Shown here: piece after piece, positions 1 through 43,990 of the stretch
How positions within the stretch are numbered: position 1 is the stretch's first letter
How the letters are laid out: every line of letters begins with the position of its first letter
Assembly (NCBI GenBank): GCA_903895595.1
Contig: CAITUP010000070.1
Location: forward strand, 1-43,990
Source: an uncultured Acetobacteraceae bacterium
GTDB lineage: Bacteria > Pseudomonadota > Alphaproteobacteria > Acetobacterales > Acetobacteraceae
Length of the DNA stretch: 43,990 bases
Reading direction: 5' to 3'
Notes under the pieces: model-generated
Seen by the model: the letters and a program-made list of their open reading frames with translations, nothing else
Databases searched by the model: none
Told to the model about the DNA's origin: nothing
Program-made: the position numbers and the translations under genes

Positions 1-366
1 CGAACTATCGTTGCATTCGATGAGTATAAACCGCCTATGCAGCGATGCGCGACGAACGCAGTCCGCGTAAAAATCGGGGTCCAGGGCACCAGCATTGACG
101 GCAGCCACACCGGCCCATTTCAACGCCCAGGTCGCGGAAGGCCAAACACTCGGCCCGACCCCGTCGTCGTCGATGATCAGGAACGGGGTTAAGCCCAGGG
201 CCGAATCAAGGTCGGCGATAATTGCCGGGGTGCTATCCTGTTTCAGCCACCGCAGCGCGATGGGCTTCGTAAGGGTTTGGCGCGCCAAGTACGCCGCACC
301 GGCTTCGCCCAATTCGTCTGCTAAGCCGATCATGGCTTGCAGGTCATCACCGTCATGGCCGCTCAT
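1..366 (-). CDS. Hypothetical protein of the integrated element, cut by the window edge
   Basis: The reverse strand is open from an ATG at 366 to the first base of the window, giving 122 codons with no stop, so the C-terminus lies outside. Its ATG overlaps the stop of the upstream 76-residue gene (363-365) in an ATGA arrangement, which argues for translational coupling and supports this start. The visible part has a run of hydrophobic residues followed by Asp-Asp-Asp (about residues 62-69) and a Trp-rich stretch around residues 75-85. I do not recognise the family and assign no function. It is the last visible member of a leftward gene series that starts with the integrase. Confidence 0.55.
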   Translation of the reverse strand, partial: MSGHDGDDLQAMIGLADELGEAGAAYLARQTLTKPIALRWLKQDSTPAIIADLDSALGLTPFLIIDDDGVGPSVWPSATWALKWAGVAAVNAGALDPDFYADCVRRASLHRRFILIECNDSS

Positions 367-593
367 TTCCGCACCGCCAGCGGCCGGCGCGTCGGGAAAC
401 GGTGCCGACCCGCCGCGACTATCGTTCCTGCGGTGAGCCTCCGTTCGTATTCTGCCAGTAAACCGAGAGCGGCCGGCATTCCTCCGATACGGGCTGTCAG
501 GTCTCCAAGGAATCCCGCTACAGCACGCGGGCCGAGCATACAAAGATGTTGGGTGCCGCGTTCCCATCGGAGCGCGGTAAAGGGATCGGTCAT
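363..593 (-). CDS. Small hypothetical protein (76 aa) of the integrated element
   Basis: A 76-residue ORF starting at ATG 593; a TTG at 614 would add seven residues. It carries HLCMLGPRAVAGFLGDL near the N-terminus, then a helix with LAEYERRL, and ends in a basic tail. The layout resembles small uncharacterised proteins seen next to integrases in alphaproteobacterial islands, a comparison made from memory without a search. It overlaps the following partial gene by four bases (ATGA), so the two are probably co-translated. No Shine-Dalgarno sequence is obvious before the ATG. The function is unknown; a role in element maintenance or regulation is only a guess from position. Confidence 0.5.
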   Translation of the reverse strand: MTDPFTALRWERGTQHLCMLGPRAVAGFLGDLTARIGGMPAALGLLAEYERRLTAGTIVAAGRHRFPTRRPLAVRK

Positions 594-709
594 GATAGGG
601 CTTTCGAGTTGCACCCTAGCGCCGAACCGGGTAAATCACGCTTGCCCGCATGAATAGCCTCGATCCGCCGCCCTGGTGCCACCGCGCTGGGGCGGTTTGT
701 TGTTGGGGA

Positions 710-985
710 TCAGGCGGCGAGGCGCTGGCCACCCATGACGGGAGGGCTAGCCTCAAGGATCGAAGCGGCAACCGCGAACAACTCAGCAGTTTCACAATGG
801 GCTTTGCCGTTGAGGCGACGCCAAGTCAGTGGCCACCGCTCCAATGTCCTGGGGCTGGTGTCGAAGAAGTACCGGGTCAACAGTTGGGCCGCTGCGTGGC
901 GCGGCACCCGCACCGGCAGTGTGCCCAGGTCGGGGAGCACGGTACCGCTTTTGCGGGTGCGCTGTTCGATTTCAGAGATTGGCAT
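710..985 (-). CDS. AlpA-like helix-turn-helix protein (91 aa)
   Basis: Starting at ATG 985 this encodes 91 residues; a longer reading frame would start at 1042. Residues about 26-75 (VRVPRHAAAQLL, then SPRTLERWPLTWRRLNGKA) look like a MerR/AlpA-type DNA-binding helix-turn-helix with the common pattern of a helix, an SPRTLERW recognition helix and a following wing. Such small proteins act as excisionases or regulators of integrase genes in integrative elements. Here it lies downstream of the integrase and of the large unknown gene on the same strand. An excisionase (recombination directionality factor) or a regulator are both possible. The DNA-binding assignment is fairly firm, the excisionase role is inference. 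Confidence 0.6.
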   Translation of the reverse strand: MPISEIEQRTRKSGTVLPDLGTLPVRVPRHAAAQLLTRYFFDTSPRTLERWPLTWRRLNGKAHCETAELFAVAASILEASPPVMGGQRLAA

Positions 986-1071
986 CGGGGTAGCTCCGCT
1001 GTGGATGCAAGCGTTGTGCGGCGGAGGTACTTGGGAGTTCAACTTGGGATGTACATGGGAAGCCGAGAATT

Positions 1072-3516
1072 TTACCCAGGTTTTTTCCCAGGTTCCGCGC
1101 CTCCGGGTCCCCCAAAATGGTCTCGGTGTGTAGGGGCGCCCCCTTTGCGTCCGGGAGCAATTTTTCTCAAAAGTTCGCGGATGATGCTTTCGCTAATTCT
1201 GCCTATTTTCCCATATTCTTTGCGATGATCCGTGAGTATTTGTTCCCGGCTTGGATATCTCTTATCTGGATATTTCCACATCGCCCAAACCAACATGTTG
1301 GGCAATTGGTACTGATTTTTGCAAAACTCTTCTCTAGATACTGGCAGATTTGGGGAGATGGTGCCGAAATCGACGGCCTCTATTGATCGCTCAGGGTCGG
1401 AGGTGTCCAATACGTCCCGAACAGGACGCTGTTCGCCCTTGAGGGCAGCCATTGGCAGCGGACCACCAGTTGATGCCGGTGCAATCTGGTTCAGCCAATC
1501 GTTGAAATCGTCCTCCGAAATTAAGACCCGATGCAGGTGGTAGACGTCACCATTCAGCCTTACACCCCCGCGCCCGTTCCGAAATTCTTCCAGGTCGATA
1601 TAGGAGCCTTTCCAGCTATCGGCGTGTAGGCTGTATTTCTTCGGTTGATATGTTTCGTTCCTCCGAAGCCTAGTTCGCACCTCGGTGGATGCGAGGACAT
1701 CCAACACCATCTTGACGGCCCGTCCGTCAGATATCCCGCCGAGCCGCACCTGCAACCTCTCTATCGCCTCATCGATAAATATTGTTCCGTCTGGGGCTGG
1801 CCGAGATACATCGCTCTGGGCAATTTTGATGCCGTTTGGGGGCCAGTGCTTGACGATCGTATCTCGCGGCAACAACAAGTCGCGCCAAACAATGCCAGGG
1901 CCGTGGTTTAGAATTCGCAGGTCGCTGTCCGAATATTCTTCGTTGCCTATTTTTAGGACCGGTGGCCCATCGCCTTCCGATATTGCCCCTCGGCACCGAT
2001 CCCAAGGGGGGATGGTCTCGACGTCGGTCGCCCCGCTCCGACACCCCAGAACCTTAATGTTGGTCGCCTTCGCACACTCGACTAACTCGTGCCGCGCATC
2101 GCCGAGGCTGGCAACGATGGGTGGGCGACCTATCTGTGTCCGTTGCGAAATCAACAACTTGAATTGGAGTCCTTCGCTTCCCAACACCTTCCCCACAAAA
2201 CCAGGATCGCGAAACATGATCCAGGCAATCGTCTGGTTCCATGTCCAGTATGCCCGGACGCCACCGTGCAAAATTGACCCCGCTGCAATTTCGGACGATT
2301 CCGAGCCGAGGCCATTTTGATCGCCGGCCGCGATCAGTTTTTCGATATCATCCGGGAAAAATCGCAATTCTTCCCATTCTCCCCATTTTAGTCGCGAATA
2401 TTCTGCCTGTTCGCCCGACGCGGCGCAGTCGCAGCATGCACGCCCCTCCAGTGTAATCGTATTCCACTCATACTGAAAAAATGAGCGAGGTATCTTCATC
2501 GCCCCCTGGCCCAATTGATCGGGAGTGGGGCGGGTAGGACGGCCGAATACGTCGATCAGTCCATCGGCGAGGGACCGATTGATAAGTATGATCGTATCCC
2601 GTATTTTCAAATCGTCCGCCATGATGGCGTCCAGTGCGTCAGATGCTCGGCCACGCATTTCGTAAAGCGGCTTCAAATCGGCACATAACGCTGATTCCAA
2701 CGCGGGCAGCGAAAGTGCCCGGCGTTCCGCAAGCGCTTCTACTCGGGGGCGTGCTTCGGAGCCGCTGTCTCGGCACGCGCGTACCCAAGGGTGCTTCTGT
2801 TCTCCGCCACGCTTATCCATTGGTGGGTAATCGTTGAAGATATCAGCCCCCCATTTTGCGACGATTATGTCACGAAGGGTTGCCTCTGCTTCGTCATTCC
2901 AGGGGAATGCGCTACCCGACGCAAGCCGGATAATCGCTTCTTCCGCCGTCACATCCGCCGGCAGGATCGGTGCGTCCATGAGCGCTTCGCCAGAAGTGGC
3001 ATCAGAAGAAACAGCAACATGTTCGCCGATATCAACGACACGAATGCGACGCACGGTTACGTCAGCGCCGCCAGCCCCGCGCGCGGTACTCCCATCCCAA
3101 TCCGGCACTAGCTTATCGAACCATGATGGGGGCGAAATCCATTCCCTTGGTCCATCATTGGCTTCGTTTTTGCGTATATTCTCCCCAAATGCCACGAGGT
3201 TACCGCGTTGAAGTCTATGCTCCGTTTGGATTTGAAGAACCTCCCGCAACGCGATAAACCTGCGTAATGCATTCAGTTGCTCCCCTTTGTAGCGGCGTTC
3301 TATCTCCGCTGTGCGCTCATTTTTAGGCAATCGCGCTAGGTGCAGGGTCCAAACCGTATCCGCCGTTTCGCCCTCACCGAGTTGCATGAATTTCGTCGCG
3401 GCTTCTTCGTAACTTCGCTTGGTCGATGGTTCCCCGAACCGCGTAAATGCATCTTTCAGCCACACCGACTTGTTCCACCATTCCGGTGAAACTGTTCCAC
3501 TCCAAGGATCGCCCAT
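1072..3516 (-). CDS. Large island protein of unknown function (814 aa)
   Basis: An 814-residue protein from ATG 3516; GGAG lies seven bases upstream of that codon, so I prefer it to the TTG at 3606. The protein is soluble with no signal peptide or membrane helix. Its middle and C-terminal parts hold two loosely similar modules: each has an Ala/Leu helix with a DG or similar turn, a Gly-Arg stretch (VFGRPT; LGCRSG), a short strand, and then a Trp-containing segment (WEELRFFPDDI; WRDLLLPRDTI). The segment TWNQTIAWIMFRD lies between them. The last 70 residues, with ISESIIRELLRKI, look like a small helical, possibly DNA-binding, domain. I recognise no enzyme motif. It sits directly downstream of the integrase, so it is cargo or a core function of the element. 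Confidence 0.75.
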   Translation of the reverse strand: MGDPWSGTVSPEWWNKSVWLKDAFTRFGEPSTKRSYEEAATKFMQLGEGETADTVWTLHLARLPKNERTAEIERRYKGEQLNALRRFIALREVLQIQTEHRLQRGNLVAFGENIRKNEANDGPREWISPPSWFDKLVPDWDGSTARGAGGADVTVRRIRVVDIGEHVAVSSDATSGEALMDAPILPADVTAEEAIIRLASGSAFPWNDEAEATLRDIIVAKWGADIFNDYPPMDKRGGEQKHPWVRACRDSGSEARPRVEALAERRALSLPALESALCADLKPLYEMRGRASDALDAIMADDLKIRDTIILINRSLADGLIDVFGRPTRPTPDQLGQGAMKIPRSFFQYEWNTITLEGRACCDCAASGEQAEYSRLKWGEWEELRFFPDDIEKLIAAGDQNGLGSESSEIAAGSILHGGVRAYWTWNQTIAWIMFRDPGFVGKVLGSEGLQFKLLISQRTQIGRPPIVASLGDARHELVECAKATNIKVLGCRSGATDVETIPPWDRCRGAISEGDGPPVLKIGNEEYSDSDLRILNHGPGIVWRDLLLPRDTIVKHWPPNGIKIAQSDVSRPAPDGTIFIDEAIERLQVRLGGISDGRAVKMVLDVLASTEVRTRLRRNETYQPKKYSLHADSWKGSYIDLEEFRNGRGGVRLNGDVYHLHRVLISEDDFNDWLNQIAPASTGGPLPMAALKGEQRPVRDVLDTSDPERSIEAVDFGTISPNLPVSREEFCKNQYQLPNMLVWAMWKYPDKRYPSREQILTDHRKEYGKIGRISESIIRELLRKIAPGRKGGAPTHRDHFGGPGGAEPGKKPG

Positions 3517-3610
3517 ACGCCGTCTCCGCTGGCACTCCGCAAGAAAGGACGGCGGGGCAACCCGTGCGGAGACAGGGACGTTCGGTGGCCAAACCCAGCC
3601 CCGCAAGGTG

Positions 3611-3616
3611 ATTATA
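3611..3616 (-). promoter_or_regulatory. Possible -10 box for the 814-aa gene
   Basis: The reverse strand reads TATAAT here, about 95 bases upstream of the ATG at 3516, in the 205-base gap after the integrase stop. No good -35 hexamer is visible at 16-18 bases spacing, so this is a weak promoter call. The rest of the gap (3517-3721) holds nothing else I can identify. Confidence 0.25.
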
Positions 3617-3721
3617 CGTGGTTCGGCGCCGAGTCGCCGAGATTTTGCGCCGCTTCAACGCGGGATCGCATCGGCGCGCCCTCGTCGATCCCGTCACGCC
3701 TGGAACCGCCCGACGCGACGT

Positions 3722-5041
3722 TCAGGCGCTGCGTGGCAGGGGCACCACGTTGCCGGTCTCCCCATTGATCGCTGCCGAGAGCAGGCGCCCCCACAGTTCC
3801 ATTGCCCGCATTTGTTCGGGCCATCGGCTGGACCGCTGGTAGACGCCGAGTACTCCGCCGCGCGTCGCGGCTTGCCGATGGTTCAGCACCGCATCGGCGA
3901 CCATCTCGGGTATGCCGGCCTCGCCCAGCGCGCTGGCGAAGGACCGGCGCATGTCGTGCCATGTCCATTCCGTTGGGGCTGGGCCATCCTCCGGCTGGAT
4001 CGCCGCCGCCATTGCGGCCTTGATCCTGGTAAAGGTGTCGATTTCCTCGCCGGAGCGGGGCGCGGGGAATACAAGCCCGGAACGCGACCCCTTCCCCCGG
4101 TTGTTCAGCACGTCCAACGCCAAGGGGTGCAGATGCAGGCGGTGCGGGTCCCCGTTCTTCGTCATGTGATCCGGCTGGCGCCATTCGGCGGCGGTAAGGT
4201 CCAGATGCGACCAATCCAGCCGCGTCGCTTCCCCGCGCCGGCACGGCACCGCGATCAGGAACCGAACCAGATCGCGCCAGACCGGCTCCCGCAGCCTTTC
4301 GGCGGCGTGCCAGAGCGTCGCAAGTTGCGCCGGGGCCAGATAGTGGGATCGGGCTTGCGGAGTTTTGGGGCGCCGCGAGCGGGCCAGGAGGGTGCATGGG
4401 TTGACCTGAATATGCCCAAGGTCCTGGCACCAGTCGAGGAAGCGGGACAGCGGGCCGAACCGCTTCCGGGCCGTCGTCTGCCCAACTGCACCGGCAAGGA
4501 GGGCGCGGATATTCGCTTCGGTCAAGTCGGTAACCGGTGTGTTCTCCGCCTTCATCTCTTTCACCGCCATGCGCGTCTGCGCCAGTTCCTCGGCGATGTA
4601 ATCGGGGGAGGGGGCGCCGGTCCCCCGCATCTTTGGGCGTTTGGGTAGTGCGCGACCGTATTCTTCCAGCAAGCGGCCAAGAGTGGCCCCGCGTTTACGC
4701 TGTTCTTCGGCCGCGCGGGCCTTCTTTTCCATGGCGGGATCGGCCCCGGCCGCAGCTTGCCCTTTGATACGATTTGCCTCGGTGCGGGCATCCTCGTGGG
4801 AGTGGGTAGCCGGGTTGCCCAGCGTCACCGCCCTGTTGGGCCAACGACTGCATGTCGCGGGATCGTTGCCGCGCGGGCGATAGGAGTAGCTCCAGGTCAT
4901 CGTCGTGGGGTTCACGATCAGCGCCAGCCCCCGGCACTCATGGTCGCGCAGGATCAGCCGTGTTGCCGGCTTCCGGCGCCGCCAAGCAGCATCGACGGTC
5001 GCCTTGGTGATCCTGATCGGGCCTTCGCTGATGATTTGCAT
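3722..5041 (-). CDS. int: Tyrosine-type site-specific integrase
   Basis: A 439-residue phage/P4-type integrase that catalyses recombination between element and chromosome attachment sites. The N-terminal part (about 1-100) has the arm-binding/DUF4102-like character; residues about 145-215 form the SAM-like core-binding domain. The catalytic domain shows the full set: Arg268 in CRRGEATRLDW, Lys295 in MTKNGDPH, His362 and Arg365 in WHDMRRSF, His388 in LNHRQ, and the nucleophile Tyr401 in GVYQRS. It therefore looks intact and active. The start is ATG 5041, preceded by AGGA that is part of a repeated 8-mer (see 5046-5097). The gene lies 180 bases from the tRNA-Thr remnant and reads away from it, the usual arrangement for an element inserted in a tRNA gene. 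Confidence 0.95.
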   Translation of the reverse strand: MQIISEGPIRITKATVDAAWRRRKPATRLILRDHECRGLALIVNPTTMTWSYSYRPRGNDPATCSRWPNRAVTLGNPATHSHEDARTEANRIKGQAAAGADPAMEKKARAAEEQRKRGATLGRLLEEYGRALPKRPKMRGTGAPSPDYIAEELAQTRMAVKEMKAENTPVTDLTEANIRALLAGAVGQTTARKRFGPLSRFLDWCQDLGHIQVNPCTLLARSRRPKTPQARSHYLAPAQLATLWHAAERLREPVWRDLVRFLIAVPCRRGEATRLDWSHLDLTAAEWRQPDHMTKNGDPHRLHLHPLALDVLNNRGKGSRSGLVFPAPRSGEEIDTFTRIKAAMAAAIQPEDGPAPTEWTWHDMRRSFASALGEAGIPEMVADAVLNHRQAATRGGVLGVYQRSSRWPEQMRAMELWGRLLSAAINGETGNVVPLPRSA

Positions 5042-5045
5042 CGGT

Positions 5046-5097
5046 TGTCCTGTCGCGTCCTGTCAGAGTGTCCTGTTGACAGGACACTGACAGGACA
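5046..5097. promoter_or_regulatory. Cluster of TGTCCTGT/ACAGGACA repeats upstream of int
   Basis: The octamer TGTCCTGT occurs at 5046-5053 and 5069-5076, with GTCCTGTC at 5057-5064 between them. Its complement ACAGGACA occurs at 5079-5086 and 5090-5097, so the cluster forms a near-perfect palindrome centred at about 5077. One further ACAGGACA is at 5213-5220, directly beside the tRNA-derived site. The copy at 5046-5053 contains the Shine-Dalgarno sequence of int. Likely roles are arm-type binding sites of the integrase, excisionase sites, or an operator for self-regulation. The repeats are seen directly; the role is inferred from position. Confidence 0.6.
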
Positions 5098-5223
5098 AGG
5101 GGTGCGGATGCAAGCGGAAAATAGCGGAGGGGTGCGGGGGATGGATGAAGGAATAAGAGTGACGATTTGAGGTTTAGGCGGGGGTATACGGAGAGAGGCG
5201 GGGTTTAGCGTGACAGGACACCC

Positions 5224-5273
5224 TGGGTTTTGTAAACCGAAGGTCGGGGGTTCAATCCCCTCACCCGGCACCA
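5224..5273 (+). other. 3' half of tRNA-Thr(UGU): attachment-site remnant
   Basis: This stretch reads as the anticodon arm, variable loop, T arm, acceptor 3' strand and encoded CCA of a tRNA. The anticodon loop TTTGTAA gives UGU (Thr); the T loop is TTCAATC; the 3' acceptor strand is ACCCGGC followed by A and CCA at 5271-5273. No D arm or matching 5' acceptor strand (expected GCCGGGT) lies upstream. The 5' side of the anticodon stem also carries a G-G mismatch (TGGGT against ACCGA), which marks where tRNA identity ends. This is the duplicated 3' end left when an element inserts into a tRNA gene. The intact gene should lie to the left of the window. Confidence 0.8.
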
Positions 5274-5285
5274 CTCCCCCAGGGG

Positions 5286-5461
5286 ATCGCATATGGCAGA
5301 TTTCCGACACTCTCCGTCATGGCCGGGCCTGACCCGACCATCTCGGGCCAACTGGGCACCGTCCGAAAAAAACCGCCTTTTCAAGGATGCGTAAAATCGC
5401 TGGAGATGGTCGGGTCACGCCCGACCATGACGACCGGGGGGGGCCAAAGGTCATATGCGAT
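5286..5461. repeat. 176-bp palindromic intergenic element
   Basis: Outer arms ATCGCATATG (5286-5295) and CATATGCGAT (5452-5461) are perfect inverted repeats. Inside them, 30-base arms at 5315-5344 and 5403-5432 are inverted repeats matching at 28 of 30 positions. Each inner arm is itself a hairpin, for example ATGGTCGGG and CCCGACCAT around a five-base loop. The central 58 bases are unrelated. No open reading frame is present, and I see no clear target-site duplication. A related piece occurs at 30026-30042. It resembles a REP/BIME-type repeat or a small MITE. It fills most of the gap between the attachment site and the next gene; the remaining bases to 5556 hold only the SD of that gene. Confidence 0.65.
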
Positions 5462-5556
5462 AGCCCGGCCACCCCCCCGTTGCGCCGGATGCCCGAACCG
5501 GCAAGTCTATCCCTCATAAGCGACATCAGATCGCCTTCCAGGGAGAGCCTAACCCC

Positions 5557-7137
5557 ATGCGCCGCCGCAACCTGATGAAAATGGCCGCCGCCGCCACGGT
5601 GCTGCCCTCCGGCTTCGCCATCGCCCAGCCGATGCGCGACCGCACGCTGCGATTCGTGCCGCAAGCCAACCTTAGTCTGCTCGACCCGATCTTCACCACC
5701 GCGCAGCCGACGGTGAACCACGGTTACGCCGTCTACGACCTGCTGTTCGGGATCAACGGCAAGCTGGAGCCCCGCCCGCAAATGGCCGAGGGATTCTCGC
5801 TCTCCGACGACGGGCGTGTTTACACGATCAAGCTGCGGGACGGGCTGAAGTTTCACAACGGTGAGCCGGTTCGCGCCCAGGATTGCGGACCCAGCCTCGC
5901 CCGCTGGGCGGCGCGGGAGACCATCGGCCAGACGGTTTGGCAGTACGTCGACAGTTACACCGCGACCGACGACCGCACCCTGACCATCAAGCTGAAGCGT
6001 CCGATCGGCATCTTCATCGATGCCATCGCCCGTGGCGGTGCTTCGGTCGCGTTCATGATGCCGGAGCATATCGCGCGGACGGACCCGTTCCAGCAGATCA
6101 AGGAGACCATCGGCTCCGGCCCCTATCGCTTCCTGAAGGACGAGTTCATCCCCGGCGCCGCCGTCGCCTACGAACGCAACAAGGACTACGTGCCACGGCA
6201 GGAGCCGGCGGAGTGGTCCTCGGGCGGCAAGGTCGCGCATTTCGACCGGGTCGAGTGGAAGATCATTCCGGACACCGCCACCGCCGCGGCCGCCCTGCAA
6301 TCCGGGGAGATCGATTGGTACGAGCACTGTCAGGCGGACCTGCTGCCCGTGCTGCGCAAGAACCCCGACATCGCCTTCGGCCGAGCGAACCCGACCGGGT
6401 TCAACGGGGTCATGCGCTTCAATCACATGCACGCGCCATTCAATAACGTGAAGGTGCGCCAAGCGGTGCTGATGGCGGTGATTCAGGACGACTACATGTC
6501 GGCGGTCACCGGCGGCGACAAATCGCTGTATGCGACCTGCAAATCGATGTTCCCCTGCGGCAGCCGCTACGACCGCAATTTGGGCGCCGCCGTCATGCCG
6601 GGCGATATCGAAAAAGCCAAAAAAGCGTTGGAGGCGTCGGGCTACAACGGCGAAAAAACCGTCCTCCTCAATCCTACCGACCTCGTTACCGTCGGGCCGC
6701 TGGGCGACGTCACCTACGACATCATGAAGCGCATGGGCATGAACGTGGAGATGGTCGCCACCGATTGGGGCACCGTCGCGCAGCGCCGGAGCAACCGCGA
6801 TACCGTGGAGAAGGGCGGCTGGTCGGTCCACCACACCTGGGGCCCGTCCACGATCCGGCAAACCCCGGTGGAGCACAGCCAAATCCGCGGCCAAGGCGCC
6901 AAAGGCTGGTTCGGGTGGTACGAAGACGCCGAAGTCGAAAAGCTGACCCGGGAATTCGTGGAAGCACCGTCTCAAGCCGAGCGGGACGCCATCGCGGATA
7001 CGATCCAGAAGCGGGCGTTCCAGACGGTGCCCTCGGTGCCGCTGGGGACGTTCCAGATTCCGACGGCCTACCGGCGCAGTCTGACCGGGCTGATCGAGGC
7101 CACCGGGCCCTATATGTGGAATATCCGGCGGGCGTAG
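5557..7137 (+). CDS. ABC transporter substrate-binding protein, family 5 (dipeptide/oligopeptide type)
   Basis: A 526-residue periplasmic binding protein of the SBP_bac_5 (DppA/OppA/NikA) family, which captures peptides or other small ligands for an ABC importer. The N-terminus RRRNLMK followed by an Ala-rich segment ending AIAQ (about residue 24) is a signal peptide with a Tat-like twin arginine. Family features include the SDDGRVYTIKLRDGLKFHNG strand pair and GSGPYRFLKDEF. GGGAG precedes ATG 5557. No permease or ATPase gene is adjacent, so it is an orphan binding protein or works with a transporter encoded elsewhere. A close paralogue lies at 8569-10155. The ligand cannot be told from sequence. 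Confidence 0.9.
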   Translation: MRRRNLMKMAAAATVLPSGFAIAQPMRDRTLRFVPQANLSLLDPIFTTAQPTVNHGYAVYDLLFGINGKLEPRPQMAEGFSLSDDGRVYTIKLRDGLKFHNGEPVRAQDCGPSLARWAARETIGQTVWQYVDSYTATDDRTLTIKLKRPIGIFIDAIARGGASVAFMMPEHIARTDPFQQIKETIGSGPYRFLKDEFIPGAAVAYERNKDYVPRQEPAEWSSGGKVAHFDRVEWKIIPDTATAAAALQSGEIDWYEHCQADLLPVLRKNPDIAFGRANPTGFNGVMRFNHMHAPFNNVKVRQAVLMAVIQDDYMSAVTGGDKSLYATCKSMFPCGSRYDRNLGAAVMPGDIEKAKKALEASGYNGEKTVLLNPTDLVTVGPLGDVTYDIMKRMGMNVEMVATDWGTVAQRRSNRDTVEKGGWSVHHTWGPSTIRQTPVEHSQIRGQGAKGWFGWYEDAEVEKLTREFVEAPSQAERDAIADTIQKRAFQTVPSVPLGTFQIPTAYRRSLTGLIEATGPYMWNIRRA

Positions 7138-7216
7138 ACGGTAACCCGGCTTGCCATTGGCAGGCGGTGACGGCAGGTTGCCGGCGTTCCGCCTTCGAAG
7201 GATCGATGTCCCCGGC

Positions 7217-7924
7217 ATGGCTTACCAAAATCGCTTCGCGCGGGAGCGGAAACGCCAGCGCGCCAAATTCATCGGGTTGATCGGAACGGGGCTGCTGGCG
7301 GCCGGCGGTCTCGCGGGTCTTGGCTATGCCGCGTGGGTGGCGGGCAGCGAGTTGGCGCAGGTGCGCACCAGCAACCTGGAAACCAAAAACGCCCAACTGG
7401 CCGCCGAGCGCGACGCCGCTCGGGCGCAGGCGGCGCGCGCCGACGCGGCGGCGGCGACGCTGCGGCAGGACAACGCCGCGATCCAAAAACGCTATGACGC
7501 CGAAGTCCCTACCGGCTCGATGGCCGAGATTTACGCTCTTGTGCGCCAGCGGCTGGGGGCTGGCGTCGATCAGGCGCGGCTGACCGCGTTGCTGCGCGAT
7601 GCCGGGCCGTTGCAGCCTTGCGAAAGCCGCGTTCTGCGCAAACGCCACCCCATCCAGGTGGCGCCCAAGGACGCCTCCGACATGGCGGTGTTTCTGGATG
7701 GGCTGGTCGGCGTCGCGGTTGCCATTCCGTCGGCGGGCGCGGCACCGAAGCAGACGGCTACGGTGACCATCGTTACCGCCTGGACGGAGGAGCCGGTCAA
7801 GTTGACGGGACTGCCGGCCCGGCGGGACATCGTCATCAACAATGCGGTTTTGCGTCTGGCGGTGGACGTCAGCGAAGTCGCTGGCTTCGCATCGGTCGCG
7901 CTGTCGGTCTGCGGTAAGGGTTAG
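7217..7924 (+). CDS. Membrane-anchored coiled-coil protein of unknown function (235 aa)
   Basis: Starting at ATG 7217 this gives 235 residues: a basic N-terminus (residues 1-17), one transmembrane helix (about 18-42), a predicted coiled coil rich in Ala, Arg and Glu (about 46-93), and a C-terminal soluble domain of mixed strands (about 100-235). Cys135 and Cys232 are the only cysteines, so a disulfide in the periplasm is possible. The basic tail before the helix predicts a type II topology with the bulk outside the cytoplasm. It lies 79 bases after the binding-protein gene on the same strand and ends 12 bases from a convergent nitroreductase. I recognise no family; a scaffold or envelope role would be a guess. 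Confidence 0.7.
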   Translation: MAYQNRFARERKRQRAKFIGLIGTGLLAAGGLAGLGYAAWVAGSELAQVRTSNLETKNAQLAAERDAARAQAARADAAAATLRQDNAAIQKRYDAEVPTGSMAEIYALVRQRLGAGVDQARLTALLRDAGPLQPCESRVLRKRHPIQVAPKDASDMAVFLDGLVGVAVAIPSAGAAPKQTATVTIVTAWTEEPVKLTGLPARRDIVINNAVLRLAVDVSEVAGFASVALSVCGKG

Positions 7925-7936
7925 CCGGGCGCGGGC

Positions 7937-8566
7937 TTATTCCCAGCCATTCCCCCAACGATCATCGTACACCACATCCGCCAGCGCCGTCCGCCGCACA
8001 GGGCCGAATTTCCCCATTGGATAGCCGATCGGAATAATCGCGTAGGAATGCACGCCCTCCGGCAGGCCCATCGCGGCCTCGGCTTCCTTCTCGAAGTTCA
8101 GATACAGCGTGGTCAGCGTCGCCCCCAACCCGAGCGCGCGGGCGGCGAGCAGCATGTTCTGCACGGCAGGGTAGATCGACGATCCCGTCGTGCGCGTCGG
8201 ATTGGCCCCGGCGGCGCAGGGGACGATCCAGACCGGCGCCTCATGGAAATGGTCCGCCAAGTACTCCGCCGCGTCGAGCATCCGAGCGAACCGCTCCGGC
8301 GTGGTGCCGGGGGCAGGACCGCCGGCGCGGTAGCGTGGGCCTACGACCTCATGCCAGCCGCGTCGGTAATATTCACCCACGGCGGCTTTGATCGCGGGAT
8401 CGCGGATCACCAGGAAGCGCCAGTTCTGCATGTTGCCGCCGTTCGCGGCCATGGTCCCGGCTTCCAGCACGCGCGCGATCAGCTCCTGAGGCACCGGATC
8501 GGGCTTCAGGCGGCGCATGGATCGGGTGGTGCGCATGACCTCGAACAGGTCGGTTTCGTTTGTCAT
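7937..8566 (-). CDS. Nitroreductase family protein
   Basis: A 209-residue FMN-dependent nitroreductase-fold oxidoreductase. The N-terminal RTTRSMRRLKPDPVP matches the FMN phosphate-binding segment common in the family, followed by AANGGNMQNWRFLVI and the C-terminal YAIIPIGYPMGKFGP strand-turn. Such enzymes reduce nitro compounds, quinones or related substrates with NAD(P)H; the natural substrate here is unknown. The start is ATG 8566, two bases after the stop of the upstream binding-protein gene, whose end supplies the GGAG ribosome site, so the pair is translationally coupled. A paralogue with the same motifs is at 12158-12799. Many members act as dimers, which is family knowledge and not visible here. 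Confidence 0.9.
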   Translation of the reverse strand: MTNETDLFEVMRTTRSMRRLKPDPVPQELIARVLEAGTMAANGGNMQNWRFLVIRDPAIKAAVGEYYRRGWHEVVGPRYRAGGPAPGTTPERFARMLDAAEYLADHFHEAPVWIVPCAAGANPTRTTGSSIYPAVQNMLLAARALGLGATLTTLYLNFEKEAEAAMGLPEGVHSYAIIPIGYPMGKFGPVRRTALADVVYDDRWGNGWE

Positions 8567-8568
8567 GG

Positions 8569-10155
8569 TCAGCTCCATTTCAGATTCCAGGGGAAGGGCG
8601 CGGTGCCCTCCAGCAACCCGGTCAGGCCTTTGCGATGCGCGGTCAGGATGAAGAAGCGCCCGAGCACCACGGTGGGCACGGCGTCCATGGCCTGCTGGTG
8701 GATGGCCTGGGCCAGCCGCAGCCGGTCTTCGTCGGTGGGGGCGGTGGTCCAATCGGCGGTCAGGGCCTCGATTTTCTCATCGGTGAAGAACCCGGCCCAG
8801 CCCTTGGCGCCGAGGCCGCGCACCACGACCGAAATCGCGGGGTTGGAGAAGGAGGTGCCGAGCCACCAGTTGTGGAAGATCGACCAGCCGCCTTTTTCCA
8901 CCGGATCGGCCTTGGTGCGGCGCTGCGCCAGCGTGTTCCAGTCCATCGATTGCAACTCGACGTTCATGCCGATCTGCTTGAGGTAATCGTAGGTGACCAG
9001 ACCGAACGGCCCGATGGTCGGGATATCGGCGGGATTGAGGATCACGACCTTCTCCCCCGCGTAGCCGGCGGCTTTCAGCGCGGCGCGGGCGGCACCGATG
9101 TCGCCGGTCATCTGTGCGGTGCCGATTTCGTCTCCATACGTCGTGCCGCAGGGGAACAGGGCCTTGCAGGCGCGGTAGATCGACGGGTCGCTGCCGGTCA
9201 CCGCGCTCATGTAATCCTCCTGGTTCATCCCCAGCCGCACCGCTCGGCGGATCGCGACATTGTTGAACGGCGGTTGCAGGTGGTTGAAGCGCATGGTGCC
9301 GAAGAAGCCGACGGTGTTGAAATTGCTCACGGTCAGGTCGGGATTTTTGCGCAGCAGCGGCAGCAGATCGGGCTGCACCTGTTCCCACCAATCGACCTCG
9401 CCCTTTTGCAGCGCGGCGGAGGCGGTGGAGGAATCATTGACGATCTTCCATTCGATCCGGTCGATATGGGCGACCTTGCCGCCGGATGCCCAGGACGGTT
9501 TTTCGTTCCGGGGCACGTAGCCCTTGAAGCGTTCGTAAGCGGCGCTGCCGCCGGCCACGAATTCGTCCTTCAGGAAGCGGTAGGGGCCGGAGCCGATCAT
9601 TTCGGTGTTCGGCTTGTTCAAATCGGTGTTGGCGAGCCGTTCCGGCATCACCACCGGCAACATGCCGTTGGGCTTGGCCAGCGCGTCGGGCAGCAGGGAG
9701 AAGGGGGATTTCAGCTTGATCCGCAGGGTGCGGTCGTCGGCGCCCGCGAAGGATTCGACGAAACCGCCGAGGGTTTGGCCGTACACGTCGCGCGCGGCCC
9801 AGCGCCGGAGGCTCGCGGCGGCGTCGCGCGCCAGCACTTTCTCCCCGTCGTGAAAGGTGAGCCCGTCGCGCAGCTTGATGTCCCAGGTGCGGCCGTCGTC
9901 GGAGACGCTGGCGCTTTCGGCCATCTGGAGGCGTGGCTTCTGTGCGCTGTCGAGCGCGAACAGGGTGTCGAACACATGGTACCCATGCGTGATGGAAACC
10001 TGCGTGGTGGTCCAGGAGGGGTCCAAAACCGACAGGTCGGCGGTCGGGATGTAGCGGAGCAGGCGGTTGGTGCCGGCGCCGGTGCCTTGCCCGATGGCGA
10101 AGCGTGTGGGCAGAGCCGCGACAGCCGCGGTGGAAAGGAGAGTGCGTCGCCGCAT
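8569..10155 (-). CDS. ABC transporter substrate-binding protein, family 5 (second copy)
   Basis: A 528-residue SBP_bac_5 protein, clearly paralogous to the one at 5557-7137: both share GSGPYRFLKDEF, a VSDDGRTWDIKLRDGL-type segment, and a VEKGGWS motif near residue 415. The N-terminus RRRTLLS plus Ala-rich stretch to AIGQ is a Tat-like signal peptide, so the protein is periplasmic. It is followed two bases later by a nitroreductase gene on the same strand, an unusual partner for a binding protein, and no permease or ATPase is nearby. The pairing suggests that the ligand is also a substrate of the reductase, or that the two are merely co-transcribed. The 207-base gap to the divergent cytochrome gene holds its promoter. 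Confidence 0.9.
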   Translation of the reverse strand: MRRRTLLSTAAVAALPTRFAIGQGTGAGTNRLLRYIPTADLSVLDPSWTTTQVSITHGYHVFDTLFALDSAQKPRLQMAESASVSDDGRTWDIKLRDGLTFHDGEKVLARDAAASLRRWAARDVYGQTLGGFVESFAGADDRTLRIKLKSPFSLLPDALAKPNGMLPVVMPERLANTDLNKPNTEMIGSGPYRFLKDEFVAGGSAAYERFKGYVPRNEKPSWASGGKVAHIDRIEWKIVNDSSTASAALQKGEVDWWEQVQPDLLPLLRKNPDLTVSNFNTVGFFGTMRFNHLQPPFNNVAIRRAVRLGMNQEDYMSAVTGSDPSIYRACKALFPCGTTYGDEIGTAQMTGDIGAARAALKAAGYAGEKVVILNPADIPTIGPFGLVTYDYLKQIGMNVELQSMDWNTLAQRRTKADPVEKGGWSIFHNWWLGTSFSNPAISVVVRGLGAKGWAGFFTDEKIEALTADWTTAPTDEDRLRLAQAIHQQAMDAVPTVVLGRFFILTAHRKGLTGLLEGTAPFPWNLKWS

Positions 10156-10290
10156 GCTTGGGTTTCCCGGTCGATTAAGGTTGCTGTCGGGCGGCTATAG
10201 CCGATATCTCGCGTCTGTCCCATGTCGGGGCCGGTTGCGGATGTTCGACAAAAAAAAGACAAAATTTTTTTAAATTGGATGGAATAGTTG

Positions 10291-10319
10291 TTGACGTGGA
10301 GTGAGCGGTCTCGTTAAGA
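10291..10319 (+). promoter_or_regulatory. Candidate sigma-70 promoter of the cytochrome-porin gene
   Basis: TTGACG at 10291-10296 and TTAAGA at 10314-10319 are separated by 17 bases, within an AT-rich stretch (10250-10362) that contrasts with the surrounding GC-rich DNA. The -35 matches consensus at five of six positions, the -10 only partly. It is 44 bases upstream of the ATG at 10363. No other promoter-like pair is better in this 207-base divergent gap. Confidence 0.4.
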
Positions 10320-10342
10320 AAGTGACAACGTTACCCTTAACG
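10312..10342. promoter_or_regulatory. Inverted repeat CGTTAAG-N17-CTTAACG, operator candidate
   Basis: Perfect 7-base arms at 10312-10318 and 10336-10342 overlap the proposed -10 box and the likely transcription start of the cytochrome-porin gene. The centre-to-centre spacing of 24 bases is a little over two helical turns, which suits a dimeric repressor or activator bound on one DNA face. The regulator is unknown; no regulator gene is adjacent. Confidence 0.4.
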
Positions 10343-10362
10343 GGCAGTCGGAAAAAAATTAT

Positions 10363-11751
10363 ATGAACCTGAAATCGCTATGGGGCCGGTCACGCTGTGG
10401 GGAACCGCGCGCGATGTCGGCTTTTTTTGTTGTCCTGATGGCATCCTTCGTCCTTCTGGCCGCGACGCGGGACGCAGGGGCCGTGCCGGCGTTCGCGCAA
10501 CAAACCGGTCAGCCCTGCGCCACCTGCCATGTCGGCGCCTTCGGTCCGCAACTGCGGCCGTACGGACGGGATTTCAAGCTCCGCGGCTATACGGCCACGG
10601 ACGGCAAGCCGTGGAAACCGCCGATCGCGGTGACGATTCAGACAACATTCACGCACACGCAGGCGGCCCAGCCGGGCGGCGCGGCACGTTGGTTCGCGCC
10701 GAACGACAATTTCGCATTGGATCAAATCTCGGTCTATTATGCGGGTCGCATCGCACCCAATCTGGGGGCATTCATTCAGACCACCTACGACGGTGTGGCG
10801 CGCGTCGTACACATCGATAATGCGGATATCCGCTACGCCGCCGAATTCTCTCCGTTCGAGATCGACAGCGTCTACGGCTTCACCTTGACCAACAGCCCCG
10901 GCGTGTCCGATCTGTGGAACTCCACGCCGGTTTGGGGTTTTCCGTATAATAGTTCCGGGCTTGCGCCGGGGCCGGTGGCGTCGGCGATAATCGACGGCCA
11001 ACTGGGCCAGCGGGTCGTCGGGCCCGGTGCGTACGCGTTATGGGGCGATTGGGTCTACACGGAATTCGCACTGTACCGCGGCCTTGGCCGGGACGTGCTG
11101 AACGCGACCGGTATCGTGCCGGTATCGGGCGCGCCGCGGATCGAAGGTGTGGTGCCGTATTGGCGGCTGGCGTTGCAGCACGATTTCGAGAGCGGCCATT
11201 CGTTCGAATTGGGGACGTACGGGCTGCACACCGATATCTATCCGAATGGCGACCGATCGGCCGGGGCGACCGATTCGTATACCGACATCGCCTTCGACGC
11301 GAGCTACCAGTTTATCGCCAATCCCGATGTGACAACGTCCGACATGATTTCGGCGCATGCGACGTTCATCCATGAAAAGCAGGATCTGAACGCGAGTTCC
11401 GTCCTGGGCGGCAGCAACCGGCACAATACGTTGAACACGTTCCGCGCCGATGTGTCCTACGCCATCGCGGCGACGGTGACGCCGAGCGTCCAGTATTTCA
11501 ATACATGGGGTTCGCCGGATGCGAATTTCTACAGTTCGCCGAACGGACCGACCGTGTACAAACCGAACAGCAGCGGCTTTATCGCCGAGATTGCCTACGT
11601 GCCGTTCGGCAAGCCGGACTCCTCGATCGGTTGGGGGAATATCCGGTTCGCAGCCCAGTATGTTGCCTATACCCAGTTCAACGGCGTGCGCCATGGCGCG
11701 AGCGACAACAACGCGTTGTATCTCAGCGTTTGGCTGGCGGCGCACTTCTGA
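10363..11751 (+). CDS. Cyc2-like fused monoheme cytochrome c and outer-membrane beta-barrel
   Basis: A 462-residue secreted protein. A signal peptide ends at about Ala40 (AGA, then VPAFAQQTG). One heme c motif, CATCH at residues 52-56, is followed by PYGRDFKLRGYT, then about 370 residues of alternating polar and hydrophobic strands with many Tyr, Trp and Asn turns. The chain ends LYLSVWLAAHF, a typical outer-membrane barrel closing strand with terminal Phe. One N-terminal heme joined to a porin barrel is the layout of Cyc2 from iron oxidisers, and the FA-x-QTG-x-x-C-x-x-CH context is similar. I infer electron transfer across the outer membrane; the donor is unknown. ATG 10363 has a weak ribosome site; ATG 10414 (GGGGA upstream) would give a shorter signal peptide. 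A cupredoxin gene follows after 22 bases. Confidence 0.75.
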   Translation: MNLKSLWGRSRCGEPRAMSAFFVVLMASFVLLAATRDAGAVPAFAQQTGQPCATCHVGAFGPQLRPYGRDFKLRGYTATDGKPWKPPIAVTIQTTFTHTQAAQPGGAARWFAPNDNFALDQISVYYAGRIAPNLGAFIQTTYDGVARVVHIDNADIRYAAEFSPFEIDSVYGFTLTNSPGVSDLWNSTPVWGFPYNSSGLAPGPVASAIIDGQLGQRVVGPGAYALWGDWVYTEFALYRGLGRDVLNATGIVPVSGAPRIEGVVPYWRLALQHDFESGHSFELGTYGLHTDIYPNGDRSAGATDSYTDIAFDASYQFIANPDVTTSDMISAHATFIHEKQDLNASSVLGGSNRHNTLNTFRADVSYAIAATVTPSVQYFNTWGSPDANFYSSPNGPTVYKPNSSGFIAEIAYVPFGKPDSSIGWGNIRFAAQYVAYTQFNGVRHGASDNNALYLSVWLAAHF

Positions 11752-11773
11752 TGGCGGGAAAGGAGAATCTTCC

Positions 11774-12112
11774 ATGAGAATTCGATCCATTTGGCCCGCT
11801 TTGGCACTGTGTGTCGCAGCTGTATTTGTGACTCAGGCTGCGTTTGGGACCGAACCGACGCTGATCGATCAGGTTCGGCAGCGTTTCAGTCTGTCGAAGA
11901 TCTCGATCCTGTCGGGCGACGTGGTCAATTATATCAACCACGACGACGTGCAGCATAATATTCATATCTTCGGTTCCGACGGATCGGACATCGATCGCGG
12001 TTTGCAAAATCCGGGTCAGACGATCGTGCAGAAGTTCGACAAGATCGGCGAATACACCGTTCGTTGCTCCATCCACCAAAAGATGAAAATGAAGGTCGAA
12101 GTCCGAGCATAA
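11774..12112 (+). CDS. Small secreted cupredoxin-domain protein
   Basis: A 112-residue protein with a signal peptide (about residues 1-25) and a plastocyanin-like fold. Type 1 copper ligands are all visible: His61 in DDVQHNIHI, Cys98 and His101 in VRCSIHQKM, and Met104. It should be a blue copper electron carrier in the periplasm. AGGAGA at 11760-11765 precedes ATG 11774. The gene lies 22 bases after the cytochrome-porin gene, so the two are probably one operon. The simplest reading is that the cupredoxin takes electrons from the heme of its neighbour, or delivers them to it. Such pairs resemble rusticyanin-linked iron oxidation in principle, though this protein is shorter than rusticyanin. 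A strong hairpin follows the stop. Confidence 0.8.
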   Translation: MRIRSIWPALALCVAAVFVTQAAFGTEPTLIDQVRQRFSLSKISILSGDVVNYINHDDVQHNIHIFGSDGSDIDRGLQNPGQTIVQKFDKIGEYTVRCSIHQKMKMKVEVRA

Positions 12113-12119
12113 GGGCAGG

Positions 12120-12151
12120 CCGGCGCCCGCATCTTGGGATGCGGGCGCCGG
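12120..12151. terminator. Hairpin terminator between convergent genes
   Basis: A perfect 14-base stem (12120-12133 with 12138-12151) around the loop TTGG lies eight bases after the cupredoxin stop and seven bases before the end of the convergent nitroreductase. The stem is almost all G-C. There is no long T run on either strand, so it may act as a bidirectional, partly factor-dependent terminator or an RNA-stabilising hairpin. Confidence 0.6.
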
Positions 12152-12157
12152 TTCGTA

Positions 12158-12799
12158 TTACTCGGCGATGTAGGGCTGGCCCCAGCGGTCCTGGTAGACG
12201 AAATCCGCCAGCTTGCCGCGCCCGACGGGGCCGAATTTCCCCATCGGATAGCCGATCGGCAAGATCGCGTAGGACCGCACGCCCGACGGCAGGCCCAAAG
12301 CGCCATCGGTCTCGGCCTCGAACTGCAAATGCCGCGTCGTTAAGGTCGATCCCAACCCCAGCGCACGCGCCGCGAGCAGCATGTTCTGCACCGCCGGATA
12401 GATCGACGCCCCGGCCCAGCGCGGCGGCGGATTCGGGCCTTCGTCGATGCAGGCCACGATCCAAACCGGCGCTTCATGATAATGTTCGGTCAGATATTCC
12501 ACGGCGGTGTGCTGGCGCTTGTATTTGTCGGCCGTGGCGCCGGGCGGAGGAGCGGATGACGCGTAGCGCGGGCCCACGACCTCATCGAACGCTTTCTTGT
12601 ACCAAACCTGCACGGCCTTCTTGATCGCGGGATCCTTCACGACCAGGAATCGCCATTTCTGCGTGTTGCCACCGTTCGCGGCGCAGGATCCGGCCTCCAG
12701 GATCTTATGGATCAGTTCGTCCGGCACGGGATCGGGCTTCAACCGACGCATCGAGCGCGTGGTTTGCATGATGTCGAACAGGCCTGGATCGTCGCTCAT
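12158..12799 (-). CDS. Nitroreductase family protein (second copy)
   Basis: A 213-residue nitroreductase-fold flavoprotein, closely similar to the one at 7937-8566: both share RSMRRLKPDPVP, IYPAVQNMLLAARALGLG and IGYPMGKFGPV. FMN binding is expected from RSMRRLKPDPVP and the NGGN-x-Q-x-WRFLV segment. The start is ATG 12799 with GGAGGA upstream on its strand; longer frames upstream lack support. Unlike its paralogue it has no binding-protein gene beside it. It is convergent to the cupredoxin gene with a strong hairpin between. Substrate unknown; candidates are nitroaromatics, quinones or a dehalogenase/oxidase-like activity known in the wider superfamily. Confidence 0.9.
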   Translation of the reverse strand: MSDDPGLFDIMQTTRSMRRLKPDPVPDELIHKILEAGSCAANGGNTQKWRFLVVKDPAIKKAVQVWYKKAFDEVVGPRYASSAPPPGATADKYKRQHTAVEYLTEHYHEAPVWIVACIDEGPNPPPRWAGASIYPAVQNMLLAARALGLGSTLTTRHLQFEAETDGALGLPSGVRSYAILPIGYPMGKFGPVGRGKLADFVYQDRWGQPYIAE

Positions 12800-12870
12800 G
12801 GTGGGTTCCTCCGGTGATTGGGGGGCGATGATAGCAGGACTGTCCCGATTGTCTTGGGGGGAGGGCGGCG

Positions 12871-13797
12871 ATGCGCTACGCCTGCGCGGCATTCCTAATG
12901 GAGCGTCCGACCATGGATATTTTGAGCCAGTTTTCCGCCGCCTTGGCGGATCGCGTCGCCGGCGCCGCCGCCAGTGTCGTGGCCCTGCGCCTCGACGAAC
13001 GCCCGCGCGCCGGCATTCTCTGGCGCCCCGATGTGGTCGTGGCATCCGAACAGACCGTGGGACAGTGCGACAGCGTCTGCGTCGTGCAAGACGGTGTCGA
13101 GGTCGGGGCGAAGCTCGCCGGCCGCGATCCCGGCACGAACGTGGCCGTCTTCCGTCTGGAAACCCCGCTGTCGGGCGTGCTGCCACCGCCCGCCGAAGCG
13201 CCACGGGTCGGGTCTTTGGCCGCGATCCTCGGCGCCGACGATCGTGGCGCGGCCACCGGCCGTCTGGCCATCGTGCATGCGGTCGGGCCGGAGTGGCACG
13301 CCATGGCCGGCGGCCGGATCGATACGCTGATCCGGCTGGATGCCCGCCTGGGCGCCGATGAGGGCGGCCCGGTCCTCGATGCCGCGGGTGGGTTGCTGGG
13401 CATGTCCGCCTCCGGCCCGCACCGTCGGGTGCTGGTGATTCCCACCGCCACCATCGCGCGGGTTGTCGATCCGATTCTGGAACACGGGCGCGTGGCGCGC
13501 GGCTGGCTGGGTGTCGGGCTGGAGCCGGTGGCGCTTTCCGAGAAATCCGTTCCGGCCGCCGGCCAGCGTCGCGGCGCGATGGTGCTGAATGTGGCGTCCG
13601 GTGCGCCGGCCGATGCCGCCGGGGTTCTCGCGGGCGATATCCTCTTGGAAATGGACGGCCGCAAATTCGGCCATCGGCGCCCGCTATCGCTGTTCATGGG
13701 GCCGGAACGGATCGGGCAGACCGTGACGCTGCGTCTGCTGCGGGCCGGCGAGCCCCGCACGATCGCCTTGACGATCGCCGCTCGGCCGGGGGGGTAA
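12871..13797 (+). CDS. HtrA/DegP-like protein with PDZ domain, catalytic triad missing (pseudoprotease)
   Basis: A 308-residue protein with a trypsin-like domain (about 25-205) and a C-terminal PDZ domain (about 212-305: [30 protein letters not shown]). All three S1C catalytic positions are changed. In the aligned HtrA motifs His becomes Glu60 ([10 protein letters not shown]), Asp becomes Asn90 ([12 protein letters not shown]) and the GNSGGP Ser becomes Glu164 ([10 protein letters not shown]). The fold is kept, so it is probably a non-proteolytic binding protein or regulator. I see no convincing signal peptide, so it may be cytoplasmic. GGAGG lies six bases before ATG 12871; ATG 12913 is an alternative start with a GGAG nine bases upstream. 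The substitutions come from my motif alignment by eye, not a structural model. Confidence 0.85.
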
Positions 13798-13903
13798 TTC
13801 ACCAGGGGCAGGCCGCAAGTGCAAAATGGCCTGTGCGGCCCCTGCAAATCCAAGACAAGCCCCGAAAATGTCGCTACAAACCCCGCAGCAACGGGGAAAA
13901 TTC

Positions 13904-15190
13904 ATGTCCGCGACCACCGCCGCCGTCCGTCATCCCTGGCATAAACTGCTTTATGTCCAGGTTCTGATCGCCATTCTCCTCGGCGTTATTCTCGGCGTCG
14001 TCGCGCCGGAAACCGCCAAATCGCTCAAATGGCTCGGCGACGGGTTTGTGTCTTTGATCCGCATGATGATCGCGCCGGTGATCTTCTGCACCATCGTGCA
14101 CGGTATCGCGTCCATGGGCGATTTGAGCAAAGCCGGCCGCGTCGGGATCAAAGCGCTGTTCTACTTCGAGGTCGTGTCCACCTTCGCGCTGGTCATCGGC
14201 GTCGTGGTCGCCGAACTCGCGCATCCCGGCTCCAGCTTCGGGGTGGACCCGAGGACGCTCAACCCCGCGGCCGTTGCCACTTATGCGACCGCCGCGGCGA
14301 AGGACAGCGTCGTTTCTCATATTCTGGGGCTGATCCCCAGCACCTTCCTCAACGCCATCGTGGGCGGCGATCTGCTGCAAACGCTGCTGATTTCCGTTCT
14401 GACCGGCATCGCTGTCACGGGGTTGGGCGAATACGCCGCGCCGGTCGGTCATGCGATCGACATCATGGGCCGTATTTTCTTCCGCATCATCGGCATGATC
14501 GTGAAACTCGCCCCGCTCGGCGCTTTCGGCGCGATGGCGTTCACGATCGGGCAGTATGGGTTGTCCAGCCTGGGCAACCTCGCCGGGCTGGTGGCCACGT
14601 TCTATCTGACCAGCATCCTGTTCGTGGTCGTCGTCCTGGGCACGATTGCGCGGATGGCCGGATTCTCGATCTTCCGCTTCATCGCCTACATCAAGGACGA
14701 GCTGCTGATCGTTCTGGGTACCTCGTCGTCGGAAACGGTGCTGCCGCAGATGATGACGAAGATGGAGCAACTGGGCGCCAGCCGTTCCGTGGTCGGTCTT
14801 GTCGTGCCCACGGGCTACAGCTTCAACCTCGACGGCACCAACATCTACATGACGCTGACGACGTTGTTCCTGGCGCAGGCGGTGGGGGCGCATCTGAGCT
14901 TCGGGCAATACGCGGTGATCGTCGCGGTGGCGATGCTGACGTCGAAGGGCGCCTCGGGCGTCACCGGCGCCGGCTTTATCACGCTGGCCGCGACTTTGGC
15001 GGCGATTCCGGACAGTCCCGTGCCGGTCGCGGCCATGACCCTGGTGCTGGGCATCGACAAGTTCATGAGCGAATGCCGAGCGCTGACGAATTTGGTGGGC
15101 AACGGCGTTGCGACGATAGTGATCAGTGCCTGGGAAGGGGATTTGGACCGCGCGAAGTTAAAGGACGCGTTGACCCGCCGGATCGGGTGA
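13904..15190 (+). CDS. dctA: Dicarboxylate/amino-acid:cation symporter (DctA type)
   Basis: A 428-residue inner-membrane symporter of the DAACS (glutamate transporter-like) family, expected to import C4-dicarboxylates with protons or sodium. The serine-rich re-entrant loop [13 protein letters not shown] (SSSE at residues 274-277) and [13 protein letters not shown] (304-316), which form the substrate and cation site, are both present, as is the late motif with Asp-Lys-Phe-Met-Ser-Glu-Cys-Arg. Length fits the family when ATG 13904 is used; earlier in-frame ATGs at 13826 and 13868 add a non-membrane extension. The gene follows the pseudoprotease after 106 bases on the same strand. No two-component dctBD genes are in view. 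Confidence 0.93.
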
Positions 15191-15214
15191 ACGCGTCCAG
15201 GCTGCCGTAAACCC

Positions 15215-15454
15215 TCAGTCCCGGTAACCGCGCTCCCAATGGCGATGCTCCCTGTGGGGCGGCACCCAGTAACGAACCGGCGGCGGGGCGTAGTAGACGG
15301 GTGGGGCGTAGTAGTAAGCAGGGGGCGGGGCCACGTAGCCGTATCCCCATTCGCGGCGCCAATGCGCCTCGGCGTCTTGCGGCAGAGCCGTGGCACCCAA
15401 TGTCGCCAAGCCCAGAACCGCGGCAACCGACGTCCAAGTTTTCCGGCTCACCAT
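15215..15454 (-). CDS. Small secreted Pro/Tyr-rich protein (79 aa)
   Basis: A 79-residue protein from ATG 15454, preceded by AGGAGG on its strand, which gives good support for a real gene. Residues 1-30 form a signal peptide ending near AEA. The mature part is low complexity: repeats of APPPAYYYAPPVYYAPPPV and a His/Arg-rich end. Such small exported Pro/Tyr-rich proteins are common in Rhizobiales and Rhodospirillales and have no assigned function. It is convergent with dctA (24 bases between stops) and divergent from the CapA-like gene. A cell-envelope or surface role is plausible but not shown. Confidence 0.75.
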   Translation of the reverse strand: MVSRKTWTSVAAVLGLATLGATALPQDAEAHWRREWGYGYVAPPPAYYYAPPVYYAPPPVRYWVPPHREHRHWERGYRD

Positions 15455-15580
15455 GTCAACCTCCTGTTGTTCGGCGTAGGGGGAATATGGGCGCGGCCTG
15501 TGTTCGATCTGTGGCCGCATTGTCGCGGAAGCGGGGCGGTCGCGGGTTGGCAGCCGTGGGGCCTCGGGCTAGCGTCGGGC

Positions 15581-16621
15581 ATGGCCAAACTCATCCTGAC
15601 CGGCGACGTCAATCTGATGAACGTCACCGACCCCGCGACCCCGTTCACGCGGGTTCGCGAGGAATTCCGCGGCGCCGACCTGGTGTTTTCCAATCTGGAA
15701 TGCTGCCTCTACACGCCGCCGCAAGCGCAGTCCTTCCATAATGAGGGGTTTTTCGCCGATCCCGCCGTCGGGGCCGCGGCGTTGACCGGCACCGGCATTG
15801 GGGCTGTGGGGATCGCCAACAATGTGAACTATGGGGAGGCCGCGATTTTTTCATCCATTGCGGCGCTCGACGAGGCCGGCATTCCGCACACCGGGGCGGG
15901 GGCCAACGCGGCGACGGCCAAGGCGCCGGTCGTCCTGGAACGTGGGGGTATCCGGTTCGGGTTCCTCCAACGCAGCTCGGTGTATTGGCCGACCAATCAT
16001 GAGGCCGGGCCGCACGATCCCGGCATCGCGGTGATCCGGGGCAACACCGCCTATCAGGTGCCGATGCACAAGACGCGGCCGGAGATACCGCCGATGAACC
16101 GGCCGGGCATTCCGCCGATCATTGTGACTTGGGCTGAACCCGATCATCTGCGGGCCTTCGCGGACGATGTGAAAGCGCTTCGGGCACAGGCCGATATCGT
16201 GGTGGCGTCCTGCCACTGGGGTCTCGGCAAGGATGTGCTGCAATATATGCGCGATATCGCCCATGCGGCGATCGACGCGGGGGCGGACATCGTGGTCGGG
16301 CACGGGCCGCATTACGCGCTGGCGGTGGAGGTCTATCGCGGCAAGCCGATCTTCTACGGGCTTGGCAGTTTTTCGTTCCACACCGGCCATGGCGGGCGGG
16401 CGCACGGGAACTGGATCGGTATGATGCCGCGGGCGACGGTGGAGAAGGACGGGGTTAAATCCATCGGCTTCCAGTTCGTCCGCCACAATGCCGCCAACGA
16501 AACGGTGCTGTGCGCGCTGGCGGACGAGCAGGCGGAACTGGCGGATATTCGGGAACGCAGTGCGGTTTACGGGACGGTGCTGGTGACGGAGGGGGATGAG
16601 GTGCGGGTGGTGTTGGGGTAA
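15581..16621 (+). CDS. CapA/PgsA-family metallophosphatase-like protein
   Basis: A 346-residue protein of the CapA (PGA_cap) branch of the calcineurin-like metallophosphatase superfamily, whose members take part in poly-gamma-glutamate or capsule formation. Motifs in order: TGDVN (Asp9), FSNLE (Asn38-Glu40), IANNVNYG, CHWG (His212) and GHGPH (His241, His244). The family normally has NNH in the third block; here Val82 replaces that His, so phosphatase chemistry may be altered. I see no signal peptide in the ATG 15581 version, unlike membrane-bound PgsA. No pgsBC-like genes are nearby, so a role in polymer synthesis is uncertain. A hairpin at 16665-16694 follows. Confidence 0.8.
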   Translation: MAKLILTGDVNLMNVTDPATPFTRVREEFRGADLVFSNLECCLYTPPQAQSFHNEGFFADPAVGAAALTGTGIGAVGIANNVNYGEAAIFSSIAALDEAGIPHTGAGANAATAKAPVVLERGGIRFGFLQRSSVYWPTNHEAGPHDPGIAVIRGNTAYQVPMHKTRPEIPPMNRPGIPPIIVTWAEPDHLRAFADDVKALRAQADIVVASCHWGLGKDVLQYMRDIAHAAIDAGADIVVGHGPHYALAVEVYRGKPIFYGLGSFSFHTGHGGRAHGNWIGMMPRATVEKDGVKSIGFQFVRHNAANETVLCALADEQAELADIRERSAVYGTVLVTEGDEVRVVLG

Positions 16622-16664
16622 TATCAGGCGTCCGAACCTTTTACTCATAGTCAGCGGTGCCTTG

Positions 16665-16694
16665 TCGTCATGCTGACGGAGGTCGGCATGACGA
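16665..16694. terminator. Hairpin between convergent capA-like and uppP genes
   Basis: The arms TCGTCATGCTGAC (16665-16677) and GTCGGCATGACGA (16682-16694) pair over 13 positions with one G-T wobble around the loop GGAG. Three T residues follow on the plus strand. Placed in the 123-base gap between convergent genes, it probably terminates both. Its CGTCATG ends resemble the repeat at 5315-5344, so it may derive from the same palindromic family. Confidence 0.5.
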
Positions 16695-16744
16695 TTTACC
16701 GTGCGCCGGTGTGTCAATGGTGAGGGCGGCTGGTAAAAGATGCC

Positions 16745-17581
16745 TCAGTGCACCAGCAGCAGCACGCCCAGGCTGATCGCCCCGATCCCGAAGCAGTAAT
16801 ACGCGAAGGGGTTCAACGCCCAGTTATCGTGGCTGCGGAAATACCGCATCAGAAACCAGGTGCTCAGCCACGCCGTGATGCCCGCCACCACCGCCGCGAC
16901 GACGGTCATGCCGAACACGCCCGGCGCCACGCTTTCATGCAGGAGCTTCGGCACCTCCAGCACTGTCGCGCCGAAGATGATGGGCGTGGCGATCAGGAAG
17001 GAGAAATGCGCCGAACCCTCATGGTTGACGCCGCGTAGCAGGCCGCCGACGATCGTCACGCCGGAGCGGGAGATACCGGGGATCAGCGCCAGACACTGGC
17101 AGCAGCCGATCACGAATGCGTCCATGCGCGTCAGGGTGGAGATTTCGCGGGTGCCGCTGCGGCGCAGACGCTCCCCGAAGAGCAGCACGCCGCCATTGAG
17201 GAACAGGAACGCCGCCGCGGCGACGGGGTTGCCGAACAGGCCGCGCACCAGCTTCTCCAGCCCGAAGCCGACGATAACGGCTGGGATGGTTGCGATAACG
17301 ATCAGCAGGGTGACGCGCCGAGCCTCGGACACGTTATGGGGGTTGTCCATGCCGATGACGCCGCGGAGCAGGGCCCACCAATCGCTCCAGAAATATGTCA
17401 ACAGCGCGGTGGCGGTGCCCAGATGCAGCATGACCAGAAACGGCAGGAATTCGTGCGAACGCTGGTCGATCCCGGTTTTGAACAATGCCGGCAGTACCAC
17501 GGCATGTCCCAGGGAGCTGACGGGGAACAATTCCGTCGCGCCTTGCAGGATGGCGATCAGGATCGATTGCAGAGCGGTCAT
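16745..17581 (-). CDS. uppP: Undecaprenyl-diphosphate phosphatase
   Basis: A 278-residue integral membrane protein of the BacA/UppP family, which recycles undecaprenyl diphosphate to the monophosphate carrier used for peptidoglycan and other surface polymers. The first signature reads QGATELFPVSSLGH (Gln13, Glu17), fitting the (E/Q)xxxE motif, and the second reads PGISRSG (168-174) with the catalytic Arg172. About eight hydrophobic helices are visible. Length agrees with Escherichia coli UppP (273 residues). The gene diverges from the zinc exporter gene with 59 bases between starts, so their promoters must overlap there. Confidence 0.95.
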   Translation of the reverse strand: MTALQSILIAILQGATELFPVSSLGHAVVLPALFKTGIDQRSHEFLPFLVMLHLGTATALLTYFWSDWWALLRGVIGMDNPHNVSEARRVTLLIVIATIPAVIVGFGLEKLVRGLFGNPVAAAAFLFLNGGVLLFGERLRRSGTREISTLTRMDAFVIGCCQCLALIPGISRSGVTIVGGLLRGVNHEGSAHFSFLIATPIIFGATVLEVPKLLHESVAPGVFGMTVVAAVVAGITAWLSTWFLMRYFRSHDNWALNPFAYYCFGIGAISLGVLLLVH

Positions 17582-17640
17582 AAGGGGTCCAGTGCGAATC
17601 GGCGAACAAAGAGACTGTATGGATACGGCGCGGTTGTGTC

Positions 17641-18609
17641 ATGCTCGCACCCATGGACGGGCACGAACATCACCACGATCACCATCATAACCATGACCAC
17701 GGTCATGGTCACCACCACCATCGTCACCATGCGCCGGACCGGATCGACCGCGCGTTCGCATTGGGGGCGGCGGTCAATCTGGCGTTCGTGGTGGGGGAGA
17801 TCGGGTTCGGCGTCGCCGCCAACTCCATGGCTCTGATCGCCGACGCGGCGCATAATTTCGGCGATGTGCTGGGGTTGCTGATGGCCTGGGCGGCGGCATT
17901 TCTGGGGCGGCGGCCGCCCACCAGCCGGCGGACTTATGGCTGGGGGCGAGGCACCATTCTGGCGGCTCTGGCCAACGCGGCGGTGCTGCTGATCGGCGTC
18001 GGCGCGATCGCGGTCGAGGCGCTTCACCGTTTGTTGAACCCCGAGCCGGTGCAGACCGGGCTGGTGATGGTCGTGGCGGCGGTGGGGATCGCGGTGAACG
18101 GCGGCAGCGCGTTGCTGTTCCTGCGCGACCGCGGGCACGATCTGAACATGCGGGCGCAGTTCGCGCATCTCGCGGGCGACGCGGCCATCGCCGCGGGCGT
18201 GGTGCTGGCGGCGTTGGCGATCAGGCTGACGGGGCTGCTGTGGCTCGATCCGCTCGCCAGTCTGATGGTCGCCGGCCTTATCGCTTGGGGCACCTGGGGC
18301 CTGCTTCAGGAATCGCTCGGCCTCGCGCTGGACGCGGTGCCGGAGAAAGTGAAGCACGCCGAGGTCGCGGCCTATCTCGCCAGCGTGCCGGGGGTGACGG
18401 AGGTACACGACCTGCACATCTGGGGCCTGAGCACGACCGAAACCGCGCTGACCGCCCATTTGGTGTTCGCCGGGGAACAGGAAGACCGCCGCCCGCACGC
18501 GTTGTCGGCCGAGTTGCGGCGGCGCTTCGGAATCGGGCACGCGACGGTGCAGATCGAAAGCGATGCCGACGCGGCGCTGTGCCGGCTGCGGCCGAACGAC
18601 GTGGTGTGA
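17641..18609 (+). CDS. Cation diffusion facilitator, probable Zn(II) exporter
   Basis: A 322-residue CDF/SLC30-type transporter. The first 30 residues contain 16 histidines, probably a cytoplasmic metal-binding tail. Six membrane helices follow (about 36-235) and a C-terminal cytoplasmic domain (about 240-310). The transport site is typical for zinc: Asp68-x-x-His71-x-x-x-Asp75 region in ADAAHNFGD, and His176 with Asp180 in AHLAGDAA. It probably exports Zn(II), Co(II) or Cd(II) against protons. Starts at 17641 and 17653 are both possible; neither has a strong ribosome site. Its stop TGA overlaps the ATG of the following acetyltransferase gene. Confidence 0.92.
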   Translation: MLAPMDGHEHHHDHHHNHDHGHGHHHHRHHAPDRIDRAFALGAAVNLAFVVGEIGFGVAANSMALIADAAHNFGDVLGLLMAWAAAFLGRRPPTSRRTYGWGRGTILAALANAAVLLIGVGAIAVEALHRLLNPEPVQTGLVMVVAAVGIAVNGGSALLFLRDRGHDLNMRAQFAHLAGDAAIAAGVVLAALAIRLTGLLWLDPLASLMVAGLIAWGTWGLLQESLGLALDAVPEKVKHAEVAAYLASVPGVTEVHDLHIWGLSTTETALTAHLVFAGEQEDRRPHALSAELRRRFGIGHATVQIESDADAALCRLRPNDVV

Positions 18610-19079
18610 TGCGCTGGCGGGCGATGGCGGCGGCCGATCTGGAGGCCGCCGAGGGGATCGCCGATGCGGTGCATCCGGATTACCCCGAGGACCACGCTGT
18701 CTTCGCCGAACGTCTGCGGCTGTTTTGCCGGGGCTGCTTGATCCTGGACGATCCCCCAGCCGGATACGCCATCGCGCACCCATGGACGCTGGGGACGCCG
18801 GTGCGGCTGAACAGCCTGCTCGTGGCGCTGCCGGCTGAACCGGATACGCTGTTTCTCCACGATATTGCATTGCTGCCCGAGGTCCGGGGCCGGGGAGACG
18901 CAGTGGCGGGGGTCGAGGTCCTAACGGCGGTGGCGGCGGATTTACGGCTGCCGACCCTGTCGCTGGTGGCGGTGGGACGGGCGTTATCGTTTTGGCTGGC
19001 GCGCGGGTTCGTGGCGGTCGAGGGGGTGGATGTCGGCAGTTATGGGGTTGGGGCGTGTTATATGGTGCGGCGGTTGTGA
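18609..19079 (+). CDS. GNAT-family N-acetyltransferase
   Basis: A 156-residue acetyl-CoA-dependent acyltransferase fold. The acetyl-CoA loop appears as LLPEVRGRGDAVAGVEVL (RGRGDA fits the Arg-x-x-Gly-x-Gly/Ala signature), preceded by the strand LFLHDIA and followed by FWLARGF, the usual late motif. The ATG at 18609 shares one base with the stop of the zinc exporter gene (TGATG), so translation is coupled. The substrate could be a small amine or a protein N-terminus; nothing in the sequence decides it. A hairpin with a T run follows at 19126-19147. Confidence 0.85.
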   Translation: MRWRAMAAADLEAAEGIADAVHPDYPEDHAVFAERLRLFCRGCLILDDPPAGYAIAHPWTLGTPVRLNSLLVALPAEPDTLFLHDIALLPEVRGRGDAVAGVEVLTAVAADLRLPTLSLVAVGRALSFWLARGFVAVEGVDVGSYGVGACYMVRRL

Positions 19080-19125
19080 CGGGATTTCCCGAGGCCAAGG
19101 CCATTCCGGGGAGCCGGGACGGATG

Positions 19126-19147
19126 ACGCCCATCTTGGCGTTTTTTT
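19126..19147 (+). terminator. Intrinsic terminator after the acetyltransferase gene
   Basis: ACGCC (19126-19130) pairs with GGCGT (19137-19141) around a six-base loop, and seven T residues (19141-19147) follow. Position and T run fit a rho-independent terminator for the zinc exporter/acetyltransferase unit, although the stem is short. Confidence 0.65.
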
Positions 19148-19162
19148 CTTGCCTAGGACATT

Positions 19163-19187
19163 CATAATAACTCATAATGTTATTATG
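19163..19187. promoter_or_regulatory. Inverted repeat overlapping the start codon of the 221-aa gene
   Basis: CATAATAAC (19163-19171) and GTTATTATG (19179-19187) are perfect 9-base inverted repeats around a 7-base spacer, and the right arm contains the ATG at 19185. No Shine-Dalgarno sequence is visible. It could be an operator or an mRNA hairpin that hides the start codon. It is nearly all A/T in a GC-rich genome, so chance is unlikely. Confidence 0.5.
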
Positions 19188-19850
19188 ACCCAGCACTCGG
19201 AAACCGCTCCCTTCCCCATCAGCGACGTCTATCGGCACGTTGCTTGTTTCCTGTCCGTCAGCCTGCCGCCGCCGCCGGACGACACGCCGGAGGCTCTGTC
19301 CCTGCGCGACCAAGCCGCTCGAGCCGCGTTGGAGGCGCTGCGACCGAACGACGCGTTGGAAGCAATGCTGGCCGCGCAGTTCGTCGCGGCGTGCTTCCAG
19401 GCGCTGGATTGTCTACGATTGGCGAATTCGCCGGACAGCGAGGTCGCCGCGAACCTAAAGTGCAAGGCGCAGGCCGTCAGCATGATGCGCCAGTCGCAGG
19501 CGGCGCTGCGGGCGTTGGACCGGATGCAGGCCGCTCGGGGGGCGCCAGCCCGGCTGGCCGCGCCCGCGCCGGCCAAACCCGGAGTGGAGGCGAAACCGGC
19601 CGCCGTGCCCTCGCGCCCCGCGCTGCCGGCCCCGCGGACGCCCACGATGCCGGCCCCGCGGACGCCCGCGCTGCCGGCCCCGCGGACGCCCGCGCTGAGT
19701 GCCAACGCGCGGCTGGTGGACGATCTCTTGAAAGAACTGGTGGACGGGCAGAACACGCTTCTGAGACCGAATCCCGGAAAACGTGACTTTGAGACGATGG
19801 TGAGACAGACGGCTCCGGTCAGGCCTGCCGGGTCTGGTGCCGCGGGCTGA
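19185..19850 (+). CDS. Hypothetical protein with C-terminal octapeptide repeats (221 aa)
   Basis: A 221-residue protein from ATG 19185. Residues about 15-115 are helical, with AAQFVAACFQALDCLRLA and a Lys-Cys-Lys-Ala-Gln-Ala-Val-Ser-Met-Met segment. A Pro/Ala-rich linker follows, containing three copies of an 8-residue repeat (L/M)PAPRTP(A/T), and then a short C-terminal helix. I recall similar uncharacterised proteins in Rhodospirillales but assign no function. No signal peptide is visible. It is preceded by a terminator and an inverted repeat over its start codon, so it is its own unit. Its last 32 bases overlap the end of the convergent DHA2 transporter gene. A TTG start further upstream (19149) seems unlikely. 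Confidence 0.65.
   Translation: MTQHSETAPFPISDVYRHVACFLSVSLPPPPDDTPEALSLRDQAARAALEALRPNDALEAMLAAQFVAACFQALDCLRLANSPDSEVAANLKCKAQAVSMMRQSQAALRALDRMQAARGAPARLAAPAPAKPGVEAKPAAVPSRPALPAPRTPTMPAPRTPALPAPRTPALSANARLVDDLLKELVDGQNTLLRPNPGKRDFETMVRQTAPVRPAGSGAAG
19623..19694 (+). repeat. Three tandem 24-bp repeats inside the 221-aa gene
   Basis: Units at 19623-19646, 19647-19670 and 19671-19694 differ at only one or two bases each and encode LPAPRTPT, MPAPRTPA and LPAPRTPA. The near identity at DNA level points to recent slippage, so copy number may vary between strains. Confidence 0.8.
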
Positions 19851-21369
19851 GGCGGGCCGGGATGCAGGCTGAGATCGCCAGCGTCAGCAGCGACAGGAAC
19901 AGCGCCAGGAAATAGGCGTTGTGCAGCGAACCGGCCATGACATCGACCAGATGCGTTAGCTCGTTCGCCGGCAAAGCGGCTCGGGTCGCGGCATCCATGA
20001 GCTTGTTGACCTCGTGCGGCGCGGCCGGGTCCAGATGCAGCATGGTCGCGTTCAGCACCGCGCCGCAGCCCGCGGCGCCGACCGCCTGCCCGACAAAGCG
20101 CAGGAACATGCTGGACGATGTCGCCGCACCGCGCTGCCGCCAGGGGACGGAGGCCTGGATCGCCACGATGAATACCGTGTTGCAGAACCCCATGCCGATG
20201 CCCATGACGAAGGACGCGACCGAGGCCCAGAGCGGCCCCTCGGCGGGGCTGAGGACCGTCAGCATCGCGCAGCCGGCTGCCAGCGCGATGCCGCCAAGCA
20301 CGGCGACCAGGCGGTAGGATGTGCGGACCATGATGCGGCCGCCGATAATGCTGGCGATGGCCCAGCTGACCGACATCGCGCCCAACACCAGGCCGCCGTC
20401 AATGGCGGATCGGCCCATCGCGCCTTGGATATAGGACGGCAGGAAGGCGGACACCCCCATCATCGTCGATCCGGTGCCGAAGCTGCCGAGGCTCGCGACC
20501 GCGATGATGCGGATGCGCCAGAGTTCCAGCGGCAGCATCGGCTCGCGGATGCGGGATTCGTGCACAAGCAGCAGCGCCAGGGCGACGAGGCCGATGCCGG
20601 TGACGGTCCAAAGCGTGGCGGTGCCCAGGCTGCCGCCCTGCACCAGCGCGAGCATCAGGTTTCCCGCCGCGATCAGCAGCAGCAGCGACCCCAGCCAGTC
20701 GATCTGGCGGTAGCGGTGCTGCACGTTTTCCTTCAGGAACACCGCGATCATCGCGACCGCCGCCGCCCCGATGGGGAGGTTGACCCAGAACACCACGCGC
20801 CAACTGACGTGCTGGATCAGAAAGGCGCCCATCGACGGGCCGATGACGGCCGCGACACCGAAGACGCTGGAGATCAGGCCTTGGATTTTGGCACGTTCGG
20901 TGGGCGTGTAGATGTCGCCCAGAATCGTCGCCGCGATCGGTTGAATGGCACCGGCTCCAAAGCCCTCGATGGCTCTGAAGACGATGATGGAGGGCATGTT
21001 CCACGCCAAGCCGCACAAGGTGGAGCCGGTCAGGAACAGTGCGGCACCGGCGAAGAAGACGGGTTTGCGGCCGTAGAGGTCGGCGAGGCGGCCGTAGATG
21101 GGGATGCTGACCGCCTGGGTCAGCAGGAAGATGGTGAACACCCAGCTGAACAGGTTGAAGCCGCCAAGCTCGCCCACGATGGTGGGGATGGTGGTGGCGA
21201 CGATGGTGCTTTCGACAGCGGCCATGAAGGTCGCCATGACGCAGGCGGCGAGCACGAGGGACCGGCCCTTGGTGTCGGGCCGATCGTGCACAATCGGCTG
21301 GGCGTGCGAGGCGTCGTCCGGCATGGGGGTTTGTGTCCTGAGGCGTTTCCTGGATTGGGGTTCTGTCAT
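19819..21369 (-). CDS. DHA2-family MFS multidrug exporter (EmrB/QacA type)
   Basis: A 516-residue protein with 14 predicted membrane helices, of the drug:proton antiporter-2 family. Motif A reads GRLADLYGRKPVFF, motif B lies in the segment RAIEGFGAGAIQPIA, and motif C appears as IGPSMGAFLI. It should export toxic lipophilic compounds using the proton gradient. No EmrA-type membrane fusion partner is next to it. ATG 21369 is used; ATG 21324 is an equally possible start, and neither has a clear ribosome site. It is divergent from the dioxygenase gene (86 bases between starts) and overlaps the 221-residue gene tail to tail. Confidence 0.92.
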   Translation of the reverse strand: MTEPQSRKRLRTQTPMPDDASHAQPIVHDRPDTKGRSLVLAACVMATFMAAVESTIVATTIPTIVGELGGFNLFSWVFTIFLLTQAVSIPIYGRLADLYGRKPVFFAGAALFLTGSTLCGLAWNMPSIIVFRAIEGFGAGAIQPIAATILGDIYTPTERAKIQGLISSVFGVAAVIGPSMGAFLIQHVSWRVVFWVNLPIGAAAVAMIAVFLKENVQHRYRQIDWLGSLLLLIAAGNLMLALVQGGSLGTATLWTVTGIGLVALALLLVHESRIREPMLPLELWRIRIIAVASLGSFGTGSTMMGVSAFLPSYIQGAMGRSAIDGGLVLGAMSVSWAIASIIGGRIMVRTSYRLVAVLGGIALAAGCAMLTVLSPAEGPLWASVASFVMGIGMGFCNTVFIVAIQASVPWRQRGAATSSSMFLRFVGQAVGAAGCGAVLNATMLHLDPAAPHEVNKLMDAATRAALPANELTHLVDVMAGSLHNAYFLALFLSLLTLAISACIPARLSPRHQTRQA

Positions 21370-21454
21370 TCGGGTGGGGGGATGGCAACATTTGCCGATG
21401 ACGATGCCGTCGCGTTAGACTCCCACCATCGGTTCGCCCTTGGAGAATACGTCC

Positions 21455-22339
21455 ATGACCCCCACCATCCGCCCGCTTACCGCGGTTTTCGCCGGGGAGG
21501 TTTCCGGCATCGACATCACGCAGCCGTTGAACGCCGAACAGGTGGCGGCGATCGAGGCGGGGATGGACCGGTACGGGGTGCTGGTGTTCCACGATCAGCC
21601 GTTCACCGACGAACAGCAGAAGGCGTTCAGCCGCAATTTCGGGGAACTGGAACACACCGCCGGGGGCAATGTCACCAAACCGTCGGAGAAACGGCTCGAT
21701 CCCTATATGGCGGATGTGTCGAACCTGGGGTTGGATCACAAGCCGCTGGCGCGCGACGACCGCAAGCGGATGTTCAATCTGGGCAACCAGTTGTGGCACT
21801 CCGACAGTTCGTTCCGAGCGGTGCCGGCGAAATATTCTTTGTTGTCGGGGCGGGTGACGGTGGAAAAGGGCGGACAGACGCAGTTCGCCGATATGCGGGC
21901 GGCGTACGATGCGCTGGACGACGAAACAAAGGCACAGATCGAAGATCTGATTTGCGAGCATTCGTTGATTTATTCGCGCGGTCTGCTTGGGTTCGACGAT
22001 CTGACGGCCGAGGAACTGGCGATGTTTAAGCCGGTCCGTCAACGGTTTGTGCGGACGCATCCGGTGACCGGGCGGAAATCGATGTATTTATCCTCCCATG
22101 CCGGGAAAATCATCGGCTGGCCGGTGCCGGAGGCTCGGGCTTTCCTGCGCGATCTGACAGAATTCGCGACGCAGCCGCAATTCGTTTACGCGCATACATG
22201 GAAGCAATACGATCTGGTGATGTGGGATAATCGCACGTTGCTGCATCGGGTGACGCGATTCGACGATACGAAGGTGCGCGATATGCGGCGAACGACGATC
22301 GCGGGGGATGCGGTTACGGTGGCACAGTTGGCGGCGTAG
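21455..22339 (+). CDS. TauD/TfdA-family Fe(II)/2-oxoglutarate dioxygenase
   Basis: A 294-residue non-heme iron oxygenase. The iron triad is His115-x-Asp117 (WHSDSSF) and His264 (TLLHRVTRFDD); Arg279 in MRRTTIAG should bind 2-oxoglutarate. Family members release sulfite from taurine or cleave 2,4-D-type ethers, and the substrate here cannot be read from sequence. GGAGA lies before ATG 21455; a TTG at 21440 is less likely. It is divergent from the DHA2 exporter, so a shared regulatory region and a link to a xenobiotic are possible. It ends four bases from the convergent ybjN-type gene. Confidence 0.92.
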   Translation: MTPTIRPLTAVFAGEVSGIDITQPLNAEQVAAIEAGMDRYGVLVFHDQPFTDEQQKAFSRNFGELEHTAGGNVTKPSEKRLDPYMADVSNLGLDHKPLARDDRKRMFNLGNQLWHSDSSFRAVPAKYSLLSGRVTVEKGGQTQFADMRAAYDALDDETKAQIEDLICEHSLIYSRGLLGFDDLTAEELAMFKPVRQRFVRTHPVTGRKSMYLSSHAGKIIGWPVPEARAFLRDLTEFATQPQFVYAHTWKQYDLVMWDNRTLLHRVTRFDDTKVRDMRRTTIAGDAVTVAQLAA

Positions 22340-22343
22340 AAGC

Positions 22344-22802
22344 CTACCGCCCGATATATTTCCGGAACGTCCCCATCACCAGGATCCAGCGATCCATGTT
22401 GTTCGTCAGCGCCTCGGTCGTTGCGCCGTGTTCGACGTCCACATCCATTTCTACCCACGGATCGTTCTGCCGGTCGAGGTAAACGCGGCCGAACCGTTTC
22501 GTCCGATTCCATTCCGCCACCTGCTGCGCGGAGGTACCAGTGCCGGAGAAGCCGGCGGCGAACTGATACGAATGGCAGCGCGGGCTGCTTTTGCACTCGT
22601 AGAACCAGACGCTGAATTTCGCGCCCTCGCTCATGCTGCGGATGAGCGGATCGCCGTCCTTGTCGGTGGCGATTTCGGTTTGGTAGCCCTTGGCCTGCAA
22701 CGACGCGGCGACGTCCTGCACCGTGACCCCGCCGTCGGGTAGTGCGCGCGCCAGGGCGGACTGGCTGGCGAACAGCAGGGCGATCAAGGCGATCCGGCGC
22801 AT
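22344..22802 (-). CDS. YbjN-domain secreted protein
   Basis: A 152-residue protein with a cleavable signal peptide (residues 1 to about 19, ending ALA) and a YbjN domain, a fold related to type III secretion chaperones. The pattern of KGYQTEIATDKDGDPLI, FYECKSSPRCHSYQFAAGF and WNRTKRFGRVYLD fits exported members of this family; the two Cys in YECKSSPRC may form a disulfide. Cytoplasmic E. coli YbjN affects motility and stress responses, but the secreted versions have no known role. GGGAG precedes ATG 22802. It starts 16 bases after the end of an iron-type binding-protein gene and probably belongs to that unit. Confidence 0.82.
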   Translation of the reverse strand: MRRIALIALLFASQSALARALPDGGVTVQDVAASLQAKGYQTEIATDKDGDPLIRSMSEGAKFSVWFYECKSSPRCHSYQFAAGFSGTGTSAQQVAEWNRTKRFGRVYLDRQNDPWVEMDVDVEHGATTEALTNNMDRWILVMGTFRKYIGR

Positions 22803-22818
22803 GGCGAAACTCCCGTGT

Positions 22819-23838
22819 TTATTGACGATAGTTGTTCAGTTTATTCCACTCCGCGACGTATGTCTCCTGGAGATTCGTATAATCGTCCATGTTCGGATAC
22901 CAGGGCTTCATCGATTTCAGGTCGATCCCTTCCGGCAGTGGACCATCTTTGAGGGCGGAGAAGCCGGCCGAATCGCGCACGAAGGCCTCCTGACCTTCCC
23001 GGGACAACGACCAGTTGAGGAACAGACGCGCCGCGTTCACGTTTTTCGCGGTGACGGGGATGCCGGCGCCGTACGATGTCAGCGGGATGCCCTCGGGCGG
23101 GGTATTGCAGGCGATGGGAGCGCCTTCGCGCGCACGTGGCAGGACGATGTTGGTTTGTTGCGCGCCGACCTTGACCTCGCCGCGGATGATCGCGTCGGTG
23201 GCGGGGGCTCCGCTGGGGTACAGCTGCGGTTTGTTGGCGGCCAATTTCTGCCAATATTCCAACCCCAACACTTGGCGTTGGAACAAAGTACGGTTCCAGG
23301 GCGGGCCGCCTCCGCCGGCGATGACCTCGGCGATTTGACCGCCTGTCCATTTCGGGTCGGTCAGCTCCCACCACGTCTTCGGCGGGTCTTTGACCAGTTC
23401 GGTATTGTAGGCAATGCACCAGCCGGACGTCGTGCGCGGCCAGAGCTTGTGCGGATCGGTCACGGCCTCGGGCTTGAAGTCGGCGGCGTTGGGGGGGGCG
23501 TATTCCTGATACAGGCTGCCCATCGACTTCAGGTGCCCGCGGTCGGAGTATTCGATCACGTCGGCGACCAGCTTGCCGGCGGCGGCCTCGGTGCGGATGC
23601 GGGTGATCATCTGGCCGCCGGGGGCGCGGACGAGCTCGACCTTCACGAAGGGAAAGCGCTTGTTGAAGGCGATGATCCAGGCCTGTTCGGTCTCGTTGAA
23701 ATTCACCGAATAGAGAACCAGCCGGCCTTCTTCCTTGGCTTTCGCGATCAGCTCGTCGGAGCCGTAGGGCGTATCGGCGGCCTTGGCGGGCAGCAACGGC
23801 AACAGGATCAGGCCGAGCACGGCCAACGCACGGTTCAT
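22819..23838 (-). CDS. Extracellular solute-binding protein, iron/family 1 type
   Basis: A 339-residue periplasmic binding protein with a signal peptide (1 to about 20, AKA). It begins with the typical EEGRLVLYSVNFNETEQAW segment of Fe(III)/AfuA-like and related binding proteins and has the domain-crossing pattern TSGWCIAYNTELVKDPPKTWWEL. Such proteins deliver ferric iron, phosphonates or organic ligands to ABC importers; the ligand is not decided by sequence. No permease or ATPase gene is adjacent, the third orphan binding protein in this window. GGGAG precedes ATG 23838. The next gene on the strand encodes a YbjN-domain protein. Confidence 0.88.
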   Translation of the reverse strand: MNRALAVLGLILLPLLPAKAADTPYGSDELIAKAKEEGRLVLYSVNFNETEQAWIIAFNKRFPFVKVELVRAPGGQMITRIRTEAAAGKLVADVIEYSDRGHLKSMGSLYQEYAPPNAADFKPEAVTDPHKLWPRTTSGWCIAYNTELVKDPPKTWWELTDPKWTGGQIAEVIAGGGGPPWNRTLFQRQVLGLEYWQKLAANKPQLYPSGAPATDAIIRGEVKVGAQQTNIVLPRAREGAPIACNTPPEGIPLTSYGAGIPVTAKNVNAARLFLNWSLSREGQEAFVRDSAGFSALKDGPLPEGIDLKSMKPWYPNMDDYTNLQETYVAEWNKLNNYRQ

Positions 23839-23967
23839 GAGACGCTCCCTGGGGGTTGTTGGGAGGAGCTTAGCGGGTGGGACGCGGAGGTTACAAACCG
23901 CGACTCTCGACAACCGCCCCCAACCGTTTCACCTTCCCTCCATCACGCTCGACAGGGGAAACCATCC

Positions 23968-25020
23968 ATGACCGCCAACCCTCGCTGGAACCGCCGGCCC
24001 GAAGGCTCGACCTGGGGCGATTTCGGGCCGGACGATCAATTGGGGCGCCTGAACCTCGTCACCGCCGAGAAGGTGCTGCAAGGCATCGCCGAGGTGAAGG
24101 TCGGCAAGAACTTCTGCCTGTCGCTGCCGTTGGACTACCCCGGCGGCAACATCATCAATCCCCGCCGTAAGCCGCCGGTGCTGACGCCGACGGTGCGGCC
24201 GGGCGCGCCCAACATGAACTACCCGCTCCGTTGCGACGACCCGACGGCGCTGGACGTGGTGTGCGACGATCAGGTGCTGCTGACGCTGCAATACTCCACC
24301 CAATGGGACAGCCTGTCGCATGTCGGGCAGATGTTCGACACCATGGGCGACGGGGTCATGCGCGACGTGTTCTACAACGGCTACCGCGCCGGTGTGGACA
24401 TCATCGGTCCCGTGACCTTCGACGCCAAAGGCAACCAGACCCCCACCAACCAGGAATCCGGCGCCCGCAAGCTGGGCATCGAGAACATGGCCGTGTCCTG
24501 CGTGCAGGGCAGGGCGGTGATGATCGATCTGGAGGCGCATTTCGGACGCTCCGGCCACATCGTCGGGTACGAGGACCTGATGATGGTGCTGGAGAAGGAC
24601 AAGGTCGTTGTCGAGCCCGGCGATTTCGTCTGCATCCGCTCCGGTTTCGCGCAGTTGCTGCTGGACATGAAGAAGCAGCCGGACCCCAAGGTGCTGTTCT
24701 CCACGACCTCGTCGTTCGATGGGCGGGACCAGAGGCTGCTGCAATGGATCACCGACAGCGGGGCGGTGGCGCTGCTGGCCGACAATTACGCGGTGGAGTG
24801 CCATCCGTCGCGGCCGTGTATGGACGATTTCTGCGCCTCGTTGCCGCTGCACGCCCATTGCCTGTTCAAACTGGGCTGCTACCTGGGGGAGATGTGGTAC
24901 CACACCGAACTGGCGGATTGGCTGCGGGCCAACGGGCGCAGCCGGTTCCTGCTGACGGCGCCACCGCTGCGGCTGCCTGGGGCGGTGGGGTCCCCCGCCA
25001 CGCCTGTCGCGACGGTCTGA
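23968..25020 (+). CDS. Cyclase-family protein (kynurenine formamidase-like fold)
   Basis: A 350-residue protein of the cyclase family (PF04199), which includes bacterial kynurenine formamidase and isatin hydrolase. The long form is seen here. The usual metal motif H-x-G-T-H-x-D-x-P-x-H appears as Q-Y-S-T-Q-W-D-S-L-S-H, so the two leading His positions are Gln while Asp and the last His remain. Later family segments VEPGDFVCIRSGFAQ and LPLHAHCLFKLG are present. It probably hydrolyses a cyclic amide or lactone, but the altered motif makes even metal use uncertain. AGGGGA precedes ATG 23968. It diverges from the iron-type binding-protein gene. Confidence 0.85.
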   Translation: MTANPRWNRRPEGSTWGDFGPDDQLGRLNLVTAEKVLQGIAEVKVGKNFCLSLPLDYPGGNIINPRRKPPVLTPTVRPGAPNMNYPLRCDDPTALDVVCDDQVLLTLQYSTQWDSLSHVGQMFDTMGDGVMRDVFYNGYRAGVDIIGPVTFDAKGNQTPTNQESGARKLGIENMAVSCVQGRAVMIDLEAHFGRSGHIVGYEDLMMVLEKDKVVVEPGDFVCIRSGFAQLLLDMKKQPDPKVLFSTTSSFDGRDQRLLQWITDSGAVALLADNYAVECHPSRPCMDDFCASLPLHAHCLFKLGCYLGEMWYHTELADWLRANGRSRFLLTAPPLRLPGAVGSPATPVATV

Positions 25021-25175
25021 TCCGTTCGGGATCGGCATCCGACGTTCTGCATGGGGGCCATGCACCGTTCACGCGGTTGTCACCGCGGGTTGCCCTTCAT
25101 CCGCGGCGCGGGCGTGCCATATTAGCGGGACACCGCGATCCGGCCGGACGGGTGCGGCGTGGCGGGAGATTGCGC

Positions 25176-26474
25176 GTGACACTACAGGAATCCGCCCTGC
25201 GTCTGGCGGACAAGGCGGCGTCGCTGTTGGGACTGCTGGATCGTCCGCTGGACGGGGAGGCGCTGCTGCGGCGCGCGTCGCGGGAAACCGGGCTGACCGA
25301 TTTCGGCGATCCCGGTTTCGTCGAACCTTTGCGGATGTTCCTGGCATCCTGTTCGGCCGAAGCGAAACTCGGTGTGGTCGGCCAGATCGCGACCAAGTGG
25401 GACGTGACGCGGTTCCTGATGAACCTGCTGCGCATGCGGGCCGAGGAACAGGACGATTCTGGGATTCTCGGCCAACCGATCCGGCGGCCGATTTTCATCA
25501 CCGGCCTGCCGCGCAGCGGCACGACGTTTCTGCACCGGCTGATGATGGCCGATCCCCGCAACCGAGCGCCCGCGGTGTGGCAAACGATTTATCCCTATCC
25601 CGACCGTGGCCTGCGCCCCGGCGCGCCGGACCACAGGATCGCCCGCGTGTCTCGGCAGCTACGAGCATTCGAAATGCTGGCGCCGGAGTTCCGGGCGCTG
25701 CACCCGCTGGATGCCACCTCGCCGCAGGAATGCAGCGAGATCAACGCGCATGTGTTCCGCTCCATGCGCTTCGATTCCAACTACCATATCCCGTCGTACC
25801 GTACATGGCTGGACGCCGACATCGAACGGCATCTGCCGGCCTACCGGTTCCACAAGCGGTTCCTGCAGCACCTGCAACACCGGACGCCCGCCGACGGCGG
25901 CCAGTGGGTGCTGAAATGCCCCGAGCATCTGTTCGCGCTGCGGGCGATACGCGCGGTGTATCCGGATGCACGTTTGGTGTTCGTCCATCGCGATCCCGTG
26001 AAAGTGCTGCTGTCGGTCGCGAAACTGACCGAGGTGTTGCGGCGCCCATTCTCCCGCCATGTGGACCGCAAGACGATCGGCCGGGACGAAAGCGCCCGCT
26101 GGCTGGACGGTACGCGCCGGATGATGGAGGTCGGCGACGACGCTGGGCTGCCGGAGCGGGTGTGCCATGTGCATCACATCGATCTGGTGACCGATCCCGT
26201 GAACACGGTGGAGCAGGTCTACCGGCACTTCGGCCTCGATCTGCCGGACAGCACCGCCATCGCGATGGGTTCCTTCGCGATGGAACGCCCCAATGGCGGG
26301 TATGGGCCGCGGGACTATCATTTCGAGGATCACGGCCTGGACGCGGCGGAGGAACGGGCGAAATTCCGGCCGTATATGCTGCGGTTCGGTATTTCGCCGG
26401 AGGCGTTGCCGGCCGCTCGGCGGGCGGACAAGCAGGATATTGGGCGGCGGACGGAGCGGTCTTTTACGGGGTAG
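25176..26474 (+). CDS. Sulfotransferase family protein
   Basis: A 432-residue PAPS-dependent sulfotransferase-type protein. The 5'-phosphosulfate loop reads GLPRSGTTFLH (PRSGTT at residues 112-117), and the 3'-phosphate segment appears as LVFVHRDPVKVLLSV. An N-terminal helical extension of about 100 residues and the motif WVLKCPEHL are typical of the Sulfotransfer_3 branch common in proteobacteria. The acceptor is unknown. The start is GTG 25176, with GGAG seven bases upstream; an ATG start does not exist near here. It ends in a gap of 80 bases before the convergent folC gene. Confidence 0.85.
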   Translation: MTLQESALRLADKAASLLGLLDRPLDGEALLRRASRETGLTDFGDPGFVEPLRMFLASCSAEAKLGVVGQIATKWDVTRFLMNLLRMRAEEQDDSGILGQPIRRPIFITGLPRSGTTFLHRLMMADPRNRAPAVWQTIYPYPDRGLRPGAPDHRIARVSRQLRAFEMLAPEFRALHPLDATSPQECSEINAHVFRSMRFDSNYHIPSYRTWLDADIERHLPAYRFHKRFLQHLQHRTPADGGQWVLKCPEHLFALRAIRAVYPDARLVFVHRDPVKVLLSVAKLTEVLRRPFSRHVDRKTIGRDESARWLDGTRRMMEVGDDAGLPERVCHVHHIDLVTDPVNTVEQVYRHFGLDLPDSTAIAMGSFAMERPNGGYGPRDYHFEDHGLDAAEERAKFRPYMLRFGISPEALPAARRADKQDIGRRTERSFTG

Positions 26475-26554
26475 GGCGGCCTCCACCTCTTCACCTCCGT
26501 GACCAGCGCGGGGATGACGCGTGTTATGGGCTGGCACCGATCCCGTCGTCGCGG

Positions 26555-27829
26555 TCAGGTGACGCCGTCGGCCTTCAGGACCTCGCCCGCCAGATACAGG
26601 CTGCCGCAGATCAGCACCCGTGCGGGGCTGGGGTTCCGGGGAAGCTGGCGCAACGCCTCCATTAGCGTCGGCCCCGGCCGGGCGATACCGCCGGAAGCCG
26701 CGATCACATCCGCCACAGCCATGGCGGCGTGTTGGCTTTCCTCCCGGATCGCCCAGAGCGTGGTCGCATACGGCACCACCGGCCGCAGAAACCCGGCGCC
26801 GTCCTTGGCCTGGTTCAACCCGGCGATCACATGCACCGGCCGGTCTCCCCAGCCGCGCAGATGGTCCGCCAGAGCCTCTCCCGCGCCGGGGTTGTGCCCG
26901 CCGTCGAGCCATAATTCCCAATCCGCCGGCAGCAGTGCCGCCAGACGCCCGCGCAGGCGTTGCAGCCGAGCGGGCCACTCGGCGGCGGCGATGCCGGTGG
27001 CGAAGGCGGGTTCGGGCACCGGCAGGCCGGAGGCGCGCAGCGCCGCGATGGCGATGCCGGCGTTGTCCATCTGGTGCAGCCCCGACAGCCCCGGCGGGGG
27101 GAGCGTCAGGCTGCCGAACCGGTCGCGGTAGCGGAAGCCGGACCCCAGCGGCTCGATGAACCAGTCCCGTCCGCGGAAATGGCCGGGAGCGCCGACCCGG
27201 CCGGCATGATCCAGCAAAACCCCCGTCACTGCCGGCGGTTGCGCTCCGGTCGCCACCGGCACGCCGGCCTTCATGATCCCGGCTTTCTCTCCGGCGATCA
27301 CCGACAGCGTGTCACCGAGCAACTCCTTGTGATCCAAGGAAATGGAGGCAATGGCCGTCGCGGCTGGGGGCGGGACGATGTTGGTCGCATCGCCGCGCCC
27401 GCCCAGCCCAACCTCCAGCACGCATAACTCGGCGGGTACTTGTGCGAACATGTGGAAGGCGGCGGCGGTAATGACCTCGAACAGGGTGATCGGTTCGTTG
27501 GCGTTTACGGCCTCGATATGCGCCATCGTGGCGGTCAGGACGTCGTCGGATACGATCCGGCCGGCGAGGCGGAAACGCTCGTTGAACCGCACCAGATGCG
27601 GCGATGTGAACACATGCACGCGCCAGCCCGCGGCCTCTCCGATCGCGCGCAGGAACGCGCAGGTGCTGCCCTTGCCGTTGGTGCCGGCGACATGGATCAC
27701 CGGCGGCAGGCGCCGCTCGGGGTTCCCCAGTTTCGCCAGCAGCCCGCGCAGTCGGTCCAGGCTGAGGTCCATCAGCCTGGGATGCAGGCTCGTCAGGCGG
27801 GCGAGAACCGGGTCGGTGTTGTCGCTCAC
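26555..27829 (-). CDS. folC: Bifunctional folylpolyglutamate/dihydrofolate synthase
   Basis: A 424-residue Mur-ligase-like enzyme that adds L-glutamate to dihydropteroate and to folates. The ATP P-loop HVAGTNGKGST (about residues 47-56) is the family signature, followed by FTSPHLVRFNER and the LEVGLGGRGDATN block, and late WLDGGHNPGA. The GTG at 27829 overlaps the accD stop by four bases (GTGA), the classical accD-folC arrangement, and confirms the start. It is cytoplasmic. The gene ends convergently to the sulfotransferase gene. No trp genes adjoin, although they often precede accD in alphaproteobacteria. Confidence 0.95.
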   Translation of the reverse strand: MSDNTDPVLARLTSLHPRLMDLSLDRLRGLLAKLGNPERRLPPVIHVAGTNGKGSTCAFLRAIGEAAGWRVHVFTSPHLVRFNERFRLAGRIVSDDVLTATMAHIEAVNANEPITLFEVITAAAFHMFAQVPAELCVLEVGLGGRGDATNIVPPPAATAIASISLDHKELLGDTLSVIAGEKAGIMKAGVPVATGAQPPAVTGVLLDHAGRVGAPGHFRGRDWFIEPLGSGFRYRDRFGSLTLPPPGLSGLHQMDNAGIAIAALRASGLPVPEPAFATGIAAAEWPARLQRLRGRLAALLPADWELWLDGGHNPGAGEALADHLRGWGDRPVHVIAGLNQAKDGAGFLRPVVPYATTLWAIREESQHAAMAVADVIAASGGIARPGPTLMEALRQLPRNPSPARVLICGSLYLAGEVLKADGVT

Positions 27830-28692
27830 GCCGCCGCCGGGAGATCCCGGACCCGCAGCAGCCCGATGACGCGGGCGAGCGTGGCCTTCATGTCGGTGCG
27901 CTTGACGACCATGTCGACGATGCCGTGTTCCAGCAGGTATTCCGCGCGCTGAAAGCCTTCGGGCAGTTTCTCGCGCACGGTCTGCTCGATCACGCGGGCG
28001 CCGGCGAAGCCGATCAGAGCGCCGGGTTCGGAGATGTGCAGGTCGCCGAGCATGGCGAAACTGGCGGTGACGCCGCCGGTCGTGGGATCGGTGAACACCA
28101 CGATGTACGGCAGGCCGGCATCCTTCACCAACCGCGTGGCGATGACCGATCGCGGCATCTGCATCAGGCTGATCGCGCCTTCCTGCATGCGGGCGCCGCC
28201 GGACGCGGTGAACACGATCAGCGGCGCGTCCTGCAGCACGGCCAAACGAGCCGCCGCGACCAGACCGTTGCCGACCGCGGCACCCATGGAACCGCCGATG
28301 AACCCGAACTCCATCGCAGCGACCACGGCCTTGTTGCCGCCGATGGTCCCGTGCGCGACGACGATGGCATCGTCCAAATGCGTCTTGTCGCGCGCTTCCT
28401 TCAGCCGGTCGGTGTAGCGCTTGGTGTCGCGAAACCGCAGCGGATCGGCGTTGGCTTTCGGCAACTCGATCCGGGTGAAGCTGCCTTCGTCGAAGGTCCA
28501 GCCCAACCGTTCGACCGCGCCGCCCCGCATATGATGCCCGCAATGGCTGCAGACCTTCATGTTGGTGACCATGTCGCGATGGAAGATCATCTGCTGGCAG
28601 GACGGGCACTGATGCCACAGATTGTCCGGCACCTCCCGCTTCGCGAACAGGGTGCGGATTTTCGGTCGGACGAACTCGGTGAGCCAGCTCAT
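27826..28692 (-). CDS. accD: Acetyl-CoA carboxylase carboxyltransferase subunit beta
   Basis: A 288-residue subunit of acetyl-CoA carboxylase, the first step of fatty acid synthesis, working with AccA. The N-terminal C4 zinc ribbon is visible (Cys29, Cys32, Cys48, Cys51), followed by the crotonase-like carboxyltransferase domain with GSMGAAVGNGLVAA, TASGGARMQEG and VFTDPTTGGVTASFAMLGD. The start is ATG 28692. It overlaps folC by four bases. The 253-base gap before the divergent oxidoreductase gene should hold its promoter; I could not pick a convincing one. Confidence 0.97.
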   Translation of the reverse strand: MSWLTEFVRPKIRTLFAKREVPDNLWHQCPSCQQMIFHRDMVTNMKVCSHCGHHMRGGAVERLGWTFDEGSFTRIELPKANADPLRFRDTKRYTDRLKEARDKTHLDDAIVVAHGTIGGNKAVVAAMEFGFIGGSMGAAVGNGLVAAARLAVLQDAPLIVFTASGGARMQEGAISLMQMPRSVIATRLVKDAGLPYIVVFTDPTTGGVTASFAMLGDLHISEPGALIGFAGARVIEQTVREKLPEGFQRAEYLLEHGIVDMVVKRTDMKATLARVIGLLRVRDLPAAA

Positions 28693-28945
28693 GCGATGGG
28701 CCTCGGCGGGTGATTCGGGGCGGGTGATTCGGGGCGGAGGGTTAGCGCAACGGCGGGTCTGGGGGAAGCGGCGCCTGCGCTTTTCGGTCGGTCCGCTGTT
28801 GCGCGCGGAGGACGTTAAAGCCACTGAGGTCGCGGTGTTTAAGGTGCGCTCGGCGCCCTCCGCGTGAAACAACGGACAGCGCCACCCCACGACAACCCAA
28901 CCCGGATCGGCGATACTCCCCCCAACCGAACCGGAGGACCGCCCC

Positions 28946-29920
28946 ATGAAAGCCGCCGTCATCACCCCCACCGGCCTGCAAATCCAGGACATTCCCCGCC
29001 CCGAACCCAAACCCAACGAGATCCTGGTCCGAGTCCGCGCCGCCGGCCTGAACCGAGCGGATTTGGGGATGGTGACGGGACAGGCGCACGGCAGGGCAGG
29101 GGGCCTCGGCACCCCCGCCGGCCTGGAATTCTCTGGCGAAGTCGTCGCCGTCGGCGCCGAAGCCCGAGGGATAAAGCCCGGCGACCGAGTCATGTGCTCC
29201 GGCTCCGGCGGCTATGCGGAATACGCGGTCGCCGACTGGGGCCGCGCCGCCCCGATTCCGGCCAACAACATGAGCTTCGAGCAAGCTGCGACGCTGCCGG
29301 TCGCGCTGCAGACCATGCACAACGCCATTGTTACCGCCGGCCGCCTGAAGCCGGGCGAAACCGTCCTGATCCAAGGCGCCAGCTCCGGCGTCGGCCTGCT
29401 CGGCATGCAGATCGCCAAGCTCATGGGTGCCAAGACCGTGCTCGGCTCGTCCACCAACGCCGCGAGGCGGGCGCGGCTGCACGAGTGCGGCGCGGATGTC
29501 GCCATCGATACCTCGGACGCCAACTGGCCGGACGCGGTGATGGCGGCGACGGACGGCAAGGGCGTGAACCTGATCGTCGATCAAGTCTCCGGCAGCGTGG
29601 CCGGAGGCAACCTGAAGGCTGCCGCGCTGCTCGGCCGCGTGGTGAATGTCGGGCGCCTCGGTGGGCGGTTCGCGGAGTTCGACTTCGACCTGCACGCGTT
29701 GAAGCGCATCGACTATATCGGCGTGACGTTCCGGACGCGGACGGTGGAGGAAGTCCGCGAAATTACCCGCCTGATGCGCGCCGACCTGTGGCAGGCGGTG
29801 GAGGCCGGCAGGCTGAACCTGCCGATCGACCGCGTGTTCCCGCTGGACCAGGTGGTCGAGGCGCAGGCGCACATGAAGGAAAACGGCCATTTCGGGAAAA
29901 TCGTCCTGAGCGTGGCCTGA
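28946..29920 (+). CDS. Zinc-free quinone oxidoreductase (MDR superfamily)
   Basis: A 324-residue medium-chain dehydrogenase/reductase of the quinone oxidoreductase branch. Features are AAGLNRADLGMVTGQ near residue 32, GLEFSGEVVAVG, the NADPH-binding GASSGVGLLGMQIAKLMGA and GKIVLSV at the end. The structural-zinc cysteines of alcohol dehydrogenases are absent, as usual for this branch. It reduces quinones or enones with NADPH; the natural substrate is unknown. GGAGG precedes ATG 28946. It is convergent with a second quinone oxidoreductase gene, and a palindromic repeat lies between them. Confidence 0.9.
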   Translation: MKAAVITPTGLQIQDIPRPEPKPNEILVRVRAAGLNRADLGMVTGQAHGRAGGLGTPAGLEFSGEVVAVGAEARGIKPGDRVMCSGSGGYAEYAVADWGRAAPIPANNMSFEQAATLPVALQTMHNAIVTAGRLKPGETVLIQGASSGVGLLGMQIAKLMGAKTVLGSSTNAARRARLHECGADVAIDTSDANWPDAVMAATDGKGVNLIVDQVSGSVAGGNLKAAALLGRVVNVGRLGGRFAEFDFDLHALKRIDYIGVTFRTRTVEEVREITRLMRADLWQAVEAGRLNLPIDRVFPLDQVVEAQAHMKENGHFGKIVLSVA

Positions 29921-29954
29921 CGGCGGTTGGATCGCCTCTCCCCACCCGGACCTG

Positions 29955-30042
29955 CCGTCATCCTCCGCGAAGGCGGAGGACCCGCGCCTGACCGTAGAAA
30001 TCATTGAGAAGGCGTAGGTCCTCCGGTCAGGCCCGACCATGA
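29955..30042. repeat. Palindromic repeat between the two quinone oxidoreductase genes
   Basis: The hairpin TCCTCCGC (29961-29968), loop GAAG, GCGGAGGA (29973-29980) is followed by GGTCCTCC (30017-30024), the complement of GGAGGACC at 29975-29982. The segment at 30026-30042 matches 5414-5430 at 16 of 17 bases, so the same family of palindromic units as the 5286-5461 element occurs here. It lies between two convergent stop codons and may also serve as a terminator. Confidence 0.5.
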
Positions 30043-30061
30043 AGGGTTCGTAAGAAACCGA

Positions 30062-31069
30062 CTACCCCGCTCGCGGCATCCGCAGCAGCACTTTCCCGAT
30101 GCCCCGCCGTTCCTGCACCGCCGCCATCGCGTCGCGGAACCCCTCCAGCGGGAAGATGTGGGACGTGGTCGGCCGCAGCTTGCCGGCGTCGTACATCGCG
30201 AACATGGCATCCATTGCCGCCCGCACCCGGGGTTCGTGCAGATGCCGTTCGTCCTTCAGTCCCCAGCCGACATACAGCCCGTAATTGAACCCCATGACGG
30301 CAACGTTCTTCACCAGCAGATGGTTCGCCGGTATCTGCTGGATGCGCCCGGCGGCGAAGCCGATGACCAGAATGCGGCCTTCATTCCCGGTGCAGCGCAG
30401 GGCCAGATCGAACCCGTCTCCGCCGATCGGGTCGTAAACCACGTTCACCCCGGTGGGCGCCAGCGCCCGGATTTCCTCCAGCGCGGAGGCCGATGGGAAC
30501 AGCACTGTATGATCCGCGCCGTGCTCGCGCGCGACCGCCAGTTTGTCCGGGGTGGAGGCGGTGGCGATCACACGCGCGCCCATCGCCTTGCCCAGTTCCA
30601 CCGCCGCCAGCCCGACGGCACCCGCCGATCCGTGCACCAGCAGAGTCTCTCCGGGCTGCAACTGCGCCCGCCAGGACAGTGCGGTGAACGAGGTGCCATA
30701 GGATGTCGGAATCTGTGGCGCGATATCGAACGGGAACGAATCCGGCAGCTTGTAGACAGTGGCGGGATCGGCGACCGCTTCCTCGGCGTGGCCGCCCCAG
30801 TCGATCACGGCGCAGACCCGGTCTCCGACACCGAACCGCGTCACGCCCGGCGCGACTTCCAGGATTTCTCCGGCCACTTCCGTTCCCGGCGTGAACGGCC
30901 GCGGCGGTTTGCGCTGGTATTGCCCGCGAGTCACCAGATCGGTCGCGAACGACACCCCGGCGTAGTGCACCCCGATCCGCACCTGTCCCGGCCCCAGTAC
31001 CGGAGCCGCGACCTCCTCGACCGCCAGTTCCCGGTAGGGCTTCCATTCGTGGCAGACGATGGCGCGCAT
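30062..31069 (-). CDS. NADPH:quinone oxidoreductase family protein
   Basis: A 335-residue MDR-superfamily protein, distinct from the one at 28946-29920. It shows GVHYAGVSFATDLVTRGQY, FTPGTEVAGEILEVAPGV, the nucleotide-binding VHGSAGAVGLAAVELGKAMGA and GKVLLRM at the C-terminus. It should be a cytoplasmic NADPH-dependent enone or quinone reductase. The ATG at 31069 comes one base after the stop of the upstream LutA-like gene (TGA-C-ATG), so the two are co-translated. No zinc-binding cysteines are seen. The pairing with an iron-sulfur protein gene hints at a shared oxidation pathway, but no substrate can be named. Confidence 0.9.
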   Translation of the reverse strand: MRAIVCHEWKPYRELAVEEVAAPVLGPGQVRIGVHYAGVSFATDLVTRGQYQRKPPRPFTPGTEVAGEILEVAPGVTRFGVGDRVCAVIDWGGHAEEAVADPATVYKLPDSFPFDIAPQIPTSYGTSFTALSWRAQLQPGETLLVHGSAGAVGLAAVELGKAMGARVIATASTPDKLAVAREHGADHTVLFPSASALEEIRALAPTGVNVVYDPIGGDGFDLALRCTGNEGRILVIGFAAGRIQQIPANHLLVKNVAVMGFNYGLYVGWGLKDERHLHEPRVRAAMDAMFAMYDAGKLRPTTSHIFPLEGFRDAMAAVQERRGIGKVLLRMPRAG

Positions 31070-31070
31070 G

Positions 31071-31838
31071 TCAGCTGGCCTCCCCTATCGGGGGCACCGA
31101 TCCGGTCATGCCCGCCAGGACCTCGATCACATGACGCGCATGCACCTTGCTGCCTTCGCGTTGCAGGCGGCCGGCGATGTTCAGCAGGCAGCCCATGTCG
31201 CCGGCCAGCACCGTGTCGGCGCCGGTGGACGCGATGTCGGCGGTCTTGTCGGATACCATGCGGATCGAGATATCCGGGTATTTCACGCAAAACGTGCCGC
31301 CGAAGCCGCAGCAGATTTCGGGTTCCTTCATCTCCACGACGGTTGCGCCGACCGACTCCAGCAGGGCCCGAGGCTGCTGCTTGACCCCTAGTTCCCGCAG
31401 CCCGGAGCAACTGTCGTGATAGGTTACCGGCCCGTTTAGCCGGACGGCTGGCAGGGCGGCGACACCCAGGACATCGGTCAGAAAACTGACGATCTCATAG
31501 GTACGTTCTGCCAGAGCATCGGCCCGCGCCCGCTGGTTGGGGTCGTCGTCGAACAGATGAGGCAGATGGTGCTTGATCATCCCGCCGCAGGACCCCGACG
31601 GCACCACCACGTAATCGTAGCCGCCGAACGCATCCAGGATGCCTTGGCCCAGATCGCGCGCCGTCCGTCGGTCCCCGGAATTGTAGGCCGGCTGGCCGCA
31701 GCAGGTCTGGGCGCGCGGCACCTCCACGCGACAGCCGGCATCCTCCAGCAGTTTGATCGCGGCGAATCCCACCGTCGGGCGGTGCAGATCGACCAAGCAA
31801 GTGACGAACAGGGCGACGCGAGGCTTCGAAGACGGCAT
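31071..31838 (-). CDS. Cysteine-rich (CCG-domain) iron-sulfur oxidoreductase subunit, LutA-like
   Basis: A 255-residue protein with two CCG domains: first CLVDL...QTCCGQPAYNSG (from Cys14 to about residue 55), second YHDSCSGLRELG...EICCGFGG in the C-terminal half. This is the layout of LutA/YkgE, the L-lactate oxidation subunit, and of related glycolate-oxidase and heterodisulfide-reductase-type subunits. The usual partners LutB and LutC are not in this window. It is followed one base later by a quinone oxidoreductase gene and preceded two bases upstream by a Tim44-like gene, so it sits in a three-gene unit. An unlinked role is likely; lactate use is only one possibility. Confidence 0.85.
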   Translation of the reverse strand: MPSSKPRVALFVTCLVDLHRPTVGFAAIKLLEDAGCRVEVPRAQTCCGQPAYNSGDRRTARDLGQGILDAFGGYDYVVVPSGSCGGMIKHHLPHLFDDDPNQRARADALAERTYEIVSFLTDVLGVAALPAVRLNGPVTYHDSCSGLRELGVKQQPRALLESVGATVVEMKEPEICCGFGGTFCVKYPDISIRMVSDKTADIASTGADTVLAGDMGCLLNIAGRLQREGSKVHARHVIEVLAGMTGSVPPIGEAS

Positions 31839-31839
31839 C

Positions 31840-32514
31840 TCAGGTGCTCCGGGCAGCCACCAGACGCCAGGTCGGGTCGGGCTGGCGCAGATCGCGTTCG
31901 AAGGACCAGAGGTCGGTGATCTCCGTCACACCTTCCGCCCCCACCACGATGCGGCCATCCTTGTCGCGGGTTAGGCTGACCTGATCGGACACGATGCGCA
32001 CGGTGATGGTGGCCGCGCTGCCGCGCAGTTCGGCGCCTTCGATGGCCATCGACTCGATGGCGCGGATTTCGCTGGTTTGGGACTGGCCAGCGGTCTCCCG
32101 CACCGCGATGGCGTGTTCGAACGCACCGTAGGTGTCGTCGGCCAGAAGGCCTCGCAGGGCGACGCGGTCGCCGCTGGCGAAGGCGGCCACGATCATGCGG
32201 AACGCCTTCTCCGCTCCGCCCAGGAAGCCTGCCGGGTCGAGGTTGCGGTCTATTGCCCGCATGGCGGCCAGCACCTTGCCCATGGAACTGTTGGGATCGG
32301 GCACGGCCGCGGACCGAGCGGGGGCGATCGGTTCGGCCTTGCCCTCGATGATCGGTCCGGTTCCAACGGGCTGCGCCTGCGGCGGTTGTTGCGGCATGGC
32401 CGGACGTTCGAATCCGGTCCGGCGACCCAAGATGCCGCGCAACCGCAGCACCAGGAATGCCGCGACCAACCCCAACAGCACCAGATCGACCGGAAAGCTG
32501 CCCGTGGCTCCCAT
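31840..32514 (-). CDS. Tim44-like (TimA-type) membrane-anchored protein
   Basis: A 224-residue protein with an N-terminal membrane helix (about residues 8-28), a Pro/Gln/Ala-rich linker, and a C-terminal Tim44 domain (about 85-220; IVAAFASGDRVALRGLLAD, ending TWRLVAARST). Bacterial Tim44-like proteins are anchored in the inner membrane with unknown roles, by analogy with the mitochondrial motor anchor. In alphaproteobacteria this gene is often found near secB and dnaQ, which is true here (secB at 33221). AAGGAG precedes ATG 32514. It is the first gene of the unit with the LutA-like protein and the quinone oxidoreductase. Confidence 0.85.
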   Translation of the reverse strand: MGATGSFPVDLVLLGLVAAFLVLRLRGILGRRTGFERPAMPQQPPQAQPVGTGPIIEGKAEPIAPARSAAVPDPNSSMGKVLAAMRAIDRNLDPAGFLGGAEKAFRMIVAAFASGDRVALRGLLADDTYGAFEHAIAVRETAGQSQTSEIRAIESMAIEGAELRGSAATITVRIVSDQVSLTRDKDGRIVVGAEGVTEITDLWSFERDLRQPDPTWRLVAARST

Positions 32515-32587
32515 ATTGATTCTCCTTGCGTGCCAACACATAGGGCGGCACCGTCCCAATGACAAATGAAACCCCGGAGAGGTTAAC

Positions 32588-33142
32588 GTGATCCTGCTGC
32601 GGCACGGGCAGAGCGAGTTCAACGTCCACATCACCGCGACCCGCCTCGACCCCGGTATCCCCGACCCATGCCTCACCGAATACGGCCACCTCCAGGCCGA
32701 ATCCGCTGCTCGGGCGTTGGCCGGACAACGGATCGGCCGGATCGTGGTGTCCCCTTACGCCAGGGCGCTGCAAACCGCCGAACCGGTGGCGCGGGCGCTG
32801 AACGTGCCGGTGTTCGTCCATCCCACCGTGCGGGAGCGCTACGGCTATGCCTGCGACATCGGCACCAAACGGTCGGTGCTGCGGGACCGTTGGCCGGACC
32901 ACGATTTCTCCGGCATCGAGGAAACCTGGTGGCCCTCGGACGACGAACCGGCGGACTCCGTCATCGCCCGCGCGGCGGCCTTCCGAACGGAAATGGCGGC
33001 GCGGCCGGATTGGTCCGAGACGCTGGTGGTCAGCCACTGGGGCTTCATCCTGTGCATGACCGGCCAGAACGTCGCCAACGGCGAATGGCTGCGTTGCGAC
33101 CCCACCGCGGCACCGCCGGCGGAGATTGTCTGGCGGTCGTAG
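32588..33142 (+). CDS. Histidine phosphatase family protein
   Basis: A 184-residue phosphoglycerate-mutase-like phosphatase. The N-terminal catalytic motif is LLRHGQSE with phospho-acceptor His6 (Arg5-His6-Gly7); the second conserved His is in VVSHWG, and conserved Arg lies in SPYARALQTAE. The start is GTG 32588, five bases after GGAGAGG; an upstream ATG at 32564 is in another frame and hits a stop at once. Substrates of this family range from sugar phosphates to phosphoproteins. It stands alone between the Tim44-like gene (divergent) and secB. Confidence 0.88.
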   Translation: MILLRHGQSEFNVHITATRLDPGIPDPCLTEYGHLQAESAARALAGQRIGRIVVSPYARALQTAEPVARALNVPVFVHPTVRERYGYACDIGTKRSVLRDRWPDHDFSGIEETWWPSDDEPADSVIARAAAFRTEMAARPDWSETLVVSHWGFILCMTGQNVANGEWLRCDPTAAPPAEIVWRS

Positions 33143-33220
33143 CCTTTCGCGGGCGAGCGTGCTAACCCGCGCGCCGATGAGGCCGCCAGCCCCGGCGCGT
33201 CACCCAGACCGGAGAACACG

Positions 33221-33730
33221 ATGTCCGAAACTACCTCTGCCCAGCCCGCCGGCGCCCAGCCGCCGCCGCTGGTCGTCAATATCCAATACGTAAAGGACCT
33301 CTCGTTCGAAGTCCCTGGCGCGCCGCAGGTGTTCACGACGCTCCGCGCCCAGCCGCAGGTCGCGATCAATCTGGACGTTCAGGCGCGCCGGATCACCGAC
33401 GGTCAGCCGGTGTTCGAAGTGTCGCTGGTGATCAAAGCCGAAGGGTCGGACCCGAGCGCGCAGGCCAACGGTGCCGCCGCCCCGGCGCCGGTGTTCGTCG
33501 CGGAACTGACCTATGCCGGCGTCTTCACGCTGAACGGCCTGCCCGACAACGCGGTGGAGCCGGTGTTGCTGGTGGAATGCCCGCGCATCCTGTTCCCGTT
33601 TGCCCGCAACATCCTGTCGGATGTGACGCGCGACGGCGGATTCCCGCCCGTGCTGCTGCAGCCGATCGATTTCGTGGCGCTGTGGCAGTCCCGCCGCGCC
33701 GCCGCTGGCCAGCCGGCCGCCGCGGTCTGA
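33221..33730 (+). CDS. secB: Protein-export chaperone SecB
   Basis: A 169-residue SecB. It keeps precursor proteins unfolded and passes them to SecA for export through SecYEG. The conserved SecB segments are present: YVKDLSFEVP, INLDVQARRITDGQPVFEVSL, AELTYAGVFTLNGLP and LLVECPRILFPFARNILSDVTRDGGFPPVLLQPIDF. Ala/Pro-rich N- and C-terminal tails are longer than in E. coli (155 residues). GGAG precedes ATG 33221. A bidirectional hairpin separates it from the convergent dnaQ gene. Confidence 0.97.
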   Translation: MSETTSAQPAGAQPPPLVVNIQYVKDLSFEVPGAPQVFTTLRAQPQVAINLDVQARRITDGQPVFEVSLVIKAEGSDPSAQANGAAAPAPVFVAELTYAGVFTLNGLPDNAVEPVLLVECPRILFPFARNILSDVTRDGGFPPVLLQPIDFVALWQSRRAAAGQPAAAV

Positions 33731-33740
33731 CTTCGCGAAC

Positions 33741-33760
33741 GGGCCGCCGTCAGGCGGCCC
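33741..33760. terminator. Bidirectional hairpin between secB and dnaQ
   Basis: A perfect 8-base stem, GGGCCGCC (33741-33748) with GGCGGCCC (33753-33760), loops around GTCA. The dnaQ stop codon (33750-33752) lies in the loop and the last dnaQ codons form one arm. It starts 10 bases after the secB stop. No T run follows, so strength is uncertain. Confidence 0.55.
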
Positions 33761-34427
33761 GCCAGAGCGGTTCCTTCAACTTCCCGACAAACGCCTCATG
33801 CGCCGCCAACTCGGCCTCGGTCGGTTGGACCAGGCGGGGCGTGCGGGTGCCCGTATGGGTGTAGACCGCGACCGGATTGCGCCCGGCATCGGCGGCGAGC
33901 GACAGGCCGCGTTGCCGGCCGCCCGTCAGCTCCACATAGACATCCGCCAGCAGCTTGCAGTCCAGCAGCGCGTTGTGCGTCGTCCGGGCCGTCAGGTCGA
34001 TCAGGAAGCGACGGCAGAGCGCATCCAGGCTGTTCGGCATGCCGGGAAAGCGCTGCTTGGCCAGAATCAGCGTATCCACCATGCGATCGCCGGCTAGCGA
34101 CGGCAGGCCCAGACGGGCGAACTCCGCGTTCAGAAAGCCGAAATCGAACGGCGCGTTATGGGCGATCAGCTTGCCGTCGCCGAAGAACGCCAGCAGATCG
34201 TGCGCGATGGCGGCGAACAGCGGCTTCCCTGCGACATGGACCGAGGTCATGCCGTGCACCCGGCTCGCTTCCATCGGAATGTCGCGCTGCGGGTCGACGA
34301 TGGCATGGAAATGCGCGCCGGTCGGCAGATCGTTGATCAGCTCCAGCGCCGCGACCTCGATCAGCCGATCGCCGGTCAGGGGATCGAGGCCCGTGGTTTC
34401 CGTGTCGAACAGGACGGAGCGAATCAT
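33750..34427 (-). CDS. dnaQ: DNA polymerase III subunit epsilon
   Basis: A 225-residue 3'-5' proofreading exonuclease, DnaQ-like DEDDh type. Metal ligands are visible: Asp8 and Glu10 (FDTET) in Exo I, Asp95 in HNAPFDFGFL (Exo II) and His151-x4-Asp156 (HNALLDC) in Exo III. The clamp-binding C-terminal segment is not clear. The ATG at 34427 overlaps the coaE stop by four bases (ATGA), fixing the start and showing an aroE-coaE-dnaQ operon. It is convergent with secB, a neighbour pair typical for alphaproteobacteria. Confidence 0.96.
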   Translation of the reverse strand: MIRSVLFDTETTGLDPLTGDRLIEVAALELINDLPTGAHFHAIVDPQRDIPMEASRVHGMTSVHVAGKPLFAAIAHDLLAFFGDGKLIAHNAPFDFGFLNAEFARLGLPSLAGDRMVDTLILAKQRFPGMPNSLDALCRRFLIDLTARTTHNALLDCKLLADVYVELTGGRQRGLSLAADAGRNPVAVYTHTGTRTPRLVQPTEAELAAHEAFVGKLKEPLWRAA

Positions 34428-35008
34428 GGCCGCACGCTTCTTATGATCCGGCGCATGGCCAGCTGCGTATAGTGACGCGACAGGCCGGTCCGCACGACGA
34501 TATCGGCCCGTCGGCGCTTTTCCGCGTCCGGCATCTGGCGGGCGATGACGTTCTCGATGTCTTTGTCGCTCATCTTCCGGCGCATACGCACGCGATGGAC
34601 CTGCACCGTCCTCGGGGCCGAAACGACGACGGAAAACGACAGCTTCCGCCCGCCGGTTTCGAACAGCAGCGGAATATCCAGCACCGCCGCCGGTTTGGCG
34701 GCCCGTCGCGCGCGGGCGAGGAAAGCGCGCTCTTCCTCCCGCACCATCGGGTGCAGAATGCGTTCCAGCTTTGTCAGAGCCTCAGGCTTGCCCAAGACGG
34801 CTGCCCGCAACGCCGCGCGATCCAGCGCGCCGTTCACGATCGTGCCGGGAAACGCGGCTTCGATGGGTTTCAGCGCGCGCCCGCCGGGCGATTGCAGTTT
34901 GTGGACGGTGGCATCGGCGTCGAATACCGGGATGCGGGCGCGCTTGAACGCCGCGGCGGCGGTGGATTTGCCCATTCCGATTCCGCCGGTGAGGCCGATG
35001 ACCTTCAT
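34424..35008 (-). CDS. coaE: Dephospho-CoA kinase
   Basis: A 194-residue kinase catalysing the last step of coenzyme A synthesis. The P-loop GLTGGIGMGKST (about residues 5-16) and the DADATVHKL and VLDIPLLFETG segments are the family marks. The ATG at 35008 overlaps the aroE stop by four bases (ATGA), and its own stop overlaps the dnaQ start in the same way. Length agrees with bacterial CoaE. It is cytoplasmic and essential in most bacteria. Confidence 0.95.
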   Translation of the reverse strand: MKVIGLTGGIGMGKSTAAAAFKRARIPVFDADATVHKLQSPGGRALKPIEAAFPGTIVNGALDRAALRAAVLGKPEALTKLERILHPMVREEERAFLARARRAAKPAAVLDIPLLFETGGRKLSFSVVVSAPRTVQVHRVRMRRKMSDKDIENVIARQMPDAEKRRRADIVVRTGLSRHYTQLAMRRIIRSVRP

Positions 35009-35841
35009 GGCAGCAGGTCCGCGGCGACGAAACGGCGGAGTTCGTCGTCCACCATCGGTGTCACGCCGAACCACGCGGTAAAGCCAGGCACCGCCTGATG
35101 CAGCAACGTCCCCAGCCCATTCACCGTCCGCAGCCCGCGCGCCCGGGCGGCGGCAAGGAGGGAAGTTTCCAGCGGCACATAGACGATATCGGCCACAGCC
35201 ATGGTCGCCGCGGCGCGGGACAGATCGATTTCCAGATGCGTCTGGTTGTGCATGCCCAGCGATGTCGTGTTCACCATCAGGGCGTGATCCGGCACGGCGT
35301 CGGAGCGGCGGTCCCAGTCGATGACCGTCATCCCGCCCAGGTCTGTCGCCAAAGCTTCGGCTCGGGCGCGGGTGCGGTTGGCGACGGTGACCGGAACGCC
35401 CAGGTCCAGCAACGCGGCGGCGATGGCGCGGGTGGACCCGCCGGCGCCCAGCAGCAGCGCCGGGCCGGCGGCGGGGTCGATGCCATGGGCACGCAGGTCC
35501 GACAAGAAGCCGCCGCCATCGGTGTTTCCGCCGGAGATCTTACCGTCTTTGAAAATCAACGTGTTAACGGCGCCAGCGCGCTTGGCGGTGTCGTCCACAC
35601 TGTCGCAGACGTCGAACGCGGCCAGCTTGTTGGGGATGGTAACGTTGGCACCCTGAAAGCCGGCCAGCATCAGGCCGCGTACCGCCGCCGGGAAATCCTC
35701 GGTGCGGATGGGCAGGGGAACATAGGCGCCGTCGACCTTGTACCGCTCCAGCCAAAAGCCGTGCAGACGGGGGGAGCGGGAGTGGCTGACGGGCCAGCCG
35801 ATAATGCCCGCGAGTCGGGCAGATCCGGAGAGTATGGGCAT
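35005..35841 (-). CDS. aroE: Shikimate dehydrogenase
   Basis: A 278-residue NADP-dependent enzyme converting 3-dehydroshikimate to shikimate in aromatic amino acid synthesis. The shikimate site is seen as PVSHSRSP (18-25), catalytic Lys72 in VTIPNK and Asp108 in NTDGGG; the NADP fold has LLGAGGSTRA (131-139) and the ANRT motif (154-157). The start is ATG 35841; the longer upstream frame has no further support. It is the first gene of the aroE-coaE-dnaQ operon, whose promoter must lie in the 543-base gap upstream. Confidence 0.96.
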   Translation of the reverse strand: MPILSGSARLAGIIGWPVSHSRSPRLHGFWLERYKVDGAYVPLPIRTEDFPAAVRGLMLAGFQGANVTIPNKLAAFDVCDSVDDTAKRAGAVNTLIFKDGKISGGNTDGGGFLSDLRAHGIDPAAGPALLLGAGGSTRAIAAALLDLGVPVTVANRTRARAEALATDLGGMTVIDWDRRSDAVPDHALMVNTTSLGMHNQTHLEIDLSRAAATMAVADIVYVPLETSLLAAARARGLRTVNGLGTLLHQAVPGFTAWFGVTPMVDDELRRFVAADLLP

Positions 35842-36384
35842 GGCTAAGGATTGCCGGTTGGGCCGGATCGGGTCAAGCGCGTGGGAAAAAGCGCTGCGCA
35901 CCGGCGGACAGGGTAGTTTGTGAAACGCAATGCAGTATTGCGTTGAACGCACGACCGGCTGGGGCGGCCCTGCCGGGGCTAACGATATATTCCAATACAC
36001 AATGAATTATTATAATTACGGTGTCTATATATGATGCTTTGATCGAAAACCAAAATTGTATATGAACCGATATCCACAGTCACTATTAAATCGATGATTT
36101 GATGTTGGATTGTACTATGGATGATAAGATGCCAAGAACAAGGCAGAGGATGGCAGCGGATAGGCGGCCGACGTATCCGGGTGCGACTTCATCGGCGCGA
36201 ATAGTCGCGAAAGCATACTGCCTTGGTGGCTGGAACCGAACCGGATCGTAGCGATCGGATGGCTGACCATTCGGCGAGGCGAACCGCCGAAACGGTTGTG
36301 TTGCTTGCAAATAGAAACTATTTCTGTCTTGCGGCCTATTGTTGCAAAGATTAGCTGAAAAACTCAGGTGGGGGAATTGACATC
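35842..36384. other. AT-rich intergenic region upstream of aroE
   Basis: This 543-base gap contains a stretch at 35981-36130 with about 29% G+C by my count, in a genome of about two thirds G+C. A short palindrome at 36007-36018 gives TATAAT on both strands (plus 36011-36016, minus 36009-36014), so divergent promoters are possible, but I found no good -35 boxes. A TTG-started reverse frame at 36086-36310 (74 codons, ending in a hydrophobic segment) has no ribosome site; I treat it as unproven. The sharp base change may mark an old insertion or an AT-rich regulatory region bound by nucleoid proteins. Confidence 0.5.
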
Positions 36385-36585
36385 ATGGCACTGTCGTCCG
36401 AGCAATTCAGTATCGGTATGTGCGATCCGCTGATTTGGCATCTGATCGAGGCGCGCGACCTGGCCATAGCAACGGGGTTGACCGAAACGGCGGAAACCAT
36501 CGAGCGGGCGATCGCGAGCTCCATACGTGAGTTCAAAGCGGCAACACCGGCGGGGGAGCCGCATTTTATCGATGTGTGGGAATAG
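36385..36585 (+). CDS. Small helical hypothetical protein (66 aa)
   Basis: A 66-residue ORF with AGGTGGGGG about ten bases before ATG 36385. It is predicted mostly helical: WHLIEARDLAIATGLTETAETIERAIASSIREF is a clear amphipathic region. No membrane segment or signal peptide is visible. Codon use with G/C at third positions fits the host, in contrast with the AT-rich DNA before it. I do not recognise the family. It ends 12 bases from the convergent MarR gene. Candidate roles (small regulator, protein partner) remain open. Confidence 0.6.
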   Translation: MALSSEQFSIGMCDPLIWHLIEARDLAIATGLTETAETIERAIASSIREFKAATPAGEPHFIDVWE

Positions 36586-36597
36586 TATCCGGGGCGG

Positions 36598-37050
36598 TTA
36601 TTTGGCGGCATCGTCCTTCGGTGCCGTCTCCAGGGCCGTTTCGGCAATAGACCAGAATGTCTGCCAGGACGCTTCCACGCGCGACAAGTAATATTCCTTG
36701 GCACGCGGCGTGATATCGACGATGCGGACGCGAGCGTCGGTTTCGCTCGGCCGGGTGACGATCCAGCCTTCGGCTTCGATATCCTGGATCGTCCGAGAGA
36801 TGGTCGCCGGGCTGGCGGTGCCGGTCGCCAGGGCGGCCAGGTCTTTCTGGGTAATGACCCGGTCTTCGAAATGGGCCAGGCAGGCTTCGACGACGATCCA
36901 AAATCCCTCCAGAGCGCGCGGAATCTCCCGCAGTTCGCGGAACTCGCGGATCACTGCTCCGCGCCGAGCCATGGCTGCCTGATGCCATCGCCCGATCGCG
37001 ATGGCTTTGGCCTTCAAGGGTATTTTGGCCAGCCGATCGTCCCGTTCCAT
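36598..37050 (-). CDS. MarR-family transcriptional regulator
   Basis: A 150-residue winged-helix regulator. The DNA-binding part is the region ITQKDLAALATGTASPATISRTIQDIEAEGWIVTRPSETDARVRIVDITPRAKEY, where TASPATISRTIQDIE is the recognition helix area and SETDARVRIVDITP is the wing with the conserved Asp-x-Arg. Flanking helices should form the dimer interface. MarR proteins usually repress nearby genes and let go when a phenolic ligand binds. GGGAG precedes ATG 37050. It is divergent from the inositol-phosphatase-type gene (142 bases between starts), a likely target. Confidence 0.9.
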   Translation of the reverse strand: MERDDRLAKIPLKAKAIAIGRWHQAAMARRGAVIREFRELREIPRALEGFWIVVEACLAHFEDRVITQKDLAALATGTASPATISRTIQDIEAEGWIVTRPSETDARVRIVDITPRAKEYYLSRVEASWQTFWSIAETALETAPKDDAAK

Positions 37051-37192
37051 TGTTCGCTCCCGCCCGTTCGGCTTGACTTGGGGATGCGAAGGGCAACCCG
37101 CAAGGCGTTTGCATACAAGTGTCCACCTTATCCCGCGCTTGCGCCATTCCGCACGGGCCATGACACTGTGGGGACGAATGACGGAGAGTTTT

Positions 37193-37963
37193 ATGCCGGC
37201 CTTGGATCGCAGATTAAAAGTCGCCACTTGTCTCGCGACCGAGGCCGGGGGGGTGGCGATGCGCCTGCGGCCGCCGCCCGGCGGGCCGCTCGCCACGCTC
37301 AAGGGCGTGCAGGACTGGGTCACTGAAGCCGATGGCGCGGTGGAGCGGTTTCTGTCCGAGCGTTTGCTGCAAGAATTTCCCAAGGACGGATTTCAGGGGG
37401 AGGAAGAAGGCATCGGGCGGACCGGCGTGCTCCGCTGGGTCGTGGACCCGATCGACGGCACCGCGAACTACATGCGCGGGGCGAACCGGTTCTGCGTTTC
37501 GCTTGGGTTGCTGGAGGGCGACCAACCCTTGGCCGGGGTCATCGTCGCGCCGGCCTTGGGCGAAACCTTCGCCGCGCGGCACGGCGGCGGCGCCACGTTG
37601 AACGGTGTTCCCATGCACGCGGCCGACACCGCCGCGATGAACCGAGCAACGGTGGAGATCGGCTGGTCGGCACGGCGGCCGATGGGGGATTTTCTGGCTC
37701 TGTGTGGGCGCGTCACCGAAGCTGGCGCCGTCCTGCGCATGGGCGGCTCCGGTGCGCTCGGGTTGGCCGATGTCGCGGCGGGGCGACAGGACGCGTACGC
37801 CGAACTGCATATCAACCTGTGGGATGTCGCCGCCGCGTTGGTGCTGTTGCAGGAGGCCGGGGCTAGCGTCAGCGACTTCATGGCCGCCCCCGGGCCGGTG
37901 TCCGGTAATCCCATCCTCGCCTGCGCCCCAGGCATCGGACAGGCGATGACCGCTTTGTTTTGA
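37193..37963 (+). CDS. Inositol monophosphatase family protein
   Basis: A 256-residue Mg-dependent phosphatase of the IMPase/FBPase-like superfamily. Metal motifs are seen: the Glu in QGEEEG, the DPIDGTANYMRG segment (WVVDPIDGTANY), and the late INLWDVAAALVLLQEAGA, where Asp binds metal and WDxAA is the family signature. Substrates may be inositol phosphate, PAP or histidinol phosphate; sequence alone does not decide. GGAGAG lies five bases before ATG 37193; ATG 37178 is an alternative. It diverges from the MarR regulator gene. The C-terminal Ala-rich end runs to 37963. Confidence 0.9.
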   Translation: MPALDRRLKVATCLATEAGGVAMRLRPPPGGPLATLKGVQDWVTEADGAVERFLSERLLQEFPKDGFQGEEEGIGRTGVLRWVVDPIDGTANYMRGANRFCVSLGLLEGDQPLAGVIVAPALGETFAARHGGGATLNGVPMHAADTAAMNRATVEIGWSARRPMGDFLALCGRVTEAGAVLRMGGSGALGLADVAAGRQDAYAELHINLWDVAAALVLLQEAGASVSDFMAAPGPVSGNPILACAPGIGQAMTALF

Positions 37964-38016
37964 CAGATCGCCGTCTCGGCGCTTCTCTGCGGCCGACTAC
38001 GAGAGGAAACACCGAT

Positions 38017-39204
38017 ATGCAAGCTCACGGGCGCCCCTTGGAGGGCATGCGCGCGATCGCGCTGGAACACGCCGTGGCGGCGCCGTTGTGCAGCCGCCAC
38101 TTGGCCGACATGGGCTGCGACGTCATCAAGATCGAGCGTCCCGGCACCGGCGACTTCGCCCGCGACTACGACAGTTTTGTCCATGGCCAGAGCAGCCATT
38201 TCGTCTGGCTCAACCGCGGCAAGCGCAGCCTGTGCCTGGACGTGAAGCAGCCGGCGGCGAAGGACGCACTGATGCGGCTGATCGGAACGTCGGACATCCT
38301 GTTGCAAAACCTTGCTCCCGGCGCGGCCGCGCGGCTGGGGCTGAGTTACGAGGCGCTGAAGCCGGCCAATTCCAAGCTGATCGTCGCCGACATCTCCGGT
38401 TACGGGGAGAGCGGGCCGTTCGTGCAGAAGAAGGCGTACGATCTGTTAATTCAGGCCGAATCGGGGCTGATCGCGGTGACCGGCTCGCCGGACGAACCGT
38501 CGCGTGTTGGCATTTCGGCCGCCGATATCTGCACCGGCATGTATGCGCTGACCGGCATTCTGGGCGCGCTGGTGCGGCGGGGCCGGACGGGGGAGGGGGC
38601 GAATATCAAAATCGCTATGCTCGACGCTCTGGCCGAGTGGACGACGCAACCGATGCTGCGAAAGGTCTACGCCGGCTCCCTGGTGCCGCGCTCTCCCACC
38701 AACCACCCGGCCATCGCCCCCTACGGCGCGCACAAGACCAAGGACGGACAGGTCATCTTCGGCATCCAGAACGAACGAGAATGGGCGGTGTTTTGCGACA
38801 AGGTGATGGGTCAGCCGGAGATGCGGACGGATGCGCGTTTCAACTCCACCAACAACCGCAGGGACAACCGGGTGGAGCTGACCCGTTTGATCGAAGTGCA
38901 ATTCGCGCCCCTGACGTCCATGGAGGTGGTCGAACTGCTGGACGCCAACGGTATTGCCAATGGCCGCCTGAACGACGCGCAGGATGTGTGGGATCACCCG
39001 CAACTGGCGGCTCGCGATCGCTGGCGGGAGGTGCAGACCGAACACGGCCCCTACCGGGGTCTGCTGCCGCCGTTCACGTTCACCGACGTGGAGATGGGCA
39101 TGGGTCCGGTACCGGGAATCGGTCAGCACACCGATGAGGTCCTGGCCGAACTCGGCTTCGGTGCCGCCGAAATCGACGCCATGCACGCATCGGGTGCGGT
39201 ATGA
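38017..39204 (+). CDS. CaiB/BaiF-type (family III) CoA transferase
   Basis: A 395-residue class III CoA transferase, moving CoA between carboxylic acids through an aspartyl anhydride. The N-terminal GMRAIALEHAVAAPLCSRHLADMGCDVIKIERP, WLNRGKRSLCLDVK and the catalytic Asp in KAYDLLIQAESGLIAVTG (about residue 145-150) are clear. GAGAGG precedes ATG 38017. It overlaps the next gene, a MaoC-type hydratase, by four bases (ATGA). Such pairs serve in mesaconyl-/methylmalyl-CoA or other acyl-CoA routes, so the substrate is probably a short or branched dicarboxylic or hydroxy acid. Confidence 0.93.
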   Translation: MQAHGRPLEGMRAIALEHAVAAPLCSRHLADMGCDVIKIERPGTGDFARDYDSFVHGQSSHFVWLNRGKRSLCLDVKQPAAKDALMRLIGTSDILLQNLAPGAAARLGLSYEALKPANSKLIVADISGYGESGPFVQKKAYDLLIQAESGLIAVTGSPDEPSRVGISAADICTGMYALTGILGALVRRGRTGEGANIKIAMLDALAEWTTQPMLRKVYAGSLVPRSPTNHPAIAPYGAHKTKDGQVIFGIQNEREWAVFCDKVMGQPEMRTDARFNSTNNRRDNRVELTRLIEVQFAPLTSMEVVELLDANGIANGRLNDAQDVWDHPQLAARDRWREVQTEHGPYRGLLPPFTFTDVEMGMGPVPGIGQHTDEVLAELGFGAAEIDAMHASGAV

Positions 39205-39680
39205 CCGCATTCGATCCGGCCCAGCATCGCATGGTCCCGGAACAGCGCTGGTTCGACGATTTCAAGCTGGGCGAGCGCTTCCTTCTGCCGAGCCGGACGA
39301 TGACCGAGGCTGTGTTCCTGGCGTTTCAGGGCGCGAGTGGCGACAACCATCCGGTCCATTACGACGTCGAGTACTGCAAAGCGCGCGGCATGCCGGGTCT
39401 GCTGGCGCACGGCCTGCAAACCTTGGCGCAAACAGCCCCCGGCGCTGGGCTGTTCCCGTTCCTGATCGAGGATTCGCTGGTCGGGTTCCTCGAACAATCC
39501 AGCAAATTCCTGAAGCCGGTATTCGCGGGTGATACGCTTTACGCGGCGCTGGAGATCGAGGAACTCACCCCTGGTCGCACCACGGGCGTGCTGGGGTTCC
39601 GGACCACGGTGCACAATCAGCGGCGGGAATTGGTGCTGGAGGGGAAGCAGCGATACCTGCTGCGCAAGCGGGCGGGGTAG
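39201..39680 (+). CDS. MaoC-family (hotdog-fold) dehydratase/hydratase
   Basis: A 159-residue hotdog protein with the hydratase-2 motif FQGASGDNHPVHYDVEYCKARG, whose Asp and His are the catalytic pair, followed by GLLAHGLQT. These enzymes hydrate enoyl-CoA or mesaconyl-type substrates. The ATG at 39201 overlaps the CoA-transferase stop (ATGA), so the two are co-translated and probably act in one pathway: CoA transfer, then reversible hydration. The gap behind it, to 39809, holds only the promoter region of the higA-like gene. Confidence 0.92.
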   Translation: MTAFDPAQHRMVPEQRWFDDFKLGERFLLPSRTMTEAVFLAFQGASGDNHPVHYDVEYCKARGMPGLLAHGLQTLAQTAPGAGLFPFLIEDSLVGFLEQSSKFLKPVFAGDTLYAALEIEELTPGRTTGVLGFRTTVHNQRRELVLEGKQRYLLRKRAG

Positions 39681-39809
39681 GGGTCGGCCGCCGAAATGCT
39701 GCGTCGCACAAAAAAATTCGCGTCTGCCCCAATTGCCCCCAGTCTTGCCCAAATTCCGCCATAAGCGGGTTCCATACCCCGCACTGTTCCGAACCGAACA
39801 GGTCCCAAA

Positions 39810-40106
39810 ATGGCACGCACAAGCAGCCTCATGCATCCCGGCCGCGTACTTAGGGAAGAGTATATGGAGCCCCTGCGGCTCGACACCGCCGCGTTGGCGC
39901 ACGCGCTGGGCGTCTCGCCCGAGCGGATCGTTCCTCTGATCGACGACCAGGAACCGCTGAATTCCGACCTCGCGCTGCGTTTGGCGCGGTGCTTCAAGAC
40001 CAGCCCGCAGTTCTGGCTGGGCCTGCAAAGCGCCTTCGACCTCGCCACCGCGCGCATGCGCTTCGGCGCGGAGATCGAGGCACAGGTGATGCAACTGGCC
40101 GCCTAA
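39810..40106 (+). CDS. HigA-family addiction-module antitoxin-like protein, no HigB partner
   Basis: A 98-residue XRE-type helix-turn-helix protein of the HigA/VapI group, with LMHPGRVLREEYMEPLRLDTAALAHALGVSPERIVPLI and SDLALRLARCFKTSPQFWLGLQSAFDLATA, the typical length and order. In active modules a HigB RNase toxin gene lies directly upstream. Here the 129 bases before it (39681-39809) contain no such frame, so it is an orphan, probably a domesticated regulator. No strong ribosome site precedes ATG 39810. Its stop overlaps the end of the convergent XRE gene. Confidence 0.88.
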   Translation: MARTSSLMHPGRVLREEYMEPLRLDTAALAHALGVSPERIVPLIDDQEPLNSDLALRLARCFKTSPQFWLGLQSAFDLATARMRFGAEIEAQVMQLAA

Positions 40107-40525
40107 CCCGCCGCCCGCTTTTCCGACTGGGCCTTACGGGCCGTGCGCCGCAATCTTGGTTTGGGTTGCGGCGTTGTCGTATCCAGAACCGCGTGCAGCG
40201 CCGCCACAGTCTCCGGCGGCAATCGGTGAATGGCCTGCGCCAGGCGGTTTGCCAGCGCCGTCTGCTCCGGGGTCAACCCCGCCGTATTCACTGTCACCCG
40301 CGGGTTCGACAGCTTCGCCAGATGCGCCATATCGTCGGCGTCGTCCCAGATCAGCCCGAAATACTCGTTCACCTGATGGACCAGCCCGGCGCTGGGGGCG
40401 CCGCGCTTGCCGTGTTCCAACGCCGAGAGATAGGCGGCGGAGACCTGCAGCGCCTCCGCCAACTGTGTCAGCGTGATGCCGCGTTCCGTGCGCAGGCCGC
40501 GTACCCTAGCGCCGAACGGGGTCAC
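40103..40525 (-). CDS. XRE-family transcriptional regulator
   Basis: A 140-residue regulator. The N-terminal HTH (about residues 5-60) reads ARVRGLRTERGITLTQLAEALQVSAAYLSALEHGKRG, a textbook XRE fold; the rest is a helical region with a basic C-terminal tail (RRTARKAQSEKRA). The start is GTG 40525, overlapping the smr stop by four bases (GTGA). It is the last gene of the cnoX-to-xre operon. Its targets are unknown; the chaperone and Smr neighbours suggest a stress setting, but that is inference from position. Confidence 0.88.
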   Translation of the reverse strand: MTPFGARVRGLRTERGITLTQLAEALQVSAAYLSALEHGKRGAPSAGLVHQVNEYFGLIWDDADDMAHLAKLSNPRVTVNTAGLTPEQTALANRLAQAIHRLPPETVAALHAVLDTTTPQPKPRLRRTARKAQSEKRAAG

Positions 40526-41046
40526 CGTACCCGTCGCAGCAGCAGCCGCACCGAACCCGGATTCGCGGCGTGCGGGTGGCTGGCTGCCAAGATCAATGGA
40601 CGAATTTCCGGGAGATTCAGCCAAATGGGAAATTCGCGCTTGATCGCGCCGCCGGTTTCGCCGCTGCCGCGCCCGGTGATCACCTCCACGCAGCGGACAT
40701 GATCGGCGTGGGCGGTACGAATAAAGGCGATCAGGGCGGAGAATGCACGCTGCGTCGTCTTTCCGTGCAGGTCCAAGCGGCGCACCGTCGCCAATTTCCC
40801 AGCCTGAAACCGATTCCATGTGCCGGTATCGATGCCGGACGGCTGTCCCCCGATCGCCACCTGCGGAGTCCGCCGCATCGGCGGCGTGGCCCGAATCGGC
40901 TCCGACGGGCGTGCTACAACAGGTGCCGTCACGACCTCGGGGATAGCCACGACCGGCGTCGCCCCCTTCAGCGGGGCGATTCGGGCGGCGTAGTTCGCCC
41001 ATTCCGCGCGATCCAACTCTGTCAGCGAGCGGCGACGCAGGGCCAT
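40522..41046 (-). CDS. Smr-domain protein
   Basis: A 174-residue protein with an unstructured Pro/Ala-rich N-terminal half and a C-terminal Smr domain: LDLHGKTTQRAFSALIAF, VEVITGRGSGETGGAIKREFPIWL and a final LLLRRVR. Small Smr proteins bind or cut DNA or RNA, and some rescue stalled ribosomes (SmrB type). The ATG at 41046 shares one base with the stop of the DUF971 gene (TGATG); the stop overlaps the xre GTG. In alphaproteobacteria this gene commonly precedes an XRE gene, as here. Confidence 0.92.
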   Translation of the reverse strand: MALRRRSLTELDRAEWANYAARIAPLKGATPVVAIPEVVTAPVVARPSEPIRATPPMRRTPQVAIGGQPSGIDTGTWNRFQAGKLATVRRLDLHGKTTQRAFSALIAFIRTAHADHVRCVEVITGRGSGETGGAIKREFPIWLNLPEIRPLILAASHPHAANPGSVRLLLRRVR

Positions 41047-41402
41047 CACGGGTCTCGGCTCAGGCCTTCCGCCGTCAGAGCCGCCAAATATGCCGCCCAG
41101 CGCCGGTCGTACTGCTGGCCAAGCTCGTGAAAATACTCCCAGGTGAACAGGCCGGAGTCGTGGAGGTCGTCGAACACCAATCGCACAGCGTAGTTGCCGA
41201 CCGGTTCGATCTCCATGATCCCGACATGACGCCTGCCGGGGACGGTTTTGCGCTGGCCGGGACCGTGGCCCTGCACCTCGGCGCTGGGGCTTTCGACGCG
41301 CAGATACTCGGCGGGCAGCGAGGCCGATGTTCCATCGTAGAACCCCACGTGCAGCATGCGGTCGGCTTTGCTGTAGCGCAGGTCGGTGGCGATGACGGTC
41401 AT
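41046..41402 (-). CDS. DUF971 (gamma-butyrobetaine hydroxylase-like N-terminal domain) protein
   Basis: A 118-residue stand-alone DUF971 domain. Typical segments are TDLRYSKADRMLHVGFYDG, ASLPAEYLRVESPSAEVQGHGPG, HVGIMEIEPVGNYAVRLVFDDLHDSGLFTWEYFHELG. The domain occurs at the N-terminus of carnitine-synthesis hydroxylases and, alone, in bacteria where some members bind iron-sulfur clusters or assist assembly; the function here is open. ATG 41402 shares one base with the upstream stop (TGATG), and its own stop shares one base with the smr start. Confidence 0.9.
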   Translation of the reverse strand: MTVIATDLRYSKADRMLHVGFYDGTSASLPAEYLRVESPSAEVQGHGPGQRKTVPGRRHVGIMEIEPVGNYAVRLVFDDLHDSGLFTWEYFHELGQQYDRRWAAYLAALTAEGLSRDP

Positions 41403-41599
41403 CAATCGTCCAACTTCCGGGCTTCGTCGGGCAGCATGATCGGGATGCCATCGCGAATCGGGTAGGCCAATCCGGCCTTGCGGCTGATCAGTTCCCCGGC
41501 TTCCCGGTCGTATTCCAGGGGGGCTTTGGTCAAAGGACAAACCAGAATCGCCAGCAGACGCGGGTCGACCGGGGTGGGGCGGGGGGAGGTTTCGCTCAT
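41402..41599 (-). CDS. Trm112-family zinc-ribbon protein
   Basis: A 65-residue YcaR/Trm112-type protein. [46 protein letters not shown] is the family pattern: Cys20 region, then the strand with Tyr-Pro-Ile-Arg-Asp-Gly-Ile-Pro. In eukaryotes and archaea Trm112 activates methyltransferases; bacterial short forms are thought to do the same. Only one Cys remains, so the zinc site of longer homologues is probably lost. Start ATG 41599 is one base after the Lon-N gene stop. Confidence 0.93.
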
Positions 41600-41600
41600 G

Positions 41601-42266
41601 TCAGCTCAAGGGTCGGCCAGGGGGGAGATCGGAACCGGCCGCGCCCATCTGCAACAGCGCCAGCAGCGTTGCCGCTCGGTCCGCATCGGTGGGGGCTTCC
41701 AGCAGGGCCTGCTTCTCCGCCGGCTCGAACGGGCAGACCATGGCGAGCGTAGTCACCAGGATTTCATCCGGCATGCGGTGGATAGCGTCCCAGTTGGCGT
41801 CGAATTTCTGACCGGTGAAATAGGCGCGCAGGGCGGTCAGCAGCGCCTCCCGCTCGACCCCGGTCGGGTCGGGGGTCAGCTCCAGATCGCCGGGATAGGC
41901 AGAGTAATCCGGGCGCACCCGGCGATAGCCGTTGCGGTTCGGCAGTTCCTCGGCGATCATAAACCGCGACAGGCCGGTCAAGGTGATCAGGAATCGTCCG
42001 TCGTCGGTTTCGCTGAACGACGACAACCGGCCGAGGCAGCCGGTCTGGTACAGGCCAGGTCCGTGTTCGCTGGGCGGGGCGTGCGGGTCCGGTTGGATCA
42101 TCGCGAACATGCGGCCGGTGCGCAGCGAATCCTCGGTCAGCGCCAGATAGCGGGGTTCGAAGACGTTCAACGGCAGCTTGCCGCGCGGCAGCAGCAGCAC
42201 GCCGGCCAGCGGAAAGATGCCGATTTCCGCCGGCAGCCGGTCGCGAGTCGGATGAAACGCGGCCAT
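41601..42266 (-). CDS. LON-N (Lon substrate-binding) domain protein, no protease domain
   Basis: A 221-residue protein with only the N-terminal Lon domain: [55 protein letters not shown]. The ATPase and protease domains of Lon are absent. Stand-alone LON-N proteins may bind unfolded proteins or ligands; a link to proteostasis fits its position after the chaperedoxin gene. ATG 42266 shares one base with the cnoX stop (TGATG). Confidence 0.92.
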
Positions 42267-43195
42267 CAGCTGAACAGGATGGCGGACAGGCGCCGCCGAG
42301 CGGTTTGGGTGACGGGATCGTCGGAGCCCCAGGATTCGAAGAACTTCAGCAACTGGACGCGGGCGGCGCCTTCGTTCCAGGTGCGGGCGCGCTTGACGAT
42401 GTCCAGCAGCGCGTCGGCAGCCTGTTCGCGCTGATCCATGGCGTTCAGCGCGGTGGCCAACTCATAGCGGGCTTCGTGATCGGCCGGATCGACAGCGAGT
42501 CGGGCTTCGTACGCCGCCAGCTGGCCCGCGGCCTCCCGCCCTTCCTTCGCCAGCATCAGGGCGCTGCGAGCGCCGGAGATTTCGGCATGTTCGGCCAGTT
42601 TCTCGGGCACCTGTGCCAAGGCGTCCAGCGCCTGCTCTTCCTGCCCCAGCGCGATCAGAGCGCGAATCAGGCCGCCCCAGGCGTCGCCGTTTTCGGGTTC
42701 CTCGGCCAGGACGGAACTGAACAGTTCCGCGGCCTGCTGCGCGTCATCCTGTTCCAGCGCGGCTTTCGCCTCGGCCAGTACGTCCGCGGTCGGCATCGAG
42801 CCGCCGGCGTTTTTCAGCAGGGTCTCGACGAAGCGCTTCACCTCCGATTCGGGGAGCGCACCTTGAAACAGATCGGCGATCTGGCCTTGCCAGAAGGCGA
42901 CGACGGTGGGGATGGACTGCATCGGCAGGCCCATTTGCGCCAGCTGCTGCACCAGACCGCGATTCGCATCGACGTCGATTTTCACCAGCTTGATCCGCCC
43001 GCCGGCCGCTTTCGTCACTTTTTCAAGCGTCGGCGTCAGGGTTTTGCAGGGTCCGCACCACGTGGCCCAGAAATCCACCAGGACGGGAATGGTTCGAGAG
43101 GCCTCGATGACCTCCGCCATGAAGTTTTTCTGATCGCCATCCATGATCGTGGCGGCGGCGCCAGGGGTAGGATCTTGGCCGATGATGGTGTCCAT
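42266..43195 (-). CDS. cnoX: CnoX/YbbN-type chaperedoxin (thioredoxin plus TPR domains)
   Basis: A 309-residue protein with an N-terminal thioredoxin domain carrying Cys47-Gly-Pro-Cys50 (WCGPC) and a C-terminal helical TPR-like region of about 190 residues. CnoX-type proteins hold unfolding proteins and hand them to GroEL/DnaK during oxidative stress; a complete CxxC, as here, predicts real thioredoxin activity, which E. coli CnoX lacks. ATG 43195 is used; ATG 43225 (AGGGA close upstream) is possible. First gene of a six-gene overlapping operon (with LON-N, Trm112, DUF971, Smr, XRE). Confidence 0.93.
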   Translation of the reverse strand: MDTIIGQDPTPGAAATIMDGDQKNFMAEVIEASRTIPVLVDFWATWCGPCKTLTPTLEKVTKAAGGRIKLVKIDVDANRGLVQQLAQMGLPMQSIPTVVAFWQGQIADLFQGALPESEVKRFVETLLKNAGGSMPTADVLAEAKAALEQDDAQQAAELFSSVLAEEPENGDAWGGLIRALIALGQEEQALDALAQVPEKLAEHAEISGARSALMLAKEGREAAGQLAAYEARLAVDPADHEARYELATALNAMDQREQAADALLDIVKRARTWNEGAARVQLLKFFESWGSDDPVTQTARRRLSAILFS

Positions 43196-43393
43196 GGTGT
43201 CGAGTTTCCCGCGTATCGGACGCATGCGTCCCTATAAATGTGGCGTCGGTCCGCCGAAACAAGCGGGACCGGCGTGTTGGGCGGACCATGACGCCAGAGG
43301 CGCCCCGCGTCCAGCGGGAAGGCATTGGAGGGTTGCATTCAAGGGCTTGCAATCCAATCCGAACCCCCCTATCAACCGCGTCACCGACGGAGC

Positions 43394-43468
43394 GCGGGCG
43401 TAGCTCAGGGGTAGAGCACAACCTTGCCAAGGTTGGGGTCGAGGGTTCGAATCCCTTCGCCCGCTCCA
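43394..43468 (+). tRNA. tRNA-Gly(GCC)
   Basis: A complete 75-base tRNA with encoded CCA. The acceptor stem is GCGGGCG with CGCCCGC; the D arm (GCTC-AGGGGTA-GAGC), the anticodon stem CAACC/GGTTG around TTGCCAA (anticodon GCC) and the T arm GAGGG-TTCGAAT-CCCTT all fold normally. The discriminator is T, as expected for tRNA-Gly. It lies 198 bases from the start of cnoX on the opposite strand. A truncated transposase begins directly behind it. Confidence 0.97.
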
Positions 43469-43885
43469 GATTTTCTCTGCTATGCGCACGAGGCTGCGCA
43501 GATCCGGCGCGTTCTCCCACCGCGACATCGTCGGCTGCGAGGCGAGGTCGTCGCCGCTATCCGGCAACCGCCCGCAGGCCAGCTTGAAGGCCGGATCGCG
43601 GCGCAGGTGGTCCAGGTCGTTGGCGTCGGGGTAACCGCATGCGATGGCCAACACACGGGCGCGCAGGATGTCCGCCATCGTGTGGGTGATTGGCGCGGGG
43701 TCGCGGTGGTCGGGGATTATACCGGCGAGCCGGTCGATCAAGCCGAGCCGCTTGTCGGCACCGGCCAGCAGCAAGGCGCCGCCGTCGGAACTGACCTGGC
43801 CGCCGTCGAATGCGGCGGTGACCTTCTTCTTGCCGATACTTGGCAGCGAGAACGGCAGGAGGGTATCTTCGGTGTCGGCAGGCAT
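43469..43885 (-). pseudogene. IS1380-family transposase, N-terminal fragment
   Basis: From ATG 43885 the reverse strand encodes the N-terminal part of an IS1380-family DDE transposase: TLLPFSLPSIGKKKVTAAFDGGQVSSDGGALLLAGADKRLG and LASQPTMSRWENAPDLRSLVRI. A full protein has about 430-460 residues; here homology ends after about 135 residues, near 43480, and the frame then runs into the complement of the tRNA-Gly gene. The catalytic C-terminal residues are missing, so it is inactive. The frame continues to 43232 only by chance. A TTG at 43927 is a less likely start. The rest of the window (43886-43990) may contain the left end of the insertion sequence, but I could not identify its inverted repeat. 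Confidence 0.85.
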
Positions 43886-43990
43886 GGCAGATTCTGTCCG
43901 GGCATCGGGTATGGCGTCGAGAACCAAACCTTATGCGATTCCAGACGGGTGTGCCGTGCCTGCCAGCGAATCCCTGCTATGCGGTGAATA

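Follow-up and report, generated by a model that had tools for sequence, protein, structure and literature searches.

A heme-bearing porin and a small copper protein are encoded next to each other in an uncultured Acetobacteraceae bacterium, and with the copper oxidase and sensor that accompany them in relatives they suggest a copper-based wire by which the cell draws electrons from its surroundings, perhaps from dissolved iron. The pair is found on a contig of 43,990 nucleotides, which was analysed whole and is referred to here as the window (contig C70). The genome to which it belongs comprises 5,455,175 bases and is 99.56% complete. Judging from the loci of relatives, the porin–cupredoxin pair is conserved beyond chance. 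The favoured reading, which is given about an even chance, is that the pair conducts electrons through the outer membrane. Here, electrons from an outside donor, most likely Fe(II), would pass to the heme, from there to the cupredoxin and finally to an oxidase or to the respiratory chain.

The cytochrome–porin

The porin gene (10363..11751, plus strand) encodes a Cyc2-like fused cytochrome–porin of 462 aa, as seen from the ORF list, the matches in relatives and the predicted structure. The ORF is not an artefact because its best matches in relatives have 35–64% identity, most of them over more than 400 of the 462 residues and some partial. The protein begins with an N-terminal region that includes a hydrophobic export segment (residues 1–40; 10363..10482, plus strand), read by eye and containing a helix at residues 17–33 in the model. 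This is followed by AVPAFAQQT (residues 40–48; 10480..10506, plus strand), which is the counterpart of the Cyc2 motif AXPXFAR[Q/K][T/Y] and has Gln46 (10498–10500, plus strand) in place of the motif Arg. The heme c site, CATCH (residues 52–56; 10516..10530, plus strand), is the sole CxxCH of the ORF, lies within AVPAFAQQTGQPCATCHVGAFGPQL and is conserved without exception across the 69 sequences of set A2. The AlphaFold2 model and Foldseek predict a 16-strand barrel for residues 88–461 (10624..11745, plus strand), and the C-terminus is LYLSVWLAAHF. The original prediction, that one protein joins an export segment, a single CATCH and about 370 residues of barrel-like strands, agrees with these features, the strands spanning 374 residues in the model.

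Sequence searches with the porin gave no matches in the PDB at E 10 and no lead in Pfam or NCBIfam, and a porin profile found 5 weak PDB matches. Structure prediction, which had been proposed as a check, was done for the porin. With an input of 12 sequences, AlphaFold2 returned a pLDDT of 73.6 and left the heme segment unplaced, and with 69 sequences it returned a pLDDT of 90.7 and a pTM of 0.85. Both models contain 16 long strands plus one 3-residue piece. In the 69-sequence model, which is of the protein without heme, the block means for the heme segment (residues 41–80) are 74–94. Foldseek with the porin model found 219 PDB matches at E ≤0.001. OmpF, PorB, OprO and OprP are among the first 50 of these, for which the TM-scores by query length are modest (0.36–0.47) and the identities are 8–12%. 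OprO and OprP are also the templates named for Cyc2 (PMC8406198). The 16-strand model and the porin matches rule out a soluble cytochrome. On the strength of the model and the CATCH site, the porin part is predicted to be a 16-strand outer-membrane barrel whose N-terminal segment carries a single heme c; the protein would be exported and loaded with heme, which would be positioned in the pore.

The cupredoxin partner and its surroundings

The gene that follows the porin ORF after 22 bases (11774..12112, plus strand) encodes an amicyanin-like cupredoxin of 112 aa, with copper ligands H61, C98, H101 and M104, and is identified by PF00127, a PDB match and ligand alignment. Both the spacing and the ligands are as originally described. 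The protein is assigned to the plastocyanin/azurin family, as it has the His/Cys/His/Met ligands and matches PF00127 Copper-bind above the cut-off (E 2.7e-9, 37.8 bits vs. 21.2). Its best PDB sequence match is amicyanin (E 7.9e-6), and the NCBIfam amicyanin model is not reached, with 31.4 bits vs. a cut-off of 110.2. The partner had been likened to rusticyanin and this does not hold, because the copper loop, CSIHQKM, is C-x2-H-x2-M as in amicyanin and not C-x4-H-x4-M, which excludes a rusticyanin-type protein. Counting repeats, 42 of the 43 cupredoxin hits have the loop CxxHxxM, in a sample that includes the best 80 of at least 537 named-genome relatives. The sole exception is a Bradyrhizobium cupredoxin (L047, 9005–9679), whose loop, CNIHPSV, lacks Met in the customary axial position.

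A strong hairpin (12115..12156, plus strand; −36.4 kcal/mol, z −5.88) separates the cupredoxin gene from a convergent nitroreductase gene. It is a possible terminator, without a T run, and is not among the calls of a promoter and terminator scan of the window, which were at chance level. The transporters and nitroreductases previously noted around the pair correspond to two SBP_bac_5 and two nitroreductase genes (window 5557–10155 and 12158–13204), an arrangement that would fit duplication of a block. Elsewhere in the window, an ORF at 3722–5041, inspected by eye, resembles a tyrosine recombinase/integrase. ARAGORN places a tRNA-Gly (gcc) at the end of the contig (43394–43468, plus strand), inside a minus-strand ORF (43232–43927) that is transposase-like by eye.

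Conservation of the pair in relatives

Porin matches are found in 21 of 59 relatives, representing 2 of 27 genera, and in 14 of 385 genomes of the class, representing 11 of 277 genera. The scan of named genomes found at least 537 relatives, of which the best 80 were kept, so that the row counts below describe a sample including these. Among the matches listed are Rhodopila and other Acetobacteraceae MAGs, Rhodospirillales, Caulobacterales and Ferrovum-labelled MAGs, as well as Bradyrhizobium jicamae, Nitrospirillum iridis, Rhizomicrobium electricum, many Methylococcales, a Candidatus Electronema MAG and others. Nine plasmid records also hold relatives, and the Acidithiobacillus ferrooxidans and Acidiphilium cryptum records have the same identity and score.

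A quick maximum-likelihood tree was built from 107 rows, 105 of them different, leaving out rows with an unread motif or with fewer than 380 aa after the motif. The table of partners left out nine loci (L001–L007, L033 and L037) that repeat the window, named loci or the other two copies of the same genome (L118 and L119). Rows with both partners (L078) were scored as cupredoxin, and the cytochrome label of L027 is an opposite-strand hit. A cupredoxin gene lies within 1.5 kb of the porin in 34 of the 107 rows. The window falls in a clade of 30 rows (SH-aLRT 98), and whether the genes stay together in relatives had been set beforehand as a test; in this clade 29 of the 30 rows have the cupredoxin within 1.5 kb, or 27 of 28 without identical rows (two pairs). 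The one row that lacks it, L054, has a cytochrome c and just 678 bases of downstream sequence. Within the clade, the cupredoxin gene of L063 is on the opposite strand, and in L045 the oxidase gene stands between porin and cupredoxin. The row most similar to the window is the second copy in its own genome (65%). Five further cupredoxin rows stand among cytochrome-partnered relatives, and the well-supported branches imply that the partner label changed three times or more. In the 18 loci of family 3, from Methylococcales and unnamed proteobacteria, a protein of some 246 residues with a single CxxCH often comes after the Cyc2-like gene; one example, that of L082 (4836–5576), has no Pfam match.

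Loss of the Cyc2 arginine

The motif AXPXFAR[Q/K][T/Y] has been called unique to Cyc2, and sequences without PXFAR[Q/K][T/Y] were removed before the published Cyc2 tree was built (PMC8406198). Measured against the features given in that paper, the window protein has a single N-terminal CxxCH, a 16-strand porin part in the confident model and, with its 462 aa, a length above the minimum of 365 residues. Its motif fits at 8 of 9 positions, the exception being the Arg that is replaced by Gln46 (PMC8406198). PQL is located 5 residues after CATCH vs. 4 for PXL in the same paper, where counting conventions may differ. The original description of a Cyc2-like fusion thus stands as regards a cytochrome–porin with a 16-strand model, and strict membership of Cyc2 is unsupported because the Arg of the published motif is replaced by Gln.

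In the 107-row tree, which includes the best 80 of at least 537 relatives, the Arg is kept in 42 rows and none of these has a cupredoxin. It is lost in the other 65, which comprise 34 with a cupredoxin, 22 with a cytochrome c hit and 9 without either partner. In the cupredoxin rows, its place is taken by Glu (14), Gln (7), Val (5), Ala (4), Asp (2) or Ile (2). When the set is restricted to 83 rows, a cupredoxin is present in 0 of 35 rows that keep the Arg vs. 29 of 48 that have lost it (p 6.6e-10, relatedness ignored). The idea that a missing Arg marks the copper partner is weakened by the presence of a cupredoxin in just 34 of the 65 Arg-lost rows. From the alignment, loss of the Arg seems to be required for the copper partner, yet not specific to it. 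That this loss tunes the heme is a guess.

The loss has a practical side. Cyc2 is a marker of iron oxidation and its signature demands an Arg that is absent from the cupredoxin-type branch, so that signature-based surveys would miss this group of cytochrome–porins. The group includes Acetobacteraceae and other Alphaproteobacteria MAGs, Ferrovum-labelled MAGs and a named Bradyrhizobium strain, B. jicamae SZCCT0215 (L047).

Companion oxidase and sensor

Two further genes recur beside the cupredoxin-type porins. Fisher tests were done on 83 named or own rows (L091 was dropped for its motif) from the sample with the best 80 of at least 537 relatives, with relatedness ignored. Oxidase and sensor counts cover the fetched stretches, some of which are cut by contig ends, and genes past the end are scored as absent. 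As the profiles for the oxidase and sensor were built from the same loci, the comparison of cupredoxin rows with the others is the only control. A multicopper oxidase is present in 14 of 29 cupredoxin rows vs. 1 of 54 others (p 3.5e-7), the latter being L095, whose oxidase is of a different kind. The 14 rows correspond to 13 genes because L039 has two porins. In the remaining 15 of the 29, some cut by contig ends, there is no oxidase in the fetched stretch. The sensor is present in 21 of 29 vs. 1 of 54 (p 3.4e-12). In contrast, a small cytochrome c within 1.5 kb is seen in 1 of 29 cupredoxin rows vs. 14 of 54 others (p 0.015). The order and strand of the porin, cupredoxin, oxidase and sensor genes vary between lineages.

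The recurrent oxidase is a three-domain multicopper oxidase. The best PDB matches of the one from L041 are laccases (9cpm, E 7.5e-59, and Thermus 2xu9, E 9.6e-57), and the four copper motifs searched for are present in all 13 main-group oxidase genes. Methionine makes up 1.6–3.5% of the 13 operon oxidases, so they are not Met-rich. In L058 (12732–14801), the multicopper oxidase is fused to SCO1/SenC and may load copper in the periplasm. C-terminal parts of multicopper oxidases, cut by the locus edge, are also found upstream of cytochrome-type porins in two loci of the same genus (L015, 3469–4362; L019, 3435–4370).

The recurrent sensor is a membrane receptor with an MCP domain and, in several cases, also PilZ. 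One input domain is common to 16 sensors, all in cupredoxin-type loci; half of the 16 (8) seeded the profile, one seed (L052) aligns poorly and L021 and L055 are copies. This single domain is joined to different outputs, namely GGDEF by motif in L044 (7204–9660), GGDEF-EAL in L047 (5174–7534) and MCP with PilZ in L041 (9690–11579). The receptors of the cupredoxin-type loci L056–L059 and L062 are not matched by the profile. A Pfam scan of neighbours took in 111 of 149 listed proteins, and the families seen in at least 10 of the 111 are copper-binding, MCP and multicopper oxidase. Among families seen in at least two of the 111 there is no copper exporter and, beside the cupredoxin-type copies, no terminal-oxidase family. 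A full-text literature search, with supplements and most subscription papers outside its reach, turned up no description of a Cyc2-like protein whose gene is clustered with those for a cupredoxin, a multicopper oxidase and a sensor.

MtrAB-type genes lie near the Cyc2-like gene in three of the relatives. In the cupredoxin-type locus L046 (2057–5429), a DmsE-family decaheme gene and MtrB/PioB, both above NCBIfam cut-offs, lie 2.5–5.9 kb upstream. L075 (12130–15444) has a decaheme gene, judged by ten CxxCH, and MtrB/PioB, and L109 (13604–17044) has a decaheme gene and an MtrB/PioB that is below the NCBIfam and above the Pfam cut-off. A decaheme gene is also found in L071, 157 bases past the porin gene. 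In a Rhodopila MAG (L092), the porin gene is followed by a protein of 219 residues with four CxxCH, which in our own reading is NapC/NirT-like.

Three copies in one genome

The window's own genome contains three copies of the porin, each differently partnered. The second copy (L118, contig C8, 4970–10613) has the porin, two cupredoxins, an MCP-PilZ receptor and a multicopper oxidase in a row. The third (L119, contig C86, 8641–10617) has an upstream monoheme cytochrome c (PF00034) instead of a cupredoxin, with cytochrome c-550 CycA, below the cut-off, as best NCBIfam match. The window copy has the cupredoxin only, without oxidase or sensor. The oxidase of the second copy is the one strong Cu-oxidase_3 match in the genome, a second match on contig C38 being partial (26.3 bits, above the cut-off). 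Its best NCBIfam match is CueO, at 152.7 vs. a cut-off of 525. The original prediction, drawn from the window alone, missed the oxidase and sensor as well as both further porin copies.

The genome has no Photo_RC match, which excludes phototrophy through a photosynthetic reaction centre. It has one RuBisCO_large match (71 bits, above the Pfam cut-off). For this protein all NCBIfam RuBisCO models are far below their cut-offs, which excludes Calvin-cycle autotrophy, and the best is an enolase model, also below; the protein looks like a RuBisCO-like protein. As far as tested, with no reaction-centre match and no true RuBisCO, the organism remains the apparent heterotroph that it was originally taken to be.

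Proposed mechanism and alternatives

In the conduit proposed here, a dissolved one-electron donor outside the cell, most likely Fe(II), would reduce the heme of the barrel, which would in turn reduce the amicyanin-like cupredoxin in the periplasm. The cupredoxin could then pass the electron to the laccase-like multicopper oxidase encoded with the genome's second copy of the system, and this enzyme would form water from O2. Alternatively, the electron could leave through a c-type cytochrome to the respiratory chain. For an apparent heterotroph, such a chain would amount to an accessory oxidation and not to a basis for autotrophic growth. The direction, donor and acceptor of the flow are inferred, and Fe(II) is the likeliest donor because of the analogy to Cyc2. 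Counted for the conduit are the porin model, the pairing in 29 of 30 rows, the enrichment of oxidase and sensor, the varied gene order, the complete set on contig C8 and the decaheme and MtrB genes. Counted against it are the loss of the Arg, the 15 of 29 rows without oxidase, the window copy without oxidase or sensor, and the modest TM-scores. Taken together, the pairing, the companion genes and the MtrAB-type links favour inward flow.

A more specific proposal, which is put forward tentatively, is that the cupredoxin branch is a self-contained copper system in which the porin without the Cyc2 Arg passes electrons to the cupredoxin, a dedicated laccase-like oxidase and O2, bypassing the inner membrane. 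Here, a dedicated sensor with exchangeable outputs (chemotaxis, PilZ and diguanylate cyclase) would steer the cell toward or away from the donor, and heterotrophs would use the system for purposes other than energy. A rival arrangement, energy-yielding Fe(II) oxidation as in Acidithiobacillus, with cytochrome c and a respiratory oxidase after the cupredoxin and the multicopper oxidase incidental, is unlikely. It has the precedent of the rus operon, which joins Cyc2 with Rus, Cup, Cyc1 and an aa3 oxidase (PMC10654088), and Ferrovum-labelled MAGs do carry cupredoxin-type copies; however, the neighbour scan, with no terminal-oxidase family in two or more of its 111 proteins, speaks against it, as does the own genome, in which searches limited to RuBisCO and reaction centres found no true RuBisCO and no reaction centre. 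The laccases that are the oxidase's best PDB matches could point to the oxidation of other outside donors through this enzyme, such as Mn(II) or humic or phenolic compounds, and a role of Cyc2 in oxidising Mn(II) has been put forward for Manganitrophaceae (PMC9040806). This is distinctly unlikely, as a laccase-like name does not fix the substrate and the own-genome oxidase is closest in NCBIfam to CueO, far below the cut-off.

That same CueO match, together with the cupredoxin, the multicopper oxidase and the single oxidase–SCO1 fusion (L058), could instead indicate copper handling, with the oxidase and cupredoxin acting on Cu(I), either by oxidation or by transport, and the pore serving as an outer-membrane channel. 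This is improbable, however, as no copper exporter recurs among the 111 neighbour proteins, the 13 oxidases are not Met-rich and the heme in the pore is left unexplained. MtrAB-type genes are able to work in either direction, which would allow outward transfer of electrons to Fe(III), humics or electrodes. The high potential of type-1 copper argues against this, and the presence of a companion oxidase suggests that the electrons end on O2. Outward transfer is thus highly improbable, even though Cyc2 isoforms have been linked with iron reduction in acidithiobacilli (PMC10715153).

For the conduit reading, the exchange of cytochrome c and cupredoxin partners, together with the oxidase and sensor, provides a concrete wiring in bacteria that are not considered iron oxidisers, and one genome has three copies with different partners.

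Comparison with known systems

The comparison with Cyc2 and Cyt572 rests on the published motif and on six Arg-bearing rows from our own sample. Like these proteins, the window porin has one N-terminal CxxCH, followed by a PXL-like stretch and a 16-strand porin part, in about 400–500 residues. Unlike them, it has Gln for the motif Arg, an amicyanin-like cupredoxin as partner and VGAFGPQL after the heme site, where the six rows have FPELTP. The cupredoxin resembles amicyanin in its loop and best PDB match; it differs in scoring well below the NCBIfam cut-off and in that no methylamine dehydrogenase genes are present among the window ORFs read.

In Acetobacteraceae, Cyc2 has been described beside mono- or diheme cytochromes (PMC10715153). 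It is also described in Ferrovaceae, in a report whose main text contains neither “cupredoxin” nor “multicopper” (PMC13390463). The Slit_1812–1818 cluster of Sideroxydans lithotrophicus ES-1 is similar in that copper proteins, SCO1 and a cytochrome are tied to iron oxidation; it differs in being apart from that organism's Cyc2 genes, Slit_0263–0265, as judged by locus tags only (PMC12016527). A further parallel is the rus operon of Acidithiobacillus ferrooxidans (Cyc2, Cyc1, Rus, Cup and Cox), where a Cyc2-kind protein is likewise encoded with copper carriers, the rusticyanin loop being formed by Cys138, His143 and Met148 (PMC10654088). In contrast, the window cupredoxin has the shorter CxxHxxM loop, there are no Cyc1 or Cox genes beside the pair and its relatives carry a multicopper oxidase and sensor instead. 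Cyc2 and copper carriers in one operon are already known from Acidithiobacillus.
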